From NCBI GenBank assembly GCA_030430575.1, contig JAUIKF010000035.1:1-64000 (forward strand): 64,000 nt of DNA. Direction: 5' to 3'. Below the pieces are notes generated by a model. It did not search any database. It was not told where the DNA came from and saw only the letters and a list, made by a program, of their open reading frames with translations. Each line of letters begins with the position of its first letter. Within the stretch, counting starts at the first letter, position 1. The DNA is from Bacteroidia bacterium (GTDB lineage Bacteria; Bacteroidota; Bacteroidia; J057). Made by a program: the position numbers and the translations under genes. This document shows positions 1-64,000 of this stretch, piece by piece.

Positions 1-118
1 TCACCAAGCAATCACAAGCTTTTTTGACACGATCAATTCAACATATAAGAACGAACTCAAATCATTGTTGACAACCAAATTTCAGACCTTTGATAAAAAG
101 GTTATCTATCAGGTCTGA
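1..118 (-). pseudogene. Out-of-frame remainder of the T9SS type A sorting domain
   Basis: The giant gene ends at 102 after VHLYLRPDR, which is too early for a type A sorting domain. Reading on in the other frames restores the family pattern. From 115 a second frame gives DLIDNLFIKGLKFG, like the middle of such domains. From 81 to 1 a third frame gives NNDLSSFLYVELIVSKK and then LVIAW with a stop at 3-1, which matches the usual ending (DLSxGxYxVxL, then a lysine and a hydrophobic end). Two single-base length changes would explain this. Either the gene has truly lost its export/attachment tail, or the assembly contains indels here. Confidence 0.6.
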
Positions 119-3100
119 GGTATAGATGAACAAGGCTCGCACGATCCAAAACGGCCTTCACGTAGAACCAACCTTGATTGGGATTTGGGAATACGGTGAG
201 GTTCAAGGCGAGCTCCTTATCAATGGAGACGGTCACGAGCAAAATATCTGATGACTCAGAAGGGCAGGGGCCGTTAAAAACAACTACCTGATAGCTTCCT
301 GTATCGCTGAAATGAATGCTTTGTGTACTATCGGGTAATAGCAGGCCATTTAAGAACCATCGGTAGGTGTTTCCTGTGATTGTACATCTCAGAGAATCTT
401 GATCCCTGATAATCAGCGGTTTAGCTGGCAATGGAATTTGGGTAAGGTGCACACTATCCGACCGCACACTTTCGCATCCCAAGCTGTCTATCCCTTTCAC
501 CCAAAAGCTTCCTGATTGTCCTATCAAAATGGCGACAGTTGTATCTCCTGTAGACCATACATAACGGTCATAGAGGTGTTGACTCATCAGCACAATGCTA
601 TCCCCTTCACAGAAGCTGGAATCTCCTGGCCAAATGACGGGCTGGGCTGGTAGGGGATTATTTGTAATGAGGATGCTCGTTGAGGCAGGGCTTACGCATC
701 CGTTGGAATCAATGACGGTGACGTCAAATGTGCCGCTGCTCCGCACGGTGATGCTGTTGGTGGTGTCCCCACTCGACCAGGCGTATTGCGCGAGTCCGCT
801 TGTCGTAGACAGGCTTACGCTATCTCCATCGCAGAATGCGGTGGGACCGCTGGCGGTGATGGTTGGCTGGGCTGGTAGTGGATGTTGAGTAATGTTCACA
901 CTCGCCGATACGGGACTTACGCATCCGTTGGAGTCGATGACAGTGACGTCAAAGGTGCCACTGCTGCGCACAACGATGCTGTTTGTGGTGTCCCCACTGG
1001 ACCAGGCGTATTGCGCAAGTCCGTTTGTCGTCGACAGGCTTACACTATCTCCATCGCAGAATGCGGTGGGGCCGCTGGCAGTGATGGTGGGCTGTGCAGG
1101 CAGTGGGTTTTGGGTAATGCTAATGCTCGCCGAAACGGGGCTTACGCATCCGTTGGAATCGGTGACGGTGACGTCAAAGGTGCCACTGCTGCGCACAACG
1201 ATGCTGTTTGTGGTGTCCCCTCTGGACCAGGCGTATTGTGCAAGTCCGTTTGTCGTCGACAGGCTTACACTATCTCCATCGCAGAATGCGGTGGGACCGC
1301 TGGCGGTGATGGTTGGCTGGGCTGGTGTTTGGGCAATTTGGAACAAACCAGTTGTATCCGAAATCTGACCGTCAGTGCTTGTGATGGCAATGAGGTAATT
1401 TCGGGATGCAACGGAGGAACCAGGAATCGTCCAGGTAAAGGAAGAATCGGTAGCTGTCACGTTGGTAGCAATGAGGCTATACGTATTACCGCTATCTGCT
1501 GAAACCGACAAGTCAACTGCCTGAACCACAGCGCTTTTCCACTGAATATTCATCGTTGTTCCCGTACAATATATGTCCCCAGCAAGTGGACTTTGAAGGG
1601 CTAAAACAGTTTTTATGGCTGTTTTACAGGTATCTCCCATTTGCTTCAATCCTTCTTCATTCCCCACATAATCATGGGCAATCGAATAAAAACAGTAGGT
1701 GTCACCTGTTTGACCTACATACGTTACCGATGTATCAATCGGAACATTTGCCGCTTCCAGCACAAGTGGCCCTCCATTTTTGCCCACATATATATCAAAA
1801 TTGGCTACGCCTACGCCGTCTACATCATCTGATGCGTCACAATGGAAATGGTAGGTCGAATCATTTAGCACAGAATCTAATACCAAAGTCGAAACGGGCG
1901 CTACCGCATCGATCACATTGACATAAGTATTGGTTTCAATAGGGGCATTGGCGTCAAAAATGATTTCTGCCTGAGCAGCAATGCTGTCTCCTGTGACCAC
2001 AGAAGACTTGGGCAAAATCGTGTAGTGCACATACCCTTCTCCATTGCCTGTGGTGTCATTGATGGCTAAGAAGCCATCAAACGGATTGTAGGGCGGAAGA
2101 CCAGTAGCTCTATCAATGGCTTGGAATACCCAGAAAACTTCGTTTTGCGTGAGGTCGATACCTGCGGTCACTTGCACGTCTACGCCAATAGAATCTGTCA
2201 GATTGAGCACGGTTGTATAATTGCTGCTATTGGGCGGAACTTGGAAGTCGAAACGACCAAATCCATAGTCTCCCAATCGGAAACGTAGGGGATTCACCTT
2301 GACATCCAACGGCTGACGGATGGTGACCCGCTGGGCAGGTGCTGACGCAAATGAAGAATCGTTTTCAAAGGAAATTTTATAGTCCATGACTGCATCAGCC
2401 TTCACCCAATGGCTCGCGCCAAACCCTACAGGTCCTCGAATTTCATTGGGGTCACAGGAACCCACCACAGGTATTTTTCTACACATAAATCCTCCACACC
2501 CGACAATAGCACTGTAGGCGTCCCCAAATCCCACGCTGCCTGTGACGGCATCGATGCCGCCAAGGATACATCCGATCCCATTGGTCAAATCATTTCCGCC
2601 ATCTACACAATTGTAAATGCCCAATAAGCAGGTGCCACCAGCAAATGCAAGCCCACCCAAGCCGCCTGTTGGGCCGCCGAGGAGGAATCCAGCTCCGCCG
2701 TATTCAAAGATATTTTCGATACACTGCCAACTGGTAGTTCCACATCCAGCCGACCGCCAGTAGGCATCACAGAACCTTTTTAGAGAAGTATCTAAAGGCA
2801 CACACGGCGGATCCCCTGGTCCGATAGGGCCTGGAGGGAATGGTCCTGGGCCAAAGGGCGGGAAGGGAGGAAATGGATTAATTGGCGGCGGACCAAAATA
2901 GGGCGGTGGCGCGGGTTGGTTGGGGACATAGGGCGCTGGGCCTGTTGGATAGGGGCCGGGATAAGGACCTGGACCCGCCCAAGGGGTGGGGTTGGGTAAG
3001 GGGCTGGGGCCAGGAACGGGCGGACCGTTTGGACCGGGGAAAGGCAATGGTCCTGGAGGAAAGGGACCCGGACGTGGGCCAGGGCCTGGACCAGGGAATG

Positions 3101-6100
3101 GAGGTCCATCAGGACCGTCAGGGCCTGGCCTACCGGGAGGGGTACTAGGACCGCCTGGGCCACCGGGTCCACCAGGACCGCCAGGCATGCCTGGCTGGCC
3201 TGGACCACCAGGGACGCCGTCTTGTCCGACCCCTGGGATAGGTGCTTCAAAACACAGAAATAAGGTGTCTGTTCCTCCCAATCGCAAGTAAAAGCGTCCG
3301 CCATGTAGGTTGTTATATTGCTCAAAGCGACTTTGATCAATCACAAATTTGCTGGTATCAAAGCCCGTAATGCCACTGTCTGCAATGGCAATCGGCCAGC
3401 AGATGTCATAGCCTGGGGCCCAGGTCGTGAGGAAGCTTGGGGCCTGATTGTAGCTACTGAGAGAAGACATCTCCAGAACAAAAGGATTTGTGGCAGTGGC
3501 TGTAATGTCAATGCGCCCACTGCTGAGGACCAAGTCCCATCCATATAGGGCATGTCCTGCGACCCCAGTAGGATGAGAAATCTCCCATCGATAGTCTTCA
3601 TCGGCACCCCATTGCAAATGGTCGCCTGTATAGATACCTGGCCCAAATCCTGGGCTAAATGCGTATTCCGAGTCACCACAGCCATTGCAGTGGCTAAGGT
3701 CCATCAGGGCCACTTCTTGTGGGGTGAAGATGTTATTCAGGTAAAAAAATCGAAATACCGAGTCTCTATAGGCAATCGGGTCTTCTATCAAAGGGAAAAG
3801 GTAGGGATGGTCTTGCAGAGCCGCAGGATTGGAAATCAGAATTTGCCGTTGTTTTTCGATGTAATAAGCGGATTCTTGGGCAAATTGCTCTTTCCCATAA
3901 GAAATAGCGCGCGCACGGATGGGGAATTCGGAGAATTTGAATCCACTCAACCCAAATTCTACTTTGACCTTTTCACCTGGCGAAAGGGCCTCTATCAGTA
4001 AAGGAATGTTGATGTGAGGGGGAGAAATCATATAGTCCTTGGCTGGGAAGCGCGAAGTATCAACTAATTGGGTGATTCGTCGGACCTTCCCAGAAGTTTT
4101 GATCCAATCTACCTTCACAGAACCTGCAAAGCTCACCTCTCCCTTGGCAATTGGGATGTCTACGTTGCAAATATTCTCAAACTCAATGGTAAACAGTGCA
4201 TTCCGCTTCAGACGGATGACGTTGGGTACTGCTTCATGTATCGCAAATTCGAAGTCTAACGCGGGTTCCACGGTTAGGCCATTGGGCAGGGTAACCTCTG
4301 AGCTGTCGGGGTTGATCACCACAACATCATACGTTCCGATAGCCACGCTATCGAGCTGCCAGCATACGGCAAGTTGCATGCTGTTGATATACTGTTTCAC
4401 AGTGCCAGTCGTCACTGAGTCGCCCATGCCATCGCGGAGCATGACAGTCAGTCCTGGGCGGAAGCCCGCGCCGAGGAGTTGGGTGGTCACTTTGCCTTGG
4501 CCGACGCGGTTGGGTGTGACAGAAAGCAGCGAGAAGGGGAGGGTTTGTGCCAATATTTCGACTTCCTGCCCGCCTGGTACCCTGGCTGATGTCTGAGCAA
4601 GGATGTAATAGCTGCCTGCCTGCGTATTGGGAATGATCAGTTGATGATTTCGACTAAAGGTCTGTCCATGTGAATAGTCAAATTGTGTAGCACTGGGGGT
4701 TTGATTAAAGGAAACATAGAAACTGTTGTGACCTTGAGTAGCTGGGCTGGTCAGGGTGACCAATAAGTCCAGTCCCGCCCCAACGGTTACTTTATAATAC
4801 ACCCAATCTCCTGGATTCAGGTCTGCCGTGTCAGGAACATTAATGGCAAGGATCTTAGCGTCAACAAATACCTGATTGCCAGCCACTTGTGTATTATTAC
4901 TTACATCACTTTCTGGGACGCCATTCAGCGTATTTGTTAAGACCAATCCATGATAATAACCTGAATCCAATTGCTTGACAGTCCCTTGAATCATGCGCAT
5001 CAGCGAATCGCCTGATGGGAGGGCAATGCCACCACTCCTTGTACCCAGCAACTCATCCGAAAAGCCATCAAATTGGGTGTCCAATGAGAAATGAAAGGCA
5101 TCTTGCAGATGGCCGCGAGCGGTCGCAGAACCCGTATTTTTGACCCAATATTTCACTGTATCTCTTGCTCCCAATTGCATCGAATCGGGGAGCTGAATGG
5201 CTTGTACAGTCAAATCTGCCATTGCCAGATTAGGTGGGAGGATGGTGACCAGGGTAGCCGTTTCATTGCTAAATACATCTGCCCCTTCATAAATGGTATT
5301 ACTTCTGTCTGTTTCCAGCAACAAGTAATAATTGCCAGAGGCGTAGACGGGGATATTCACTAAGATGCTGTCTACATAGCTGCTATCTGCTTCCAGCATT
5401 CGCTGAATCCGCTTGTCTCCAATAGGCAGGAGCTGATTTTTCGAGCTTTGCGCCAAGGTAGGCGCATTGGCGAGGTAAAAGCGGTCACGCCAGGCCGCAC
5501 CAGCAGCTATAGGCCCATTGCCTTCATTTTTTACCTGATACCTAATCTGAATTTGCTGTCCACTAAATAGCGAATCGGGCCTTATAATGTGAATGGCATG
5601 TAGATCTGGAGCAGGCGTCTGGGTAATGGTAATGGGAGAAATCCCCAAATTATTGGAGCGGATTGTGTCTAGGGCATGCCAATAAGCATCACTTAGGAGT
5701 AGCACATAGTAATTTCCACTGATCCCATTGGGTATTTTGATACTGCGAGACTGCGTGTATGTCGTTTGAGGACTTAGCCTCGAATAGCTTTGGCGAGTTG
5801 CAATCATTTGCAGGTCACTGGCATCAAGGATGCTGTCAGTAGAAAGGTAGACTACATCCCACCAGGCGTAGCCTGCGTTCAAACTGGCAGGCCCCTGATT
5901 GAGCACCGTCCAATTGATGGAAATGCTTTGGCCTGAGCCAGCCGTAGGCGGGGTTGTCAGTTGCTGAATCGCTAGATCAGCTGTAGGAGCGGGGGGCGGT
6001 GGATTCCCGACCTGCGTACTAGGCGGTCTTGGGATCAGGTACACGCCATTGGGCTTATGATTTCGCGAATTGCCCACATTATTTCCCTCAAATTGGTACT

Positions 6101-9100
6101 CATATACCTCATTTAATGCATCTACGACTACAAAGAAATAGTGAAAGCCTGCGAGATTTGGCCCTTGCAGGGAATAGCTTCGCAAAGCTGAATCCCCTGC
6201 GGCAATCGGCGATATCAGCCGTTGACTTAGTAGGCGAGTCCTGGCAGTTGAGGTAGGCCAAAGCGAATCTTTGCTCACAAAGACACGCTCCACCCAACTC
6301 CCTGTCGTAGCCCCTATCCCTTCATTCCCAACTGTCCATGACAGGGTATAAGACGAATCCGCATGAATGGTGTCATGAGGTACTTGGACATTTCTGACCA
6401 CCAAATCGGGATACGGCGTGAGGGCAATCTGAATCGGTTGGCTACTTCGGCTGATATTGTTGTGATTGGCCGAAAGGTATTCGAATACACCGTCATTGGC
6501 GTCTGTGTGTACATAGACGTAATAATTGCCGCTGATGCCTTGGGGGAGATAGGCTTGCTTAACGAGCTGATAGCTCGTCGCTGGACTGAGCGAAGTGCCA
6601 TTGCTTTTTATCCTACTCCCCAGTGAAATCAGTGAATCGACATTAAAAGTGTCAACTGTGGAAAGGTACACCTTGTCCACCCAGCTATTGGCAATAGGCG
6701 GATTGGTCCCTTGATTGGTCACTGTCCAGTCAATGGGTATATATTGGCCTGAGGAAGCGGTTAATGGCGAATTGATCTGTGTGACTTCTAGGTCTGCGGG
6801 AAGGCGTAGGGTAATGCTAATAGGGGTAGCCGTTCGACCACTGTTATTTCCCTCATTATTTACCCCTTCAAATACCCAAAAACGCCCATCTGCTACTACA
6901 TGCACATAATAATCCCCTTGAATGAAATGAGGTAACTTCACTTTTACATTCGCCTGATAAGAACTATCAGCCTCCAACATGAGTTGCTGGGAAGCGATTT
7001 CTCCGACATAGGTGGCTGTATGGTAACTGAAAAAGCTGTCAGGTGAAATATACACCAGGTCTTGCCAGCCATGCGTCGTCTTTGCCGAGCCGTCATTCAG
7101 GACTGAATAACTGACCGTGATGCTATCCCCGTCAAAGGCCGCCGTAGGCGCGCCTACAGTAGGAACTTCCAGGTCAGGCAGCGGCTGTGCAAAAATCTGA
7201 AGCGTGTCGATGCGCCAGTTGTTTTGCTCGTCGGACTCGGCGATGGAGGAACTATTGTGCAACCGAATGGGCGTAGCCTGGCAGTCTCGATTGGGGCAAT
7301 AGGCATTGTCATTGTCTGTGATGACAAACAGGAAATAGGTGCCTGTCAAATAAATAGGAAGATTGACGGTTAAGCTCCTGGAATAGGCCTGGCCTGGGTG
7401 TAAATAACTGAGGTTCTGCACTTTCCCCAGCAAAATGTCATCTGGCCCCCATAAGTCTTCATCTGTAGAAAGCCAGATGCGATCGTCCCACCGTGTCACC
7501 CCAGTACCTGAATTACCTACATTGCGCACGGTCCAGTTTACAGTGATGGCACTGCTGGATAAGGCTGATGAGGGAGCAGTTACCGTCTCCACAGTGAGGT
7601 CAGGCTGACCTGTCATGGTAAATCCCGCCGTATCACTGAAAGTCGTAAAACAGCCGTTTTGGGCTGCTACCTGCCAGTAGTATGATTGGCTGAAATTTAG
7701 CCCGCCGTAATTAACATTGATTTGGGTGCGGTTGTTAAAGGTGGGAGAAATGGGTCTTCCTGTGCCTTTTTCCCAGATATAAATGTCGTAATGACTCGCG
7801 TTATTGGCGGGCTGCCAACTGAAAGAGACGGGCTTAGTCAGGTTGATACTCCCATCTGCTGGCAGCATATTGCTGACCACGGAGGGTGGAATAGAGGGAC
7901 TCACCGTGACCAAGACACTGTCCGTATAGGTGCAGCCACTTGTGGTTGCCTGAACGGTATAGACCGTTTGGGAGTCGGGCGCTACCTTGATGCTCCCAGT
8001 GGTCGCACCCGTTGACCAAAGGGCGCTGAGTGCTCCAGTGGCGGTCAAGGTGAGGCTGTCGCCCTTGCAAATGGGCAGCGCAGCACTGAGATGGATGCTA
8101 TCCTTGAGGACCGTGACTGACACGCCATCGGAGGTGTGGGCACACTGTGTCAGCGGATCTATATGAGTGACCGTATAGCTCCCAGCGTTTTTCCCCCAAA
8201 TACTCGCTTGGGTTCCTCCATTTGACCAGAGAATATCAGCCGTAATAGAGGAAGTCAGCAATAAGGAATCACCCTGACAAATGGTGCCATTTCCTGAAAA
8301 GGAAATAGTTGGTTGGCTAGGCAATGCAATCGTACTGACGGTCACTTCAGCCGTGTCCTTACAGCCGTTGCTGTTCGTAGCATATACCTCGTAAGTCGTT
8401 GTCTGTGAGGGAGATATGCTAATGGAGGAGGTGCTGGGACCTGTATTCCATTTGTAACTGACGCCCCCTGTCGCATAAACAGTAATGGTTGTCCCAGCGC
8501 AGATCGTGGTATCTGCTGATATGCCTGTCGTAAACGGTGGGAAATTATGGACGACGGCAGTTGCGGTGTCATTTTGGGCTTGACCGTCGGTGGAGAGTAG
8601 GGGATAGGCAGTAAAAGTAAATTGTGCCCCTGCGCCGAGGTTGGCTTTGGTGGTGAAGGTGAAATCTTTTTGCTGACCGGGTTGTAGGGTAAAGGCACCT
8701 ACATTCTCCAGGATTGTAAGGCCGTTCACCGTATAGGCCACATCAAAACCCGTCTCGGCAGATTTACCGAGGTTGAGGAGCGTGATCGTGACTTTTTCTC
8801 TATCCAGGCCGCAGGCGGAAACAGGCGATTTTATCGACAATACGCCGACATCGTGATCCGCACGGTTGTCAGTCACGGGAGCTGCATTTGTTGTCCAAAC
8901 AGGCCCATTTAGCATATTCCCATCCATTCCCCCCACATAATCATGCACTACATTCCCCGCATTTTTACCCAAATGCCAGGCAGCTGCCAGGCCATTTTCG
9001 TGTTCCAAGCTATCGTTTTTGACCATCCACTCCCGCAATTGCACGGGCGTACGTACGGTGTGCCACAACCGAACCTCATCCATCGTCCCGTTAAATTCGG

Positions 9101-11585
9101 GATTGGAACTGAACTGGGAGTTTCCTAGCCAGTTTCTAGTCGTGCCTGCCAAATTGCTCAGCGAGTGTGTCAGGACGCCTGCGCTACTGGCGGCTTCGAC
9201 GCCATTGATATACATGCGTGCGATGTTCGTAGAGCCATCCAATGTGACCGCGATATGGCGCCAGACATTTTTAGGAAAAACTACACTTGAAGTGAGGCTT
9301 TGCGCATTTCCCCCTACTTTTAGGATAAAAACGGGCTTTTGGGAATTGCCATTGATCGACAAAAGGAGGTAATTATTGGTATTATTCCCAAAGTCAAAAA
9401 CACGCTGCCAATTACCCCCTCCATCCCAATTCACCCACGCCTCAAAGGTAAAGTCTGTAAAACCCTTCAGGATGCTATCTGGAAGGTCGATATAATCATT
9501 GGAACCATCCATATCCACCGCATAATGCGCTTCGGCGGGGTCCATAAAAATGCGATCTGCTATCAAGGTATCATTCGAGGGGAAAGTGTCTGGGGGTTGA
9601 TTAGGTCCTAAAGTAGTATATGCCTTCAGCGAATGAATTTGCCCATGACGGAACTGCACGCTGTCAAAGACCAAGGTATTTGTTGCGCCAGGAACAAGAG
9701 AAACAGTGGAGGTCTTTAGCGGCTGTACCATGTCATTCACTGCTAGCGAAACCTGAATGGTATCCAAGGTATCTCGCCCAAAATTAGCGATGGTCGCATA
9801 GGTAGGATACCGACCTTCTGGATAGATCCCGTCGGTATGTAAAGAGTCGAGCGCGAGCATGCCCCCGTCCGTTTCAGCCAACGGCTGAAAGCGGAAATAG
9901 CTGAAATAAGCATTTGAATAGAGACCTGTGCCCCCACTATAGTTCTGGCGGGCAGAATGTAAGCCTACATAATGATAGGTAGCCGTACGGTTAGCGGAAC
10001 CACCAAAGACCCAGTTGAGGCTATCTATGCTGTACCATGCAGAATAGAGGAATCCCTCCTTTCTAAGGCGAAGGTAGACGATATTACCTGAAAAATTGAT
10101 GAGATTCCCTACAAGGTCTAGCTTTTGGGCAGCACCGTCCCGCTGCCGTTCGATGGCGCGCCAGCCCGTTGAATTATTGACTTCTTCGTCGTTTTTGAGG
10201 AAAATGCCTGCTCCCTGGAAGTTATGGGTAGGGTTAAAATCGAGTTTGGTCTCAATCTCCCAATTGCCCGTGATGGGCTGAAGCATGCGCGGCATATTGT
10301 GATTGGTAGAGGAAAAATAATCAGAGCCACCGTTTTTGGGAGATGCACGTACCAACACGCGCCCACTGCCATCAGGTTGGATATAGGTATCCCTATTGGG
10401 GATGACGCGAAGCCAAGCTGGGCTGAGGGCAGAATCAGTAAAATCATCATTGAACATCTGTGGAAAAGGAAACGCAGGGTCTTTGACTGGCGAAGCAGAC
10501 GCTTCCCAACTCATGCCGCCCTTGAAGTAGCCGTGATTGCCCGAATGGCTGTCATAAGCAACTTTTCCACTTCCTTTATTGAAGTGCATGGCCGTAAGTA
10601 GACCCGTTTGCTGATCGAGGCTATCGCTTTGCGCCATCCATGTGCGAAGCTGTGCTGGCGTTCGCGCTACTGTCCAAATACGGAACTCATCCATTAACCC
10701 TCGATAAAAATCCGTGCTGATATTATTGTCTAAATCCCTTCCCAAGCTCCAAACATCAGCTGCTACAAAGGTATAGTTGGGCGTATGTTGCCCTTGAAAT
10801 TCACCATCGATGTACAGAGCGGCTGAATTTCCATCGCGGACATAAGCGATGTGGTGGTAAGTATTGTCGCCTACCAATTTGAGGCTATTGATCTCATAGC
10901 CGTTACTCGTTCCATCAAAAATGCGGATTTTGCTGTTGTGGGTGCCACCTTTGTGGAGGGTAATAAACAGTCGATTACCGCCCCCTGAGGTATTGACCAC
11001 TAACAAAGAGGAACGGGTAGTGGGCTGGGCAGAGATGGCGGCTTTCATCCAAAACTCTAAGGTAAAGGTATTTTGGCCCGCCATGTCATTGAAGGTAGGG
11101 TGTAAGTTAATAAAGCCACTAGGCGCATCGAATTTGGCTGCCATATGAGGATCATTGGGTACCACAAAAATAGGGTCAATGCTAAGGGTGTCATTGCCGG
11201 TCAGGGTATCTGCTGATCCATTGGGGTTGGCTGTCCAGCAATCGAAGCGATAGACCTGACCTGGGTCAAATTGGGGCGCACCAAGAGAAACAGTTGCCGT
11301 ATCGCCAGGCAGGAGACCCACCCCACTCCAATTGACCAATTGCGGCGCATCGTCATTGAGCCGCCAGTACACTTCGGCGGAAGTGAGGGTGTCTGCACCA
11401 TAATTGGTGAGGGAGACCGTCAGGGAGAAAGTCCCTTCCTGGATAGACATGCTGTTGTGGAGGGAATCGACATGGCTGATGCCAATGTCCGAGGCCCTTG
11501 CGGCCGAAGGCGCAAGGTACAGGGTAGCAAGACAGACCCATAACCATAGGGGTGTTTTGCTTTGGGATAAGCGTGGGTAGTACAT
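102..11585 (-). CDS. Giant secreted adhesin-like protein (LamG, CARDB, collagen-like, Ig-like repeats), T9SS tail damaged
   Basis: A 3827-residue protein with a signal peptide (about residues 1-31) and no catalytic domain that I recognise, so it is probably an exported surface or matrix protein. Order of parts, with approximate residues: CARDB-like segment, LamG/concanavalin fold (148-320), DUF1349-like beta-sandwich (380-566), a second CARDB-like segment and LamG (570-895), three Ig/PKD-like units of the CxGxxxxL...W..G type (1010-1236), a fibronectin-like unit, seven tandem CARDB units each starting PDL or ADL (1323-2262), an IPT/TIG-like unit (about 2350-2440), a Gly/Pro collagen-like tract (2784-2926), a Gly-rich hydrophobic stretch, a conserved domain starting SCDPNEI (3042-3229), and Ig-like repeats to 3788. 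The last part has FPNPNQG, the start of a type A sorting domain, but stops after about 38 residues of it. LamG and CARDB usually bind carbohydrate or serve as spacers; the ligand here is unknown. Confidence 0.9.
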   Translation of the reverse strand: MYYPRLSQSKTPLWLWVCLATLYLAPSAARASDIGISHVDSLHNSMSIQEGTFSLTVSLTNYGADTLTSAEVYWRLNDDAPQLVNWSGVGLLPGDTATVSLGAPQFDPGQVYRFDCWTANPNGSADTLTGNDTLSIDPIFVVPNDPHMAAKFDAPSGFINLHPTFNDMAGQNTFTLEFWMKAAISAQPTTRSSLLVVNTSGGGNRLFITLHKGGTHNSKIRIFDGTSNGYEINSLKLVGDNTYHHIAYVRDGNSAALYIDGEFQGQHTPNYTFVAADVWSLGRDLDNNISTDFYRGLMDEFRIWTVARTPAQLRTWMAQSDSLDQQTGLLTAMHFNKGSGKVAYDSHSGNHGYFKGGMSWEASASPVKDPAFPFPQMFNDDFTDSALSPAWLRVIPNRDTYIQPDGSGRVLVRASPKNGGSDYFSSTNHNMPRMLQPITGNWEIETKLDFNPTHNFQGAGIFLKNDEEVNNSTGWRAIERQRDGAAQKLDLVGNLINFSGNIVYLRLRKEGFLYSAWYSIDSLNWVFGGSANRTATYHYVGLHSARQNYSGGTGLYSNAYFSYFRFQPLAETDGGMLALDSLHTDGIYPEGRYPTYATIANFGRDTLDTIQVSLAVNDMVQPLKTSTVSLVPGATNTLVFDSVQFRHGQIHSLKAYTTLGPNQPPDTFPSNDTLIADRIFMDPAEAHYAVDMDGSNDYIDLPDSILKGFTDFTFEAWVNWDGGGNWQRVFDFGNNTNNYLLLSINGNSQKPVFILKVGGNAQSLTSSVVFPKNVWRHIAVTLDGSTNIARMYINGVEAASSAGVLTHSLSNLAGTTRNWLGNSQFSSNPEFNGTMDEVRLWHTVRTPVQLREWMVKNDSLEHENGLAAAWHLGKNAGNVVHDYVGGMDGNMLNGPVWTTNAAPVTDNRADHDVGVLSIKSPVSACGLDREKVTITLLNLGKSAETGFDVAYTVNGLTILENVGAFTLQPGQQKDFTFTTKANLGAGAQFTFTAYPLLSTDGQAQNDTATAVVHNFPPFTTGISADTTICAGTTITVYATGGVSYKWNTGPSTSSISISPSQTTTYEVYATNSNGCKDTAEVTVSTIALPSQPTISFSGNGTICQGDSLLLTSSITADILWSNGGTQASIWGKNAGSYTVTHIDPLTQCAHTSDGVSVTVLKDSIHLSAALPICKGDSLTLTATGALSALWSTGATTGSIKVAPDSQTVYTVQATTSGCTYTDSVLVTVSPSIPPSVVSNMLPADGSINLTKPVSFSWQPANNASHYDIYIWEKGTGRPISPTFNNRTQINVNYGGLNFSQSYYWQVAAQNGCFTTFSDTAGFTMTGQPDLTVETVTAPSSALSSSAITVNWTVRNVGNSGTGVTRWDDRIWLSTDEDLWGPDDILLGKVQNLSYLHPGQAYSRSLTVNLPIYLTGTYFLFVITDNDNAYCPNRDCQATPIRLHNSSSIAESDEQNNWRIDTLQIFAQPLPDLEVPTVGAPTAAFDGDSITVSYSVLNDGSAKTTHGWQDLVYISPDSFFSYHTATYVGEIASQQLMLEADSSYQANVKVKLPHFIQGDYYVHVVADGRFWVFEGVNNEGNNSGRTATPISITLRLPADLEVTQINSPLTASSGQYIPIDWTVTNQGTNPPIANSWVDKVYLSTVDTFNVDSLISLGSRIKSNGTSLSPATSYQLVKQAYLPQGISGNYYVYVHTDANDGVFEYLSANHNNISRSSQPIQIALTPYPDLVVRNVQVPHDTIHADSSYTLSWTVGNEGIGATTGSWVERVFVSKDSLWPTSTARTRLLSQRLISPIAAGDSALRSYSLQGPNLAGFHYFFVVVDALNEVYEYQFEGNNVGNSRNHKPNGVYLIPRPPSTQVGNPPPPAPTADLAIQQLTTPPTAGSGQSISINWTVLNQGPASLNAGYAWWDVVYLSTDSILDASDLQMIATRQSYSRLSPQTTYTQSRSIKIPNGISGNYYVLLLSDAYWHALDTIRSNNLGISPITITQTPAPDLHAIHIIRPDSLFSGQQIQIRYQVKNEGNGPIAAGAAWRDRFYLANAPTLAQSSKNQLLPIGDKRIQRMLEADSSYVDSILVNIPVYASGNYYLLLETDRSNTIYEGADVFSNETATLVTILPPNLAMADLTVQAIQLPDSMQLGARDTVKYWVKNTGSATARGHLQDAFHFSLDTQFDGFSDELLGTRSGGIALPSGDSLMRMIQGTVKQLDSGYYHGLVLTNTLNGVPESDVSNNTQVAGNQVFVDAKILAINVPDTADLNPGDWVYYKVTVGAGLDLLVTLTSPATQGHNSFYVSFNQTPSATQFDYSHGQTFSRNHQLIIPNTQAGSYYILAQTSARVPGGQEVEILAQTLPFSLLSVTPNRVGQGKVTTQLLGAGFRPGLTVMLRDGMGDSVTTGTVKQYINSMQLAVCWQLDSVAIGTYDVVVINPDSSEVTLPNGLTVEPALDFEFAIHEAVPNVIRLKRNALFTIEFENICNVDIPIAKGEVSFAGSVKVDWIKTSGKVRRITQLVDTSRFPAKDYMISPPHINIPLLIEALSPGEKVKVEFGLSGFKFSEFPIRARAISYGKEQFAQESAYYIEKQRQILISNPAALQDHPYLFPLIEDPIAYRDSVFRFFYLNNIFTPQEVALMDLSHCNGCGDSEYAFSPGFGPGIYTGDHLQWGADEDYRWEISHPTGVAGHALYGWDLVLSSGRIDITATATNPFVLEMSSLSSYNQAPSFLTTWAPGYDICWPIAIADSGITGFDTSKFVIDQSRFEQYNNLHGGRFYLRLGGTDTLFLCFEAPIPGVGQDGVPGGPGQPGMPGGPGGPGGPGGPSTPPGRPGPDGPDGPPFPGPGPGPRPGPFPPGPLPFPGPNGPPVPGPSPLPNPTPWAGPGPYPGPYPTGPAPYVPNQPAPPPYFGPPPINPFPPFPPFGPGPFPPGPIGPGDPPCVPLDTSLKRFCDAYWRSAGCGTTSWQCIENIFEYGGAGFLLGGPTGGLGGLAFAGGTCLLGIYNCVDGGNDLTNGIGCILGGIDAVTGSVGFGDAYSAIVGCGGFMCRKIPVVGSCDPNEIRGPVGFGASHWVKADAVMDYKISFENDSSFASAPAQRVTIRQPLDVKVNPLRFRLGDYGFGRFDFQVPPNSSNYTTVLNLTDSIGVDVQVTAGIDLTQNEVFWVFQAIDRATGLPPYNPFDGFLAINDTTGNGEGYVHYTILPKSSVVTGDSIAAQAEIIFDANAPIETNTYVNVIDAVAPVSTLVLDSVLNDSTYHFHCDASDDVDGVGVANFDIYVGKNGGPLVLEAANVPIDTSVTYVGQTGDTYCFYSIAHDYVGNEEGLKQMGDTCKTAIKTVLALQSPLAGDIYCTGTTMNIQWKSAVVQAVDLSVSADSGNTYSLIATNVTATDSSFTWTIPGSSVASRNYLIAITSTDGQISDTTGLFQIAQTPAQPTITASGPTAFCDGDSVSLSTTNGLAQYAWSRGDTTNSIVVRSSGTFDVTVTDSNGCVSPVSASISITQNPLPAQPTITASGPTAFCDGDSVSLSTTNGLAQYAWSSGDTTNSIVVRSSGTFDVTVIDSNGCVSPVSASVNITQHPLPAQPTITASGPTAFCDGDSVSLSTTSGLAQYAWSSGDTTNSITVRSSGTFDVTVIDSNGCVSPASTSILITNNPLPAQPVIWPGDSSFCEGDSIVLMSQHLYDRYVWSTGDTTVAILIGQSGSFWVKGIDSLGCESVRSDSVHLTQIPLPAKPLIIRDQDSLRCTITGNTYRWFLNGLLLPDSTQSIHFSDTGSYQVVVFNGPCPSESSDILLVTVSIDKELALNLTVFPNPNQGWFYVKAVLDRASLVHLYLRPDR
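426..1326 (-). repeat. 225-bp tandem repeat, three near-identical copies plus one diverged copy
   Basis: Within the giant gene a 75-residue Ig-like unit (starts PAQPTITASGPTAFCDGDS, contains YAWSSGDTTNS and ends DSNGC...) occurs three times almost without change (about 651-1326). A fourth, diverged unit starting PAQPVIWPGDSSFCEGDS lies next to it (about 426-650). The three copies differ by only a few bases, so duplication or gene conversion is recent. Confidence 0.92.
2805..3240 (-). repeat. Collagen-like Gly/Pro-rich tract inside the giant protein
   Basis: Around residues 2784-2926 the protein turns into Gly-Pro-rich sequence. It begins with regular G-x-y triplets (GGPGQPGMPGGPGGPGGPGG) and drifts into PGP/PFP-rich sequence. 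It has no aromatic core, and it separates a Cys-containing beta domain from a Gly-rich hydrophobic stretch. The triplet part could form a short collagen-like triple helix; the rest is probably an extended linker. GC content is higher than in the surrounding gene. Confidence 0.85.
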
Positions 11586-11737
11586 AAGGTAGGTTTATTG
11601 GTTAAAGTCAATGCAAGCGATGGGGCAAATGTCCTAAATGAGGGACTTGGGCACCTATCATCTATGTCGCAAAGTCTTATACTTATGTCTTTTTTTTCAG
11701 AAATTGCCTATTTTATACTAAATAAACGCCTTGGCAC

Positions 11738-11773
11738 CACCTCGAATTTTTTGTTGCTTTGGGAGAAAAAACC
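11738..11773. repeat. Intergenic block shared with 20696-20733 (copy A)
   Basis: The segment starts CACCTCGAATTTTTTG and continues GCTTTGGGAGAAAAA. The copy at 20696-20733 differs by only a few positions and small indels. Both copies lie in divergent intergenic regions, upstream of a minus-strand gene. The function is unknown; it could be a regulatory or mobile-element fragment. Confidence 0.6.
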
Positions 11774-11843
11774 TTTGGCATTGCAAAGGACAGGTGCCCT
11801 AGGTCTCCATGCAAAAAATGCTCTATATACTTTTTTGTGAGAG

Positions 11844-11901
11844 ATTCTGGAAAATTTTGTAGGGTCAGGACATGTCCTGACCCTACAAAATTTTCCAGAA
11901 T
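11844..11901. repeat. Perfect 58-bp palindrome
   Basis: The two 29-base arms are exactly complementary with no loop; the centre reads TCAGGACATGTCCTGA. The core (TAGGGTCA at one side, TGACCCTA at the other) resembles that of the palindrome at 57371-57424. In RNA it would form a very stable hairpin. It has no flanking transposase and no clear target duplication. Confidence 0.9.
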
Positions 11902-12133
11902 GACGTAAACGTGCATACTTCCCCCATATAAAAAAATGTTCTTCATTTTTTTATTCAGAAATATAGGATTCTGTACTTTTTGTTCTGCCTATAACTTTTC
12001 TTCTTGTACCTACAGAAAAAAGGATAGCTGACCTATCACCACACATCAGTCTTTCCATTTCCCTCATCAGGCATTCAGGCAATTTGCAAGTATCATTCAT
12101 CCACAAGTTGGATAACCTTTCAATTCCTGAATC

Positions 12134-15100
12134 ATGAAAATGACCCAGCAGCTCCTTATTGGGCTAACCTTCCTGCTATTAGCCGCCTTCCCTGGCACTG
12201 ACCTCAAAGCGACCCACTTTATGGGGGTTGACATCACCTATACCTGTTTACCAGGTGCGGGCAACTGTGTATATCGCATTTTTCATAGTACTTACTATGA
12301 TTGCGCGGGAGCTGCTACAGCCGTTCCACCTAATAACCCACCCGCACCAACCCTAAACTTTACGCCAACTACCTGTTCCTCACCTACACTTGTAGGGGGA
12401 TGGGTCTTGGTTTCCTATCTTGAAGTGACACCTATTTGTCCATCCGCGTCTACTCAGTGTACCAATCCTAGCGCAGCGATTAATGGCGTGCGAGAGGGGC
12501 GCTATTATGCGGATTACAATTTTTGCAGTGTAAACTGTACGGTCTATAATGTGACGTGGGGGAATTGCTGTAGGAATGGAACTATCTCATCAGGAGCAGC
12601 AAATGCAGGAATCTATACGGGCAATACCCAGATCAATCTGGGACTTACCCCTTGTAACAGTTCGCCTCAATTTTCTGTCATCCCAGTTCCCTATCTGTGC
12701 GCAGGTCAGGCATTTACCTTCAATCAAGGGGCCTACGATCCAGATTGTGACTCTCTGTCCTATGCGCTTTCTACCTGCCAGGCTAACTCATCAACTCAGG
12801 TGAATTATATCACAGGATACTCGCCTCAGCAACCGCTTGGGCCTACCTGGAATGTGAGCATGAATGCGCTCAATGGAGACATTACCATTACGCCCACTCC
12901 CGCACCTCCGGCGCCAGGGGGAGGTGCACCCGTGACGGGCGTCTTATGTGTGACGGTGAGCGAATTTAGAAATGGGGTAAAAATAGGAGAGGTCTCTCGC
13001 GATATTCAAGTCACGGTGGTCAATTGTGCGTCAAACACTTCGCCTACCTTAACCCCTGTTACCAATCTCAGCCCAAGCGCTACACAGACAGGGCCTTTTG
13101 CCATACAAGCTTGTACATTTGATCCTTTTACCTTTGACATTGGTGGACAAGATGCTGACTCCGCCCAAAACCTTATCCTCAGTTGGGACCCTGTCATTGC
13201 TCCTTCGGGAGCGACTTTTACACAAGTCGGAAATCCTTCCGTCGCCAACGCTATTCCTGGCGTGAGCGGAACTCCGCTAAGTGGACGTGTGACTTGGACC
13301 CCAACGACACCAGGTATTTACGCGATTGTATTTTCCATTACAGACGATGCTTGTCCTTTTTTAGGAAATAGTCAAGTAGCGGTAATCATCAAGGTTGTCA
13401 GTTGTCGCCTGAATCCTGTCATCACAACCAATCGCATTGGTTGCTATGATGTAGAATTTACCCTTTGTCCCAATGGAGGAACTGGGCCCTATACCTTCAG
13501 TTTTACCCCTGGAGATGGCACAGGGCCTGTCACCCTTACCAGCACAACGGGTTGTGTGACCTATACCCATTCCTACCCAGCGATTGACAACCCTACCAAC
13601 TATAATTATTCTGCGAATTTTTCCGATGCTGGAGGCTTAGTGGCATCAGCTCAAGGGAGTATCATTTTGCAAAATGACGCCATCGCCGATGCGGGCCCTG
13701 ATCTGTCTACTTGCCCCAACCAAGTGATTCAAATAGGGACCGTGCCTTTGCCTGGTTATACGTATTGCTGGCGCGGGATCTTGACCAATCTAGGCTTGCC
13801 CAATGGAGCTGACAGAAAGGTGGCACGCCCCTTTGTTTCTCTCAATAACACCACGAGTGGACCGATTACGATCTGCTATGAAGTAACCGCTACGAGTCCC
13901 TTGGGCTGCGAAAGAAAAGACACCACCTGTGTGACGTATAATCCCAAACCCAAGCCTACTTTCACGGTGAATGGGCCAGTGTGTCAGGATGAAATTGCCA
14001 CCGTCACCTTTACAGGAGTGCAACATGCGGGCACGACCTATGATTGGAATTTTGGTACAGGTAAAGATGCTTCTGGCAATTCGAATGCGGGAGGGGTAGG
14101 GCCTCATTTGGTTACCTGGTCAGGCGTTTCAGGCCTTCAGACGGTCACTTTGACCACTATGGTCAATGGATGCCCATCTGATGCAGTGTCACAGAATGTG
14201 CAGGTAAATCCTATTCCTGTAGCCAGGTTTTCTAAAATTAGCCCCGTATGCCAGGGACAAGCGACTATCTTGACTTTTACGGGACGTGCTAGTCTTGGTG
14301 CCAATGCGCATTGGACGATTGATGGGGGAACGCTTGTTGGATCGCCTGGACCACTGGATCCCCAAACTATTATTTGGTCTACCTCTGGGCCCAAAGTTGT
14401 TTCGCTACAAGTAGATGATCGAAATTGCTTGAGTAATATTTTTGAGGATACGGTTGTAGTAAATCAAATCCCCACTTCAACCTTCAGTAATCCTGGCCCT
14501 GCTTGTGTAAATGATCCTGTCTTATTTGTATATCAAGGAAATGCCGCGCCTTCCGCCACGTATACTTGGGGTTTTGATGGTGGTGCAGCGATGCCCGCAG
14601 TGCAAGGCCAAGGGCCGTATACAGTCACTTGGGCTACGCCTGGGACGAAGCGCATTTGCCTAAATGTCCAGGAAAAAGGCTGTTTCTCTACCCAAAACTG
14701 CCTCAATGTACAGGTCTATGATAAACCTACCCCCCAAATCGACCCTGTAGCGCCAGTCTGTTTTGATAGGGGAAATAATAGCGTAGATTTTAACCTAACG
14801 GGTTCTGCAATCTATGCGACCTATAATTGGGACTTTGGCGCAGGAGCCGTGCCGCGCACCAGCCATTTACCCAATCCTACGGGCATCAAATACAACACCA
14901 TAGGCACCAAAACAGTGACCCTGTCAGTGGCCAATAACGGCTGTATCAGTGACCCTACCACCATCACTTTTGATGTGATAGAGGAGCCAATAGCTGATTT
15001 TATCCTGAATACTAATGGGACAATCTGTACGAATGATCACCTCACTTTCTCCCTCCCCAATCCCCCTGTAGGAGCGAGTCAGACCTATCAATGGAGTTTT

Positions 15101-17578
15101 GGGCAGGATGCCAACCCAGCGACTTCTAGCCTCCCCAATCCTGGGATGGTTACCTATACTTCCAGCGGCGTGAAGACGATTTCTCTCTTGGTCAGCTATC
15201 GCGGATGTACGGATGTGGCTGCCCAGCAAATTCGGGTAGAACCGAGTCCCATCTTCGATGCGGGGCCTGCACAGGAGTTCTGTGAAGGGACAGGAGGCGT
15301 CCAGTTGGATGCGGCCGTGCAAGGTGGAACAGCAGGATACGCTTATGCCTGGTCCTGTAATTCGGCTAGTTGTGGGTTGAGCAATAGAACCATAGAAGAC
15401 CCTTGGGTAAATCCAATTGCCACACCGCCTGCTACGATTATATATCGAGGACAAGTGGTGGATGCTAAAGGTTGCCATAGCAATATCGATTCAGTTGCCG
15501 TCTTGATTCACCCTAAACCAAAAGTGGATGCTGGGCCGGATATGACAATGTGTGAAGGGGGCCTAGGTGTTACGCTTAAAGGAGGGCTTCACCCTTTATT
15601 CAATCAAGCCAAAGGGCCGTTCTCTTGGCAGTGGATGGATGATCAGGGGAATGTACGCCCAGCTGGGATGGTTCCTCCAAATGACAGACGTCCGGACGCC
15701 TTTACCCGTCCTGAGCAAACCATTATTTATACCCTTACCTCAACAGATCTATCTACAGGCTGTACTAGCCAAACGACTACGGTCGATCCGTTCAGCACGG
15801 TTACCGTAGAGGTCATTCCTAAACCGATTGCCCACGCAGGTGCAGACACTGTCGTCTGTTTCGGGGATCAAATTCAACTCAATGGCTTTGGTACAGGAGG
15901 CAATGGGACATACAATTATCATTGGTCTCCGACCAATACAGGCACGATCAATTCACCTACGGATCCCGATCCTACAATTGGCCCTAATCAAAGCACGATT
16001 TACACCTTAGTCGTCACCTCAGAAGGGTGTGACAGCGACGGAGATCAGGTGATTGTGGTGGTGCAAACGATTCCGACGGTAGAAGTAGGAGACGACGAGG
16101 ATGTTTGTTTAGGAGATTCGGTTCAATTGGTTGGGCAAGTAAGTGGAATACCACAAGGTATGCCTGGCTATACCTATGAATGGGTGCCATCCCTAGGCTT
16201 GGACGACCCTACAGCTTTTAATCCAAAAGCTTCGCCTGCAAATACCACTACTTATCAGTTGGTGGCTACCTCGGAATATGGATGTGGCTCAGGAGCGGAT
16301 GATATCTTGGTGACGATCAATCCGACGCCGATCGCGTCGATGGTGACAAATGATGTGATCATTTGCCAAGGTGATGAACTGAAACTGGAAGCTACGCATA
16401 CTTTCATGCCTTCCAGTAGCCCAAGGGTAGTCTACGAATGGAGCCCTCAGGCACTCGTGACAGACGACATCTTTTCACCTACTCCTACTGTAAAACCGGA
16501 TGAGACAACCATTTTCACGGTGCGCGTCAGCTCAGACGATTGTGCTACTGAGGCACAAGTTCTGGTGACGGTTGTGCCAGGCATTGTGGCTGCCATCACA
16601 GCGACAGATTCGACGATCTGCTCTGGACAGGCGACTGTCTTGACAGCGACGAACGGCCTTGGAAACCCCCAATATACCTGGACATCTGCTTCTGGCATGG
16701 TCAATGATTCTATTCAGGAAATCACTGTGACCCCTGATGTGACGACGACTTATTCCCTAGTTATGGAAGAAGGAATTTGTCGAGACGATACGACAATTAC
16801 CATTATGGTACATCCTACGCCAACATCTTCCTACTTTGCTTCTGCGGCTGATGGATGTAAAGGACTGGAAGTGAGTTTTATGGAAAATACCCAAGACGCC
16901 TTGAGCTATATTTGGGACTTTGGAGATGGGGCTCCAGTCAACAATGAGCCTAATCCATCCCACATCTTCAATGATCCTGGTGCTTATACTGTCAGCTTGA
17001 CAACTGTTGGCACTTATGGCTGTGAAAGCACCACAGCCAGCACCACTGTGAATATCTCAGAAGGCTCTTTGGCAGATTTTGCCTCCACGCCTGCGGCGGA
17101 TATAGAAATACCGCTACCCGATGCGGTGGTGCAATTTGAAGACCTCTCGGCCAATGCTGTCAGTTGGCACTGGGACTTTGGCGATGGAAATGCTTCGTCG
17201 CTAGAGAATCCAGCCCATACCTACCGTACGCCTGGTGAATACCAAGTGACCCTCACCGTCACAGATCCCAATGGCTGCTCAAGTGAAATCACCTACGGTA
17301 CCTTTCAGGTAGTTGTCCCAGGCCTCTTTATCCCCAATGTATTCTCCCCAAATGCAGATGGAATCAATGATCGATTTGAAGTAGTCTATACAGGAAAAGA
17401 AGCCTATAGCCTGCAGGTATTTGATCGATGGGGAAAAGGCGTCTTTGAGGCCCTGTCGGCAGAAGATATGTGGGATGGAGCTGGCCCTACAGGGGATGGT
17501 GCCCATGAAGGCGTGTACTTCTATACCTTGAAGGTCGGCGATCAATCTTATACGGGTAATTTGACTTTGGTAAGGTAA
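12134..17578 (+). CDS. Giant secreted PKD/Ig-like protein with T9SS type B (gliding-motility-associated) C-terminal domain
   Basis: An 1814-residue exported protein. A signal peptide (about residues 1-26) is followed by a Cys-rich N-terminal domain starting THFMGVDITYTC, a form common at the front of Bacteroidota surface proteins. Many PKD and Ig-like units follow, including clear PKD signatures such as YIWDFGDG and WHWDFGDG near the C-terminus. The last 85 residues are an intact type B sorting domain: FIPNVFSPNADGINDRF, then VFDRWGKGVFE, then GVYFYTLKVGDQSYTGNLTLVR split over the end. Type B substrates are exported by T9SS and are often released or attached in a SprF-dependent way. No enzyme domain is visible, so a structural or adhesive role is inferred. 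A terminator hairpin follows directly. Confidence 0.92.
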   Translation: MKMTQQLLIGLTFLLLAAFPGTDLKATHFMGVDITYTCLPGAGNCVYRIFHSTYYDCAGAATAVPPNNPPAPTLNFTPTTCSSPTLVGGWVLVSYLEVTPICPSASTQCTNPSAAINGVREGRYYADYNFCSVNCTVYNVTWGNCCRNGTISSGAANAGIYTGNTQINLGLTPCNSSPQFSVIPVPYLCAGQAFTFNQGAYDPDCDSLSYALSTCQANSSTQVNYITGYSPQQPLGPTWNVSMNALNGDITITPTPAPPAPGGGAPVTGVLCVTVSEFRNGVKIGEVSRDIQVTVVNCASNTSPTLTPVTNLSPSATQTGPFAIQACTFDPFTFDIGGQDADSAQNLILSWDPVIAPSGATFTQVGNPSVANAIPGVSGTPLSGRVTWTPTTPGIYAIVFSITDDACPFLGNSQVAVIIKVVSCRLNPVITTNRIGCYDVEFTLCPNGGTGPYTFSFTPGDGTGPVTLTSTTGCVTYTHSYPAIDNPTNYNYSANFSDAGGLVASAQGSIILQNDAIADAGPDLSTCPNQVIQIGTVPLPGYTYCWRGILTNLGLPNGADRKVARPFVSLNNTTSGPITICYEVTATSPLGCERKDTTCVTYNPKPKPTFTVNGPVCQDEIATVTFTGVQHAGTTYDWNFGTGKDASGNSNAGGVGPHLVTWSGVSGLQTVTLTTMVNGCPSDAVSQNVQVNPIPVARFSKISPVCQGQATILTFTGRASLGANAHWTIDGGTLVGSPGPLDPQTIIWSTSGPKVVSLQVDDRNCLSNIFEDTVVVNQIPTSTFSNPGPACVNDPVLFVYQGNAAPSATYTWGFDGGAAMPAVQGQGPYTVTWATPGTKRICLNVQEKGCFSTQNCLNVQVYDKPTPQIDPVAPVCFDRGNNSVDFNLTGSAIYATYNWDFGAGAVPRTSHLPNPTGIKYNTIGTKTVTLSVANNGCISDPTTITFDVIEEPIADFILNTNGTICTNDHLTFSLPNPPVGASQTYQWSFGQDANPATSSLPNPGMVTYTSSGVKTISLLVSYRGCTDVAAQQIRVEPSPIFDAGPAQEFCEGTGGVQLDAAVQGGTAGYAYAWSCNSASCGLSNRTIEDPWVNPIATPPATIIYRGQVVDAKGCHSNIDSVAVLIHPKPKVDAGPDMTMCEGGLGVTLKGGLHPLFNQAKGPFSWQWMDDQGNVRPAGMVPPNDRRPDAFTRPEQTIIYTLTSTDLSTGCTSQTTTVDPFSTVTVEVIPKPIAHAGADTVVCFGDQIQLNGFGTGGNGTYNYHWSPTNTGTINSPTDPDPTIGPNQSTIYTLVVTSEGCDSDGDQVIVVVQTIPTVEVGDDEDVCLGDSVQLVGQVSGIPQGMPGYTYEWVPSLGLDDPTAFNPKASPANTTTYQLVATSEYGCGSGADDILVTINPTPIASMVTNDVIICQGDELKLEATHTFMPSSSPRVVYEWSPQALVTDDIFSPTPTVKPDETTIFTVRVSSDDCATEAQVLVTVVPGIVAAITATDSTICSGQATVLTATNGLGNPQYTWTSASGMVNDSIQEITVTPDVTTTYSLVMEEGICRDDTTITIMVHPTPTSSYFASAADGCKGLEVSFMENTQDALSYIWDFGDGAPVNNEPNPSHIFNDPGAYTVSLTTVGTYGCESTTASTTVNISEGSLADFASTPAADIEIPLPDAVVQFEDLSANAVSWHWDFGDGNASSLENPAHTYRTPGEYQVTLTVTDPNGCSSEITYGTFQVVVPGLFIPNVFSPNADGINDRFEVVYTGKEAYSLQVFDRWGKGVFEALSAEDMWDGAGPTGDGAHEGVYFYTLKVGDQSYTGNLTLVR

Positions 17579-17591
17579 AGGTTCTTTTTAA

Positions 17592-17626
17592 ATAGGGGCA
17601 TATGCTCGAGTGCCCCTATGTTTTTT
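17592..17626 (+). terminator. Rho-independent terminator after the PKD protein
   Basis: The 9-bp perfect stem ATAGGGGCA/TGCCCCTAT has a 10-base loop and is followed by G and six T. It starts 13 bases after the stop codon. Confidence 0.85.
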
Positions 17627-17640
17627 GCTTGGGAAAAGTT

Positions 17641-17716
17641 CAAACTCAAATACAAATTCAAACTCAAATTCAAAGTATTTTCTTGAACTTGAACTTGAGT
17701 TTGCGCTTGAACTTAA
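17641..17716. repeat. A/C-rich degenerate repeat with inverted halves
   Basis: Repeated CAAACTCAAATxCAAA-type units are followed by the near-complementary TTGAACTTGAACTTGAGTTT. It lies between convergent genes and could fold into a long imperfect hairpin. It is one of several such tracts in this window. Confidence 0.7.
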
Positions 17717-17724
17717 TCTTGCAA

Positions 17725-20598
17725 TCACACCTCTCCAGGCGAAACCCCAAATTCATCCTTAAAACACTTGCTAAAATAAGCCGGACTAGAAAAGCCCACC
17801 AGGTAGGAAATCTCCGCCGCAGTCCCTGCCTTCTGTTCCAGGAAGGACTTGGCGCGGTGCAGGCGCATGGTGCGCACAAAGACAGAGGGAGACATATCTG
17901 TCAAGGCTTTCAGCTTCTTGTGGAGCTGGGAACGGCTCAAGTTGACGGCCTCCGCGAGGGCCTCGATGGAGAAATGCTCATTTTGGATGTTGATTTCTAC
18001 CACTTCCATCACCTTGCCGAGGAAGACTTCGTCAACTGAGGTGACGCTAACCGCTTTTGGTCGTAGGACACCGCCTTCACTAAATTTCTCACGGAGAAGC
18101 GCTCGTTGCTTGATCAGGTTATTGATCCGGACCAGGAGCTCGTCCTGGTCAAAGGGCTTGGTGAGGTAATCGTCTGCACCTGTTTCGAGGCCTTCTAGCT
18201 TGCTGTCGCGATCGCCTTTGGCAGTCAGCATGATGACTGGGATATGGCTCGTAAGGGCCTCGGTCTTAAGGGCATGGGTGAGGTCGTGGCCGTCCATCTC
18301 TGGCATCATCACATCGGTAATGATGAGGTCGGGCTGGTGTGCTTTTGCTTCAGCTAGCCCTATGGTGCCATTGGCAGCTTCTAGGATGGTGTAGTGAGAG
18401 GCTAATTGTTGACGGATAAAATGGCGTACCTCCGTATGATCTTCTACTACCAAAAGAGTCGGTTTTTTTGAATCAGTAAAAAGTGGCTTTTCAGTAGCTG
18501 ATTGTGAACCATGTTCCAATATTGGTTTTGAATGGGCCGCCTCCTCCATTTCTGACAATGCTGGGTCAATAGCCCAAAACGGTAGGCGCACCCAAAAACT
18601 AGTGCCTTTATTGACTTCACTTACAGCGACGATCTTTCCCTCATGGAGCTGGACCAGCTCTTTGGTCAGGGCCAAACCGATGCCCGCGCCTTGCATGGTG
18701 GAACCTTCTACCCGATAAAATCGATCAAATATATGATCTAGATGCTCTTCTGGAATTCCTATGCCACTGTCTTCAACCACAATTTCCAGGTGATCTTCCT
18801 TGGCTGCGATGGAGAGGCGAACCTTGCCTTCCTCTTCCGTAAATTTAAATGCGTTGCTGAGGAGGTTTGAGAGGATTTTTTGAAGCTTATCTGGATCAAA
18901 GCTTGCAGGAAGTGGCTTCTCGGGGATTTCGATTTGATACAAAATCTCCTTGTTGTCAGCCAAGGAGTGGAACGAATGGGAGACCCCCCTGATAAAGCCC
19001 ATGATATCGCCGTTTTTTGGAGAAAGCTGCATACGACCCGCTTCGAGGCGTGAGAGATCCAGCAATTGCTGGATGAGGTCGAGGAGTCGCAAGCCATTGT
19101 GAGAAATTTGGGCCAAAGACTTGTTTTCAGGGCCGGCTGGTATGGCTTTCTTCAACTGCTGGGCTAGGCCCAGAATGAGGGTGAGGGGGGTTCGGAATTC
19201 GTGAGAAATATTGGCAAAAAAGCGTGACTTGAGCTGGTCCAGCTGGCGGAGATTGTTGGCTTCTACCCGTTTGAGTCGCAGGGCCATAAGTGTCTGACGC
19301 TTGCGGTTTTGTTGTTGGATGTAAAACAGCAAAAAGCCGATGATGCCCATTAACAAAATCCCTCCTGCTACAACGATGGCCCAAATTTTCCCTTGCCGCT
19401 CCTTCTGACGTTCCAGTTCCTTTCGCGCAATTTCCGCATCTTTTTTCTCCGCTTCATATTTCACCTCCATCTCCGACAATTGCTCTCGCCCCTCTTCTGC
19501 CAATAAGCTATCATTGATCACATTAAATTGCTCCAACATCTCAAATGCTTGTTGGTATTTCCCCTCCAGTTTATAATTGTTGGCCAAATACTGATAAGCA
19601 CTCCTGATTTGTGGTTTTTGCTGATGTTCAATGGCCATGGCCAGCCCTTTTTCCAGGAAGACATTCCCCTCTTCAAATTGCCCCAATTCGCCCATTGCAC
19701 TGCCCACATTAATGAAAGATACCACGCGTCCATAGGTATAATCGAGTTCGTCAAAGCCTTTTTGAGCCGCCTGGTAATAGGCTAAAGCCTTTTTAAATTG
19801 TTTCCTGTCTTGGGCAAGACTTCCTAAGTTATTGTTCGCAAAAGAGCCTTGCATCAAATTGTCCAATTCCTTGCTGATATTTAGGGCTTTGAGATAATAG
19901 GTCTCTGCCAGAGTGGGGTCTTTCATATTTTTGTAACAGATCCCCATATTTGAGTAGATATTGGGCAAAAAGCGTTTTAAGGCAGCCCGGGTCGTATCAT
20001 GAGCGGTCTCATAAATAGACTCGGCACGCTTGAGGTGAACCAGAGCGCGCTCATAATTTTCGAGATGATTGGAGAAAAGGCTAGCAATATTGATCAGAAT
20101 GCTGAGTTGCCCGGCGGGATCATTGATGCGCTCTAGCAGTTTCAACACTTCAAAATATGATTCAAGCGCAAGGGGGGAATTTCCCCTGCGTTGGTTGACA
20201 ACTGCGATGAGCTCCATAGGCAGGCTCATCCTTAGGCTATCTCCATAGCTCTCAAAGACTGCTTTTGAAGCCTCAAGAGAAGCTATCGCCGTGTCCCATT
20301 TGCTCTCATAATAATAGCTGATCCCAATAAAATAATGCCCATTTCCAATACCACGCAGGAAATCAATGCCTTCGGCTATGGCAAGCGCCTCTTGGGCATA
20401 TTTTCGGCTCTCTTTTGGATCTCTATCACGAAAGGCGATAGAAAGGTCCAGAAGGTATTCCATTCGGATGCTGTCATTGGGCGCAATGTCAGCTTGATGG
20501 ATAAGGCTATCTATTTCAGGGGTTTGGGCAAGGGAATAAACACTCGCTCCGATCATCATGAAAATGAAGACAATAATGGAGGTAATACGTCTGGTCAT
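17725..20598 (-). CDS. TPR-containing hybrid sensor kinase / response regulator with AraC-type DNA-binding domain
   Basis: A one-protein two-component system of 957 residues. A signal peptide (1-25) and a periplasmic TPR region (about 26-370) are followed by a charged coiled coil, one membrane helix (about 405-428), HisKA with phosphoacceptor His466 (ISHEFRTP), and HATPase_c with N box (NLLSNAFKF), G1 box (VEDSGIGIP) and G2 box (GAGIGLAL). Then come a receiver domain with Asp762 (ITDVMMPEMDG) and conserved KPF, and a C-terminal AraC helix-turn-helix (about 870-957). All key residues are present. The layout is that of Bacteroidota hybrid systems, with a TPR input instead of a beta-propeller. 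The signal is presumably sensed by the TPR domain in the periplasm; the target genes are unknown. The gene is divergent from the MscS gene, which is a possible target. Confidence 0.95.
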   Translation of the reverse strand: MTRRITSIIVFIFMMIGASVYSLAQTPEIDSLIHQADIAPNDSIRMEYLLDLSIAFRDRDPKESRKYAQEALAIAEGIDFLRGIGNGHYFIGISYYYESKWDTAIASLEASKAVFESYGDSLRMSLPMELIAVVNQRRGNSPLALESYFEVLKLLERINDPAGQLSILINIASLFSNHLENYERALVHLKRAESIYETAHDTTRAALKRFLPNIYSNMGICYKNMKDPTLAETYYLKALNISKELDNLMQGSFANNNLGSLAQDRKQFKKALAYYQAAQKGFDELDYTYGRVVSFINVGSAMGELGQFEEGNVFLEKGLAMAIEHQQKPQIRSAYQYLANNYKLEGKYQQAFEMLEQFNVINDSLLAEEGREQLSEMEVKYEAEKKDAEIARKELERQKERQGKIWAIVVAGGILLMGIIGFLLFYIQQQNRKRQTLMALRLKRVEANNLRQLDQLKSRFFANISHEFRTPLTLILGLAQQLKKAIPAGPENKSLAQISHNGLRLLDLIQQLLDLSRLEAGRMQLSPKNGDIMGFIRGVSHSFHSLADNKEILYQIEIPEKPLPASFDPDKLQKILSNLLSNAFKFTEEEGKVRLSIAAKEDHLEIVVEDSGIGIPEEHLDHIFDRFYRVEGSTMQGAGIGLALTKELVQLHEGKIVAVSEVNKGTSFWVRLPFWAIDPALSEMEEAAHSKPILEHGSQSATEKPLFTDSKKPTLLVVEDHTEVRHFIRQQLASHYTILEAANGTIGLAEAKAHQPDLIITDVMMPEMDGHDLTHALKTEALTSHIPVIMLTAKGDRDSKLEGLETGADDYLTKPFDQDELLVRINNLIKQRALLREKFSEGGVLRPKAVSVTSVDEVFLGKVMEVVEINIQNEHFSIEALAEAVNLSRSQLHKKLKALTDMSPSVFVRTMRLHRAKSFLEQKAGTAAEISYLVGFSSPAYFSKCFKDEFGVSPGEV

Positions 20599-20654
20599 AA
20601 GCTAGGAGTTGGAAAGCCCCTTAATATAAGCATAAACCATAAATTGGTATTTGC

Positions 20655-20662
20655 TATCTTTG
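20655..20662 (+). promoter_or_regulatory. Candidate -7 promoter element before the MscS gene
   Basis: TATCTTTG matches the Bacteroidota -7 consensus TAnnTTTG exactly and lies 78 bases before the chosen start. No TTG is found at the normal -33 distance, so this is a partial match only. Confidence 0.35.
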
Positions 20663-20695
20663 TAAAAGGTGAGAAATCACCTCCTCCCATTGCAT

Positions 20696-20733
20696 CACCT
20701 CGGAATTTTTCGATGCTTTGGGAGAAAAATATC
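20696..20733. repeat. Intergenic block shared with 11738-11773 (copy B)
   Basis: CACCTCGGAATTTTTCGATG followed by CTTTGGGAGAAAAAT is closely similar to copy A. Because copy A is non-coding, this stretch is probably non-coding too, which argues against the upstream ATG at 20713 as the start of the MscS gene. Confidence 0.6.
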
Positions 20734-20739
20734 CGAGTA

Positions 20740-21633
20740 ATGAGGAAAATCACACAATGGATTAGGGATTTCACAGGGCTTTCGCCTGAAATTCAAGAAA
20801 AGATATTTGCTTCCCTGCTGACGCTGGCCATCGTCTGGCTATTGCATAAGGTAATCATGATGACCCTTTCGCGCAGAAAGCTGGGGGAGCAGACCCGCTA
20901 TCGTTGGCGCAAGAACCTGAGTTATGCCGCCTATATCGTCGCTATCATCGTGATTGGGCAGATCTGGGTGCAGCAATTCAGCTCGTTGACGACTTTTCTG
21001 GGCTTGGTCAGTGCGGGTCTGGCTATTGCCTTGAAGGACCCTATCCTGGACCTGTTTGGATGGGCATTTATTCTCTGGCGAAAGCCCTTTGCCGTAGGTG
21101 ACCGCATTCAGATCGGCGACCATGCAGGCGACGTCATTGACTTGCGCCCATTTCAGTTTGTCATGATTGAAATTGGCAATTGGGTGGATGCCGATCAACA
21201 TACAGGCCGTTCTATCTTGATCCCCAATTCTTGGATATTTAACCATCCCCTCGCGAACTACAACCATGAACTGGCCTTTGTTTTCCATGAAATGCCCATC
21301 TTGCTCACGTTTGAAAGTGATTGGAAAAAAGCCAAAGGGATTTTGGATGAGATCGTGAAGCGACGCTACGGAGATGTGGTGAAAGCTGCCGAAAAGGGTC
21401 TCGCCCGCGCCAAAGAAAAATACTTGATTCCAGAATATAATCTCCCTCCATCTGTGGTCACACAAGTAAAAGACAGCGGTGTACAGCTCACCTTACGCTT
21501 TCTGTGCGATGCGCGCAGCCGTCGCAAGACGGAGATGCAGATATGGGAAGAAGTGTTGGACGCATTTGCGGAGGAGGAAGGGATTGATTTTGCTTATCCT
21601 ACTGTGCGGTTTTATAAGGGGGAGGGTGGCTAG
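20740..21633 (+). CDS. MscS-family mechanosensitive ion channel
   Basis: A 297-residue inner-membrane protein with three hydrophobic helices in the first 100 residues. The MscS signature pore and beta-domain region follows (FLGLVSAGLAIALKDPILD, then PFAVGDRIQIGDHAGDVIDL). MscS channels open under membrane tension and release small solutes during osmotic downshock. The open frame extends upstream to 20335, but that part runs antisense through the start of the kinase gene. I chose the ATG at 20740, since the ATG at 20713 lies in a repeat that is non-coding elsewhere. The C-terminal part is soluble and alpha/beta. Confidence 0.88.
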   Translation: MRKITQWIRDFTGLSPEIQEKIFASLLTLAIVWLLHKVIMMTLSRRKLGEQTRYRWRKNLSYAAYIVAIIVIGQIWVQQFSSLTTFLGLVSAGLAIALKDPILDLFGWAFILWRKPFAVGDRIQIGDHAGDVIDLRPFQFVMIEIGNWVDADQHTGRSILIPNSWIFNHPLANYNHELAFVFHEMPILLTFESDWKKAKGILDEIVKRRYGDVVKAAEKGLARAKEKYLIPEYNLPPSVVTQVKDSGVQLTLRFLCDARSRRKTEMQIWEEVLDAFAEEEGIDFAYPTVRFYKGEGG

Positions 21634-21678
21634 TGTATAGGGAAAATCGTATATTTACTAAATAATGAAAAACCAGAT

Positions 21679-21921
21679 ATGAAGATAACAATAGAGCTTG
21701 ATAGTTTCCGGGAGATTAAACAAATTATTACTATCTTGAAAGAGATAGGAATTGAGAGTTTCAATGTAATAGGGAACAAGGAAATAGAAGACAAAGAGGT
21801 TGACTCTGTCACAAAAGGTGACAAGGATATTGATCCGTCAGAACTGTTTGGGATATGGAAAAGTGATCCAAAATCCTTAGGAAGTATTAGAAAAGAAGGG
21901 TGGGAGAGAAACTGGAGTTAA
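21679..21921 (+). CDS. Putative antitoxin of a VapBC-type pair
   Basis: A small 80-residue acidic protein. The N-terminal half (MKITIELDSFREIKQIITIL) looks like a short beta-helix dimerisation/DNA-binding part. The C-terminal segment (DPSELFGIWKSDPKSL, then a Trp-rich end) has the FGIW-type pattern that antitoxins use to wrap around PIN toxins. It sits 6 bases before the PIN gene in the same direction. The pair is more AT-rich than its neighbours, which suggests horizontal transfer. The assignment rests on position and this tail; no DNA-binding fold is obvious. Confidence 0.75.
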   Translation: MKITIELDSFREIKQIITILKEIGIESFNVIGNKEIEDKEVDSVTKGDKDIDPSELFGIWKSDPKSLGSIRKEGWERNWS

Positions 21922-21927
21922 TTTGTT

Positions 21928-22311
21928 ATGATAATTTGTGATACCAATATCTTCATTAATGCTTTTAACGGAAATAATGACACTATTCGGGAACTGACTA
22001 GCATAGGTCATGAAAATATTGCTATTTCTACTGTGACCGTCATGGAGTTATTTCAAGGAATGGGGAATAAAAGTCAGATGGCTGCTATGAAAAAAAGGAT
22101 TAAGTATTATGATGTAATTGAAATCAATCCAACCATTTCTCGTCTAGCAAGAAAATATGTTGAAAAGTATAAACTGAGTCAAGGCCTACAGATTCCTGAT
22201 GCAATAATTGGCGCTACAGCTGTAGTTCATAGGGTTGAGTTGTATACTTATAATATAAAGGATTTTTCCTTTATCCCTGGAATTAAACTTTATGACTTTG
22301 CCACCAACTAG
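21928..22311 (+). CDS. vapC: PIN-domain ribonuclease toxin (VapC family)
   Basis: A 127-residue PIN domain with the acidic residues expected for metal-dependent RNA cleavage: Asp5 (ICDTNIFI), Glu40 (TVTVMELFQG) and Asp91 (IPDAIIGATA), plus the final YNIKDF motif. VapC toxins cut specific tRNAs or rRNA when freed from the antitoxin, here probably the 80-residue protein just upstream. Length and motifs are normal, so it looks functional. Its stop codon shares one base with the start of the next gene. Confidence 0.9.
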   Translation: MIICDTNIFINAFNGNNDTIRELTSIGHENIAISTVTVMELFQGMGNKSQMAAMKKRIKYYDVIEINPTISRLARKYVEKYKLSQGLQIPDAIIGATAVVHRVELYTYNIKDFSFIPGIKLYDFATN

Positions 22312-23510
22312 TGAACCAAAATATACTTTTTGCCATCACCCCAAAGTGGTATTATACCGCCTTCCTAGTAGCAGTGATTTTCCTGATATTTGGCGGGCCC
22401 TTTACTTCAATTGCCTACATTATCATTAATACCCTCTTAGCTCTTTTGGGAGTGAAAGCAGGTTTGTTCATCCACGAATGTGGACACCTGCTGATGGCCA
22501 AATGGGTGGGGGGCATTCCCAAAAGGCTTGTGCTAGGCAGGGGGCATGAGATTCTTAGAATGCCATTTTTGGGGGTTAAATTAATTGTCCACGAAAAAAT
22601 AAACCTGGGCCTTGCGTTTGCCGATTTTCGGAATCCCGAGTCGCTCAGAACTAGGCTTTTTGCCTATGCTGCTGGTGGCATCTTATTCAATATTGGCGTG
22701 GCAACCCTCGCCTATCTCGTTTGGGGAGATGACCCCAATTGGCTTGGCTTGAGAGAGGGAATCAAGCCATCTATGGCCATCACCGTTCCCAATGCCTTGC
22801 TAGGGTTAACGGCTCTTTTACCCTACCATATCAATTATAATGGGCTTCGACTGCCCACCGATGGATTGCATTTGATGCGAATCCCTTTTTATAAACAGGA
22901 GTACCTCCTCAAGATCACCCAAGAAAATGACCTGCTAATCGCCTATGATCATGTGATGGAAAAGGAGTTTGAGCAGGCTAAAATCATTTATGAAAATAGC
23001 GTTGCGAAAAATCCTGAGTCGAAAGTGACATGGATCAATTTGAGTTTATGCTATTTGAAATTAGGTCAATTTGGCGAAGCCCTTGCCTTGCTTAAACAAG
23101 CTGAGGCAGTTGTGGAAGAAAAGGAAATAGCCCCTTTTTCGATGTTTATATGGAATAATTTGGCTTGGTCCTATTTGCTGAAAGCTGAGCTTGAATTGGC
23201 TGATGAATACGCGAGGAAGGCATTTTTGCAATCGCCCGAAGAGCCAAATGTTAGGGGCACACGAGCTGTTATCCACATTGAATTAGGGAGATTGGAAGAG
23301 GGTAAGGGCTTGATGTTAAAAAATGTGAATTTCGATTTTGCCAATAGCCAGACACTCATGGCTGCTTTATACCTGGCGTATGCATTTTATCAGGAAGGGA
23401 ATGCTGAGGAAACTTCCAACTACCTCAATTTTGTAAAAGGTCATATAGATAAGCTAGATATAGATGAAAAATGGCTTTACGATAGGACGGTTCAAAAAAT
23501 GACTCCTTAG
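22311..23510 (+). CDS. Membrane M50-like zinc protease with C-terminal TPR domain
   Basis: A 399-residue protein. Several membrane helices fill residues 15-200, with the zinc-protease motif HECGH at 55-59 inside one of them and a second motif NxLRLPTDG at 177-185, whose Asp corresponds to the third zinc ligand of site-2 proteases. The rest (about 205-395) is TPR-like helical repeats, probably for binding partners in the cytoplasm. M50 enzymes cleave substrates within the membrane. I see no PDZ domain. The start is a GTG overlapping the vapC stop by one base; the next ATG would cut off the HExxH motif. The overlap suggests translational coupling to vapC, but the functional link is unclear. Confidence 0.8.
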   Translation: MNQNILFAITPKWYYTAFLVAVIFLIFGGPFTSIAYIIINTLLALLGVKAGLFIHECGHLLMAKWVGGIPKRLVLGRGHEILRMPFLGVKLIVHEKINLGLAFADFRNPESLRTRLFAYAAGGILFNIGVATLAYLVWGDDPNWLGLREGIKPSMAITVPNALLGLTALLPYHINYNGLRLPTDGLHLMRIPFYKQEYLLKITQENDLLIAYDHVMEKEFEQAKIIYENSVAKNPESKVTWINLSLCYLKLGQFGEALALLKQAEAVVEEKEIAPFSMFIWNNLAWSYLLKAELELADEYARKAFLQSPEEPNVRGTRAVIHIELGRLEEGKGLMLKNVNFDFANSQTLMAALYLAYAFYQEGNAEETSNYLNFVKGHIDKLDIDEKWLYDRTVQKMTP

Positions 23511-23561
23511 AGGAAGACTAAATGGGCCTCAATTATCCCATATTATTGGACAAAAGAAATC

Positions 23562-23573
23562 ACTCAATTGAGT
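23562..23573. promoter_or_regulatory. 12-bp perfect palindrome upstream of the AraC regulator gene
   Basis: ACTCAATTGAGT lies about 46 bases before the start of the membrane AraC gene. It could be an operator for self-regulation. A short palindrome like this can also occur by chance. Confidence 0.2.
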
Positions 23574-23618
23574 AATTTGTGGGGCAAAAGCTAAGCCGCT
23601 GTCAAGAACTTTGCCGCT

Positions 23619-24746
23619 ATGATCTTCGATATCTGGTCCATTTTAATCCTCATAGTCATTTTTCAAGGAGTCTTTCTCCTCTCCCTATTCTTTTTTTCGA
23701 AGAAAAAAAGAGGCAATGTATTTTTGATCGGCCTCGCAATCGTAGTGTTGTGGTACTTGGCAGAATTTCTGGCGATCAGAAATGTATATCAGGTAGGCAT
23801 AGACGCCTTTTACGGGACCCGATTTGGGTCTTGGTTGGTGCTGGGACCTTTGGCCTATTTTTATATTAAATCTGTTACGAATGCCAAATGGGAATTTACG
23901 CGAAAGGACCTCTTACATTTTTTGCCCTTTGTCCTCTTTTGGCTGATTATTCCCCTCTTTAGTAGTGAATCCTTGAGTCACCGCCAAGTGACCTATGGCA
24001 TGTTGTCGGTATTTGATTTTCGGAAAAAAGTAGTGACGCCCTTTGAATACCTCTATTCGGTCATCTTTTTCCTCCAATTCTGCCATCTTTTTGCCTACCT
24101 CCTCCTTAATCTCAAGCAGATCAAATCTTATCAGCAAAATCTGAAGCAACAGTATGCTCAACTAGCGCATATTAAATGGCTAAAAGCGTTTGTGCTCCTC
24201 ATGGTTAGTATTTTAGTGCTTGCTTCTTTATATCTATATCTCCTGTTTGAAACCCAACTCTACAAGCGTGTACTCGACTACATCTATGTGTTGCCGATGG
24301 GCATCCTCATCTATGCGATCAGCTATCGCCTGGCCGGAATCGAATGGCTCAGCGTGGAAGCCCCAGAACCTAAATACCTCAATTCATCCCTTCAAGCATC
24401 AGATCAAGCCCAAATTGTGGCTCGCCTCAGTACCTTGATGGAAACGGAAAAGCCGTATTTGGAAAATGAGCTTCGGATAAAAGGCTTGAGTGAAAAGCTT
24501 GAGGTCACAAGCCACCACCTCTCCCAAGTGATCAACGATCATTTTGGTCGCTCCTTCTTCGACTTTGTCAATAGCTACCGCGTAGCGGAAGCCAAACAAC
24601 TGATCGCTGCTCATCCCGATCACACCTTGCTGCGAATCGCCTTCGACGCAGGATTTAACAACAAAACGTCGTTTGTGAATGCGTTCAAAAAAATTGAAGG
24701 GATGACGCCTTCGGCGTATCGGAAGAGGCTGATTGAAGCTGTTTGA
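23619..24746 (+). CDS. Membrane-anchored AraC-family transcriptional regulator
   Basis: A 375-residue protein. The first 240 residues hold about seven hydrophobic helices. After a linker, the C-terminal 90 residues are an AraC double helix-turn-helix (IKGLSEKLEVTSHHLSQVI and later IAFDAGFNNKTSFVNAFKK, ending TPSAYRKR). This membrane-sensor plus AraC arrangement is common in Bacteroidota; the DNA-binding domain faces the cytoplasm. The signal and targets are unknown. The gene stands alone, with YceI downstream as a possible target. The ATG at 23619 gives a short N-terminus before the first helix. Confidence 0.9.
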   Translation: MIFDIWSILILIVIFQGVFLLSLFFFSKKKRGNVFLIGLAIVVLWYLAEFLAIRNVYQVGIDAFYGTRFGSWLVLGPLAYFYIKSVTNAKWEFTRKDLLHFLPFVLFWLIIPLFSSESLSHRQVTYGMLSVFDFRKKVVTPFEYLYSVIFFLQFCHLFAYLLLNLKQIKSYQQNLKQQYAQLAHIKWLKAFVLLMVSILVLASLYLYLLFETQLYKRVLDYIYVLPMGILIYAISYRLAGIEWLSVEAPEPKYLNSSLQASDQAQIVARLSTLMETEKPYLENELRIKGLSEKLEVTSHHLSQVINDHFGRSFFDFVNSYRVAEAKQLIAAHPDHTLLRIAFDAGFNNKTSFVNAFKKIEGMTPSAYRKRLIEAV

Positions 24747-24806
24747 TTAGCTAAGAGGAACGCGGGTTTTACGAATTAGGTGGATTTTCACAGATTAAGT
24801 GTTAAT

Positions 24807-24840
24807 AACCCAAAACTCAAAACCCAAAACTTCAAACTTT
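24807..24840. repeat. A/C-rich degenerate repeat before the YceI gene
   Basis: Units of the form AACCCAAAACTC / AAAACCCAAAACTTC are repeated about three times, 80 bases before the YceI start. Confidence 0.65.
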
Positions 24841-24919
24841 CCTGGCAACCCTTATAAAGATTGTCGCTTCAGACGCCCTCATGCCCCATTATTGAATTTT
24901 TAACCAAAAATTCATCATA

Positions 24920-25513
24920 ATGAAAATTCAATCTTTTTCCCTCATTATCCTCCTAATCGCCGGCCTCAGTTTGGGCTTTAATACCACTTCTGACAACTAT
25001 GTTCTTGACGTCGGTCATACCTATATCGGCTTTGAAGTGGAACGCTTCATGGTCGGGGAGGTCACGGGCAACTTTACCGAGTTTTCGGGGAAAGTCTCTA
25101 TGGAAGGCGAAGACGTGACCACCTTGGTCGTCGAAGCCACGATCAACACCAATAGCCTCAACACCCAACACGAAGTGCGCGACGGCCACCTCAAAGGCCA
25201 AATGTGGCTGAACACAGCGGAGTATCCGGAAATCACCTTTCGTTCCACCAACGTGAAAAAAGCGGACGACGGGACCTATGTCATGGAAGGAGACCTGACG
25301 ATTCGTGGCATCACCAATTCAATCGAATTCCCCATCGAGGTGCTCGGCCCGATGAAAGACCCTACGCAAAAGTTCGCGCTGGGGCTGAAAGCCAATCTTA
25401 CGATTGACCGATTTGACTACGGCATTCAGTTCAATAAGACCATGGACAATGGGTCGCTATTCATTGGGAAGGAAGTGAAGCTGAAATTGAGGGCGTTGGC
25501 GTATAAGGAGTAA
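24920..25513 (+). CDS. YceI-family periplasmic lipid-binding-like protein
   Basis: A 197-residue exported protein with a signal peptide (about 1-20) and one YceI domain covering the rest. The opening YVLDVGHTYIGFEVERFMVG and the later NTNSLNTQHEVRDGHLKG and DLTIRGITNSIEFP match the family pattern. YceI domains form a lipocalin-like barrel that can hold isoprenoid lipids; the exact role is often unknown. The gene is monocistronic, with a terminator hairpin 20 bases after the stop. Confidence 0.93.
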   Translation: MKIQSFSLIILLIAGLSLGFNTTSDNYVLDVGHTYIGFEVERFMVGEVTGNFTEFSGKVSMEGEDVTTLVVEATINTNSLNTQHEVRDGHLKGQMWLNTAEYPEITFRSTNVKKADDGTYVMEGDLTIRGITNSIEFPIEVLGPMKDPTQKFALGLKANLTIDRFDYGIQFNKTMDNGSLFIGKEVKLKLRALAYKE

Positions 25514-25533
25514 AGTAGTATTTGCTATCAGAT

Positions 25534-25572
25534 GGCCCCATTTATTCAATAAATGTGGGCCTATTTCTTTTT
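25534..25572 (+). terminator. Terminator after the YceI gene
   Basis: Stem GGCCCCATTTA/TAAATGTGGGCC with a one-base bulge and a five-base loop, followed by CTATTTCTTTTTT. Confidence 0.75.
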
Positions 25573-25619
25573 TAATGCCTTTTTTTCTTACCTTAAAAGG
25601 GACTGAAAATAATTGAGAT

Positions 25620-26066
25620 ATGGGATTAAATTACAGAGAGATTAAGTTCGAAATGGAAGTGCCGAAGGTTGATCAGATTCGGAAAATGTGTGAAATACAA
25701 ACAGGATTAGAGGTTTTCATTAAAGTATATCATAATCAAAAAGGAGAAGAATTAACTCTACCTATTGAGGAGGTAGAGGCTCTTTGGGCAGATCGTAAAT
25801 CCGATGAACAGGTATGTTATGTAATTGGAGCAGAAAGAATGCATGAAGTGGAATTAAGTAGGGATGGAAATGTTCTCATGATGGAATATGGTATGAATTG
25901 GCCATATTTTCCACACTCATGTTTAAAGGTATTGCTCTTAGACCTTGGTGGAACGTTGATTAATCCCCTTGATAATTATGAAAAGTTAAAAGCTGATCTT
26001 GATGGTCTTAAGAAACTCAGTGAATATAATTGGTTTCAAAGAGTTACACGAAAGTACTCATTTTGA
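25620..26066 (+). CDS. Uncharacterised 148-residue protein
   Basis: I do not recognise this protein. It has no signal peptide or membrane segment and is acidic. A YCEIQ-like N-terminal part (MGLNYREIKFEMEVPKVDQI) and a central section with alternating beta-like stretches suggest a small alpha/beta fold. The segment LLLDLGGTLINP looks like a HAD motif, but it lies near the C-terminus with nothing after it to form a HAD enzyme, so I take it as chance. The gene is AT-rich compared with its neighbours and stands alone. Confidence 0.6.
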   Translation: MGLNYREIKFEMEVPKVDQIRKMCEIQTGLEVFIKVYHNQKGEELTLPIEEVEALWADRKSDEQVCYVIGAERMHEVELSRDGNVLMMEYGMNWPYFPHSCLKVLLLDLGGTLINPLDNYEKLKADLDGLKKLSEYNWFQRVTRKYSF

Positions 26067-26168
26067 GTTATTTAAAACCCTTGAATCTTGCTGTAAATTC
26101 TTCGAGACTTTTTCCTATCTTTATCCAGAACCTTTTTGAGAAAACTAATGATTGCTGAAGACCAGACT

Positions 26169-26207
26169 ATTCAACATTCAATCATTCAAAATTCAACATT
26201 AACAACG
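26169..26207. repeat. ATTCAAAATTCA-type repeat before the formate dehydrogenase genes
   Basis: Overlapping TTCAACATTCA, ATCATTCAAAATTCA and ACATT units lie within 50 bases of the start of the diaphorase subunit gene. The same family occurs at 27880-27940 and 62038-62070. Confidence 0.65.
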
Positions 26208-26220
26208 CGATCACCACACT

Positions 26221-27873
26221 ATGCCGAATAATTTAAGTGAATTGTCAGGGAGAAAGGGGATACAGGATAACCTCTTTAGTCGATTGGGGGAATTGGCGAT
26301 GCCTACGGGTACGCCAAGCGTGGAAGAGCTGGACAAGCTGGCAGAAGAGTTTTTAATAGGCAAAGCCAATACCTATGGCACGGCCACTTTTTACGATTTT
26401 CTGAAGCCCGAAAATAAGGGCAAAAAAGTCTATGTCTGTAATGGGACGGCTTGCTTATGTGCAGGCACCCAGGACAAGGTTATTGAGACACTTTCAGGGA
26501 GTTTTGAAGCAGATGAAATCGGTCACATGACCTGCCTGGGCCGATGCCATGAAAACAGTGCATTCCACTATCAAGGCAAGAACTATTCAGGAAATGCCAT
26601 CAATTCGTTAGATGGAATTATTGCGAAGGATCAGTCTCCCAACCAAGACACCTACCACGTCAAGACGGCTGGTCCTGCCATTTTAACCCAACCCTTCTCT
26701 AATCTCGAAGACTATTACGCACCCTTCAAAGCAGCCCTGAAACAGGACTCTGCGGCTATTTTAGAAGAAATCAAAACCTCTGGTGTCAGAGGAAGAGGCG
26801 GGGCGGGATTCCCGATGGGCTTCAAATTGCAGTTCTGCAGAGATACGGAGAACGAGACCAAGTTCATCATTTGTAATGCAGATGAAGGCGATCCTGGGGC
26901 GTATTCGGATCGGTATTTATTGGAGCAAAGGCCCCATTCGGTGCTGTTTGGGATGCTGATCGCAGGTTATGTGACCCACGCCAACTATGGCGTTGTTTAT
27001 ATTCGTGCTGAATATCCCGAGTCTGTTGTGATTGTTCAAAACGCGATAGATGAATTGCGGGCAGCAGGGTTGATAGGCGATAACATCGACGGCAGTGGAT
27101 TCAATTTTGATTTCAAAATCATCCAGGCCCAAGGCTCCTATATCTGTGGCGAAGAGACCGCCCTCATCAACTCCATCGAAGGCCAACGGCCTGAAGTGCG
27201 TGTCCGCCCGCCTTACCCCGCCCAAAAGGGCCTTTTCAACAAACCTACGGTGGTCAATAATGTCGAAACGCTGGCAGCGCTTCACTACATCATCTCAAAC
27301 GGCGGAGCCGCTTGGAAGGCCATAGGAACAGAGAAGTCCTCTGGAACTAAGCTCGTGTGCCTTGATAGTTTCTTCAACAATCCAGGCATGTATGAAGTAG
27401 AAATGGGAACGCCCCTTTCGGTCGTCGTGAATGACTTGGGAGGTGGATTCAAAAGCCCTGTAAAGGCCCTCCAGATCGGCGGACCCTTGGGCGGTTTAGT
27501 GCCTGTGTCCAAGGTAGATGAATTGACCGTAGACTTTGAGTCATTTGCAACCAATGGCTTCCTTTTGGGGCATGCTTCTGTGATCAGCGTTCCCGAAGAC
27601 TTCCCGATTTTGAAATTCATCGAACACCTGTTCGATTTTGCGGCTTATGAAAGCTGCGGCAAGTGCTTCCCCTGCAGACTAGGCACCAAAAGAGGCCAGG
27701 AATTGGCTTCCAAAGCATTGACCTCTGGTTATAAAATCAATCGCAAACTGTTCACAGATTTGCTTACGACTCTTGAAAAAGGCTCCCTTTGCGCACATGG
27801 TGGCGGCATTCCCCTGCCTATCCGAAACGCCCTTCAGTATTTTGAATCTGAATTAGCCGAATACTTTAACTAG
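26221..27873 (+). CDS. NAD-dependent formate dehydrogenase, fused gamma-beta (NuoE-NuoF-like) diaphorase subunit
   Basis: A 550-residue cytoplasmic protein that passes electrons from formate to NAD+. Residues 1-140 are a NuoE/FdsG-like thioredoxin-fold domain with [2Fe-2S] ligands Cys73, Cys78, Cys105 and Cys109. From about 150 a NuoF/FdsB-like part follows: the nucleotide/FMN motif GRGGAGFPMG (191-200), a second motif CNADEGDPGAYSDR, and the [4Fe-4S] ligands Cys479, Cys482, Cys485 and Cys524 (ESCGKCFPC...LCAHGG). In many organisms these two parts are separate genes, so this is a fusion. The partner catalytic subunit follows 77 bases downstream. The set could resemble complex I subunits, but the absence of other nuo genes and the nature of the next gene support formate dehydrogenase. 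Confidence 0.88.
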   Translation: MPNNLSELSGRKGIQDNLFSRLGELAMPTGTPSVEELDKLAEEFLIGKANTYGTATFYDFLKPENKGKKVYVCNGTACLCAGTQDKVIETLSGSFEADEIGHMTCLGRCHENSAFHYQGKNYSGNAINSLDGIIAKDQSPNQDTYHVKTAGPAILTQPFSNLEDYYAPFKAALKQDSAAILEEIKTSGVRGRGGAGFPMGFKLQFCRDTENETKFIICNADEGDPGAYSDRYLLEQRPHSVLFGMLIAGYVTHANYGVVYIRAEYPESVVIVQNAIDELRAAGLIGDNIDGSGFNFDFKIIQAQGSYICGEETALINSIEGQRPEVRVRPPYPAQKGLFNKPTVVNNVETLAALHYIISNGGAAWKAIGTEKSSGTKLVCLDSFFNNPGMYEVEMGTPLSVVVNDLGGGFKSPVKALQIGGPLGGLVPVSKVDELTVDFESFATNGFLLGHASVISVPEDFPILKFIEHLFDFAAYESCGKCFPCRLGTKRGQELASKALTSGYKINRKLFTDLLTTLEKGSLCAHGGGIPLPIRNALQYFESELAEYFN

Positions 27874-27879
27874 CGCCTT

Positions 27880-27940
27880 TCATTCAAAATTCATTCCTTC
27901 GACATACTCAGGACAAGCATTCATTCATTCAAAATTACTC
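27880..27940. repeat. Repeat-rich gap between the two formate dehydrogenase genes
   Basis: It contains CATTCAAAATTCATT and ATTCATTCATTCAAAATT units around a 22-base element CCTTCGACATACTCAGG-ACAAG (27896-27917), which is similar to one at 57459-57480. The repeat sits inside what is very likely one operon. Confidence 0.65.
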
Positions 27941-27950
27941 TCCAAGGACA

Positions 27951-30680
27951 ATGAAAATAGCATATATCAACAATCGCCCCTACGAGATGCAAGACGGAGA
28001 AACCGTCCTGTCATTTGTGAAAAGACATAAAGGAGAAAGGGTAGTCCCGACCCTGTGTGATGCGCCCAACCTGGACCCATTTGGGGCTTGTAGGGTGTGT
28101 AGTGTGGAAGTGGCGTTGGAAAAAAATGGGCCTACGCGTACCATGGCTTCTTGCCATACGATGATAGGGGAGGGGCAGTACATTTACCCTGATACAAATG
28201 AAGTAAAAGACCTTCGCAAAAATATCATCGAACTAGTCCTCACCGATCACCCATTGGATTGTCTGACTTGTGAAGTGAATGGCAATTGTGAATTGCAGAC
28301 GGTGGCGGCACAAGTGGGCATCCGCGATGTGCGCTATCCGGAAGGGGAGAATCACCTTCATCGCGAGAAGGATTTGAGCCATCCTTACATGACTTCAGAT
28401 TTATCCAAATGCATCAACTGCTACCGCTGTGTGCGTGCCTGTGAGGAGGTTCAGGGCGAATTTGTTCTGAGCATGTCAGGCCGAGGGTTTGATACCAAAA
28501 TCATCAAAGGCCATGACCAGTCCTTTATGGACTCGGACTGCGTGAGCTGTGGCGCCTGTTCACAGGCTTGCCCCACCTCAGCCATCTCCGATGTCTTCCA
28601 ATCTAAGGCGATCACGGCCACTGAGACGACAAGGACGATCTGTACGTATTGCGGCGTAGGGTGTAATTTGGATGTGGCTACCACCAACGGCGACGTGGTC
28701 AGCATCACTGCGCCTTACGACGCCGAAGTGAACCAAGGCCATACCTGCCTCAAAGGCCGTTACGCTTTTAAATTTTACAATCACCCCGACAGGCTGGATT
28801 CGCCCATGATCAAGCGAAACGGGGAATTTGAGAAGGTCAGTTGGAACGAAGTGTATGACTATTTGACGGAAAAACTATCAGGTTACAAAGCTGATTTTGG
28901 CCCAGATTCTATCGCTGGTATTTCCTCTTCAAGGTGTACCAATGAGGAGAACTACTTGATGCAGAAATTCATCCGTGCGGTGATTGGTACCAATAATATC
29001 GATGGCTGTGCCCGAGTCTGCCATTCGCCTACGGCGTTGGGCATGCAAAGAACCTTTGGTACAGGAGCTGCGACTAACTCTATCGACGACCTTAAGGACA
29101 CCAATTGCATCATGGTGATTGGTGCCAACCCTACTGATGCTCACCCAGTTACGGGTGCCAAGCTGAAGCAATTCTGTATGCAGTCACAAAATGTGTCCAT
29201 CGTCATAGATCCTCGCCGAACAGAATTGGCGCGCTATGCGACCTATCACCTGCCACTCAGGCCTGGCACCAATGTCGCCATGCTCAATATGATGATGTAT
29301 TATATCATCACTGAAGGACTGGCAGACGAGGCGTTTATCAGTGCAAGAACCGAAGGGTTTGAGACCTATAAAAATGAACTCCTGGCGATTGATTTGGATA
29401 AAATGGAAGCAGTGACAGGGGTAGACCGTGAGCTAGTGAAAAAAGCTGCGATCGCCTATGCTACAGCACCTAATGCGATGTCATTCCACGGACTGGGCGT
29501 AACTGAACACTCCCAAGGGACATTCACCGTGATGCAAATCGCTGACTTGGCGCTTTTGACAGGAAATATCGGTCGTCGGGGCGTTGGCGTCAATCCCCTT
29601 CGCGGACAGAACAATGTCCAGGGAAGCGCAGATATGGGCGTACAACCGCATCAAGGTGCTGGCTATTTGGACATTACAGACCCAACTATCAATGCACGTT
29701 ACAATAAGTTTTATGGGGTAAATGTGCCAAGTGTGATTGGGTACAAAATTCCAGAGATGTTTGACGCTGCCCTTGAAGGCAAGCTCAAAGCGATATGGAT
29801 CATCGGTGAAGACGTCGTACAGACGGACCCTAACACCAATAAGGTGATCAAGGCATTGGAATCTACAGATCTCGTTATCGTTCAAGAACTGTTCATGACA
29901 GAAACCGCCAAACACGCGGATGTCATCCTTCCTGGGGCTTCTTTCCTTGAAAAAAGTGGGACCTTCACCAATGGGGAACGCCGCGTACAGGCTGTAAGAC
30001 AAGTGGTGGAACCAATACCTGGTGCCAAAGTAGACGGGCAAATCATCGTGGATATGATGAACAGATTGGGCTATCCACAGCCCGACTATACGCCAGATGG
30101 GATGCTGGAAGAGATCTCTCAGATTGTTCCGTTTTTTGCGGGGATCAAGTGGGAGGAGTTAGGCAAAAATGGTAAACAATGGCCGGTAAAACCTGACGGA
30201 ACGGATACGCAGATCTTGCACCAGCAAGAGTTCAAAAGAGGCAAAGGCTATTTTGAATTTAACGGATTCGAAGAATCCGCTGAGCTGGTGGAACACGCCA
30301 AAGACTATCCCTATATCCTTACTACAAACAGAGAATTGGAGCATTACAACTGTGGGGCGATGACCCGCAGGACAGGAAATGAAAAAATTCTCTCAGCCGA
30401 TTACCTCATGATTAACCCCGCTGATGCGCAAGCCAACCTCATCAACGAAGGTGACTATGTGTGCTTAGAGTCTGCTAGAGGTAAGGTAGATGTGAAGGCG
30501 CGCATCACAGATGAGGTGAAACCTGGTATTCTGAGTTCAACCTTCCACTTCCCCGAAATCATGATGAATATCATCACCTCCGACGTTCACGACTCAGAGG
30601 CAAAATGCCCTGAGTATAAGGTGGTTGCGGTTCGGATTCGGAAGAGTAAGGGGAAGTTCAAGCAAATGGCTGAGGCGTGA
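27951..30680 (+). CDS. NAD-dependent formate dehydrogenase, molybdenum/FeS catalytic alpha subunit
   Basis: A 909-residue cytoplasmic enzyme oxidising formate to CO2. The N-terminus is NuoG-like: [2Fe-2S] ligands Cys36, Cys47, Cys50 and Cys68; a His-Cys cluster at His100, Cys104, Cys107 and Cys113; and two [4Fe-4S] clusters (Cys154/157/160/164 and 197/200/203/207). The molybdopterin domain starts with its own cluster (Cys231, Cys234, Cys238, Cys266). Cys357 followed by His358 in GCARVCHSPTAL is the expected Mo ligand and catalytic His of formate dehydrogenases, so the enzyme uses Cys and not selenocysteine. The C-terminal part (YILTTNRELEHYNCGAMTRR onward) is the dinucleotide-binding domain. 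Cofactor insertion (FdhD) and cofactor synthesis genes are not in this window. Confidence 0.92.
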   Translation: MKIAYINNRPYEMQDGETVLSFVKRHKGERVVPTLCDAPNLDPFGACRVCSVEVALEKNGPTRTMASCHTMIGEGQYIYPDTNEVKDLRKNIIELVLTDHPLDCLTCEVNGNCELQTVAAQVGIRDVRYPEGENHLHREKDLSHPYMTSDLSKCINCYRCVRACEEVQGEFVLSMSGRGFDTKIIKGHDQSFMDSDCVSCGACSQACPTSAISDVFQSKAITATETTRTICTYCGVGCNLDVATTNGDVVSITAPYDAEVNQGHTCLKGRYAFKFYNHPDRLDSPMIKRNGEFEKVSWNEVYDYLTEKLSGYKADFGPDSIAGISSSRCTNEENYLMQKFIRAVIGTNNIDGCARVCHSPTALGMQRTFGTGAATNSIDDLKDTNCIMVIGANPTDAHPVTGAKLKQFCMQSQNVSIVIDPRRTELARYATYHLPLRPGTNVAMLNMMMYYIITEGLADEAFISARTEGFETYKNELLAIDLDKMEAVTGVDRELVKKAAIAYATAPNAMSFHGLGVTEHSQGTFTVMQIADLALLTGNIGRRGVGVNPLRGQNNVQGSADMGVQPHQGAGYLDITDPTINARYNKFYGVNVPSVIGYKIPEMFDAALEGKLKAIWIIGEDVVQTDPNTNKVIKALESTDLVIVQELFMTETAKHADVILPGASFLEKSGTFTNGERRVQAVRQVVEPIPGAKVDGQIIVDMMNRLGYPQPDYTPDGMLEEISQIVPFFAGIKWEELGKNGKQWPVKPDGTDTQILHQQEFKRGKGYFEFNGFEESAELVEHAKDYPYILTTNRELEHYNCGAMTRRTGNEKILSADYLMINPADAQANLINEGDYVCLESARGKVDVKARITDEVKPGILSSTFHFPEIMMNIITSDVHDSEAKCPEYKVVAVRIRKSKGKFKQMAEA

Positions 30681-30717
30681 GGTTATTAATTTTTGATTGA
30701 CTGATTATTGATTCTGG

Positions 30718-31503
30718 ATGTGGGAACAGCTTACTAGATTGCGAAAGAAATACCTTGATCTTCACTTAGATCAAGCGATCAATTACGAGAAGTTCTCGAT
30801 GATTTCCATCATCTATCATTCTACCAAGATTGAGGGGCTATCGCTTACAGAAACTGATACGAAAGTATTATTGGATAAAGACATCACGGCTAAGGGAAAA
30901 CCCTTGGCCGATCATTTAATGGTCAGGGATCATTTTGAGGCATTACTATTCTTGAAAGAACAAGCTGCAGCAAAGCGTCCTATTTCTTTAGGGTTTCTTA
31001 AAGAGGTCGCTGCTATGGTGATGAAGCATACTGGAGGACCCGTTAAAACGATATCTGGTGAATTTGACACCTCAAAAGGAGACTTGCGATTGGCACCAGT
31101 TTATGTAGACAAAAAATATTTCCCAGATTATAGGAAGATAGAAAGCTTACTTCACGGCCTCATAGATAATGTAAACCAGCGAATTAATACAGTCGAAGGA
31201 AACAGCATCCTTAAGTTATCAGCAGATTTTCATTACAATTTGGTAAATATTCACCCTTTTGGGGATGGAAATGGCCGTGCCTCTCGTTTGATGATGAATT
31301 ATGTACAATTATATCATGGAGAGCCTTTAGTTAAAATATTCTCAGAAGACCGAACAGCTTATATCGATGCTCTAAATACAGCCGAAGAAATGGAAGACAT
31401 CTCCATATTCCAGGATTTTATTTGTCAACAGCAAATCAAGTTTTACCAACTGGAAATCGACAAATACAAAAAGAGGAATTCTGGTTTTACCTTATTATTC
31501 TAA
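30718..31503 (+). CDS. Fic-domain AMPylation enzyme with N-terminal autoinhibitory motif
   Basis: A 261-residue cytoplasmic protein. The Fic active-site motif HPFGDGNGRASR is complete (His179, Asp183, Asn185, Arg187, Arg190). Fic enzymes transfer AMP or another nucleotide part onto protein hydroxyl groups. The segment STKIEG (35-40) fits the inhibitory motif (S/T)xxxE(G/N), with Glu39 placed to block ATP, which makes this a class II self-inhibited type. No helix-turn-helix or toxin-type antitoxin gene is present. The target is unknown. The gene starts 38 bases after the formate dehydrogenase gene and ends 3 bases before the next gene, so it may be cotranscribed with both. Confidence 0.9.
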   Translation: MWEQLTRLRKKYLDLHLDQAINYEKFSMISIIYHSTKIEGLSLTETDTKVLLDKDITAKGKPLADHLMVRDHFEALLFLKEQAAAKRPISLGFLKEVAAMVMKHTGGPVKTISGEFDTSKGDLRLAPVYVDKKYFPDYRKIESLLHGLIDNVNQRINTVEGNSILKLSADFHYNLVNIHPFGDGNGRASRLMMNYVQLYHGEPLVKIFSEDRTAYIDALNTAEEMEDISIFQDFICQQQIKFYQLEIDKYKKRNSGFTLLF

Positions 31504-31506
31504 TCG

Positions 31507-31974
31507 ATGACAAATAATGATATCCTCCGCCGGGTCCGCTACACTTTTGACTTTTGCGATGCGCAAATGATTGCCCTATTTGCCGCAGCAGATGTGAAAG
31601 TTGAGCGTTGGCAAGTGAGCAAATGGCTAAAAAAAGAGGAGGATCCTGACTATCAGGAACTTACAGACAAGCAACTGGCGACTTTCCTCAACGGCCTGAT
31701 CAATGATCGGCGGGGTAGGCGCGAAGGCCCTCAACCTATTCCCGAAGAGAAATTGAATAACAATATCATTTTTCGGAAGCTCAAAATTGCTCTTAGTTTC
31801 AGAGATCATGATATTCTGGATGTCCTTTCTCTGGCGGGATTCCGGATGAGTAAACACGAACTGAGCGCATTTTTCAGAAATCCCAATCAACCGCAATATC
31901 GCCCCTGCCAAGATCAGGTTATGCGCTATTTCCTCAATGGCTTGCAGAAAAAATACCGAAAAGAGGAAAAGTAA
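31507..31974 (+). CDS. DUF1456 (YehS-like) family protein
   Basis: A 155-residue protein of two similar halves. Each starts with a NNDILRRVRYTFDF-like or NNNIIFRKLKIALSF-like helix, continues with D..M/DI......G....K.ELSAF, and ends in a short YFLNGL-like motif. This matches the DUF1456 pattern of E. coli YehS. The function is unknown. It is directly behind the Fic gene with a 3-base gap, so co-translation is likely. No catalytic residues are obvious. Confidence 0.85.
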   Translation: MTNNDILRRVRYTFDFCDAQMIALFAAADVKVERWQVSKWLKKEEDPDYQELTDKQLATFLNGLINDRRGRREGPQPIPEEKLNNNIIFRKLKIALSFRDHDILDVLSLAGFRMSKHELSAFFRNPNQPQYRPCQDQVMRYFLNGLQKKYRKEEK

Positions 31975-32019
31975 TCCTTATTCTAAACCCTTTACATTTT
32001 ACTTTTTAACCCAACCCTT

Positions 32020-32748
32020 ATGAATCATTTACTGGTATCCCTATCTCTCATTTCCCTTCTTATCTCTTGTAGCCCGACCTCTCAACCCGCTCAGCAGGCG
32101 ACTGAAAAACTCACTGAGGAAACCTCGGTAGAAAAGCCTTTTGCTTGTGAAGAAATGGAGTATGCCTCCAATCAGGCGCAAGCCGATTCGATGATGAAGT
32201 ATTACGAAAATGCAAAAGCAGCAGATTCGGCTTCAAAGCTGATGTGGGAACACAAGCTCTTTTGTGCATTTCCAAATTCCTTTGAAGGGATGGAGCAGCT
32301 TTTTGCTTTTGATGATGAATCTATAGGCCCTCCCTATAAATATGACCCCGAAAAGGAAGCAGCTCCTTTGTATCACAGTGACATGATAAATGGGATCATC
32401 CCCTATTTTGGCCAGTTATCGAGCATTCCTAGCGAAGCCTATTACAATAAATACATTGATATCAACATCAATGGCAACTGGCAAGCAGACAATATCAGCG
32501 ATGCCTTCGGCTTCCACAAACGTCTCCTCAATGACACAGAAGCCGCTTGTGCCGTCCTGGGCCTACGGCCAGTGGATGAAGTAAAAAGCGTCTTTCACTT
32601 TATTTTTGATGGCCCACATCCAGACAATGATCACAATAAAGCTATATATAAGGAATTACTTCCCAAAGTAACTGCCGCTAGCGAAAGACTTGGAAATCTG
32701 CTGGCTGCGACCTATGATGAAATGCTGGCGGAGGATCATTCACATTAA
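32020..32748 (+). CDS. Predicted lipoprotein of unknown function
   Basis: A 242-residue exported lipoprotein. The signal peptide ends in a lipobox LLISC with the lipidated Cys at position 17, followed by a Ser/Thr/Gln-rich linker. The mature part is rich in acidic residues and Tyr, with WEHKLFCAFPNSFEGMEQLF and later FHFIFDGPHPDN as distinctive stretches. I recognise no family. It begins a same-direction run of three envelope genes (lipoprotein, thioredoxin lipoprotein, YARHG protein). Confidence 0.8.
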   Translation: MNHLLVSLSLISLLISCSPTSQPAQQATEKLTEETSVEKPFACEEMEYASNQAQADSMMKYYENAKAADSASKLMWEHKLFCAFPNSFEGMEQLFAFDDESIGPPYKYDPEKEAAPLYHSDMINGIIPYFGQLSSIPSEAYYNKYIDININGNWQADNISDAFGFHKRLLNDTEAACAVLGLRPVDEVKSVFHFIFDGPHPDNDHNKAIYKELLPKVTAASERLGNLLAATYDEMLAEDHSH

Positions 32749-32782
32749 GTAGAGGGCTATCATCCTTTCCCAGTATTACCTA

Positions 32783-33274
32783 ATGGATACATCAATGAAA
32801 CAGGCCTTATTCGTTCTGCTCTTGGTGTGCTTGGGCGCTTGTACCACCACACAAAAGGGGAAAAAAGCTGAGTCAGAAACTTCAAGCGCAACAATCATTT
32901 ACCTGTATGAGGATGCCAAAAAACCATTGGCGGAAGATGTGATCAGCCAAGCGATCGCTGCATCCAAAGTGCCTATCCTGTATTTTTATGCAGACTGGTG
33001 TGGCCCTTGTAGAAGTTTCAATAAGGCGCTAAAAGACCCCCTCATGCACAAAGCACTCGAAAATGCTGTCTTGATAAAGATTGATGTGGATTATGACGCA
33101 CAAGACCTCGGCGGAAAATACTCGATATTTTCTATCCCTACTTTCCTAAAAGTGAATGAGAAAGGAGAAGTATTGGCACGGATATCTTCGAGTGAATGGG
33201 ACGCAAATATTGCCAGGAATATCGCTCCAGTCATGGATAAGCTGATAAATGAGGAGGTGTATGATAAAAAATAA
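32783..33274 (+). CDS. Thioredoxin-fold lipoprotein
   Basis: A 163-residue protein with a lipobox (LGAC, Cys20 when counted from this start) and a thioredoxin domain. The CxxC motif is WCGPC (Cys73 and Cys76), followed by FNKALKDPLMHKALENA and the cis-Pro region FSIPTFLKVNEKGEV. It probably reduces or rearranges disulfides, or binds partner thiols, on the periplasmic side of an envelope membrane. The start may instead be the Met at position 5, which gives a more usual signal peptide. It lies 34 bases after the lipoprotein gene. Confidence 0.88.
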   Translation: MDTSMKQALFVLLLVCLGACTTTQKGKKAESETSSATIIYLYEDAKKPLAEDVISQAIAASKVPILYFYADWCGPCRSFNKALKDPLMHKALENAVLIKIDVDYDAQDLGGKYSIFSIPTFLKVNEKGEVLARISSSEWDANIARNIAPVMDKLINEEVYDKK

Positions 33275-33280
33275 CGGTCT

Positions 33281-33313
33281 AAGGGTTAATACCGTTAATG
33301 GTATCTGAACCCC
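33281..33313. other. Nested inverted repeat in a short intergenic gap
   Basis: AGGGTT/AACCCCT surrounds an inner ATACC/GGTAT pair with loop GTTAAT. It could be a weak terminator or RNA structure between the thioredoxin and YARHG genes. There is no T-run. Confidence 0.35.
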
Positions 33314-33325
33314 TAATTAACCATA

Positions 33326-34228
33326 ATGTATCCCAAATTCCCCTTAATCATCTTTCTCTTCCAGTCACTCATCTTCTCAACTGGAAAAGCACAGTTACCT
33401 TTCTACGAATTCGAAACAACCATCGCTCATGCCAAATCCGCTGATGATTTGGCATCCTTAACGGTGGGCGATTTATGGCTTGTGCGGAACTATATCTTCG
33501 CCAAACATGGCTACCATTTCAAGAATCCTAAGCTCAATTCCTATTTTCAAGAGGCTTTTGAATTCATCTGTGACAATCCCAATGCCCACACTTTGTTGAC
33601 TGCGGATGAAGTGAAAATGGTAGCCTTATTGCGTCAGGTAGAAAAACAAAAGAAGTTGGCGCTTCAAACGGTGACCATAAGGCGTGATACGTTTTCCCTC
33701 AGGAATCATCAGCTTGTCAATAAAGGAGAAGCGATTTCCAGTAGCCCAGAATACCACTATATTTCATCTGATTTTTTGGAGAATGGCCTGCATTTGATTC
33801 AAATTTCATCAGCCTATGATATCGGTGACCTTGGATGCTGTGGGGAGAGGGGAGTGAAAAATAAAGTGGTGAAACAGTTCCTCTATTACCCTCTGACTCA
33901 GAAACTATTGGAAATTCCTGATCCGATTACTCAAGACAGATATATTGAGGAAATCTTTAAACACCAATTTATCTTCGTCTTCAACCATATTTTTTCAGGC
34001 GCCCATAGCCTTGAAATTTTCACCTTGGATGGGTTCCAAAAACTAGGAGAATTGGATGAAATTGAAGGAATGGAAATCAAGGAAGAGGAAGTAGAAATTT
34101 GGGAATTTATGGACAAGAAGACGGAGTTTCCCTATAAATATCGGCGTAAGTGGATTTTTAGGGAAGGGGTGTTGAAGCGTACTGAAATCATCGAAAAGGT
34201 AGAAGCGGCGTGGTATTTTGCTGGGTGA
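33326..34228 (+). CDS. YARHG-domain exported protein
   Basis: A 300-residue protein with a signal peptide (about 1-23, ending GKAQ). A YARHG domain follows: LWLVRNYIFAKHGYHFKNP and then YFQEAFEF, which keeps the defining (A/K)-R/K-HGY pattern. The domain is found in bacterial envelope proteins and is thought to act outside the cell or in the periplasm; its role is not known. The C-terminal 150 residues are an unrecognised beta-rich part with a charged end. It is the third gene of the envelope run and has no close downstream partner. Confidence 0.82.
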   Translation: MYPKFPLIIFLFQSLIFSTGKAQLPFYEFETTIAHAKSADDLASLTVGDLWLVRNYIFAKHGYHFKNPKLNSYFQEAFEFICDNPNAHTLLTADEVKMVALLRQVEKQKKLALQTVTIRRDTFSLRNHQLVNKGEAISSSPEYHYISSDFLENGLHLIQISSAYDIGDLGCCGERGVKNKVVKQFLYYPLTQKLLEIPDPITQDRYIEEIFKHQFIFVFNHIFSGAHSLEIFTLDGFQKLGELDEIEGMEIKEEEVEIWEFMDKKTEFPYKYRRKWIFREGVLKRTEIIEKVEAAWYFAG

Positions 34229-34248
34229 TGGCGAAATAAATGCTAATT

Positions 34249-34256
34249 TAGCTTTG
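34249..34256 (+). promoter_or_regulatory. Candidate -7 promoter element before the tail-sheath gene
   Basis: TAGCTTTG matches the TAnnTTTG consensus and lies 18 bases before the start, so the sheath gene may have its own promoter. No TTG stands at the correct -33 distance. Confidence 0.35.
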
Positions 34257-34274
34257 ATATAAATACCACTTCTT

Positions 34275-35852
34275 ATGAATGACCTGGCCCCAAATACACC
34301 GGGCGTCTATATCTCAAAAAATAGCGCTTTGCCAAATTCTAGGATGACTGTACCTACGGCTGTTCCGGCGTTTATAGGCTATACTCCTTGTGCGGAATAC
34401 CAAGGGAAGTCCTATACTAATAAGCCCGTAAAGATCACCTCATTTGAAGCGTTCAAAAGTTTCTTTTGTTTGCCAAACCCACCTGCTCCCACAGATCCTC
34501 CTCAGCAATACTACCCGCAGTATTATTTGGTGAAACAGGCTCAGCAGCCGACCAAGAGTGATTTTGTGAAAATTGGAAATGATTATTATGCGATCCTGCC
34601 AGATCCTAATACCATTTATTATTTCTATAATAGCATAAGGCTGTTTTATCAAAATGGGGGAGGAGATGCTTATATCGTTTCGGTGGGAGGGTATGGGGCC
34701 TCTTCCGGTTCGCCCATAAAGCCGGGGGAGCACATAGTCAATTCCAATGTGAAATTGAATGACTTGCTAGCTGGCATCAAATTGCTGGAGCAGGAACCTG
34801 ATCCCACCATGTATATCTGTCCAGATGCGACTCTTCTTTCTGTTGCTGATAATGCCACCTTGATGCAAGCCATGCTGGCCCAAAATGAAGAAATGCAGAC
34901 AGCGATCAGTATTTTTGATGTGATAGGAGGCAGGAATCCTGATCCCATGTTGTATACAAAAGATATAGAGACTTTTCGAAAAAGTACAGGAACAACGGGG
35001 TTGAGGAATGGGGTGGTTTATTATCCCTTTATCGGCTCGATGGTCATGCAATCTGCTGACCTCAACTACACCAATTTATTTGAGGGAGAGGTCAATAAAC
35101 TGGAACCCTTGCTCAATCCGCCTACCAGCCCTAACTCAACGGTGGCCACCATTTTAGCTGAAATCGAAAATCCTCCTGCAAACCCACTGACGGTCAGGCA
35201 ATACCAAAGTAGCCTGCTTGCAGCTAGTGATACCTATAACACCATCATGAACCATATGCTTGCAGATGCCAATAGATTGCCACCTAGTAGCGGGATGGCA
35301 GGCGTAATGACGATGATGGACAATAACCATGGCGTTTGGAAAGCACCTGTCAATACTTCAATGGCAGGAGCTATCTCGCTGCCGATCAGATTGACTGAGG
35401 AGGATCATGCCTCACTTAATGTAGATGCTAATTCAGGAAAATCTATCAATTCGATTCGCGAATTTACAGGTCAGGGAATCTTGATTTGGGGAGCAAGAAC
35501 CCTCGACGGAAACAACCAAGACTCGCGATATCTGAATGTCCGCAGGATGATGATTTTTATTGAGCAATCATGCAGATTGGCTGCTCGAGAATATGTGTTT
35601 AGGCCAAATGAACAGGATACCTGGACTGCGGTTAAGGCTACCATAAACAGTTTCCTTTCAGAAGTTTGGAAAGAAGGAGGGCTGATAGGGGCAAGCCCCG
35701 GGGACGCCTTTTCTGTTGAGTGTGGACTGGGAACTACGATGACATCAGAAGATATATTGAATGGAATTTTGCGGATAACAGTCAAGGTTGCAGCGACTCA
35801 CCCAGCAGAGTATTCTGTGATTACCTTTGAACAAGAAGTGGCACCTGGATGA
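34275..35852 (+). CDS. Phage-tail-sheath-like contractile protein (orphan)
   Basis: A 525-residue cytoplasmic protein. The N-terminus NTPGVYISKNSALPNSRMTV, the following TAVPAFIGYT and the C-terminal SIREFTGQGILIWGARTL, SRYLNVRRMMIFIEQSC and EYVFRPNEQDTW belong to the sheath proteins of contractile tails and extracellular contractile injection systems. Sheaths wrap an inner tube and drive it through a target envelope. Length fits a full protein. No tube, baseplate, spike, AAA ATPase or cap gene is seen on either side; the neighbours are envelope lipoproteins and a glycosyltransferase. It may serve a machine encoded elsewhere or be a leftover. The frame is intact, which argues for use. Confidence 0.9.
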   Translation: MNDLAPNTPGVYISKNSALPNSRMTVPTAVPAFIGYTPCAEYQGKSYTNKPVKITSFEAFKSFFCLPNPPAPTDPPQQYYPQYYLVKQAQQPTKSDFVKIGNDYYAILPDPNTIYYFYNSIRLFYQNGGGDAYIVSVGGYGASSGSPIKPGEHIVNSNVKLNDLLAGIKLLEQEPDPTMYICPDATLLSVADNATLMQAMLAQNEEMQTAISIFDVIGGRNPDPMLYTKDIETFRKSTGTTGLRNGVVYYPFIGSMVMQSADLNYTNLFEGEVNKLEPLLNPPTSPNSTVATILAEIENPPANPLTVRQYQSSLLAASDTYNTIMNHMLADANRLPPSSGMAGVMTMMDNNHGVWKAPVNTSMAGAISLPIRLTEEDHASLNVDANSGKSINSIREFTGQGILIWGARTLDGNNQDSRYLNVRRMMIFIEQSCRLAAREYVFRPNEQDTWTAVKATINSFLSEVWKEGGLIGASPGDAFSVECGLGTTMTSEDILNGILRITVKVAATHPAEYSVITFEQEVAPG

Positions 35853-35863
35853 AAAATAATAAA

Positions 35864-36862
35864 TCAATTTTCTAATTCTCCATTTTCAATTCTCTCCAAA
35901 ACCACCTCTGGCGTCAACTCCTCCATACACCGAAAATGCCCCTTCGGGCATTTCTGATGACCGATCTTCGAACAAGGTCTACAGCCTGGCTCTGTATTCT
36001 CCAAAATCACATGATCTGTCCGATAGGGTGTCATCCCAAAAGCTGGGACTGTATTTCCCCAAAGCGAATAGGTCTTCATCCCAAAGGCCGCAGCGATGTG
36101 CATAAAGCCCGTGTCGTGGGTAAGCACGGCTTGGCATTGCTTCATCAATGCTGCAGCCTCCAATAGCCCAAAATGGGCTACCGCATCGAAATAGGGCACC
36201 TTCAGATGCTGCGTGAGGTAATCCGCTTCTTCTCGCGCATCAGGCCCTCCAATGAGCATCACCGGCCGTCCTAGCTGGTTGAGCAATGTCTCAAAATGAT
36301 GGGTAGGCCATCGTTTGGTAGCCCATTTGGCGCCAAGAACAACCCCTAAGAGATTGGGAACTCCTTGCAAAGAGCTGGGAAGTTTTGCTGCCATTTCTCC
36401 TTCCATCCCATCAGGCAAAAACAACTCTAGTCCTTTGTTATCAAGTGTTATGTTCAACCCGTGAAGCGTTTCCCCGTAGCGCATCACGATATGAGGAATC
36501 TCTCCCGCGAGTGGTCTCAGGAGCGGTTGACAGAGAATGTATTTGCTGAGATTTTTTTTGTTAAAAGTTGAAGCGGGACATTTCAGTGCCCGTTTTACCC
36601 GCAAGGTGCGCAGGTTATTATGTAGATCGAGGATATGGTCAAATTTCTCTTTCCTGAGTTGTGTGAGCTGCTCAGAGAGGTTTTCTGCTAAAAGATGTAA
36701 GCGATCTAGGTGAGGGTTGTGAATTAATAGGTCTTTATAGGCGGGTTTGGTGAAATAATGGATTTCGGCATCGGGTAGTGCGGCCCTAAGGCTCCTGATA
36801 ACGGGGGACGTCAAAACGATGTCCCCAATGGCACTAAAACGAAGAATCAGAATTTTTTTCAC
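35864..36862 (-). CDS. Family 9 glycosyltransferase (ADP-heptose:LPS heptosyltransferase-like)
   Basis: A 332-residue GT-B enzyme. ILILRFSAIGDIVLTSPVIR at the N-terminus and HDTGFMHIAAAFGMKTYSLWG in the C-terminal half are the two family hallmarks. Family 9 enzymes transfer heptose from a nucleotide sugar to the LPS core at the inner membrane; the exact sugar cannot be told from sequence. It is convergent with the sheath gene, with only 11 bases between stops. A -7-like element (36889-36896) precedes it. Confidence 0.9.
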   Translation of the reverse strand: MKKILILRFSAIGDIVLTSPVIRSLRAALPDAEIHYFTKPAYKDLLIHNPHLDRLHLLAENLSEQLTQLRKEKFDHILDLHNNLRTLRVKRALKCPASTFNKKNLSKYILCQPLLRPLAGEIPHIVMRYGETLHGLNITLDNKGLELFLPDGMEGEMAAKLPSSLQGVPNLLGVVLGAKWATKRWPTHHFETLLNQLGRPVMLIGGPDAREEADYLTQHLKVPYFDAVAHFGLLEAAALMKQCQAVLTHDTGFMHIAAAFGMKTYSLWGNTVPAFGMTPYRTDHVILENTEPGCRPCSKIGHQKCPKGHFRCMEELTPEVVLERIENGELEN

Positions 36863-37214
36863 GAAAATTACTTGTTTTTATGTAAAGTCAAAGATACAAC
36901 AGGAACGCAGACTATTTTAGGCATAGTTATTGTATTTATGCATCCCTGAGAAAGGGATTTAATCCCATACCTAATCTAACCGCTTACACACATAGCCGAT
37001 CGTTTTGATCGGCTATTGTTTAAAGCCGGCCAACAGACCAAGAAAACAAACGGCTATTTCCTCTTTCTGTCTTTCAGGAAGGGGAATTTGCTTTTTAGTG
37101 GTAGATGATTTCCCCCTATTGGTCTATTTATCCCCAAAACTGCAAATTCATGTAGCAACCAAGCAACTCTTTATCAGTAAATTGGGTCTTGTTTGATTAA
37201 ATAGGCTTTCTCTT
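36863..37214. other. Structured intergenic region between divergent genes
   Basis: A 352-bp stretch without a convincing gene. It contains small hairpins (36942-36958, and GGGATTTAATCCC within 36954-36966) and a 10-bp stem ATAGCCGATC/GATCGGCTAT at 36992-37015 followed by TGTTT, which looks like a terminator although no upstream plus-strand gene exists. This would fit a short untranslated RNA, or a remnant. A 63-codon frame from 37005 overlaps the hairpin and is unlikely to be real. Confidence 0.4.
36889..36896 (-). promoter_or_regulatory. Candidate -7 promoter element for the glycosyltransferase gene
   Basis: On the minus strand TATCTTTG fits the TAnnTTTG consensus, 27 bases from the start. 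A -33 element at the correct distance is not clear. Confidence 0.35.
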
Positions 37215-38249
37215 ATGCTATATTCATCTACTACTTACCGGATATGGGTTTTGACCTTTTCTTTTGTTGTGTTCCTGGTTGCTGCAAGTTGGCAAGTGAT
37301 GGAAGAGGAGGATGGCCCCTTATTTCAAGATAATAAGCTGTTAGAATTACGGATCTCCCTTGCCATCGATTCCCTTCAGGCGGATCGCGGGAAAAAAGCC
37401 TCTTACCATACGGCGCAATTATGGGATTTATCCACTTCTGCTGATGCCATTGCGGTCAAAGTAAAAGCGAGAGGCAATTTTCGCCGAGATCCCAAGAATT
37501 GCATTTTTCCACCTCTAAAGATGAAATTCAAAGGAGATAACCACCTCCAATCTGCTTTTGCCTATCAAAAGAAACTCAAATTAGTGACTCATTGTACCGA
37601 AGATGCCTATGTATTAAAAGAGTATCTGTTGTACAAAATTTACAATTTGCTTTCTCCTTATAGCTTTCGAGTGCGATTAGCTGAGATTACTTATGAGGAT
37701 ATTTTGGGAAATTATGGGGCAGAGAAACAATTTGCCTTTTTTATTGAAGATGAAAAAGCGCTCGCTGCGCGCCACGAAGGGATTTTGATTGAGTCTGGGG
37801 TCAAACCCGAAGAGATGGCTACCCAAGAATTATTGACCCTTTATCTTTTTGAATACATGGTAGGGAACCTGGATTGGGATGTCACCCTACAAAAAAACTT
37901 GATTGTAATGGGCTATGGAGACGGCCGCCTGCCTGTGGCTGTTCCCTATGACTTCGACTTGACAGGTGCGGTGGAAGCACCTTATTGCGAAAGGGTCCTT
38001 GGTGAACCAGTCAGCAAAGACAATACCCGTAAATTCAGGAAGGTCTGCTGTTCTAAGGCAGAGTTGGCAGAAGCCATCGCCCAGTTTCAAGCCCAGCAAG
38101 CGGCCATTTTCTCCCTCATCAACGATTTCCCCTACCTCAATAAGCGTCAAAAGAACAAACTCACGCGGTATTTAGAAGATTTTTTTGAAACCCTTGATAA
38201 CCCTGAAAAAGTAAACACTACCTTTGTAATAGCGTGTAAGCAAAATTGA
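37215..38249 (+). CDS. Exported protein with possible CotH-like kinase fold
   Basis: A 344-residue protein with an N-terminal signal peptide or anchor (about 1-27). The pattern resembles CotH-type atypical protein kinases: a substrate-like VKVKARGNFRRDPKNC followed by PPLKMKF, then a central helical part, then NLDWDVTLQKN (residues around 217-227) and VPYDFDLTGAV, where the DFD would be the metal-binding motif. The order (RGN...N.D...QKN...DFD) is what CotH proteins show, but the match is weak. If real, it would phosphorylate surface proteins or ligands outside the cytoplasm. It is 24 bases upstream of the asparaginase-like gene. Confidence 0.55.
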   Translation: MLYSSTTYRIWVLTFSFVVFLVAASWQVMEEEDGPLFQDNKLLELRISLAIDSLQADRGKKASYHTAQLWDLSTSADAIAVKVKARGNFRRDPKNCIFPPLKMKFKGDNHLQSAFAYQKKLKLVTHCTEDAYVLKEYLLYKIYNLLSPYSFRVRLAEITYEDILGNYGAEKQFAFFIEDEKALAARHEGILIESGVKPEEMATQELLTLYLFEYMVGNLDWDVTLQKNLIVMGYGDGRLPVAVPYDFDLTGAVEAPYCERVLGEPVSKDNTRKFRKVCCSKAELAEAIAQFQAQQAAIFSLINDFPYLNKRQKNKLTRYLEDFFETLDNPEKVNTTFVIACKQN

Positions 38250-38273
38250 TCCAAAGATTCATTACCTAGCCGC

Positions 38274-38768
38274 ATGACTATTCGCGTATTTGCAACAGGG
38301 GGTACTTTTGACAAAGAGTACGACTACATCCACGGAACCTTATTTTTCAAAACCACTCAACTTCCGAGCATGTTTCGCCAAGGGCGTTCGACACTTGATA
38401 TCAAGCTTCGGACGCTCATGATGATGGACAGCCTTGATTTCACCGAGAAAGAGCGCGCCTTGATCGCTAAAAGCTGTGCAGAATGTGTAGAAGATAAGAT
38501 CGTCATTACCCATGGGACAGATACGATGGCCCAAACAGCAGCTTACCTTGCTGAACGCATTCAGGACAAAACCATCGTCCTCACAGGGGCTATGATCCCC
38601 TATTCATTTGGTAGTTCCGACGGGTTTTTCAACCTCGGCAGCGCCATGGCTTTTGTCCAAACCCTGCCAAAAGGCGTTTATGTCTGCATGAACGGTCGCT
38701 ACTTCAATTGGGACAATGTTCGAAAAAACCGCACAACAGGGGTCTTTGAAGAGCTAAATCTTTCCTGA
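38274..38768 (+). CDS. Short asparaginase-domain protein (N-terminal domain only)
   Basis: A 164-residue protein equal to the N-terminal domain of L-asparaginase. It carries ATGGTFD (nucleophile Thr11) and THGTDTM (Thr82, Asp83), which form part of the active site, and LTGAMIPYSFGSSDG. The C-terminal domain of full asparaginases is absent. Stand-alone forms of this kind are found in many bacteria and are not necessarily broken. Whether it hydrolyses asparagine is open, because the second domain contributes to the active site in full-length dimers. The gene follows the CotH-like gene closely. Confidence 0.85.
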   Translation: MTIRVFATGGTFDKEYDYIHGTLFFKTTQLPSMFRQGRSTLDIKLRTLMMMDSLDFTEKERALIAKSCAECVEDKIVITHGTDTMAQTAAYLAERIQDKTIVLTGAMIPYSFGSSDGFFNLGSAMAFVQTLPKGVYVCMNGRYFNWDNVRKNRTTGVFEELNLS

Positions 38769-38781
38769 GGCATAAGGAGAG
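38762..38781. repeat. 20-bp direct repeat, copy 1
   Basis: TTCCTGAGGCATAAGGAGAG covers the stop codon of the asparaginase-like gene. An exact copy is at 38936-38955. Confidence 0.9.
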
Positions 38782-38784
38782 ATT

Positions 38785-38875
38785 GCAGAATATCGAACAA
38801 GGAGTGATGATTGTTGATTTGAAAAAAGCGCTTTTACTTCCTCAATCCTTGTTCTGCAATCGATATTCTTCAATC
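38785..38875. terminator. Imperfect inverted repeat between convergent genes; likely bidirectional terminator
   Basis: The arms share ATATCGAACAAGGA and ATTGCAGA-type pieces in opposite orientation, with a perfect AAAAGCGCTTTT at the centre (38823-38834). It lies between the ends of the asparaginase-like and mutarotase genes and could stop transcription from both sides. Confidence 0.5.
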
Positions 38876-38927
38876 AATCCTGCCATTATCTCAAATTAGA
38901 AATCAGACAATTATTAATGACCAAGCC

Positions 38928-40016
38928 CTAACCTCTTCCTGAGGCATAAGGAGAGCTCCCAAATCGATAGATCGTCTCTGTCCGATAAGTCTCTCCTGGA
39001 ATCACTACAGGGCTAGGAAAATGGGGCTGATTGGGGCTGTCTGGAAAATGTTGTGTTTCTAGGCAAAAAGCCGACTGGGCCGTATATCGCCCACTTTTGC
39101 CTTGATCATTTCCCGACAACCAGTTGCCTCCATAAAACTGCATGCCAGGCGCATCTGTGAAGACTTCCATGGTCCGTCCAGATCGGGGAGCTACCACCCG
39201 AGCTACAAGGTTCACAGTTCCCGATAAGCGATTTTTCAATACATAATTATGGTCATATCCATTACCATATTCCAATTGCTGGTTAGCTATTCCTAGGCGT
39301 GATCCTATGGCAGTAGGCGTGCGAAAGTCAAAGGGGGTGCCTTCAACAAGGGCCATTTCTCCAGTAGGAATGAGGTGGCTATTTACCGGCGTATACCGAT
39401 CACTCATGATGTTCAACACATGGTCATTGATGGTACCTTGGCCTTCTCCATTTAGGTTAAAATAAGAATGATGGGTAAGGTTTAGGACTGTTTTTTTGTC
39501 GGTGGTGGCAGTATAGGTGATGGATAAAGCATTGTCTGGCGAAAGCTGGTAAACGACCTTTACCTGGAGATTGCCGGGAAATCCTTCTTCGCCATCAGGC
39601 GATAGGTAACTCAATTCAAGTGTCTGACTATCAGGTTGATGGGCATCCCATATGGCAGTGTGAAAACCATCTGGGCCCCCGTGAAGGGAATTGGGGGTAT
39701 TGTTGATAGCCAACTGATAATCGATGCCATCGAGCGCAAATCGCCCTTGGGCGATTCGGTTGGCATAGCGACCAACGGTTGCGCCGTGGTATTTCTCTTC
39801 TGCGGTGAGGTACCCTTCCAAACTGTCAAAGCCCAAGACGACATCAGCCATATTTCCCGCTCGATCTGGCACAAATAGGGAAACTACCCTTGCCCCGTAA
39901 TTGGTGATAAAAACAGCCATGCCTTGGGCATTTTTCAAATGGAAAAGGTCCACTTCCTTTCCATTATGTGTTTGTCGAAATTGGGGGTGGAATAATTCGA
40001 ATTTGCGCTGTATCAT
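38928..40016 (-). CDS. galM: Aldose 1-epimerase (galactose mutarotase)
   Basis: A 362-residue cytoplasmic enzyme that interconverts alpha and beta anomers of galactose or glucose. The galactose-mutarotase fold shows in GARVVSLFVPDRAGNMADVV, the phosphate/sugar-binding NRIAQGRF region, LTHHSYFNLNG with the catalytic His, and CLETQHFPDSPN with the catalytic Glu. The open frame begins at 40067, but Met18 of it (40016, MIQRKFELFHPQF) gives a natural N-terminus and leaves space for promoters toward the divergent monooxygenase gene. Its C-terminal end contains the 20-bp direct repeat. Confidence 0.9.
   Translation of the reverse strand: MIQRKFELFHPQFRQTHNGKEVDLFHLKNAQGMAVFITNYGARVVSLFVPDRAGNMADVVLGFDSLEGYLTAEEKYHGATVGRYANRIAQGRFALDGIDYQLAINNTPNSLHGGPDGFHTAIWDAHQPDSQTLELSYLSPDGEEGFPGNLQVKVVYQLSPDNALSITYTATTDKKTVLNLTHHSYFNLNGEGQGTINDHVLNIMSDRYTPVNSHLIPTGEMALVEGTPFDFRTPTAIGSRLGIANQQLEYGNGYDHNYVLKNRLSGTVNLVARVVAPRSGRTMEVFTDAPGMQFYGGNWLSGNDQGKSGRYTAQSAFCLETQHFPDSPNQPHFPSPVVIPGETYRTETIYRFGSSPYASGRG
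38936..38955. repeat. 20-bp direct repeat, copy 2
   Basis: An exact second copy of the 38762 element in the same orientation. Here it lies in the last codons of the mutarotase gene (encoding part of SSPYASGRG). Confidence 0.9.
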
Positions 40017-40090
40017 GTGGGCCAATTTAGCATGAAAAGCACCTTCCCTCCAAGTTATCCTCTGCAATACATTTTTGCTATTTTTGTCCT

Positions 40091-41212
40091 ATGCAACATA
40101 CTCCCAATCTCATCATCGGCGCAGGACCTGCGGGTTTGGCTATGGCTGGCCGGCTCACGAAAATGAACCTTCCCTATATTCTGTTGGAACAAAGTGAGCA
40201 AGTCTGCCATTCATGGAAAAACCATTATGATCGATTGCACCTACACACGATCAAGGAATATTCCTATTTGCCCTATGCCCCGCTTCCAGAAGATTATCCC
40301 ACTTATGTGCCTCGTCAGAAGATGTGTGAATATTATGATCAATATGCGGAGCAAATGGACATTCAGCCCTTGTTTGGAAAAGCAGTGACATCCGTGAAGC
40401 GGGTGGAGGAGAAATGGGTGACCCAAACCGCCGATGGGGATAGCTTCTCCTCTGATAATGTCATCGTGTGTACAGGATTTAATCGCGTACTCAATTCTCC
40501 TAGCTGGCCAGGAATGGAGGATTTTGAAGGAGATATTAGCCATAGCCGTTCTTACAAAAATGGGGCTTCATTTAAAGGCAAAAATGTCCTGGTAGTGGGA
40601 ATGGGAAATACAGGAGCAGAATTGACAATAGACTTGCATGAGCATGGGGCTACCCCGTTTATTTCTGTGCGTGGCCCTGTAAACATCGTGTTGCGCGACT
40701 TTATGGGCCGCCCTACGCAGAAGACGGCTATTTTGCTTGGGAAACTTCCCACTTGGATGGGAGATGCTATTGGATCATTTATCACGAAAACGGCCGTAGG
40801 AGACCTAAGTCGTTACGGCATAGAACGTCCCAAAATCGCCCCCGCCGCACAGCTGCGAAAGTATGGTAAGACGCCTGTTATTGATGTCGGAACGATTGAT
40901 TTATTGAAAAAAGGCTTGCTCAAGGTTGTGCCAGGCATAGACCGAATAGAACCCAAGCATGTTACATTTACCGATGGACAGCGCCTGCCCTTTGATGCCA
41001 TTATTCTAGCGACAGGGTATCGGGCCCAGGTGGAAGATTTTATTGAGGATACGACAGGGATCATGAACGAGCACCAAGTCCCCAAAGCCCTATGGGTGGA
41101 CGGGCATCCTGGCTTGTATTTTTTGGGATTTGACGCTTACGCTAGTGGCTTATTGTATGTGGCCTTATTGGATTCGGAGAAAATAGCAGAGAGAATTAAA
41201 AACGGTGCATAA
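40091..41212 (+). CDS. Flavin-dependent monooxygenase (FMO/YUCCA-like)
   Basis: A 373-residue FAD enzyme. The FAD-binding motif is GAGPAG (10-15), the NADPH-binding motif is VLVVGMGNTGAELTI, and the FMO-type signature is FEGDISHSRSYKNG. The aromatic/His-rich substrate side NHYDRLHLHTIKEYSYLPY is also typical. Such enzymes oxygenate nitrogen or sulfur in small molecules, or in the YUCCA group decarboxylate keto acids; the substrate is not predictable here. It stands alone with a terminator hairpin directly after it. Confidence 0.87.
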   Translation: MQHTPNLIIGAGPAGLAMAGRLTKMNLPYILLEQSEQVCHSWKNHYDRLHLHTIKEYSYLPYAPLPEDYPTYVPRQKMCEYYDQYAEQMDIQPLFGKAVTSVKRVEEKWVTQTADGDSFSSDNVIVCTGFNRVLNSPSWPGMEDFEGDISHSRSYKNGASFKGKNVLVVGMGNTGAELTIDLHEHGATPFISVRGPVNIVLRDFMGRPTQKTAILLGKLPTWMGDAIGSFITKTAVGDLSRYGIERPKIAPAAQLRKYGKTPVIDVGTIDLLKKGLLKVVPGIDRIEPKHVTFTDGQRLPFDAIILATGYRAQVEDFIEDTTGIMNEHQVPKALWVDGHPGLYFLGFDAYASGLLYVALLDSEKIAERIKNGA

Positions 41213-41217
41213 AAAAT

Positions 41218-41257
41218 AAAGAATGGCCCAAAAGAATTTTCTTTTGGGCCATTCTTT
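41218..41257. terminator. Perfect bidirectional terminator hairpin
   Basis: Two 19-base arms starting AAAGAATGGCCC are exactly complementary, with only TT between them. A-rich and T-rich flanks suit termination on both strands. It starts 5 bases after the monooxygenase stop and lies just before the end of the receptor remnant on the other strand. Confidence 0.88.
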
Positions 41258-41273
41258 TAGGAAAAATTAATTG

Positions 41274-41752
41274 CTACTGAAAAATATACCTTAAGCCAAG
41301 CTGAATCTGCCAGCGAGACAGCAGGCTGAAGTCATTGGCGAGGCTACTGGTTAGGCTTTCATCAAATCCATAAGTTGGATTGCCATTTGCATCCACACTG
41401 ACACCGATGGGCTGTGTGTTGACAGGAAACTGTCTCACTCCCCAACTTGAACTGATCAAGTTGCCAAGGTTGAGGACATCTAAGCTGAACTGGATAGTTT
41501 GCCAAGGGTTGTTGATTGACTGGGAAGCTTAAAATTCAGAGGGAGCCGCTGACCCAATTTTAGATAGATGCCTTCATAAACTTGGCTTTTATGACCGATA
41601 TAAGAAGCCTCTAGTTTATAAGGTCCTCCAACCCGAAGGTTGGGGAGGTCATACCGCCCATCTTCACGTGCTGTAGTACCATAGCGAGTGCCAGTATAAG
41701 GCACGATGAAGAAACAACGCTATATTCTTGCGAAGCAATTTTTGAATCGTTC
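41274..41752 (-). pseudogene. Remnant of a TonB-dependent outer-membrane receptor with large internal deletion
   Basis: Two pieces of one receptor are joined out of frame. The upstream piece (41480-41704 and on to about 41750) reads TGTRYGTTAREDGRYDLPNL, RVGGPYKLEASYIGHKSQVY and LGQRLPLNFKL, the regulatory beta domain found near the N-terminus of these receptors. The downstream piece reads NNPWQTIQFSLDVLNLGNL, ISSSWGVRQF and finally RWQIQLGLRYIFQ with a terminal aromatic, the last barrel strands. The plug and most of the barrel, probably several hundred residues, are missing. This is a decayed gene, not a functional receptor. Confidence 0.8.
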
Positions 41753-42469
41753 CTAATACGCTTGACTCAACGGATGCACCATCAATTCATCTATCACTAC
41801 ATGTTTGGGAGTCTGAGCTATATATGCGACTGCATCAGCAATATCATCAGGACTCAGCCAGTTCTTGGCTTTAGGAGAACCTACTTCATGTTCATGGAAG
41901 TCGGTATCTACCAACCCTGGGTAGACAATACTTACTTTAATTCCATATTTACGGACTTCCTTTCGTAGGCCAGAAGTCAAGGCGTCTTGCCCATACTTAC
42001 TGGCGCAATAGGCGGCGCCATTGGCGAAGGTTCGCCTTGAGACATCAGAGGCTATGTTGATGATGTGTCCCGCCTTATGGGCTTTCATGAGTGGGATGAC
42101 CGCACGACAATAGAGAAAATTCCCTTTTACATTGACTTGCATCATGCTGTCCCAGTCAGATTCGGAAAAAGATTCGATGGGACGGAAGACCCCAATTCCT
42201 GCATTATTGACCAAAAGGTCCACTCGATCCCATTTATCCGTAATTCTTTTCACAGTCTTCGCAACCCTTTCTGCATCTACGACAGTTCCAGGGAAGGCAC
42301 TCGCTACACCTCCTTCACTTCGAATCTCTTTTTCTACAGCTGCAAGTTCCTCACGGTTTCGGGCACATAAAGCGACTCTATAGCCTTCTTCTGCCAATTT
42401 TAGGGAAATGCTTCTACCAATTCCTCGGGAAGCACCTGTCACAATAGCTACTTTTGATGATGGTTTCAT
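41753..42469 (-). CDS. Short-chain dehydrogenase/reductase (SDR family)
   Basis: A 238-residue classical SDR. It has the nucleotide-binding TGASRGIG at 12-19, NNAGIG, the catalytic Ser in INIASDVS and the YCASK (YxxxK) motif. Such enzymes reduce ketones or oxidise alcohols with NAD(P)(H). The substrate is not predictable. It lies directly upstream, in the same direction, of the receptor remnant. The gene is intact. Confidence 0.92.
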   Translation of the reverse strand: MKPSSKVAIVTGASRGIGRSISLKLAEEGYRVALCARNREELAAVEKEIRSEGGVASAFPGTVVDAERVAKTVKRITDKWDRVDLLVNNAGIGVFRPIESFSESDWDSMMQVNVKGNFLYCRAVIPLMKAHKAGHIINIASDVSRRTFANGAAYCASKYGQDALTSGLRKEVRKYGIKVSIVYPGLVDTDFHEHEVGSPKAKNWLSPDDIADAVAYIAQTPKHVVIDELMVHPLSQAY

Positions 42470-42626
42470 TAAGGTAAATTTGCCAATAGGATGCTGGATT
42501 TACAAACATTTTTCTTTCAAAAGTGGGTTTCTTCAGTCTATGACCATGCAACCCTGATTATACAACTCTGTCTTTTATGAAAAATCACATTATTTACCAG
42601 ATCATCCACAAGATAACTATTGGACT

Positions 42627-44228
42627 ATGAGAACTTTGATTACTACCCTCAGTTTATTCATACTTTTTGCCTGCATTCCTCAACTACATGCCCAATCTGG
42701 GAAGAAAGAAGTAAAGTTGACGATCACCAAAGAAGTTGATGGCGTTCGGTCTGTCATTGATACCAGTTTTACGGTCAATGACCCTTCTGAAATTGAAGAT
42801 GTCCTCAGTGCTATGGGCATTGAAGAGCCTCGTGAAAATCAGACACTGGAGAAGAAAATTGTCATTCGCGACATAGAACAAGAAGGAGAAGTCCGGACCT
42901 CCATTCCTTATGCAACTAAGCCTATGATCGGAGTTTATTTAGAGGAATTGGATCATATTGATGATGTAGATGTCGAGGAAGGGGTCTATGTGACAGGCAT
43001 CACTGATGGAGGGGGAGCAGAGGATGCTGGGATGAGGAAAGGGGACATAATCATTTCTATAGATGGAAATAGGATGAATAGTGTGGATGACATCCATGAT
43101 TCTAAAGCCAGCCTCAATCCAGGTGACAGGGTGAATATCAGATATATTCGCGATGGTCGTGAACGGTCAGCAACAGTAGTGTTGAAAGGTAAGAAGAAAC
43201 ATGTTCATAAGCCCAAACGCCATATTACCTATAAGACGGAGAAGACTTTCTTAGGCGTAGTGCCTTATACGGTAAGTTCTGAGCGTGCCAGAGAGCTCGA
43301 TCTGCCAGAATCGAGAGGCGTTTACATTCACAGCATTGTTCGTGGACATAGTGCTGAGGCTGCAGGCCTGGAAAGAGAAGATGTTATCTATCGTATGGAC
43401 GGCACTGACATTCACACCAATGCTGATTTGACCAGAGTCCTCAAGCGTAAGAGTCCTGGAGATAGAATTGAAATTGTATACTACCGGGATGGTCGCAGAA
43501 GAAGCGTTGATGTAACCCTTGGTGGCAAAACGCAAACCCATTCTAAATGGGTAGATGAGGAAGATGCCCAGAAAGTTGAGGAAAAACGTGCCTATTTAGG
43601 CGTTTATTTGGAGTCTGCAGGAGATGATCAAGGGGTACGGATCACCCGTGTAGTGAATAACACCCCTGCTGACCGCTATGGACTGGAAGATGATGATATC
43701 ATTATTGAGATTGGTGGTAAGAGAACTCCCAATTACGCTACCTTGTCTAAAGTGCTGAGTAGCTTCAGTCCCAATGAGCGTGTGACGATTAAGTTTATGC
43801 GCGATGGAGATAGAGAAAGTGAAAATGTGGTATTGGGAGAAAAAAGCGTAGAAAAGTGGGTCTGGAAAGAGAAAATCAAGACTCAGGAAATAGACGTTGA
43901 TGTTATCCTAAAGACTTTCCCAAACAAACAAGAAGGAGCAACCTTGAAGCGTTTTTATGAAAATCCTACATTGGACATGGACGATTACCTGCTTTACCCC
44001 AATCCCAATGAAGGTTCATTCAGGTTGAGATTCTCCCCAGAAGATGAAGGACCCATCCGTATCAAAGTCTATAATGCCAATGGTCAGATTGTCTATCAAG
44101 AGCAGTTGACTGATTTTGATGGGACCTATGACAAGGAGATAGATATCTCGGATAATGCAAAGGGGATTTACCTACTCCAAATTACTCAAAATAGCCGGGG
44201 TATGGCCAAACGTGTTGTGGTCAGATAA
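42627..44228 (+). CDS. Secreted protein with three PDZ domains and T9SS type A sorting domain
   Basis: A 533-residue exported protein. A signal peptide (about 1-22) is followed by three PDZ units, each with a GVY/GVVPY/GVYLE-type binding loop and a ...GDIIISIDGNRM...DRVNIRYIRDG pattern, at roughly 100-190, 210-300 and 320-405. A charged linker follows, then a type A sorting domain (YPNPNEGSFRLRF to MAKRVVVR, about 455-533). No protease domain accompanies the PDZ units, unlike in HtrA or Ctp proteins. It could bind C-terminal tails of other surface proteins. It is followed by a terminator hairpin. Confidence 0.9.
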   Translation: MRTLITTLSLFILFACIPQLHAQSGKKEVKLTITKEVDGVRSVIDTSFTVNDPSEIEDVLSAMGIEEPRENQTLEKKIVIRDIEQEGEVRTSIPYATKPMIGVYLEELDHIDDVDVEEGVYVTGITDGGGAEDAGMRKGDIIISIDGNRMNSVDDIHDSKASLNPGDRVNIRYIRDGRERSATVVLKGKKKHVHKPKRHITYKTEKTFLGVVPYTVSSERARELDLPESRGVYIHSIVRGHSAEAAGLEREDVIYRMDGTDIHTNADLTRVLKRKSPGDRIEIVYYRDGRRRSVDVTLGGKTQTHSKWVDEEDAQKVEEKRAYLGVYLESAGDDQGVRITRVVNNTPADRYGLEDDDIIIEIGGKRTPNYATLSKVLSSFSPNERVTIKFMRDGDRESENVVLGEKSVEKWVWKEKIKTQEIDVDVILKTFPNKQEGATLKRFYENPTLDMDDYLLYPNPNEGSFRLRFSPEDEGPIRIKVYNANGQIVYQEQLTDFDGTYDKEIDISDNAKGIYLLQITQNSRGMAKRVVVR

Positions 44229-44265
44229 CCGATTAGATAGAGCGTGACCCAGACAATTTTATGAT

Positions 44266-44301
44266 GAAAAAGCCCTTTCCTATTGGAGAGGGCTTCTTTT
44301 T
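44266..44301. terminator. Bidirectional terminator after the PDZ protein gene
   Basis: Stem AGCCCTTTC/GAGAGGGCT with a short loop, A-rich on the left and TTCTTTTT on the right. It separates the PDZ gene from the convergent gene ending at 44306. Confidence 0.8.
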
Positions 44302-44305
44302 GGGG

Positions 44306-44809
44306 TTACTTCATCAAGTTTTTTAAGGTATCATACTCTTTGAGAAGATAAATAATCGCGCCGTCATTGTCTACTTCCAGGTCAAAGACCCCTTTTTTCT
44401 GAAGTTGCCGAAGGTAAGCTTCTGCCTGGTCTATAGGCATTTCTGTCTTAAGACAGAGTAGGGCAGGGGTAAGGCGGCCTTGCGTCTCAAGGGCGAGTTT
44501 GATGACAGCCGCATCTTTTACAGACTTTTTACGCTTAGACTTCTTTATTTCTCCGAATAATTCAGGCTTTTTCAGGTGGTATACAGTGATATTTTCGCGA
44601 TAATCATATTTGGTTTTAAATACCCCTTGATTGGCAAGTGTCCCTAATTTGATTCTTGCCTGGGTGATAGATAGAGGCGTTTTTGAGGCGAGCACAGAAG
44701 CTGTAAGCTGTCCTGCCGTCTCTTGCGCCAAGGCAATGACATCTTGCTGAGATACAGAAGCCAATGCTTCTTTTTGCTTCTTGATGTAATTCTTTAATCC
44801 CTTAAACAT
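44306..44809 (-). CDS. Repeat protein with two winged-helix-like units
   Basis: A 167-residue protein of two similar halves, each containing VIALAQETAGQLTASVLASK or VIKLALETQGRLTPALLCLK, followed by a pattern of the form (ITQ/IDQ)A...L..L...GVF. This resembles a small winged-helix fold repeated twice. It is Lys-rich, with no signal peptide or membrane segment, so it is probably cytoplasmic; DNA binding is possible. I do not recognise the family. It follows the M48-like gene in the same direction (12 bases), likely one operon with PspC. Confidence 0.7.
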   Translation of the reverse strand: MFKGLKNYIKKQKEALASVSQQDVIALAQETAGQLTASVLASKTPLSITQARIKLGTLANQGVFKTKYDYRENITVYHLKKPELFGEIKKSKRKKSVKDAAVIKLALETQGRLTPALLCLKTEMPIDQAEAYLRQLQKKGVFDLEVDNDGAIIYLLKEYDTLKNLMK

Positions 44810-44821
44810 ATCCTAAATTCT

Positions 44822-45781
44822 TTATTGTTCTATACGCTTATCATCTGTAGCTGTACCCATTTTCACTTTCATTCCACAAAAAGCACAAAATTTATCATCG
44901 ACTTCCAGGGGTTTGCGACAATGGATATTTTGGCAACGCAGCCTTGGGAGACTTCGTTCCCGTCTGAGGATGCGATCGTAGGCACCTTGTTCTACCCATT
45001 TGGCCATTTGAGCAGTTCTGATCACAGTGAAGGGCTGGTGATTGTCATTGATGGCTGCAAAGCGAATAAGGTTGTCGAATCCAGAGGACTTAAAATTGTC
45101 AAACTGTTCAGATTGTAGGAGGAAATCGTCTACGGTGACTTGGCCGTGGTACTTTCTAGGGAGACCTGCTATTTTGATAAAAGCGCTGATCGCTGTTTCA
45201 AAATCTTGGCAAGCGAGCAAGCCTGCTCTATCAGCGGTGAATTCAGACATTCTATACCAATGCATAAATGCTGCCTCCAATGGAATGGTCAGCCAGTTGC
45301 TAATCCCAAGGCTCATATCACCTGCCAACCGAGAAAGCGTCGTCAGAGAGTCCGCAATCATGCGGTAGAGGACATGGTTGCTCTTGATATGCCCCAACTC
45401 TCTCCCTATCATGAACAGGATCTCTTGAGGTTCCAATAGTTCTAAGCACCCACTACTGAGGGCAATCAATTGCTGTTTGTCCCCACTGGAATATGACCTG
45501 ATTTTATCTTCTAGAAAGATATAAAACTCAGGGACCTCCTCCATATCTAATACCTCACAAGATGAGGTAAGCATCTCAAAAAGGTCGGGAATATTTTTGG
45601 GCGTCACTTGCACATTGTCTCCCGTGTGCTTGATACGCATATAGCGCTCTAGGCCCATGTCAAGGACTTTGCGGGTGATCAAGTCGAGTCCACGCGTCTG
45701 CTGGAGGCGATCCAGCGCCCGCTTGTCAAAAGGGTGTTCATATTCTGTAGATGAAAGGCCTGTGAGATTGACTTTGGACAT
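44822..45781 (-). CDS. M48-like metallopeptidase-fold protein with altered HExxH motif and zinc ribbon
   Basis: A 319-residue protein. The centre matches M48 peptidases: FMIGRELGHIKSNHV then SEFTADRAGLLA. The first zinc His of HExxH is Arg127, while Glu128, His131 and Glu180 remain, so zinc binding and protease activity may be lost. The C-terminal 35 residues form a zinc ribbon with Cys283, Cys288, Cys299 and Cys302. A longer frame starts at 45832, but its extra residues (NPKPKTLNSKL) are a translated A/C-rich repeat, so I take the Met at 45781. Its neighbours are a PspC zinc-ribbon protein and a small repeat protein. It is probably a cytoplasmic regulator or scaffold. Confidence 0.75.
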   Translation of the reverse strand: MSKVNLTGLSSTEYEHPFDKRALDRLQQTRGLDLITRKVLDMGLERYMRIKHTGDNVQVTPKNIPDLFEMLTSSCEVLDMEEVPEFYIFLEDKIRSYSSGDKQQLIALSSGCLELLEPQEILFMIGRELGHIKSNHVLYRMIADSLTTLSRLAGDMSLGISNWLTIPLEAAFMHWYRMSEFTADRAGLLACQDFETAISAFIKIAGLPRKYHGQVTVDDFLLQSEQFDNFKSSGFDNLIRFAAINDNHQPFTVIRTAQMAKWVEQGAYDRILRRERSLPRLRCQNIHCRKPLEVDDKFCAFCGMKVKMGTATDDKRIEQ

Positions 45782-45789
45782 GTCTAAAG

Positions 45790-45870
45790 AAAGTTTTGAG
45801 TTTAGGGTTTTTGGTTTTGGGTTCAGGGGCAAAAAACAACTTAAAACCCTAAACCTAAAACATAAAACTT
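45790..45870. repeat. A/C-rich degenerate repeat with inverted halves inside the PspC/M48 operon
   Basis: TTTAGGGTTTTTGGTTTTGG on one side and AAAACCCTAAACCTAAAAC on the other could pair. It lies in the gap between the PspC gene and the corrected start of the M48-like gene. Confidence 0.7.
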
Positions 45871-45871
45871 C

Positions 45872-46321
45872 TTAGGTCTTTGCGCCACATTGGTGGCAAA
45901 ATTGGGCTTGTGGTTTTAAGGCAGTTGAACAGCTGTCACAGACTTGAAGGTCTACAAATGCAGGTTCTTCTTCCTCCTCATAAGGGTCATATTCTTGCCA
46001 CTCCTTATAGGAAATAGGGCGTCCTTGGTCCTCATGTGGAATTGCAAGTGCTAATACGAGGTAGGCTAGTAAGCCCATCCCTCCAGTCGCGATGGTTCCT
46101 ACCCCAAATCCTAGCCTCACCAAGGCGGGATTTATTTCATAATAATCTCCTATCCCTTCGCAGACTCCTGCAAGAACCCCTTCCCCCTTGCGAAGCCTTC
46201 CTCTGCCACTGAGCAAGGCTTCCGATTTGTTAATGGCATGTTTTACCCCGCCTCTGACCCGTTCGATTCCTTCTGAAGTTTGGCGGTGGCGAGTTCGGCG
46301 TTTTATTCTTTTTTGATGCAT
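45872..46321 (-). CDS. PspC-domain protein with C-terminal zinc ribbon
   Basis: A 149-residue protein. A basic N-terminus (RIKRRTRHRQ) is followed by a PspC domain (about 47-95: GEGVLAGVCEGIGDYYEINP, then a hydrophobic helix LLAYLVLALAIP), and a zinc ribbon with Cys128, Cys131, Cys142 and Cys145 at the end. PspC proteins sit in the inner membrane and sense envelope stress or bind regulators. The open frame extends to 46393, but the Met at 46321 fits better with the domain and leaves a divergent promoter gap. It is first in a likely operon with the M48-like and repeat proteins. Confidence 0.85.
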   Translation of the reverse strand: MHQKRIKRRTRHRQTSEGIERVRGGVKHAINKSEALLSGRGRLRKGEGVLAGVCEGIGDYYEINPALVRLGFGVGTIATGGMGLLAYLVLALAIPHEDQGRPISYKEWQEYDPYEEEEEPAFVDLQVCDSCSTALKPQAQFCHQCGAKT

Positions 46322-46385
46322 AATGCTGATTTTCTGGCAAAAATTCGAAGAAAAGATACAAAATATGTGAAGCTTTTCTAGTTTT

Positions 46386-47870
46386 ATGTGCATGCTTAAA
46401 CAAAGCTATACCCATAAGCTAGGATTGCTATTGCTTGCTGCCGCTTGCTACTTCCCGATCTTCCTCCATTTAGACAGTTTTCCAATCTATCTATGGGATG
46501 AAGCCCGGGCTGCTAACAATGCCTTCGAAATGATAGAAAATGGCAATCTTATTGTCACTTATTATAACGGAAGGCCCGATATGTGGAATAGCAAGCCAAG
46601 CTTGCTCCCTGCACTTCAGGCGGGAACAATGCTGCTTTTAAAAAATAATGAACTGGCAGTTCGGTTGCCTGGTGCATTGGTAGCTATTTTTACCCTGATA
46701 TTACTGTTCCATTTCTGTAAAAAACACCTAAAAATAGAAGAGATAGGCATATTGGCAGTGCTTGTGTTGGTGGTGAGTCCTGGGTACGTAGGGTTACATG
46801 TGGTGCGGTCAGGGGATACGGATGTGCTATTGGTAGGATGGGTCACCCTTTACTCACTTTCCTATTTTCGCTACCTCCATCAGCCCGAAAAACGGTTTTT
46901 GTGGGGCATATTCCTTGGCTTATTACTTGGAGGCCTGACAAAAGGTGTTGCTGCCTTTATGCCTTTGCCAGGCTTGCTGATATACACATTGATAGCTGGG
47001 AAAGAGGTGCGTAAGAAGCTTTTTGACAAGCGTCTATATATAGCAGGAGGATTGGCATTCATGGGAATTTTGGGATATTACTTTCTGCGGGAGCAGATGA
47101 ATCCAGGATATTTAATCAAAGTGTGGGAAAATGAATTGGGTGGACGCTATATGCGAACGGCAGCAAGCTTGGAAGCCGTGAATTATGACTATGGTTATTA
47201 CTTCAAGCGGATGGTGCAAAACCGATATCCAGTTTTGATTTATCTCCTGCCTATCATGGCCCTATTTGCGCTTAGGGCTGCCAATAGAAATATCCGCCAG
47301 GTAGCCCTATTTTGTGTAGTATTCTGTGGATGCCTCTTGGTGATCCTGTCTCAGTCTACGACAAAGCATCACTGGTATGATGCGCCGCTGTATCCGATGA
47401 TGGCCTTGTTGATGGGGGGAGGATTTTGGGAAATATGCAGGAGAATATTTGCTTCATTCAGTCCGCGAAAAGTAAGGGTATTCACCTTGGCCATAGGCCT
47501 GATATTGTTGGCCCCAGCCTATAGGCACATACTCGCAAAAGTCACAGATAGACACCAGATTCGGACAACGGAACTCGAGGGAGGGTTTATGAGTCAATTA
47601 GTGGGAGAAAAATGGGCCACTTCCTATACAGTTGTGAAAGATGTCCAGTACGCTTTTCATTTGGGTCAAATTCATTTCTATCGGAAAACCATTTCCAAAG
47701 AATTTGGGCACGACATTCGCATAAAAACAGATTTGAATGGAATCAAGACAGGCGAATACCTGATGGCCTGCCAACCAGCGATAATGGAGAAATTATCGCA
47801 AAGGTTTGATTATGAAGTTATTGCGGAATGGCGAACATGTAGCTATGTAAAGATTGGTACAAAGAAGTAA
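46386..47870 (+). CDS. ArnT-like polytopic glycosyltransferase (family 39/83)
   Basis: A 494-residue membrane protein with about 10-12 hydrophobic helices. The N-terminal loop has YLWDEARAANNAFEMIENG with the catalytic Asp38 (DEA), and GRPDMWNSKPSLLPAL with a conserved substrate-loop pattern. Family members transfer a sugar from a lipid carrier onto lipid A or proteins on the periplasmic side. The specific acceptor is not clear. It is divergent from the PspC operon by about 64 bases. A nearby ATG at 46392 (MLKQ) is also a possible start. Confidence 0.87.
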   Translation: MCMLKQSYTHKLGLLLLAAACYFPIFLHLDSFPIYLWDEARAANNAFEMIENGNLIVTYYNGRPDMWNSKPSLLPALQAGTMLLLKNNELAVRLPGALVAIFTLILLFHFCKKHLKIEEIGILAVLVLVVSPGYVGLHVVRSGDTDVLLVGWVTLYSLSYFRYLHQPEKRFLWGIFLGLLLGGLTKGVAAFMPLPGLLIYTLIAGKEVRKKLFDKRLYIAGGLAFMGILGYYFLREQMNPGYLIKVWENELGGRYMRTAASLEAVNYDYGYYFKRMVQNRYPVLIYLLPIMALFALRAANRNIRQVALFCVVFCGCLLVILSQSTTKHHWYDAPLYPMMALLMGGGFWEICRRIFASFSPRKVRVFTLAIGLILLAPAYRHILAKVTDRHQIRTTELEGGFMSQLVGEKWATSYTVVKDVQYAFHLGQIHFYRKTISKEFGHDIRIKTDLNGIKTGEYLMACQPAIMEKLSQRFDYEVIAEWRTCSYVKIGTKK

Positions 47871-47977
47871 TATTCCATTATTAAAGTCCTCTTTTTTTAT
47901 GCAGGTATTTATGTTTTCTACATTTGGGGACTATCTGACATGCCTTTTGTTTGAATCATCAGTATTTTTCTAGGAAA

Positions 47978-50530
47978 ATGCATATTTTGGTAATGAATAT
48001 GGAGCTTGGAAAGATTTGGAAAGACTTAGTTTCAAAAGGAATACATCCTGGTCTTGGTACCAGCCAAGCTAGACGTATCATGCTGACAAATCAGATCAGT
48101 CTGATTTCTGTCATCGTCATGATCCCATTGATCATGTTGTTTGGAAATGTGAGCCCATTGCCTATTACCATTGGGTATATTCTTTCTGTTCCCCTTTTTC
48201 TGAGTTCCATTTACCTCAACAGCAAGGGGCGGTATATCTTTTCTAAATATGTCCTCATATTTACCATCACCATTTCTGTGTTTATGTCTGGCTCTATGTA
48301 TGGAAAATATTCCATAAGCCAGGTGATCTTTATCCCCACCCTGATAGGCTTGGCCTATATTTTTGATTTTCAAAACCTTCGCCACTTTTTCCTCGCAGCA
48401 CTTATTCCCTTGTCTGGTCTCATCATTCTTGATCTGACAGATTACTCACTATTCCTGTTGGACGACTTGACGCCAGAAATTGTCACCCAAATCTATTATT
48501 CATCCTTTACAGTCACGATTTTCAGTTCCTTGCTTATTATCTGGTTTTACAAGCGCTCTATGGAAGACCATGCTGCGGAAATTGAAAAGACCGAAGCCCA
48601 ATTGAGAACTGTGTTTGAGCATTCTATCGATGCAGTATTTCTCATCAATGTGGAGGATTTCATCATTCAAGATTGCAATCATCGAGCAAAAGAGATGATG
48701 GGGGGAGAGACAAAAGAGGCTATTATTGGACGATCTATTTTTACCTTTATTTGTGCTGTTGAGGGCAATGAAGCATTGGTTGGAGAAATAAAAGAAAATC
48801 TAAAAGCTTCGAAATCGTGGGAGCAGGAAATTGAAACTACGTGTCTGCGAAACGGATTTTTTTGGGGACATTGGGGATTTTCACCCTTGCCACATAATGA
48901 GAATAATCTAGGAATCGTCCGTGTCACCAATATTCAACCACAGAAGGAAACAGAACAGCGGTTGATAGAAAGTAAGTCAGTCTTGCTGGAAGCCCAACGC
49001 ATGGCAAAAATGGGCAATAGCGTCATTGATTTCATTGAAAAAAGAGCTTATTGGTCGGATGAGTTATTTAATATTTTCGGGGTAGAAAAAGACTTTATTC
49101 CCAATTACGATAATTTCTGCCATATCCTTCATCCAGATGATGTACACATTTTCCAAAAGGCCATTTATAAGAGCTTGACCTACCAAGTTGATTTGGACAT
49201 CATTTATCGAGCCATCCGGCCCGTGGATCAAGAATTGATATACCTCCAAAGTAGGGGAGAGCTGATTTTGAATGAAAAAGGGGAGTCGATCAAAATGCGC
49301 ACGATCGTCCAAGATGTAACCCTTCAGCAGAAGACTAAACATCAACTGGCGTTTGCAAAACGGCAAGCGGAGGAGGCCAATCGAGCCAAAAGCTATTTCC
49401 TTACTAGTATGAGCCATGAGATCCGGACTCCGCTAAATGGGATACTAGGGTTCACAAACCTATTACTACAGTCTCCATTGACTGAGGAGCAGGAACATCA
49501 TTTGGAGTTGATCCATTCGTCTGGAGACACCCTGCTTCGGCTGTTAAGCGATATTCTTGATTTCAATAAAATTGAAGAAGGAAAACTCAGCCTAGAGCAG
49601 GTCGATTTCAATTTTCGGGAAACCGTTCAGGCATGTCTGGAACCTTATGAGCATCAGGCCAAAATCAAGGGCCTCTATCTTAATCTGGCAATAGAGGAAG
49701 AAGTGCCAACATTTGTAGAAAGCGACCCCACTCGCCTCAAGCAGATCATTGTAAATTTGGTAAGCAATTCGCTTAAGTTTACAGAAAAAGGAGGGATACG
49801 TATAAATTGTGGACTAAATGGGGCGAATGGAGTGGCGTCTAACAAAAGGATGTTGAAAATAGATGTTTATGACACGGGTATAGGGATTCCTATAGATAAA
49901 CAGGAGGAAATCTTCCAGGTATTTAGTCAGGCTGATAGCTCTACTACACGCAAATATGGAGGCTCAGGACTTGGTTTGTCGATTTTAAAAGAATTATCTC
50001 TGATGATGGGAGGAGATGTAAAGGTGGTCAGCCCTGTAAATCCGGGTGCCAATAATCCGGGTGCCCTATTTAGTGTCACGTTATTGGTGGGGGTTGGCGA
50101 TAAAGGCGGAGTAAAACCATCTCCCACGGCCGAATCTTCCCAATATTTCAGTGAAGGTCAACCCCCTGTGATTCTTTTGGTAGAAGATAACCCCGTCAAT
50201 CAAATCCTTTCCAAGAAGCTTTTAGTAAAGATGGGCGCCAAGGTCATTGTGGTAGAAAATGGGGAAAAAGCGGCGCGCTTCTTTGAAAAAGAACATATCC
50301 CAGTGGATCTGATCTTAATGGATATCCAAATGCCTGTTATGGACGGCTATGATGCAACTCGTGCCATTCGCCCCCAAAATCCACATATCCCCATCATTGC
50401 TTTGTCTGCGAATGCGTATGTCGAAGATATAGAGCGGTCTCAAGAAGCAGGGATGAATGACTACCTCAGCAAGCCTTTTAAACCTGAAGAGCTATTTGCG
50501 GTCATCAATAAATGGCTGGTTCCAGCCTAA
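47978..50530 (+). CDS. Membrane hybrid sensor histidine kinase with PAS domains and receiver
   Basis: An 850-residue protein. Six hydrophobic helices (about 35-190) are followed by a PAS domain (about 205-320), a second PAS/PAC segment (about 335-450), HisKA with phosphoacceptor His480 (SMSHEIRTP), HATPase_c with N box (NLVSNSLKFTEKGG) and G boxes (DTGIGIP, GGSGLGLSI), and a C-terminal receiver with Asp782 (ILMDIQMPVMDG) and KPFKPEEL. All catalytic residues are present. There is no output domain, so it passes the signal to a separate partner. The frame opens with TTG at 47951; I prefer the ATG at 47978, but 47999 (MELGKIW) is also possible. No cognate regulator is adjacent. Confidence 0.9.
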   Translation: MHILVMNMELGKIWKDLVSKGIHPGLGTSQARRIMLTNQISLISVIVMIPLIMLFGNVSPLPITIGYILSVPLFLSSIYLNSKGRYIFSKYVLIFTITISVFMSGSMYGKYSISQVIFIPTLIGLAYIFDFQNLRHFFLAALIPLSGLIILDLTDYSLFLLDDLTPEIVTQIYYSSFTVTIFSSLLIIWFYKRSMEDHAAEIEKTEAQLRTVFEHSIDAVFLINVEDFIIQDCNHRAKEMMGGETKEAIIGRSIFTFICAVEGNEALVGEIKENLKASKSWEQEIETTCLRNGFFWGHWGFSPLPHNENNLGIVRVTNIQPQKETEQRLIESKSVLLEAQRMAKMGNSVIDFIEKRAYWSDELFNIFGVEKDFIPNYDNFCHILHPDDVHIFQKAIYKSLTYQVDLDIIYRAIRPVDQELIYLQSRGELILNEKGESIKMRTIVQDVTLQQKTKHQLAFAKRQAEEANRAKSYFLTSMSHEIRTPLNGILGFTNLLLQSPLTEEQEHHLELIHSSGDTLLRLLSDILDFNKIEEGKLSLEQVDFNFRETVQACLEPYEHQAKIKGLYLNLAIEEEVPTFVESDPTRLKQIIVNLVSNSLKFTEKGGIRINCGLNGANGVASNKRMLKIDVYDTGIGIPIDKQEEIFQVFSQADSSTTRKYGGSGLGLSILKELSLMMGGDVKVVSPVNPGANNPGALFSVTLLVGVGDKGGVKPSPTAESSQYFSEGQPPVILLVEDNPVNQILSKKLLVKMGAKVIVVENGEKAARFFEKEHIPVDLILMDIQMPVMDGYDATRAIRPQNPHIPIIALSANAYVEDIERSQEAGMNDYLSKPFKPEELFAVINKWLVPA

Positions 50531-50642
50531 GATCAGGCGGATTATCCGATTTATTTGAGGCGCTTGAGCATACCCTCATTGATTATCAATATATTGCTAG
50601 GATTTTCAATTTTACTAGCGATCAATGATTAATCTTCCTCCT

Positions 50643-51890
50643 ATGAAAGCCAATTTTTTTTCTGCCCTTCTCCTTCCTTTTCTTTGCCTATCCATCCTTC
50701 AAGCTCAAGACACATTAAAAGTCATGCAGTACAACCTGCTTTATTATGGAGATTGCAGTGGGGTAAATGTTGCGGATAAGGACCGTTGGCTTAACAATAT
50801 TACCAGTACCTATCAGCCAGACATATTTACAGTTAATGAAATGCTGGACTTCATTGCCTATGCCAATCGTATTAAGCAGTTTGCGCTTACCTATGGCAAT
50901 ATGGAGTACACAGAATTTACCAATACGACAGGGTCAAATTTGGTAAATATGCTCTTTTACAATAAAGATAAATTGGGATATGTAGGGGTGAAAAAAATAG
51001 GGAATAGTCTTCGTGATATTAATGTCTACACTTTATACCATAAAGAAAGTGCTGCGAGCGGAGATACTGTTTTTGTTGATTGTATCGTGGCACACCTAAA
51101 AGCTGGAAGCAGTAGTGCTGATCAAACCCAACGAGAAGTGGCTGCTAGGTCAGTGGTGAACTGGATTCAGGCCCAAGGCCCTGATTATCACAATTACTTA
51201 ATGATGGGGGATTTTAACATTTACACGGCAAATGAAGCGGCATGGTTTGAGCTGGTTCGGAACCCTACAGCCCAATTTTTGAAAGACCCTACAGGCAAGC
51301 AAAATGGATGGGGGGCAAATACGCCAGAATTGTTGACTCAATCTCCATCCACTAGTCGATCAGACTGTGGGACATCAGGGGGATTGGATGATCGCTTTGA
51401 TTTTATTTTAACCAGCGAATCCATTCTTCAAGGAACGCAACGCATAAGGTATGTACCTGGTAGCTATCAGGCATTGGGAAATGATGGCCGGACAAGCTTC
51501 AACTCAAGCCTAAATTGTGTAAACAATACTTCTGTTCCTGACGCTGTGTGTGCAGATCTGATCCGGATGTCTGATCACCTACCTGTGGTGATGGAAATAA
51601 CGGTGGATAACAGTACGGGGTTGGATAGGCCAATTGTTGGTATTCCAGGCGTCAAACTGGAAATGACAACCATGCAAGGAAGTGAGTTGGAAATAGCAAT
51701 TTTAAGGGAAAAGCAAGAGCCGCTGAGGATAGACTTGGTTAATATCCAAGGACAAACCATTCCCTTGGCCCAAGATTTTAGGGATGGAAATGGGGTTTTC
51801 CCCATTTCCCATCTTGCGGAAGGGCTTTATTTACTTCGAATAAGTAATCAAGCGGGGAACATGATTTTCAAAAAATTGGTTAAAAAATAG
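50643..51890 (+). CDS. Secreted endonuclease/exonuclease/phosphatase-fold protein with T9SS type A domain
   Basis: A 415-residue exported enzyme. A signal peptide (MKANFFSALLLPFLCLSILQ and then AQ) is followed by an EEP fold with the expected residues: VMQYNLLYYG (Asn), TVNEM (Glu), MMGDFNIYT (Asp, Asn) and SDHLPVVM (Asp, His). The last 80 residues are a type A sorting domain. EEP enzymes include nucleases and phosphodiesterases; the substrate cannot be told here, but an extracellular nuclease for nutrient or biofilm DNA is plausible. The open frame has an upstream Met at 50625; I choose 50643 because it gives a normal signal peptide. Confidence 0.88.
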   Translation: MKANFFSALLLPFLCLSILQAQDTLKVMQYNLLYYGDCSGVNVADKDRWLNNITSTYQPDIFTVNEMLDFIAYANRIKQFALTYGNMEYTEFTNTTGSNLVNMLFYNKDKLGYVGVKKIGNSLRDINVYTLYHKESAASGDTVFVDCIVAHLKAGSSSADQTQREVAARSVVNWIQAQGPDYHNYLMMGDFNIYTANEAAWFELVRNPTAQFLKDPTGKQNGWGANTPELLTQSPSTSRSDCGTSGGLDDRFDFILTSESILQGTQRIRYVPGSYQALGNDGRTSFNSSLNCVNNTSVPDAVCADLIRMSDHLPVVMEITVDNSTGLDRPIVGIPGVKLEMTTMQGSELEIAILREKQEPLRIDLVNIQGQTIPLAQDFRDGNGVFPISHLAEGLYLLRISNQAGNMIFKKLVKK

Positions 51891-51893
51891 CCT

Positions 51894-51954
51894 GAGAATG
51901 ATTGAATAGTAAATGCTTATTCTACCATTCCCTCATCCTATCTCAATCATTCTC
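51894..51954. terminator. Inverted repeat between convergent genes
   Basis: GAGAATGATTGA (51894-51905) pairs exactly with TCAATCATTCTC (51943-51954) across the 64-base gap between the nuclease gene and the giant SBBP gene. It may be a bidirectional terminator, although the loop is long and T-runs are missing. Confidence 0.5.
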
Positions 51955-54900
51955 TTACCTGATCACCGTCACAGTTCCTGTGCGGTTATATGTCAATCCG
52001 TTTTCCCCGATTCCCTCAGCTACCCAGACATATACGCCTTCAGGAACATGCTGGCCTTTATATAAAGCATCCCAGCGAAAATCCTTATCATCCGATTCGT
52101 AGACTTTCATCCCCCATCGGCTGAAAATCCGGAAATTCAAAGATTGGATGCCATAATAGCCAACATAGAAGAAGTCGTTGAAGCCGTCATCATTTGGACT
52201 AAAAGCACTGGGAACATGCAAAGCGACATTTTCCAGCAAGACTTTGTTATAGGCAGTGTCTGCACAGCCTGTATTGCTATAGGCTATCAGCATGACAGTC
52301 CAATCTCCTGCAAATGGGAAGGTGTATAATGGATTCACTTCATCACTGGTTCCAGCACCGGTGCCAAAATCCCAAACATATCTATCAGCTCCTTGTGAAG
52401 CATTGGTAAATTGGACAGGTTGGGGTGCCCAACCTGATGCTGGATCATACACAAAGTCAGCTGTTGGATAGTCAAAAAAGACATCTACCGTGATAGAATC
52501 TGTCTCTCCTTCGCATGAGCCGATGAAGCTGGTAACATAATACGTAGTTGGCTCTACAGGAAGTACACCTATCGTTCTATTGGTATCACCGCTATTCCAG
52601 CGAACCCATTCACCGCCTATAGCAGTGAGTTCAATTTCTCCTCCAATACAGATAAAATTATCCCCTTCAATGTCCACGATAGGACGTTGGGTGATGTCTA
52701 TAGCTACAGTGGTGTCGTTTACACAGCCGTTAGCATCAGTGCCCGTGACAAGGTAGAGGGTAGGTACATCTGGTTTGGCGATGGGGTCTGGAACATCGAA
52801 GGCAGAGAGGGATGGGTCAAATTGCCACGTGTAGCGAACACCTCCTGTAGCAATTAATTGGATGGAATCCCCTTCACAAATGGTCGTTTGAGGACTTGCA
52901 ATAATGGTCGGCAAGGAGTTGACCAATACTTCTACAGAATCGTCCTTATGACAGCCATTTGTGTCTGTGACAGTGACATAGAAAATCGTCGTATTGGGGG
53001 GCGTAGCGAGTGGGGTGATTTTGGTAGGGTCGTCCACAAAGTCAGATGGTGACCATAAAAAGTCAATCCCTCCAGAAGCTTGGAGAACGGTAGAGAATCC
53101 AACACATACTGTATCATCTACGCCTGCATCTGCAGGAGGGAGCTGATGAATGAGTACTTCGACTCCTTTTTCACTGATACATCCATCCTGGCTGGTAGCG
53201 CGCACAATATATGTAGTATCTAAAGTAGGCCATACGAGTGGACTGGCAGCATTGGGGTTATCCATATTGTAGGCTGGGCGCCATTCAAACCGAACTCCAT
53301 TGGTCGTTCGCATCAGGATGGTATCCCCTATACATAGGGATGTATCTTCCAAGGTATATACTTCAAATACTTCAATCGTCGTTGAATCCTTTTCTTCACA
53401 CCCACGGGCATTGACAGCCGTAATGACATAGGTAGTGGTTGTATCAGGACTGGCTACAGGTGCCAAAATATTGGGGTTATTGATGGTATTGGCGGGAGTC
53501 CATGAGAAACTCACTCCATTGGAATGGCTTGCAAAGAGGCGCGCAGATATGCCTTCACATATGACCGTGTCTGGACGCGCATTGACAATCAAGCTTCGGT
53601 CTATGGAAACCTTTATTGTGTCGATGGCTCGACAGCCGTTTGAATCAGTTACCTGGACTCTGTAAGAGAAATCATTTGTGGGGAAGACAATTGCTGATGT
53701 ACTGTCCCGGTTCAAAATATTGGAGTTGGGCTGCCATTGGTATTTGACCACACCCCCAGAGCCAACGGCTGATATGGCCACGCTGTCTCCCTTGCAGATA
53801 ATTTCATCTGGTCCGGTCGCAACAGTTGGAGGAGGGTACACGATGATATCAGCGTAGGTGGTATCGCGAATATTGCAAGAGGCAGAATCTTCAATGATTA
53901 GCTGGACCTTCCAGGTGCCAGGGGTTCTGAAGATATGCTTGGGCTCAAACTGGCTGGAAGCTCCACCATCTCCAAAGTCCCAGAAATATTTGGTTCCTGG
54001 AGTTGTAATACTCCGGTTGTCAAAATTGACAGTCAATGGAGCACACCCTGTAAATAGAAGGGGGCGATTGACAATATCAAGGGGGCGGAACTGCGCTTCA
54101 ATACCAGAAAGATCAAGACTGATCTTAAATGCTGCAAGGTTACAATTGCCGCTATTATTGGTGTTGCTGACGACCCCAGGAGTCGTTGGGAAAGTAGAGA
54201 AGCCGCCGCATCCTGCACATACAGCATGATAGACAATCCCCTCTCGGTCAAATCGACAAGTGCCGCCATCCACGTGCTCGCCTGACCCTCCTGCATTATT
54301 TCCTCCCAAATATGTCGCATATAGCAATCCACGGGCGTCTCGCTCTAATACAATGATATAAAAATCACTTCCATCAGTATTTCTTTGCAAAGCATCAGCT
54401 GTAGTGACCATCCCACTGGTGGAGCCACTATAGTTGGTTGATCCCCCCCATCCAGCTACATAGACATTTTCACATCGGTCTACGAGGAAAGCAGTCGGGG
54501 ATATATTGGGCGTAGAAGCATTCGGAGAACCAAAAGTAGTGGAATAAATAATGCTGCTTAAGTCATTGGTGAGTTTAGTGATAAATTGCCGTGAGTTTAC
54601 ATTACTATAAACTGTGCCAATAACGGGATAAGTCCCTTGTGTTTGGCCTGTGATATAGACGTTAAAGTCATCATCTAATTCTAGGAAATAAGATTGATCA
54701 TAGGAGTTGGTCCCAATGTAGGTAGCATTGAGCAAGTTGCGCCCATTGCTGCTAATCTTCGCCACATAACCATCCACTGTACCGCCAATATAATTCCTAT
54801 TCAAAGCCCCTGTCGAGGTATTCAAATTTCGACTGGTTGTCCCACCTGTGACGTAGACATTGTATGAATTATCTAGTTTAAGACCATAGGCAGCGTCAAG

Positions 54901-56388
54901 CCCAGAGCCTCCAAAGAATGATGCCCAGGTGACAGCTGAGAGGTCGCTCGTCATTTTGACCACCAGACCATCCTGTGATCCCCCAAAAAACGGCTGAAAA
55001 GAGTTCGCATTCACGGGGAAATTATTGGATTTGGTGCATGCAGCTATGTAGACATTCCCCAAATCATCGAGGATGATTTCCCCTCTTGCATCATCCCCAT
55101 AATTGGCTTGTAGAGCCGTAGGGGGCAATCCACTATTGAAATAATTACCGTTTTCCCCATCACTTCCCGTTCCCCCAAGGTAGGTACATGCAAGCATATT
55201 GGCACCCGTGGAGTCTAGTTTCGCGACAAAGATGTCCCAATCGTTATTATATTGAGGGTCATAGGAGTTGCTCGTTACAGGAAAATTATTTGATTGGGTT
55301 CGCCCATAAATATATAATTCCCCTTGGTTATTCACTACTAAACTCTGAGGCTGGTCAAGGCTATTTCCCCCTAGGTAAGTAGAATACTCCCTCAGATTTC
55401 CTGTGGAATTGAACTTTGTAATAGTAGCCTCGGTTCCACCTCCCCTAAATATCCGCTGGAAGGCACCTGCGGTCACAGGGTAGGAGGTCGATCCTCCACC
55501 CAGGGCAAAGATGATTCCTCCTGCATAGAGGTTGCCCGCTGTATCATATGTGGCAGTAAACCCCCAATTATCACCAAAAGCGCCTGTATAGGTAGAAAAT
55601 ATCAGACTAGGGTCGATGATCAATTCTCGATCTTTTCTATATCCCTCTGGGAACTCAAAGGTGACAACACTGTCAGTCAGAACATATCGGCAAGGGACAT
55701 CAAGGCGTACCCCATTTACTTCTTGATAGGCATATGGCGCTTCTTCAATAACGGTACGGATAGAGGTTTTGACAATAAGGTCACCATCTCGTAGATATAA
55801 TTCATCCGCTCCTTGGTATCCCAATTGAATCATCGATGGATCTCCACCGGGTTTGACGATCATGTCATATTTAGCCTCATCCCCATTTCCATACATGCGG
55901 AAGTCAATGTTGGGGTACAGCTTCTCATAAGTTAGCTGGCTATAAAGGGGGACCTTGCCAGCCCATTTGCTCTGATCATTCCCCAGAAAATAATTATGGT
56001 AATCGTGTGCTTTTTTTGCAGGAATAATGGAAGGGGACTCATTGGCTCCCAGAAAATCCACTTTAAGGACGTGTCCGTTGATTTTGGCATTAGGGTTTTT
56101 GGCTAGAATATCCCCGCCAAAAGCTCTTTTGGGATGCAAATGCGCCTGGGGGGGCAACTCGTAGAAGGCGTAAGTAAGACCTCCTTCTTTCATCAAGATA
56201 TCTCCGCCATTCAAGTGGATAAGGTACTCAATATCAGCATCCCACTGCCCCTTGTTTTTTATAAATCGCAAGGCGCTTTCAGCGGGTTCAGTCTCCTCCA
56301 TTTTCTTTTCCTTGTCTTGATTGGCAATAAGCACAGAAAATCCAACGGCAATTGCGAAAAGAATAAATAACAAATATCGATTTTTCAT
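51955..56388 (-). CDS. Giant SBBP beta-propeller / PKD surface protein with T9SS type B sorting domain
   Basis: A 1477-residue protein. A hydrophobic N-terminus (1-23) is followed by a domain starting NKGQWDADIEYLIHLNGGDI that is common in front of SBBP proteins. SBBP beta-propeller repeats come next (about 265-760, units of STYLGGN...D...Y..G.T type), then a PKD unit with YFWDFGDGGASS, several Ig-like units with a CxGD/CEGD start, and a second PKD unit (YVWDFGTGAG). The end is an intact type B sorting domain (HVPSAFSPNDDGFNDFF, SRWGMKVYES, then GVYVWVAEG). It is probably exported through T9SS to the cell surface as an adhesive or structural protein. Two TATCTTTC elements lie upstream. Confidence 0.92.
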   Translation of the reverse strand: MKNRYLLFILFAIAVGFSVLIANQDKEKKMEETEPAESALRFIKNKGQWDADIEYLIHLNGGDILMKEGGLTYAFYELPPQAHLHPKRAFGGDILAKNPNAKINGHVLKVDFLGANESPSIIPAKKAHDYHNYFLGNDQSKWAGKVPLYSQLTYEKLYPNIDFRMYGNGDEAKYDMIVKPGGDPSMIQLGYQGADELYLRDGDLIVKTSIRTVIEEAPYAYQEVNGVRLDVPCRYVLTDSVVTFEFPEGYRKDRELIIDPSLIFSTYTGAFGDNWGFTATYDTAGNLYAGGIIFALGGGSTSYPVTAGAFQRIFRGGGTEATITKFNSTGNLREYSTYLGGNSLDQPQSLVVNNQGELYIYGRTQSNNFPVTSNSYDPQYNNDWDIFVAKLDSTGANMLACTYLGGTGSDGENGNYFNSGLPPTALQANYGDDARGEIILDDLGNVYIAACTKSNNFPVNANSFQPFFGGSQDGLVVKMTSDLSAVTWASFFGGSGLDAAYGLKLDNSYNVYVTGGTTSRNLNTSTGALNRNYIGGTVDGYVAKISSNGRNLLNATYIGTNSYDQSYFLELDDDFNVYITGQTQGTYPVIGTVYSNVNSRQFITKLTNDLSSIIYSTTFGSPNASTPNISPTAFLVDRCENVYVAGWGGSTNYSGSTSGMVTTADALQRNTDGSDFYIIVLERDARGLLYATYLGGNNAGGSGEHVDGGTCRFDREGIVYHAVCAGCGGFSTFPTTPGVVSNTNNSGNCNLAAFKISLDLSGIEAQFRPLDIVNRPLLFTGCAPLTVNFDNRSITTPGTKYFWDFGDGGASSQFEPKHIFRTPGTWKVQLIIEDSASCNIRDTTYADIIVYPPPTVATGPDEIICKGDSVAISAVGSGGVVKYQWQPNSNILNRDSTSAIVFPTNDFSYRVQVTDSNGCRAIDTIKVSIDRSLIVNARPDTVICEGISARLFASHSNGVSFSWTPANTINNPNILAPVASPDTTTTYVITAVNARGCEEKDSTTIEVFEVYTLEDTSLCIGDTILMRTTNGVRFEWRPAYNMDNPNAASPLVWPTLDTTYIVRATSQDGCISEKGVEVLIHQLPPADAGVDDTVCVGFSTVLQASGGIDFLWSPSDFVDDPTKITPLATPPNTTIFYVTVTDTNGCHKDDSVEVLVNSLPTIIASPQTTICEGDSIQLIATGGVRYTWQFDPSLSAFDVPDPIAKPDVPTLYLVTGTDANGCVNDTTVAIDITQRPIVDIEGDNFICIGGEIELTAIGGEWVRWNSGDTNRTIGVLPVEPTTYYVTSFIGSCEGETDSITVDVFFDYPTADFVYDPASGWAPQPVQFTNASQGADRYVWDFGTGAGTSDEVNPLYTFPFAGDWTVMLIAYSNTGCADTAYNKVLLENVALHVPSAFSPNDDGFNDFFYVGYYGIQSLNFRIFSRWGMKVYESDDKDFRWDALYKGQHVPEGVYVWVAEGIGENGLTYNRTGTVTVIR

Positions 56389-56696
56389 AGGGAGCTAGTT
56401 CTGGAATATGTTCTTTAACTAACGAAAAGTTTATTTCTAGTGTACCGAAAGATATCGAAAAATAGTCAAAACGGAACTTGGGCTGTCCAACTTTAAGCTT
56501 CAACGGTCATTGCATCGAAAGATACTTTAATTTCTCTTTTGAAATCGTCGTAAGGAGGACGGAATTTATTTGTGTCAAGAATCAATAGTTGAAAGATGCT
56601 ACCTGTTTCCCAAAGACATTTAACCGATTGCTTTCCCCTATTGTTATTTGTTAAGGTCCTTCTTCACACTTCCCTTTTTTCTTATTAGTTTTCGGC
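56389..56696. other. Divergent intergenic region before the DtxR regulator gene
   Basis: A 308-bp stretch without a gene. On the minus strand TATCTTTCG occurs twice (56446-56454 and 56516-56524), a near match to the -7 consensus TAnnTTTG, which may mark promoters for the SBBP gene. A metal-regulator operator might also be here, but I see no clear palindrome. Confidence 0.45.
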
Positions 56697-57368
56697 ATGA
56701 AACGCCATACAGAGACTGAGGAAAATTACCTGAAAGCTGTTTATCGATTTAGCCAAAAGCTCACAAGTGAGAAGGAATTTGTCAATACCAATACCATTGC
56801 CAACTATTTAGACACCAGCCCTGCTTCCGTGACAGATATGTTTAAGCGACTAAAGGGCAAAAAACTAGTGACTTACCAGAGCTATAAAGGTGTACGCCTC
56901 ACCTCGCTGGGAGAAAAAGTCGCTCTTAATACGATCCGCAAACATAGGCTTTGGGAGGTGTTTTTAGTGGAAAAATTGAATTTCTCTTGGGATAATGTAC
57001 ATGAGATGGCTGAGCAGTTGGAGCATGTAGATTCTGTGGAACTGATCCGAGCGCTCGACAAATTTTTGGGGTATCCCAAATTTGATCCCCATGGGGACCC
57101 CATTCCTTCAGAGGATGGAGAGATGCAAAAGCGTAAAACGCATTTGCTCTCGGAAGTGGCCGCAGGCACTGAAGTCTCCATTGTAGGCGTGACCTTCTCA
57201 GGTCCCGATTTCCTTCAATACCTAGATCAGCTTCAACTCAATATCGGCCAGCGCATCAAGGTAGTTGAAAAACTGCCATACGATCGCTCTCTTCGGCTTC
57301 AATTGGACAAGATGACCATCGTCCTCAACGGCAACATCGCCGATCAATTGGTGGTCATGGAAGGGTGA
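56697..57368 (+). CDS. DtxR/MntR-family metal-dependent transcriptional regulator
   Basis: A 223-residue protein. The winged helix (about 1-70: TETEENYLKAVYRFSQKL ... SPASVTDMFKRLKGKKLV) is followed by the dimerisation and metal-binding domain (RKHRLWEVFLVEKLNFSWDN, HEMAEQLEHVDS, FDPHGDPIPSEDG) with His and Glu residues of the metal site. A FeoA-like SH3 domain (about 150-222) ends the protein. Such proteins repress metal uptake genes when iron or manganese is plentiful. No metal transporter gene lies next to it in this window. It is followed at once by a palindrome. Confidence 0.93.
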   Translation: MKRHTETEENYLKAVYRFSQKLTSEKEFVNTNTIANYLDTSPASVTDMFKRLKGKKLVTYQSYKGVRLTSLGEKVALNTIRKHRLWEVFLVEKLNFSWDNVHEMAEQLEHVDSVELIRALDKFLGYPKFDPHGDPIPSEDGEMQKRKTHLLSEVAAGTEVSIVGVTFSGPDFLQYLDQLQLNIGQRIKVVEKLPYDRSLRLQLDKMTIVLNGNIADQLVVMEG

Positions 57369-57370
57369 GA

Positions 57371-57424
57371 CCGTTTCCCGTAGGTAAGGTCACGAGATCT
57401 CGTGACCCTACCTACGGGAAACGG
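57371..57424. repeat. 54-bp near-perfect palindrome
   Basis: Arms of 27 bases starting CCGTTTCCCGTAGG are complementary except at one position; the centre is GTCACGAGATCTCGTGAC. It begins 3 bases after the DtxR stop, so it may act as its terminator, although no T-run follows. The core resembles that of the palindrome at 11844-11901. Confidence 0.88.
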
Positions 57425-57458
57425 CGGGATCGTTCGTCGCAAAGCTCCTCACTGTGAG

Positions 57459-57480
57459 ACTTGTGCTGAGCCTGTCGAAG
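57459..57480. repeat. CTTCGACA-CTCAG-ACAAG element (copy 2)
   Basis: On the minus strand CTTCGACAGGCTCAGCACAA followed by G differs from the element at 27896-27917 at only three positions. It lies in the gap between the DtxR and thioesterase genes. The function is unknown. Confidence 0.6.
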
Positions 57481-57557
57481 TACCGCTCGATTCGAAGACT
57501 CATCTCGCTGTGAGACAAGAGATTTAATTTTAGACAAACTGATTGAACTTGCACTTT

Positions 57558-57585
57558 CCCTAAACCCTAAACCCTAAACCCTAAA
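57558..57585 (+). repeat. Four tandem CCCTAAA heptamers
   Basis: Exact tandem repeat, 11 bases before the start of the thioesterase gene. It is the simplest form of the A/C-rich pre-gene repeats in this window, and happens to match the plant-type telomere repeat. Confidence 0.9.
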
Positions 57586-57596
57586 CTTTCCTCCCC

Positions 57597-57986
57597 ATGC
57601 TTACCCCTTTCCAACCTGGCGACCAGAAAACCTATACAGTGACTGTCACGGAAGACAAATTGGCGCGGTTTGACGCTGGACTGGTGCATCCGCTGTATAG
57701 TACCTTTGCTTTGGGGAAAGATGCTGAATGGGCATGCCGGTTGTTTGTATTGGAAATGAAGGAAGAAGGAGAGGAGGGGATAGGAGGTTATCTATCAGTA
57801 GAGCATATTTCACCTGCCCCTTTAGGGAATCAAGTGACGATTACAGCAACTTTGGAAAAAGTAGTCAAAAATGAAATCATTTGTACCTATGAAGCACACG
57901 TGGGAGATCGATTGATTGCAAAAGGCCGCCAAATTCAAAAAATCATCAACAAGCAGCGGTTTGATGCGTATATAGCTTCTCTTTGA
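57597..57986 (+). CDS. Hot-dog-fold thioesterase, FlK (fluoroacetyl-CoA thioesterase)-like family
   Basis: A 129-residue cytoplasmic protein. The pattern HPLYSTFALGKDAEWACRLF, then GGYLSVEHISPAPLGNQVTI and IAKGRQIQKIINKQRFDAY follows the FlK hot-dog layout. Family members hydrolyse acyl-CoA thioesters; the fluoroacetate activity is known only for special members, so a general small acyl-CoA thioesterase is more likely here. It lies before smpB with a 90-base gap of AATGATAR repeats. Confidence 0.8.
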   Translation: MLTPFQPGDQKTYTVTVTEDKLARFDAGLVHPLYSTFALGKDAEWACRLFVLEMKEEGEEGIGGYLSVEHISPAPLGNQVTITATLEKVVKNEIICTYEAHVGDRLIAKGRQIQKIINKQRFDAYIASL

Positions 57987-57990
57987 AGAG

Positions 57991-58030
57991 AATGATAGAA
58001 TGATAAAATGATAAAATGATAGAATGAATT
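57991..58030. repeat. Tandem AATGATAR octamers before smpB
   Basis: Four to five copies of the 8-base unit AATGATAG/AATGATAA, just after the thioesterase stop codon. Confidence 0.85.
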
Positions 58031-58076
58031 GATGTGGAGGGTAAGATGAACTTTTTCAATTTTAGCAAATAAATAC

Positions 58077-58544
58077 ATGGCGGATAAAGGAAGAAATACA
58101 ACCGTAATTTCCAATCGCAAAGCGCGATTTGAATACCATATTATGGAAGAATTTGAGGTGGGGATGGTATTGCAAGGCACTGAAGTGAAGTCCCTTCGCA
58201 ATGGCAAGGCCAGCATGCAGGAAGCATATTGCTCCATCGACAATGAAGAAGAGCTTTATGTAGAAGCACTCAATATTGCAGAATACGACAAAGGAAATAT
58301 CTTCAATCACCAGCCAAAGCGCAGGCGCAAATTGCTGATGAAAAAAGCGCAAATCCGAAAACTGAAGCGTAAATTGGATGAAAAAGGACTTACCTTGATT
58401 CCACTAAAACTTTTCTTCAACGAACGGAATTACGCTAAACTCATCATCGCTTTAGCCAAAGGTAAACGCCTCTACGACAAACGCGATGACATCAAAGAAC
58501 GCGACAATAAGCGCGACCTGCAACGCGTCATGAAAGACTACTGA
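58077..58544 (+). CDS. smpB: SsrA-binding protein SmpB
   Basis: A 155-residue RNA-binding protein that brings tmRNA to stalled ribosomes in trans-translation. VISNRKARFEYHIMEEFEVG, LQGTEVKSLRNGKASMQEAY and the C-terminal KGKRLYDKRDDIKERDNKR are the conserved family segments. Length is usual. The ssrA tmRNA gene is not in this window. The stop codon overlaps the start of the next gene (TGATG), which suggests translational coupling. Confidence 0.97.
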   Translation: MADKGRNTTVISNRKARFEYHIMEEFEVGMVLQGTEVKSLRNGKASMQEAYCSIDNEEELYVEALNIAEYDKGNIFNHQPKRRRKLLMKKAQIRKLKRKLDEKGLTLIPLKLFFNERNYAKLIIALAKGKRLYDKRDDIKERDNKRDLQRVMKDY

Positions 58545-59143
58545 TGATATATGTATATGTCATAATACCGATTGTAGTGTTGGCCATTGCTATATGGTAT
58601 GGCGTGCGGATATTCGTGAGCCGTGCCAAAAAGCAAATGTATGAGGCATTTGCGGCTTCTCATGACCTCAAGTTGGGCGCCTATGAAGCTGGAGCCTACA
58701 AAATGGTGGGTCACTATAAATCATACCCCATTTCCCTACAATCATTTCATGCTGAACCTGATGAAGTCCTTGGGAAAAAAGTCAGGCTGTCCATGCCGAT
58801 GACCAATCCCAACCTGATGTATTTTCGCGTAGAAAAAGGGCTTTCAAAGGCATCTTGGGGGAAATTATTTGAACAGGAAGGGGCTATTCATATCTCTCAT
58901 GAATTGGGAGAGGCACTGACGATCTATGCCTCCGACCAGCTTTTCAGTGGAATCATTCTCTCAGAAGCAATGAAAAAGCGCATTCAAATGGTTTTTTATT
59001 CGTGGGATTGGGGCATGGTGTATATCATGGGAGATGAACTGGGCGCCATTTTTCCAGAAGTGCTGAGCGGAGAGGATGGCTGGAAAATGACGGAGGCCTT
59101 TATGGGAATATTGGTTCAGGTCAAAGATGAGTTGAATAACTAG
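58544..59143 (+). CDS. Membrane-anchored protein of unknown function
   Basis: A 199-residue protein with one N-terminal membrane helix (about 1-22, VYVIIPIVVLAIAIWYGV), a short basic stretch (SRAKKQMYEAFAASHDLKLG) and a soluble rest without recognised motifs. The soluble part alternates beta strands and helices and could face the cytoplasm. Its start overlaps the smpB stop by one base, so the two are probably translated together. The family is unknown to me. Confidence 0.8.
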   Translation: MIYVYVIIPIVVLAIAIWYGVRIFVSRAKKQMYEAFAASHDLKLGAYEAGAYKMVGHYKSYPISLQSFHAEPDEVLGKKVRLSMPMTNPNLMYFRVEKGLSKASWGKLFEQEGAIHISHELGEALTIYASDQLFSGIILSEAMKKRIQMVFYSWDWGMVYIMGDELGAIFPEVLSGEDGWKMTEAFMGILVQVKDELNN

Positions 59144-59183
59144 GGCACGATTCAAAAATACCGAGTTATTTTTAAATCATGCC
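59144..59183. terminator. Bidirectional terminator-like hairpin
   Basis: A stem of about 17 bases with two mismatches (GGCACGATTCAAAAATA against TATTTTTAAATCATGCC) and loop CCGAGT. It lies between the convergent genes ending at 59143 and 59212. Confidence 0.65.
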
Positions 59184-59211
59184 TCAAGGCTTTCAGCTAT
59201 TATTTTCATTG

Positions 59212-60870
59212 CTAAACTATCGTTTTCCGTGTCCTGAAAATATTATCCCTATCGCGGACATAATCACGCTTGATTTTTTGTAACTGCTCATAAACACCAG
59301 GAAAATATCTTTCTGTAGGAATAGAGCTATCTTTAAAGCTAATGAAGGAGCCATCCGTCTCTGGAAAATCAGCATCTCTGCATCCCTGAATCCAATCCAT
59401 TGCTTTATTGATATGGGCATAGACATGATGTTCTTTTCCTGCTTTTTTGTCAGCATCCTTTTCATTCCACCATGCCTGATACTGAATCGTATAGGGTCTT
59501 TTGGCATAAGGAAATGCAGAACCACTTGGAAAGGCAGGCTTGAGATAATCTTCTGTATAATAGTTGCCTGATATGGCACCTAGGGTTACATAGGTATGGA
59601 TATGTGCTTGAATTCCTTCATGAGAAATCAAATCAGAGCGTAGTGACTGGATGAGTTTCTTTCTACCCGCTTCTCCAAGCCCCCCTTCATTTACCAATCT
59701 ACTGGTAAGTTTATGAGGCGCAGGATCATCTATATCAGGAGGGAAATGGGTCAATACAGGTGTTTTCCCTTCCGCTTCTAATTGGCTATGCTCGGTAGAT
59801 ATTCTTCCCCAGGAAGAAAAGCTATGTTCCTCTTTCTTCGCATCAGTCACCACATCAACAAAACTAGCTGGGGTATCTGCAAACCAATCTTTCAAATCCT
59901 GATGCAACAGCTCTTCCAGTTCCGCTTCTGAATCGACATCGGCTCCATAATAGCCAAAAAAGACACACTCATGGATAGATTCTTCGATAGGTTTATCATC
60001 TTCAGGTATCGCATTGATTTGTAAATTCGTACCCATCAGCCTTTCATGTTTGCCTGGAGCTATAGCGTTCTCCCAGTTTTCTAAAATCTTGATGGCTGGC
60101 GCGAGACGTTCTCCTCCCAGCAAGTGCTTCCACTTTGCCATAAACCTAAGGGTAAACTTAGGTTGTGTGAAGGTTTTTAATACGATTTTAGTCAGAACTC
60201 CATAGCTAAATCCGCCACCGCCCTTCAAAGCCCACAATAGTTCTTTAGATTTCCGATCTGAATCGTTTTCTGATAATGTGATAATATTGCCTTCACCGTC
60301 TATCAACGTAGCTCCTATCAACCGCTCACAGCACATCCCATGCAGTCTGGTCCACGGTCCCCAACCCCCACCAAGGGTAAACCCCATCACACCTACGGTC
60401 TCACAGGTGCCATGAGGGATACTCACATTGTTCTCATCAAGCACCGGAATTATTTCTCTGAATTTTACCCCCGAACAAATAGTAGCTGTTCCATTTTTGT
60501 GATCCAATGAAAAGTTATTCATCAGCAGAAAATCAATGACAATGGCGTCTGTTCCTGTACTTTCACTTTCATGGTCGTGACCTGTGGATTTAACCCTTAG
60601 CGGGTATTCTTGATGCTGTTTAGCAATGTTGATTACATGGGCGACATGTTCTTCACTGGTACAATATACAATGGCTGCAGGCCTCACATTGAACCGTCGA
60701 TTGAATCCAAATCTTTCAACCTCATAATCCAAGGTAATGGATTCCATGATGTCTTTATGTACATTTTTTCTCTTGGTATGAACGATGTCTCCACTGATCA
60801 GCACGATTGGAGGATTTGTGATAGATTGGAGTTTGTTTTTGAGATCAGAGTGGCTAATTCTTCTATTCAT
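59212..60870 (-). CDS. BBE-type FAD-linked oxidase
   Basis: A 552-residue protein. The FAD-binding domain (about 50-230) has RVKSTGHDHES, where the His may bind FAD, and GTCETVGVMGFTLGGGWG with a Cys in the place used by berberine-bridge-type enzymes for a second covalent link. The C-terminal BBE segment is YFPGVYEQLQKIKRDYVRD, then a short tail. These enzymes oxidise alcohols, sugars or alkaloid-like molecules. The substrate is unknown, and no signal peptide is obvious, so it is probably cytoplasmic. Confidence 0.88.
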   Translation of the reverse strand: MNRRISHSDLKNKLQSITNPPIVLISGDIVHTKRKNVHKDIMESITLDYEVERFGFNRRFNVRPAAIVYCTSEEHVAHVINIAKQHQEYPLRVKSTGHDHESESTGTDAIVIDFLLMNNFSLDHKNGTATICSGVKFREIIPVLDENNVSIPHGTCETVGVMGFTLGGGWGPWTRLHGMCCERLIGATLIDGEGNIITLSENDSDRKSKELLWALKGGGGFSYGVLTKIVLKTFTQPKFTLRFMAKWKHLLGGERLAPAIKILENWENAIAPGKHERLMGTNLQINAIPEDDKPIEESIHECVFFGYYGADVDSEAELEELLHQDLKDWFADTPASFVDVVTDAKKEEHSFSSWGRISTEHSQLEAEGKTPVLTHFPPDIDDPAPHKLTSRLVNEGGLGEAGRKKLIQSLRSDLISHEGIQAHIHTYVTLGAISGNYYTEDYLKPAFPSGSAFPYAKRPYTIQYQAWWNEKDADKKAGKEHHVYAHINKAMDWIQGCRDADFPETDGSFISFKDSSIPTERYFPGVYEQLQKIKRDYVRDRDNIFRTRKTIV

Positions 60871-60981
60871 TTTTGAAATTATTTATATTTACCTAAGCCT
60901 TCGGAATATTTATCATTCATTATTTGGTAATACTACATTTTTCCTCCCAAAATTTCCTAAATTGTTGAAAAAAATCCGCTT

Positions 60982-61941
60982 ATGCGTTTCCTCTACTCTT
61001 TTTTTGTCATGATCATGCTAGCCAGTTGTGGTTCCTCTGCAGAGGATGAAACCGCTGATGTGCCAGCCAATCGCGCGGTAGCAGCTACCTCCTTTCTGGG
61101 AAAACCCTTATATGCACCTACCCTTTCACCTGAAAAACAGCAAAAATTAGAAGCTGATCTGAAAGCAGCAATGGAACTCCACGAGCGCTTCCCAGACAGT
61201 CTGGAATTCATTATCTGGCATGGCCGGCGGCTGGCCTATCTCAGCAGGTATAAAGAGGCAATTGAGGTATATACAAAAGGCTTAACCAAATTTCCGGATT
61301 CTTATAGGTTGCGCCGTCATCGTGGCCATCGTTATATTTCAATAAGAAAGCTTGACCAAGCAATCAAAGACCTGAGCGAAGCGGGAAAACTAGCCAATAA
61401 ATTGCCAGTTGAGATAGAGCCCGATGGCATTCCCAATAAGTTGAATCAGCCATTGTCCAATACTCATTTCAATATTTGGTATCACCTGGGCCTTGCATAT
61501 TTCTTGAAAGGGGAGTTTAAACGAGCGGAATATGCTTATACCGTTTGCAATATCTATTCAGTCAATGACGACTTGAGATGCGCGACAGGAGATTGGCTGT
61601 ATATGACCTTGCGCCGCCAGGGGCGACATGAAGACGCTATAATAGCATTAGACTTCATGCATACCAATATGAACATCATTGAGAATGATAGCTACTTTAA
61701 GCGCCTTCAAATGTACCAAGGGGACATCGCCCCGGAAGAATTGCTGGAGGTGACAGACCCAGAAGCTGACAAAGCGGTTAGCATGGCGACCCAAGGATAT
61801 GGGGTAGGAAATTGGTACCTATGTGAAGGAGATACCACCAAGGCCCTAGAAGTCTTCAAGGAAGTGCTTACTGGTAGCCATTGGGCTGCATTTGGCTATA
61901 TTGCAGCAGAAGCCGACCTCAAGCGGCTTAGGAATGAATAA
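60982..61941 (+). CDS. TPR-repeat lipoprotein
   Basis: A 319-residue protein with a lipobox LASC (lipidated Cys16), an Asp/Glu-rich linker, and TPR repeats from about residue 75 to 320 (ELHERFPDSLEFIIWHGRRL, IEVYTKGLTKFPDSYRL, HLGLAYFLKGEFKRAEYAY). TPR domains bind partner proteins. It is likely attached to an envelope membrane. The partner is unknown. It is divergent from the oxidase gene and followed by a terminator hairpin. Confidence 0.88.
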   Translation: MRFLYSFFVMIMLASCGSSAEDETADVPANRAVAATSFLGKPLYAPTLSPEKQQKLEADLKAAMELHERFPDSLEFIIWHGRRLAYLSRYKEAIEVYTKGLTKFPDSYRLRRHRGHRYISIRKLDQAIKDLSEAGKLANKLPVEIEPDGIPNKLNQPLSNTHFNIWYHLGLAYFLKGEFKRAEYAYTVCNIYSVNDDLRCATGDWLYMTLRRQGRHEDAIIALDFMHTNMNIIENDSYFKRLQMYQGDIAPEELLEVTDPEADKAVSMATQGYGVGNWYLCEGDTTKALEVFKEVLTGSHWAAFGYIAAEADLKRLRNE

Positions 61942-61998
61942 AAATTAAAATGAAAGTTAAAATCAAAATATGAACTGATTTTTAGTGATTCATTGATG

Positions 61999-62019
61999 AA
62001 TAACTGAAAAGTTATTTTT
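61999..62019 (+). terminator. Terminator after the TPR lipoprotein gene
   Basis: Stem AATAACT/AGTTATT closed by a GAAA tetraloop and followed by TTT. It starts 58 bases after the stop codon. Confidence 0.5.
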
Positions 62020-62037
62020 CCTTCAATCCTCAACCAG

Positions 62038-62070
62038 CATTCAAAATTCATCATTCAAAATTCAAAATTC
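62038..62070. repeat. ATTCAAAATTCA-type repeat before the 62081 gene
   Basis: CATTCAAAATTCATCATTC followed by AAAATTCAAAATTC, of the same family as 26169-26207 and 27880-27940, ending 11 bases before the start. Confidence 0.7.
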
Positions 62071-62080
62071 CTCTCAGCCT

Positions 62081-62623
62081 ATGACCAAATTCAAGGAAAT
62101 GTGTAAAGCCTACACGACCGCACAACATCAGTTTCGGGACTTTCAAGAAGCAAGTATCAACTTTGCAGAAATGCTTTGGACGAGGATGATAGAATATTTT
62201 AAAGTCCCTCCTACCCAGACAACTTTGTACGAAATCAATTCCCAGGGGGGATTTGAATTGGCTAACCCGCCCTTCACGACATTTATGCATTTGAGGCAGG
62301 ATGGCTATTGGCAATTTGGTGCAGGAATCACGGTCTATGAACAGCCTGATGCCTATCCGCGGGATACCATTCTCTTATACCTTATGGTACGACGTAACCT
62401 CGATGGTACCTATAATGCGCGGTTGGGAGGCGTAGATGAAGTATTTGTGATTCACCCTGATCGACTTAGTGATTTTGAGTCTTACTTTGAGCATTTGTTC
62501 CAAATGATCATGGGCAGTTATAAAACAGGGTTAGATCGATTGCTTCAAGAAAATACGACCAACCGGATTGGCTTTGATATAGGAGAATTGACCAAAGAAC
62601 CTAGAAAAGGGCTACAATCTTAG
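62081..62623 (+). CDS. Uncharacterised 180-residue protein
   Basis: I do not recognise this protein. It is soluble, with no signal peptide or membrane helix. Tyr and Phe are common; the centre GGFELANPPFTTFMHLRQDG, YWQFGAGITVYEQ and DTILLYLMVRRNLDGTYN suggests a beta-rich fold of about 120 residues, with a helical end. No catalytic motif stands out. It is convergent with the glycosyltransferase gene. Confidence 0.7.
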   Translation: MTKFKEMCKAYTTAQHQFRDFQEASINFAEMLWTRMIEYFKVPPTQTTLYEINSQGGFELANPPFTTFMHLRQDGYWQFGAGITVYEQPDAYPRDTILLYLMVRRNLDGTYNARLGGVDEVFVIHPDRLSDFESYFEHLFQMIMGSYKTGLDRLLQENTTNRIGFDIGELTKEPRKGLQS

Positions 62624-62644
62624 GAATTATTGATTAATAATTTT

Positions 62645-63955
62645 TTACGATTCTTCTTGTATTTTTTTGAGAATCTCAGCCCACTGCGCCTCTTCATCCT
62701 CAGAGGTGGCTGTAGGTTCTGGTTGAGCCAATAAGGTCTTTTCATAGAACGCTAGCAGGTTTTGGACAATTTGGCGGTTGCTAAATTGACTCCTAACCAA
62801 CTCCTGTGCATGGCTTCCCAATGCATCTACCATGCCCTTTTGTTCTACCAGGATGGAAATCGCATTGGCAAAGTCTTTAGGGTCGTCTGCAATCATGATG
62901 TGCTCCCCATGCTTGGCTGGGATGCCTTCGGCAGCGATTGTGGTAGCCACAATCGCTTTTCCCAACGCCATGCCTTCAATGATCTTGACGCGCATGCCGC
63001 CTCCAGAGAGCAATGGGACGACCATGATGGCTTTGGATCGCATATAGGTATAGGCATTTTCAACCTCTCCTAAAATCTTCACGCGTTCAGTTGCAAGATT
63101 GGAAAAACTGGATGGCATCCGGCGACCTGCTACATAGAAATTGAGCAATGGATAGCGGCTATGTAAAATGGGCCACACATATTTAAAAAACCATCGCATG
63201 CCCTCTTGATTAGGGGCCCAGTCAAGGGCACCAATATAGAAAATGGAAGGATACTCCGTTTGGGTATCTTCATCGACCTCCATTTTTTTTAAATCAAACC
63301 CTGCCGTACTTACATGGATGGGGATACTGCCTGCTCCCATCTTTTCCAGTTTTGATGCATCGCGTTCTGTGATGGGAATAATGGCGTCATACGCTTTCTC
63401 CCATAACATGGCTTCTTGGTATTTGGCAATACGGGCGGCAGTCTCTTCCAGGTATTTGCGCTTTAGGCGGCTTCCCGCTTTTTGGGCCTGCCGTTCCCAA
63501 ATTTCATGTTCGATATTATGTGACCGCAGAACAACAGGTGTTTGGGGGGCTTTCTCTCGGATCAGCGGGATGTACACACTTAAGTAAAGCCCTTCCAGTT
63601 GGACAAGGTCATAGGTATGGTCTTTTAGGAGTCGGTCTAGCTGCATGGAAAATCCCTCAGCTGTGAATCGCTTGATGTGGTAGGGTTTTTGGGAAAAAAG
63701 CAGATTTTTGAGGGCAGCCCATGGCTTGATCCGAATATCGACATCAACGGCGTAGAACCTTGCCAGGTTTTTGATTTCTTTAGGGATATTATCGAGATCG
63801 ACATAATGCTTATGGGTATTCATGGCCAATACGGTGACTTCATGCCCTTCTTGCGAAAAACCTCGAATCATACTCATCATAGCAATTGCCCCTCCGTCAT
63901 TTTCAGGATAAGGGAATTTATTTGCGAGAATCAGAACCTTACGGGAAGTTGCCAT
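62645..63955 (-). CDS. Family 4 glycosyltransferase
   Basis: A 436-residue GT-B enzyme. LILANKFPYPENDGGAIAMM at the N-terminus is typical of the donor/acceptor-domain start in this group. The C-terminal half has the donor-binding pattern VVPLLSGGGMRVKIIEGMA then LGKAIVATTIAAEGIPA with the catalytic Glu. It likely transfers a sugar from a nucleotide donor to an O-antigen, capsule or exopolysaccharide intermediate at the inner membrane. The sugar is not predictable. The gene is complete in the window, with only 45 bases beyond its start. Confidence 0.9.
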   Translation of the reverse strand: MATSRKVLILANKFPYPENDGGAIAMMSMIRGFSQEGHEVTVLAMNTHKHYVDLDNIPKEIKNLARFYAVDVDIRIKPWAALKNLLFSQKPYHIKRFTAEGFSMQLDRLLKDHTYDLVQLEGLYLSVYIPLIREKAPQTPVVLRSHNIEHEIWERQAQKAGSRLKRKYLEETAARIAKYQEAMLWEKAYDAIIPITERDASKLEKMGAGSIPIHVSTAGFDLKKMEVDEDTQTEYPSIFYIGALDWAPNQEGMRWFFKYVWPILHSRYPLLNFYVAGRRMPSSFSNLATERVKILGEVENAYTYMRSKAIMVVPLLSGGGMRVKIIEGMALGKAIVATTIAAEGIPAKHGEHIMIADDPKDFANAISILVEQKGMVDALGSHAQELVRSQFSNRQIVQNLLAFYEKTLLAQPEPTATSEDEEAQWAEILKKIQEES

Positions 63956-64000
63956 GTCATTGTTTTTTGCCCAATTTACCCATCAAATAATGAAACAAAA

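Follow-up and report, generated by a model that had tools for sequence, protein, structure and literature searches.

In the classical Psp system, PspC engages PspA, and the C-terminus of PspC is placed in the cytosol. Passages of a 2024 survey present PspC as a membrane sensor, report PspC proteins with an N-terminal ribbon and describe a PspA/PspAA system with a membrane-associated metallopeptidase, with the words M48 and HtpX absent from the main text of that survey (PMC11237479). Part of a further paper reports that the C-terminal region of PspC is important in signalling (PMC9239133). On the side of the peptidases, passages of a review describe dead metallopeptidase folds as serving binding or scaffolding, with the words M48 and cyanobacter absent from its main text (PMC11266112). 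A limited literature search, which is no proof of absence, found no publication joining PspC, M48 and a zinc ribbon, and none with PspC, a metalloprotease, a zinc ribbon and an operon. Few accounts of metallopeptidase pseudoenzymes exist for bacteria to our knowledge, and few of the partners of PspC outside the Proteobacteria. The replacement of a zinc-ligand histidine by arginine has a precedent in a carbonic-anhydrase-related protein.

The locus described here lies in a stretch of 64,000 nucleotides from a Bacteroidia bacterium (hereafter the window, with positions counted from its first letter), and encodes a PspC protein and an M48-like protein, each with a C-terminal zinc ribbon (PspC-ZnR and pseudo-M48-ZnR). 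From comparison of related genomes, these genes appear best explained as a two-gene module of one Bacteroidota family. Our best reading, to which we assign a probability of roughly 0.45, is that PspC-ZnR would act as a membrane sensor and use its ribbon to dock an M48 scaffold that has no catalytic role.

Layout of the locus and the PspC-ZnR protein

Three open reading frames were confirmed at the locus, all on the minus strand (Table 1). Co-transcription of pspC-znr and pseudo-M48-znr is uncertain because, in the window, the two genes are separated by a 90-nt gap that contains an inverted repeat. The two reading frames overlap in one family genome (G005), and in the two other intergenic gaps examined (G001 and G004) the inverted repeats differ from that of the window. 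An alternative upstream start is possible for pspC-znr at 46393, with the ATG at 46321 preferred since a divergent gene begins at 46386.

Table 1. Features of the locus, in window positions.
Feature	Position	Strand	Basis or remark
pspC-znr gene, 149 aa	45872..46321	-	PF04024 and C-terminal zinc ribbon
PspC domain / membrane segment	46031..46186	-	PF04024; hydropathy windows >1.4 at residues 70-96
Zinc ribbon of PspC-ZnR, C128-C145	45887..45940	-	in 6/6 complete family PspC-ZnR proteins
Intergenic gap with imperfect inverted repeat	45791..45870	.	33-nt arms, 76% complementary
pseudo-M48-znr gene, 319 aa	44822..45781	-	PF01435 above cut-off; AlphaFold2 pLDDT 89.2; top fold matches are M48
R127-E-L-G-H131, former HExxH, Arg for first His	45389..45403	-	R127 in 6/6 family rows and 2/2 f63 rows
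E180...D184, third-ligand position and second-shell Asp, kept	45230..45244	-	alignment rows
Zinc ribbon of pseudo-M48, C283, C288, C299, C302	44876..44935	-	invariant, 6/6 family rows
Tandem winged-helix protein, 167 aa	44306..44809	-	neighbour, probably outside the module

PspC-ZnR is composed of a basic N-terminus, the PspC domain, an acidic linker and a C-terminal Cys4 zinc ribbon, with a single hydrophobic stretch evident from hydropathy. As with PspC of the Psp system (PF04024/TIGR02978), the domain scores above the Pfam cut-off (56.9–59 bits against 25) and the protein is encoded together with a putative partner. Unlike that PspC, however, PspC-ZnR carries a C-terminal zinc ribbon and fails the equivalog cut-off (TIGR02978, 38.5 of 104 bits), and its direct neighbours differ from those of the Psp system, with none of PspA, PspB or PspF found by a Pfam scan of the direct neighbours on both sides. 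PspC matches are widespread in our Bacteroidota draw (273 of 395 genomes), with a C-terminal C-x2-C...C-x2-C ribbon present in none of the 29 loci fetched for the other PspC matches; among the loci read, a ribbon on the C-terminus of PspC is a feature of the window's family only.

The first-pass annotation, made from the window, placed a C-terminal zinc ribbon on both neighbours, and a C-terminal Cys4 pattern was indeed found in each, with the cysteines spaced C-x4-C...C-x2-C in the window's M48 ribbon and C-x2-C...C-x2-C in the PspC ribbon. A seventh family PspC-ZnR (G010), truncated by a contig end, is left out of the count of complete proteins in Table 1. In full-length scans both ribbons fall under the Pfam cut-offs. 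When the tails were excised and compared with PF13240 and PF13248, at least one model scored above its cut-off for 2/5 M48 tails and 4/5 PspC tails, with the window's own two tails below the cut-offs of both models. A double zinc ribbon (DZR) split across the two proteins was considered and rejected, as the tails show no consistent match to opposite DZR halves: three M48 tails match the first half, one the second half and one neither, and the PspC tails match the second half in three cases and the first half in two.

Fold and zinc site of the M48-like protein

The M48-like protein scores 52.5 bits against Peptidase_M48 (PF01435, gathering cut-off 20.3). Foldseek returned no match below E 0.001 for its AlphaFold2 model (pTM 0.84), with the best values obtained for HtpX (0.0046), the putative Zn-dependent peptidase 3c37 (0.0072), ZMPSTE24 (0.024), BlaR1 (0.025) and BepA (0.036). 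Alignment with VIA-align 2 gave Z scores of 11.0 for BepA (165 residues, rmsd 4.0), 10.6 for 3c37 and 10.0 for ZMPSTE24, with lower scores for the M56 protein BlaR1 (9.4) and HtpX (7.2). The best matches being M48, the 319-aa protein is predicted to have the M48 gluzincin fold; a sequence search of solved structures returned no M48 match, and weak ferritin matches only.

Likeness to HtpX, BepA, Ste24/ZMPSTE24 and the intact cyanobacterial M48 paralogues, the latter presumably linked to plant PGM48, lies in the Pfam and fold matches, and extends to the retention of the catalytic Glu, second His, third-ligand Glu and second-shell Asp of M48 peptidases. In contrast to these peptidases, the first His is Arg in all six readable family members, and the window protein lacks a strong membrane segment (highest 19-residue hydropathy 1.12), bears a C-terminal zinc ribbon and misses the NCBIfam HtpX equivalog cut-offs by far (best 30.5 of 369 bits). 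HExxH is absent from the readable family rows, with RELGH, as part of G-R-E-L-G-H, in 6/6, and E180 and D184 kept within S-E-F-T-A-D-R in the same six rows. The window genome contains 12 M48 matches, and because all seven other loci fetched carry HExxH, the arginine is peculiar to this protein among the M48 loci read from the genome.

The arginine had been noticed in the first pass together with the retention of the Glu, the second His and the third ligand, and both parts of this description hold: E128, H131 and E180 are present in 6/6 family rows, and the substitution is genuine, with Arg, rather than the His that might have been found in nearly all relatives, in the six readable family motifs and in both relatives from f63, another family of the same class. 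A sequencing error or single change is rejected, since the six family arginines are written with three different codons (AGA in two, CGG in two and CGC in two). Both f63 genomes with a match have Arg, in the motifs REIAH and REVAK (codons CGT and CGG), the second of which has lost H131 as well. Family homologues are 50–57% identical to the window protein, and the gene was found in 8 of 13 family genomes, with none seen in the other five (G006, G007, G009, G011 and G012). Two of the eight copies (G004 and G008) are contig-end fragments without the motif, and are excluded from the six readable motifs. No M48-like match was obtained at E 1e-20 in nine other genomes of the order.

Identity among the five full-length family proteins is concentrated around the former ligands, with 35 of 50 positions identical in two windows chosen by hand (positions 118–141 and 167–192), compared with 72 of the remaining 269 positions (Fisher p 1.4e-8). 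Since conservation is strongest around the changed site and the arginine is fixed, selection seems to hold this site. Pseudogene drift, with function lost and no new role gained, would sit well with the M48-like gene not being seen in 5/13 family genomes, but is extremely improbable in view of the open reading frames of all five full-length copies, the three codons that specify the same Arg, and the conservation that peaks at the changed site.

Whether the changed site still supports catalysis is a separate matter. The protein may be an active or metal-regulated peptidase with Arg127 as its gate, in which H131, E128 and E180 would hold a metal in some state, or would do so when assisted by a partner or by a Cys of the ribbon. 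This is suggested by the retention of E128, H131, E180 and D184 in 6/6 family rows, within the best conserved surroundings of the protein. We nevertheless consider it unlikely, with one of the two zinc His lost in every readable family row, H131 lost too in the REVAK row of f63, and the sister cyanobacterial rows having lost E180 and, in 17/20, the second His. Under our preferred reading of a non-catalytic scaffold, the M48-like protein would bind no catalytic zinc and would not cleave; the side chain of Arg127 is predicted to replace the zinc cation and to pair with the kept Glu128 and Glu180, and the former protease pocket or groove may bind a client or partner. Counting against a loss of catalytic zinc, His131, Glu128 and Glu180 are still in place and might suffice for weak metal binding.

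Gene order and the putative two-gene module

In 6/6 family genomes with both genes on one contig, pspC-znr immediately precedes the M48-like gene; these are the window's own genome, G001, G002, G003, G004 and G005, with G004 retaining only the start of the M48 gene. In G010 both genes are cut by contig ends, in a manner compatible with adjacency, and in G008 a C-terminal fragment of the M48 gene lies at a contig start, with PspC-ZnR not found in the assembly. Both genes are missing together in 3/3 family genomes tested for both (G006, G007 and G009), where the sole PspC is another, ribbonless protein of 241–253 aa; G011 and G012, in which no M48-like gene was seen, stand outside this joint-absence count. 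On the side away from the M48-like gene, PspC has different neighbours, with threonine aldolase, assigned by eye, in four loci (L003, L004, L005 and L007), and a glycosyltransferase in two (assigned by Pfam in the window's own genome and by eye in G001).

An operon of three genes had been proposed for the window, possibly as an envelope-stress module, with the order of all three expected to be conserved. The order of the PspC-ZnR/M48-ZnR pair stands (6/6), but that of the third gene does not, as its homologues in the family occur only in G002, G004 and G005, and at other places. At E 0.001, the remaining eight family genomes, among them G001, G003, G008 and G010, gave no homologue, and matches were obtained in 4/60 genomes searched, the window's own counted. 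The three-gene operon is accordingly rejected with respect to the third gene, and the conserved unit comprises two genes only, because homologues of the third gene lie elsewhere or were not found.

The 167-aa product of the third gene gave mostly winged-helix matches in Foldseek (model m5779ecea3469, pLDDT 79.8, pTM 0.47), and in the window its gene lies 12 nt behind the M48 gene on the same strand. Both observations would suit a three-gene membrane-to-gene signalling cassette, in which the ribbons would attach to the transcription machinery or to nucleic acid, with the winged-helix protein serving as output. Such a cassette is very unlikely, however, given that homologues of the third gene lie elsewhere in G002, G004 and G005, and that none is found at E 0.001 in G001, G003, G008 and G010 despite the presence of the M48 gene.

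The two remaining genes could also be neighbours by chance, with pseudo-M48 acting as a stand-alone scaffold and PspC-ZnR as an independent membrane protein. The inverted repeat in the window's gap is consistent with this, as are the cyanobacterial and f63 loci read, where pseudo-M48 occurs without a PspC neighbour. Against chance, the two genes are adjacent in 6/6 family genomes although the far-side gene of PspC varies, their joint absence holds in 3/3 genomes tested, and a ribbon is present on both proteins whilst the other PspCs examined have none; we therefore regard chance as the somewhat less plausible account of the pair.

If PspC-ZnR and the non-catalytic M48 scaffold do work together, as we prefer, PspC would sense a disturbance of the membrane, and its C-terminal ribbon, taken as cytosolic, would dock or release the ribbon of pseudo-M48. 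The dead M48 might then be recruited to hold, or to act as a decoy for, either exposed segments of membrane proteins or an active protease of the M48/FtsH type. Likeness to the engagement of PspA by PspC would be one of function, not of family. The putative role resembles that of the metallopeptidase pseudoenzymes, whose dead folds serve in binding or scaffolding (PMC11266112). The two genes form a small, conserved and testable pair, with a changed site that is apparently under selection.

Zinc-ligand states across the wider M48 branch

The first-pass annotation could not have revealed that the protein falls within a wider M48 branch whose zinc sites have apparently decayed; among the loci read beyond the window's family, PspC was not seen next to any member of this branch. 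Two profiles were used, with A1 representing the window's family and A2 a wider set. A1 matches 15/395 phylum genomes at E 1e-10, and A2, at E 1e-20, matches 9/395 class genomes and 123/339 genomes in a draw on the phylum to which a Prochlorococcus relative belongs. For the cyanobacterial rows, the highest-scoring of the matches listed for these 339 genomes were taken, along with 20 further hand-picked places; they are not a random sample. A first set of 45 rows omits matches below 60 bits (L009, L010 and L036–L039), proteins shorter than 200 aa (fragments L007 and L008 and copies, with no readable motif) and copies that share a 120-residue stretch (such as L078 and L091, both GYEIARIKSQH). 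Judged by the title and the opening of the abstract, none of the publications listed as matches seemed to concern such an M48 branch.

A 62-row tree was built after removal of the five motif columns and of three rows on long branches whose ligands are intact (L034, L035 and L054). One branch of this tree, with 29 rows (98/91), unites the window's family, f63, the Prochlorococcus relative L024 and 20 rows of a cyanobacterial pseudo-M48 group that we call CyA, with weak order inside it (85/49 for all but L024). The same 29 rows fall together (98/95) in the earlier 45-row tree, with motif columns kept, where L024 is placed beside the window's family and f63 (83/72).

Ligand states were scored at the first His, Glu, second His, third-ligand Glu and Asp. 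A Lys or Arg occupies a zinc-ligand position in 27/29 rows of the branch, compared with intact ligands in 33/33 rows outside it, and all 27 ligand-loss rows of the 62 have Lys or Arg in place of at least one of the three ligands. Ligands are intact in 35/62 rows, namely six phylum-level rows, 8 + 18 cyanobacterial paralogues, G780, L024 and L075, and the catalytic Glu (E128) and the Asp (D184) are retained in 62/62. The six family rows read R,E,H,E,D, and the f63 rows R,E,H,E,D in one case and R,E,K,E,D in the other. CyA is of related lineage and, like the window's protein, has a ligand position taken by a basic residue; unlike it, CyA has this residue at the third-ligand Glu (Lys or Arg in 19/20 rows) rather than at the first His, and lacks the CxxC ribbon, with mostly a W-[ND]-F-x-x-x-W tail instead. 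Of the 19 CyA rows with a basic third ligand, 17 also have Arg for the second His and 10 are also without the first His. The motifs form a natural series, HELGH, RELGH, REIAH and REVAK, joined by HELGH, HEVAR and YEIAR in rows whose third ligand is Lys or Arg, which shows a zinc protease losing its ligands yet keeping its pocket.

The fewest changes on the tree amount to two for loss of the first His, four for loss of the second His and two for a basic third ligand, with two each for the states "any basic residue" and "all intact". As the latter two counts would be accounted for by a single early change and its reversal in L075, a cyanobacterial row with all ligands inside the decayed group, the decayed state may have arisen only once. 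The substitutions differ, with Arg for the first His in one case and Lys or Arg for the third-ligand Glu in the other, so that decay of the zinc site by at least two different routes is likely. In L065, on the first branch of CyA, and in L085, the third ligand is Lys and neither His has been lost, a state that would fit the basic residue arising first.

A bolder proposal, to which we lend limited credence, is that this M48 branch exchanged its catalytic zinc for a built-in Lys or Arg cation, through at least two different substitutions, giving a metal-free binding pocket, and that one family was wired by twin ribbons to PspC as a PspA-independent envelope-stress module, with the dead protease replacing PspA as effector. 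Whether the cation of a side chain can substitute for catalytic zinc could be tested directly in this system. A general partnership of PspC with the branch was not seen, with no PspC neighbour found by eye in the nine non-family loci read with their flanks (two f63 and seven CyA). The two f63 genomes each have one short, ribbonless PspC on another contig, and the L024 genome, the sole cyanobacterial genome searched for PspC, has no match.

An analogous pairing may exist in one case, that of the Prochlorococcus relative L024. This protein retains HELGH and has a ribbon at its C-terminus, and its gene is separated by 13 nt from an upstream gene whose product begins with a zinc ribbon (Zn_Ribbon_1, 34.3 bits, cut-off 25). 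The intact M48 protein L156 (G780) has a weak double-ribbon match below the cut-off (13.6 bits) and a hydrophobic stretch, and the next gene encodes an apparent dynamin-like GTPase, the stretch and the GTPase both being assigned by eye. Given the ribbons of L024 and L156, ribbons may have come to accompany this M48 branch more than once.

Repeats between the two genes

The repeat type in the gap separating pspC-znr from pseudo-M48-znr differs among all three family genomes examined (the window, G001, and G004), with the window carrying an imperfect inverted element built on TTTAGGGTTT, a telomere-like repeat. Across the 64-kb window this sequence is observed six times against an expected 0.26, with three of the six copies arranged in tandem.

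Locations of repeats, neighbouring genes, and the L156 frame
Feature	Location	Remark
Imperfect inverted TTTAGGGTTT element	window 45791-45870	pspC-znr/pseudo-M48-znr gap
Tandem repeat, 14-nt spacing	L002:1402-1489	same two-gene gap in G001
Palindrome, 25-nt arms, 88% complementary	L007:256-305	same two-gene gap in G004
TTTAGGGTTT sites	window 57562-57585, 45801, 45844, 30987	
Protein combining three PDZ stretches with a Por_Secre_tail (tail for type IX secretion)	window 42627-44228	convergent neighbour
Tandem winged-helix family	window 44306-44809; L105, L106, L107	
996-codon frame: intact M48, weak double zinc ribbon match, hydrophobic stretch	L156:2146-5136	

Neighbouring genes

The tandem winged-helix family is present in 4 of the 13 genomes of the window's family, at differing locations, and a Pfam scan of the window's copy returned zero families above the cut-off.

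M48-like proteins elsewhere

In genome G780, the long M48 frame of locus L156 is followed by an apparent dynamin-like GTPase, named by eye, and the two possibly represent another membrane-related pairing. Among the cyanobacterial M48-like proteins, L075 is the sole member with complete zinc ligands (HEAAH and AELTVDR) nested inside the decayed group, and may reflect a return of the ligands, gene conversion, or an odd survival. Most of the cyanobacterial pseudo-M48 proteins (L064-L085) end at the C-terminus in a W-[ND]-F-x-x-x-W tail.
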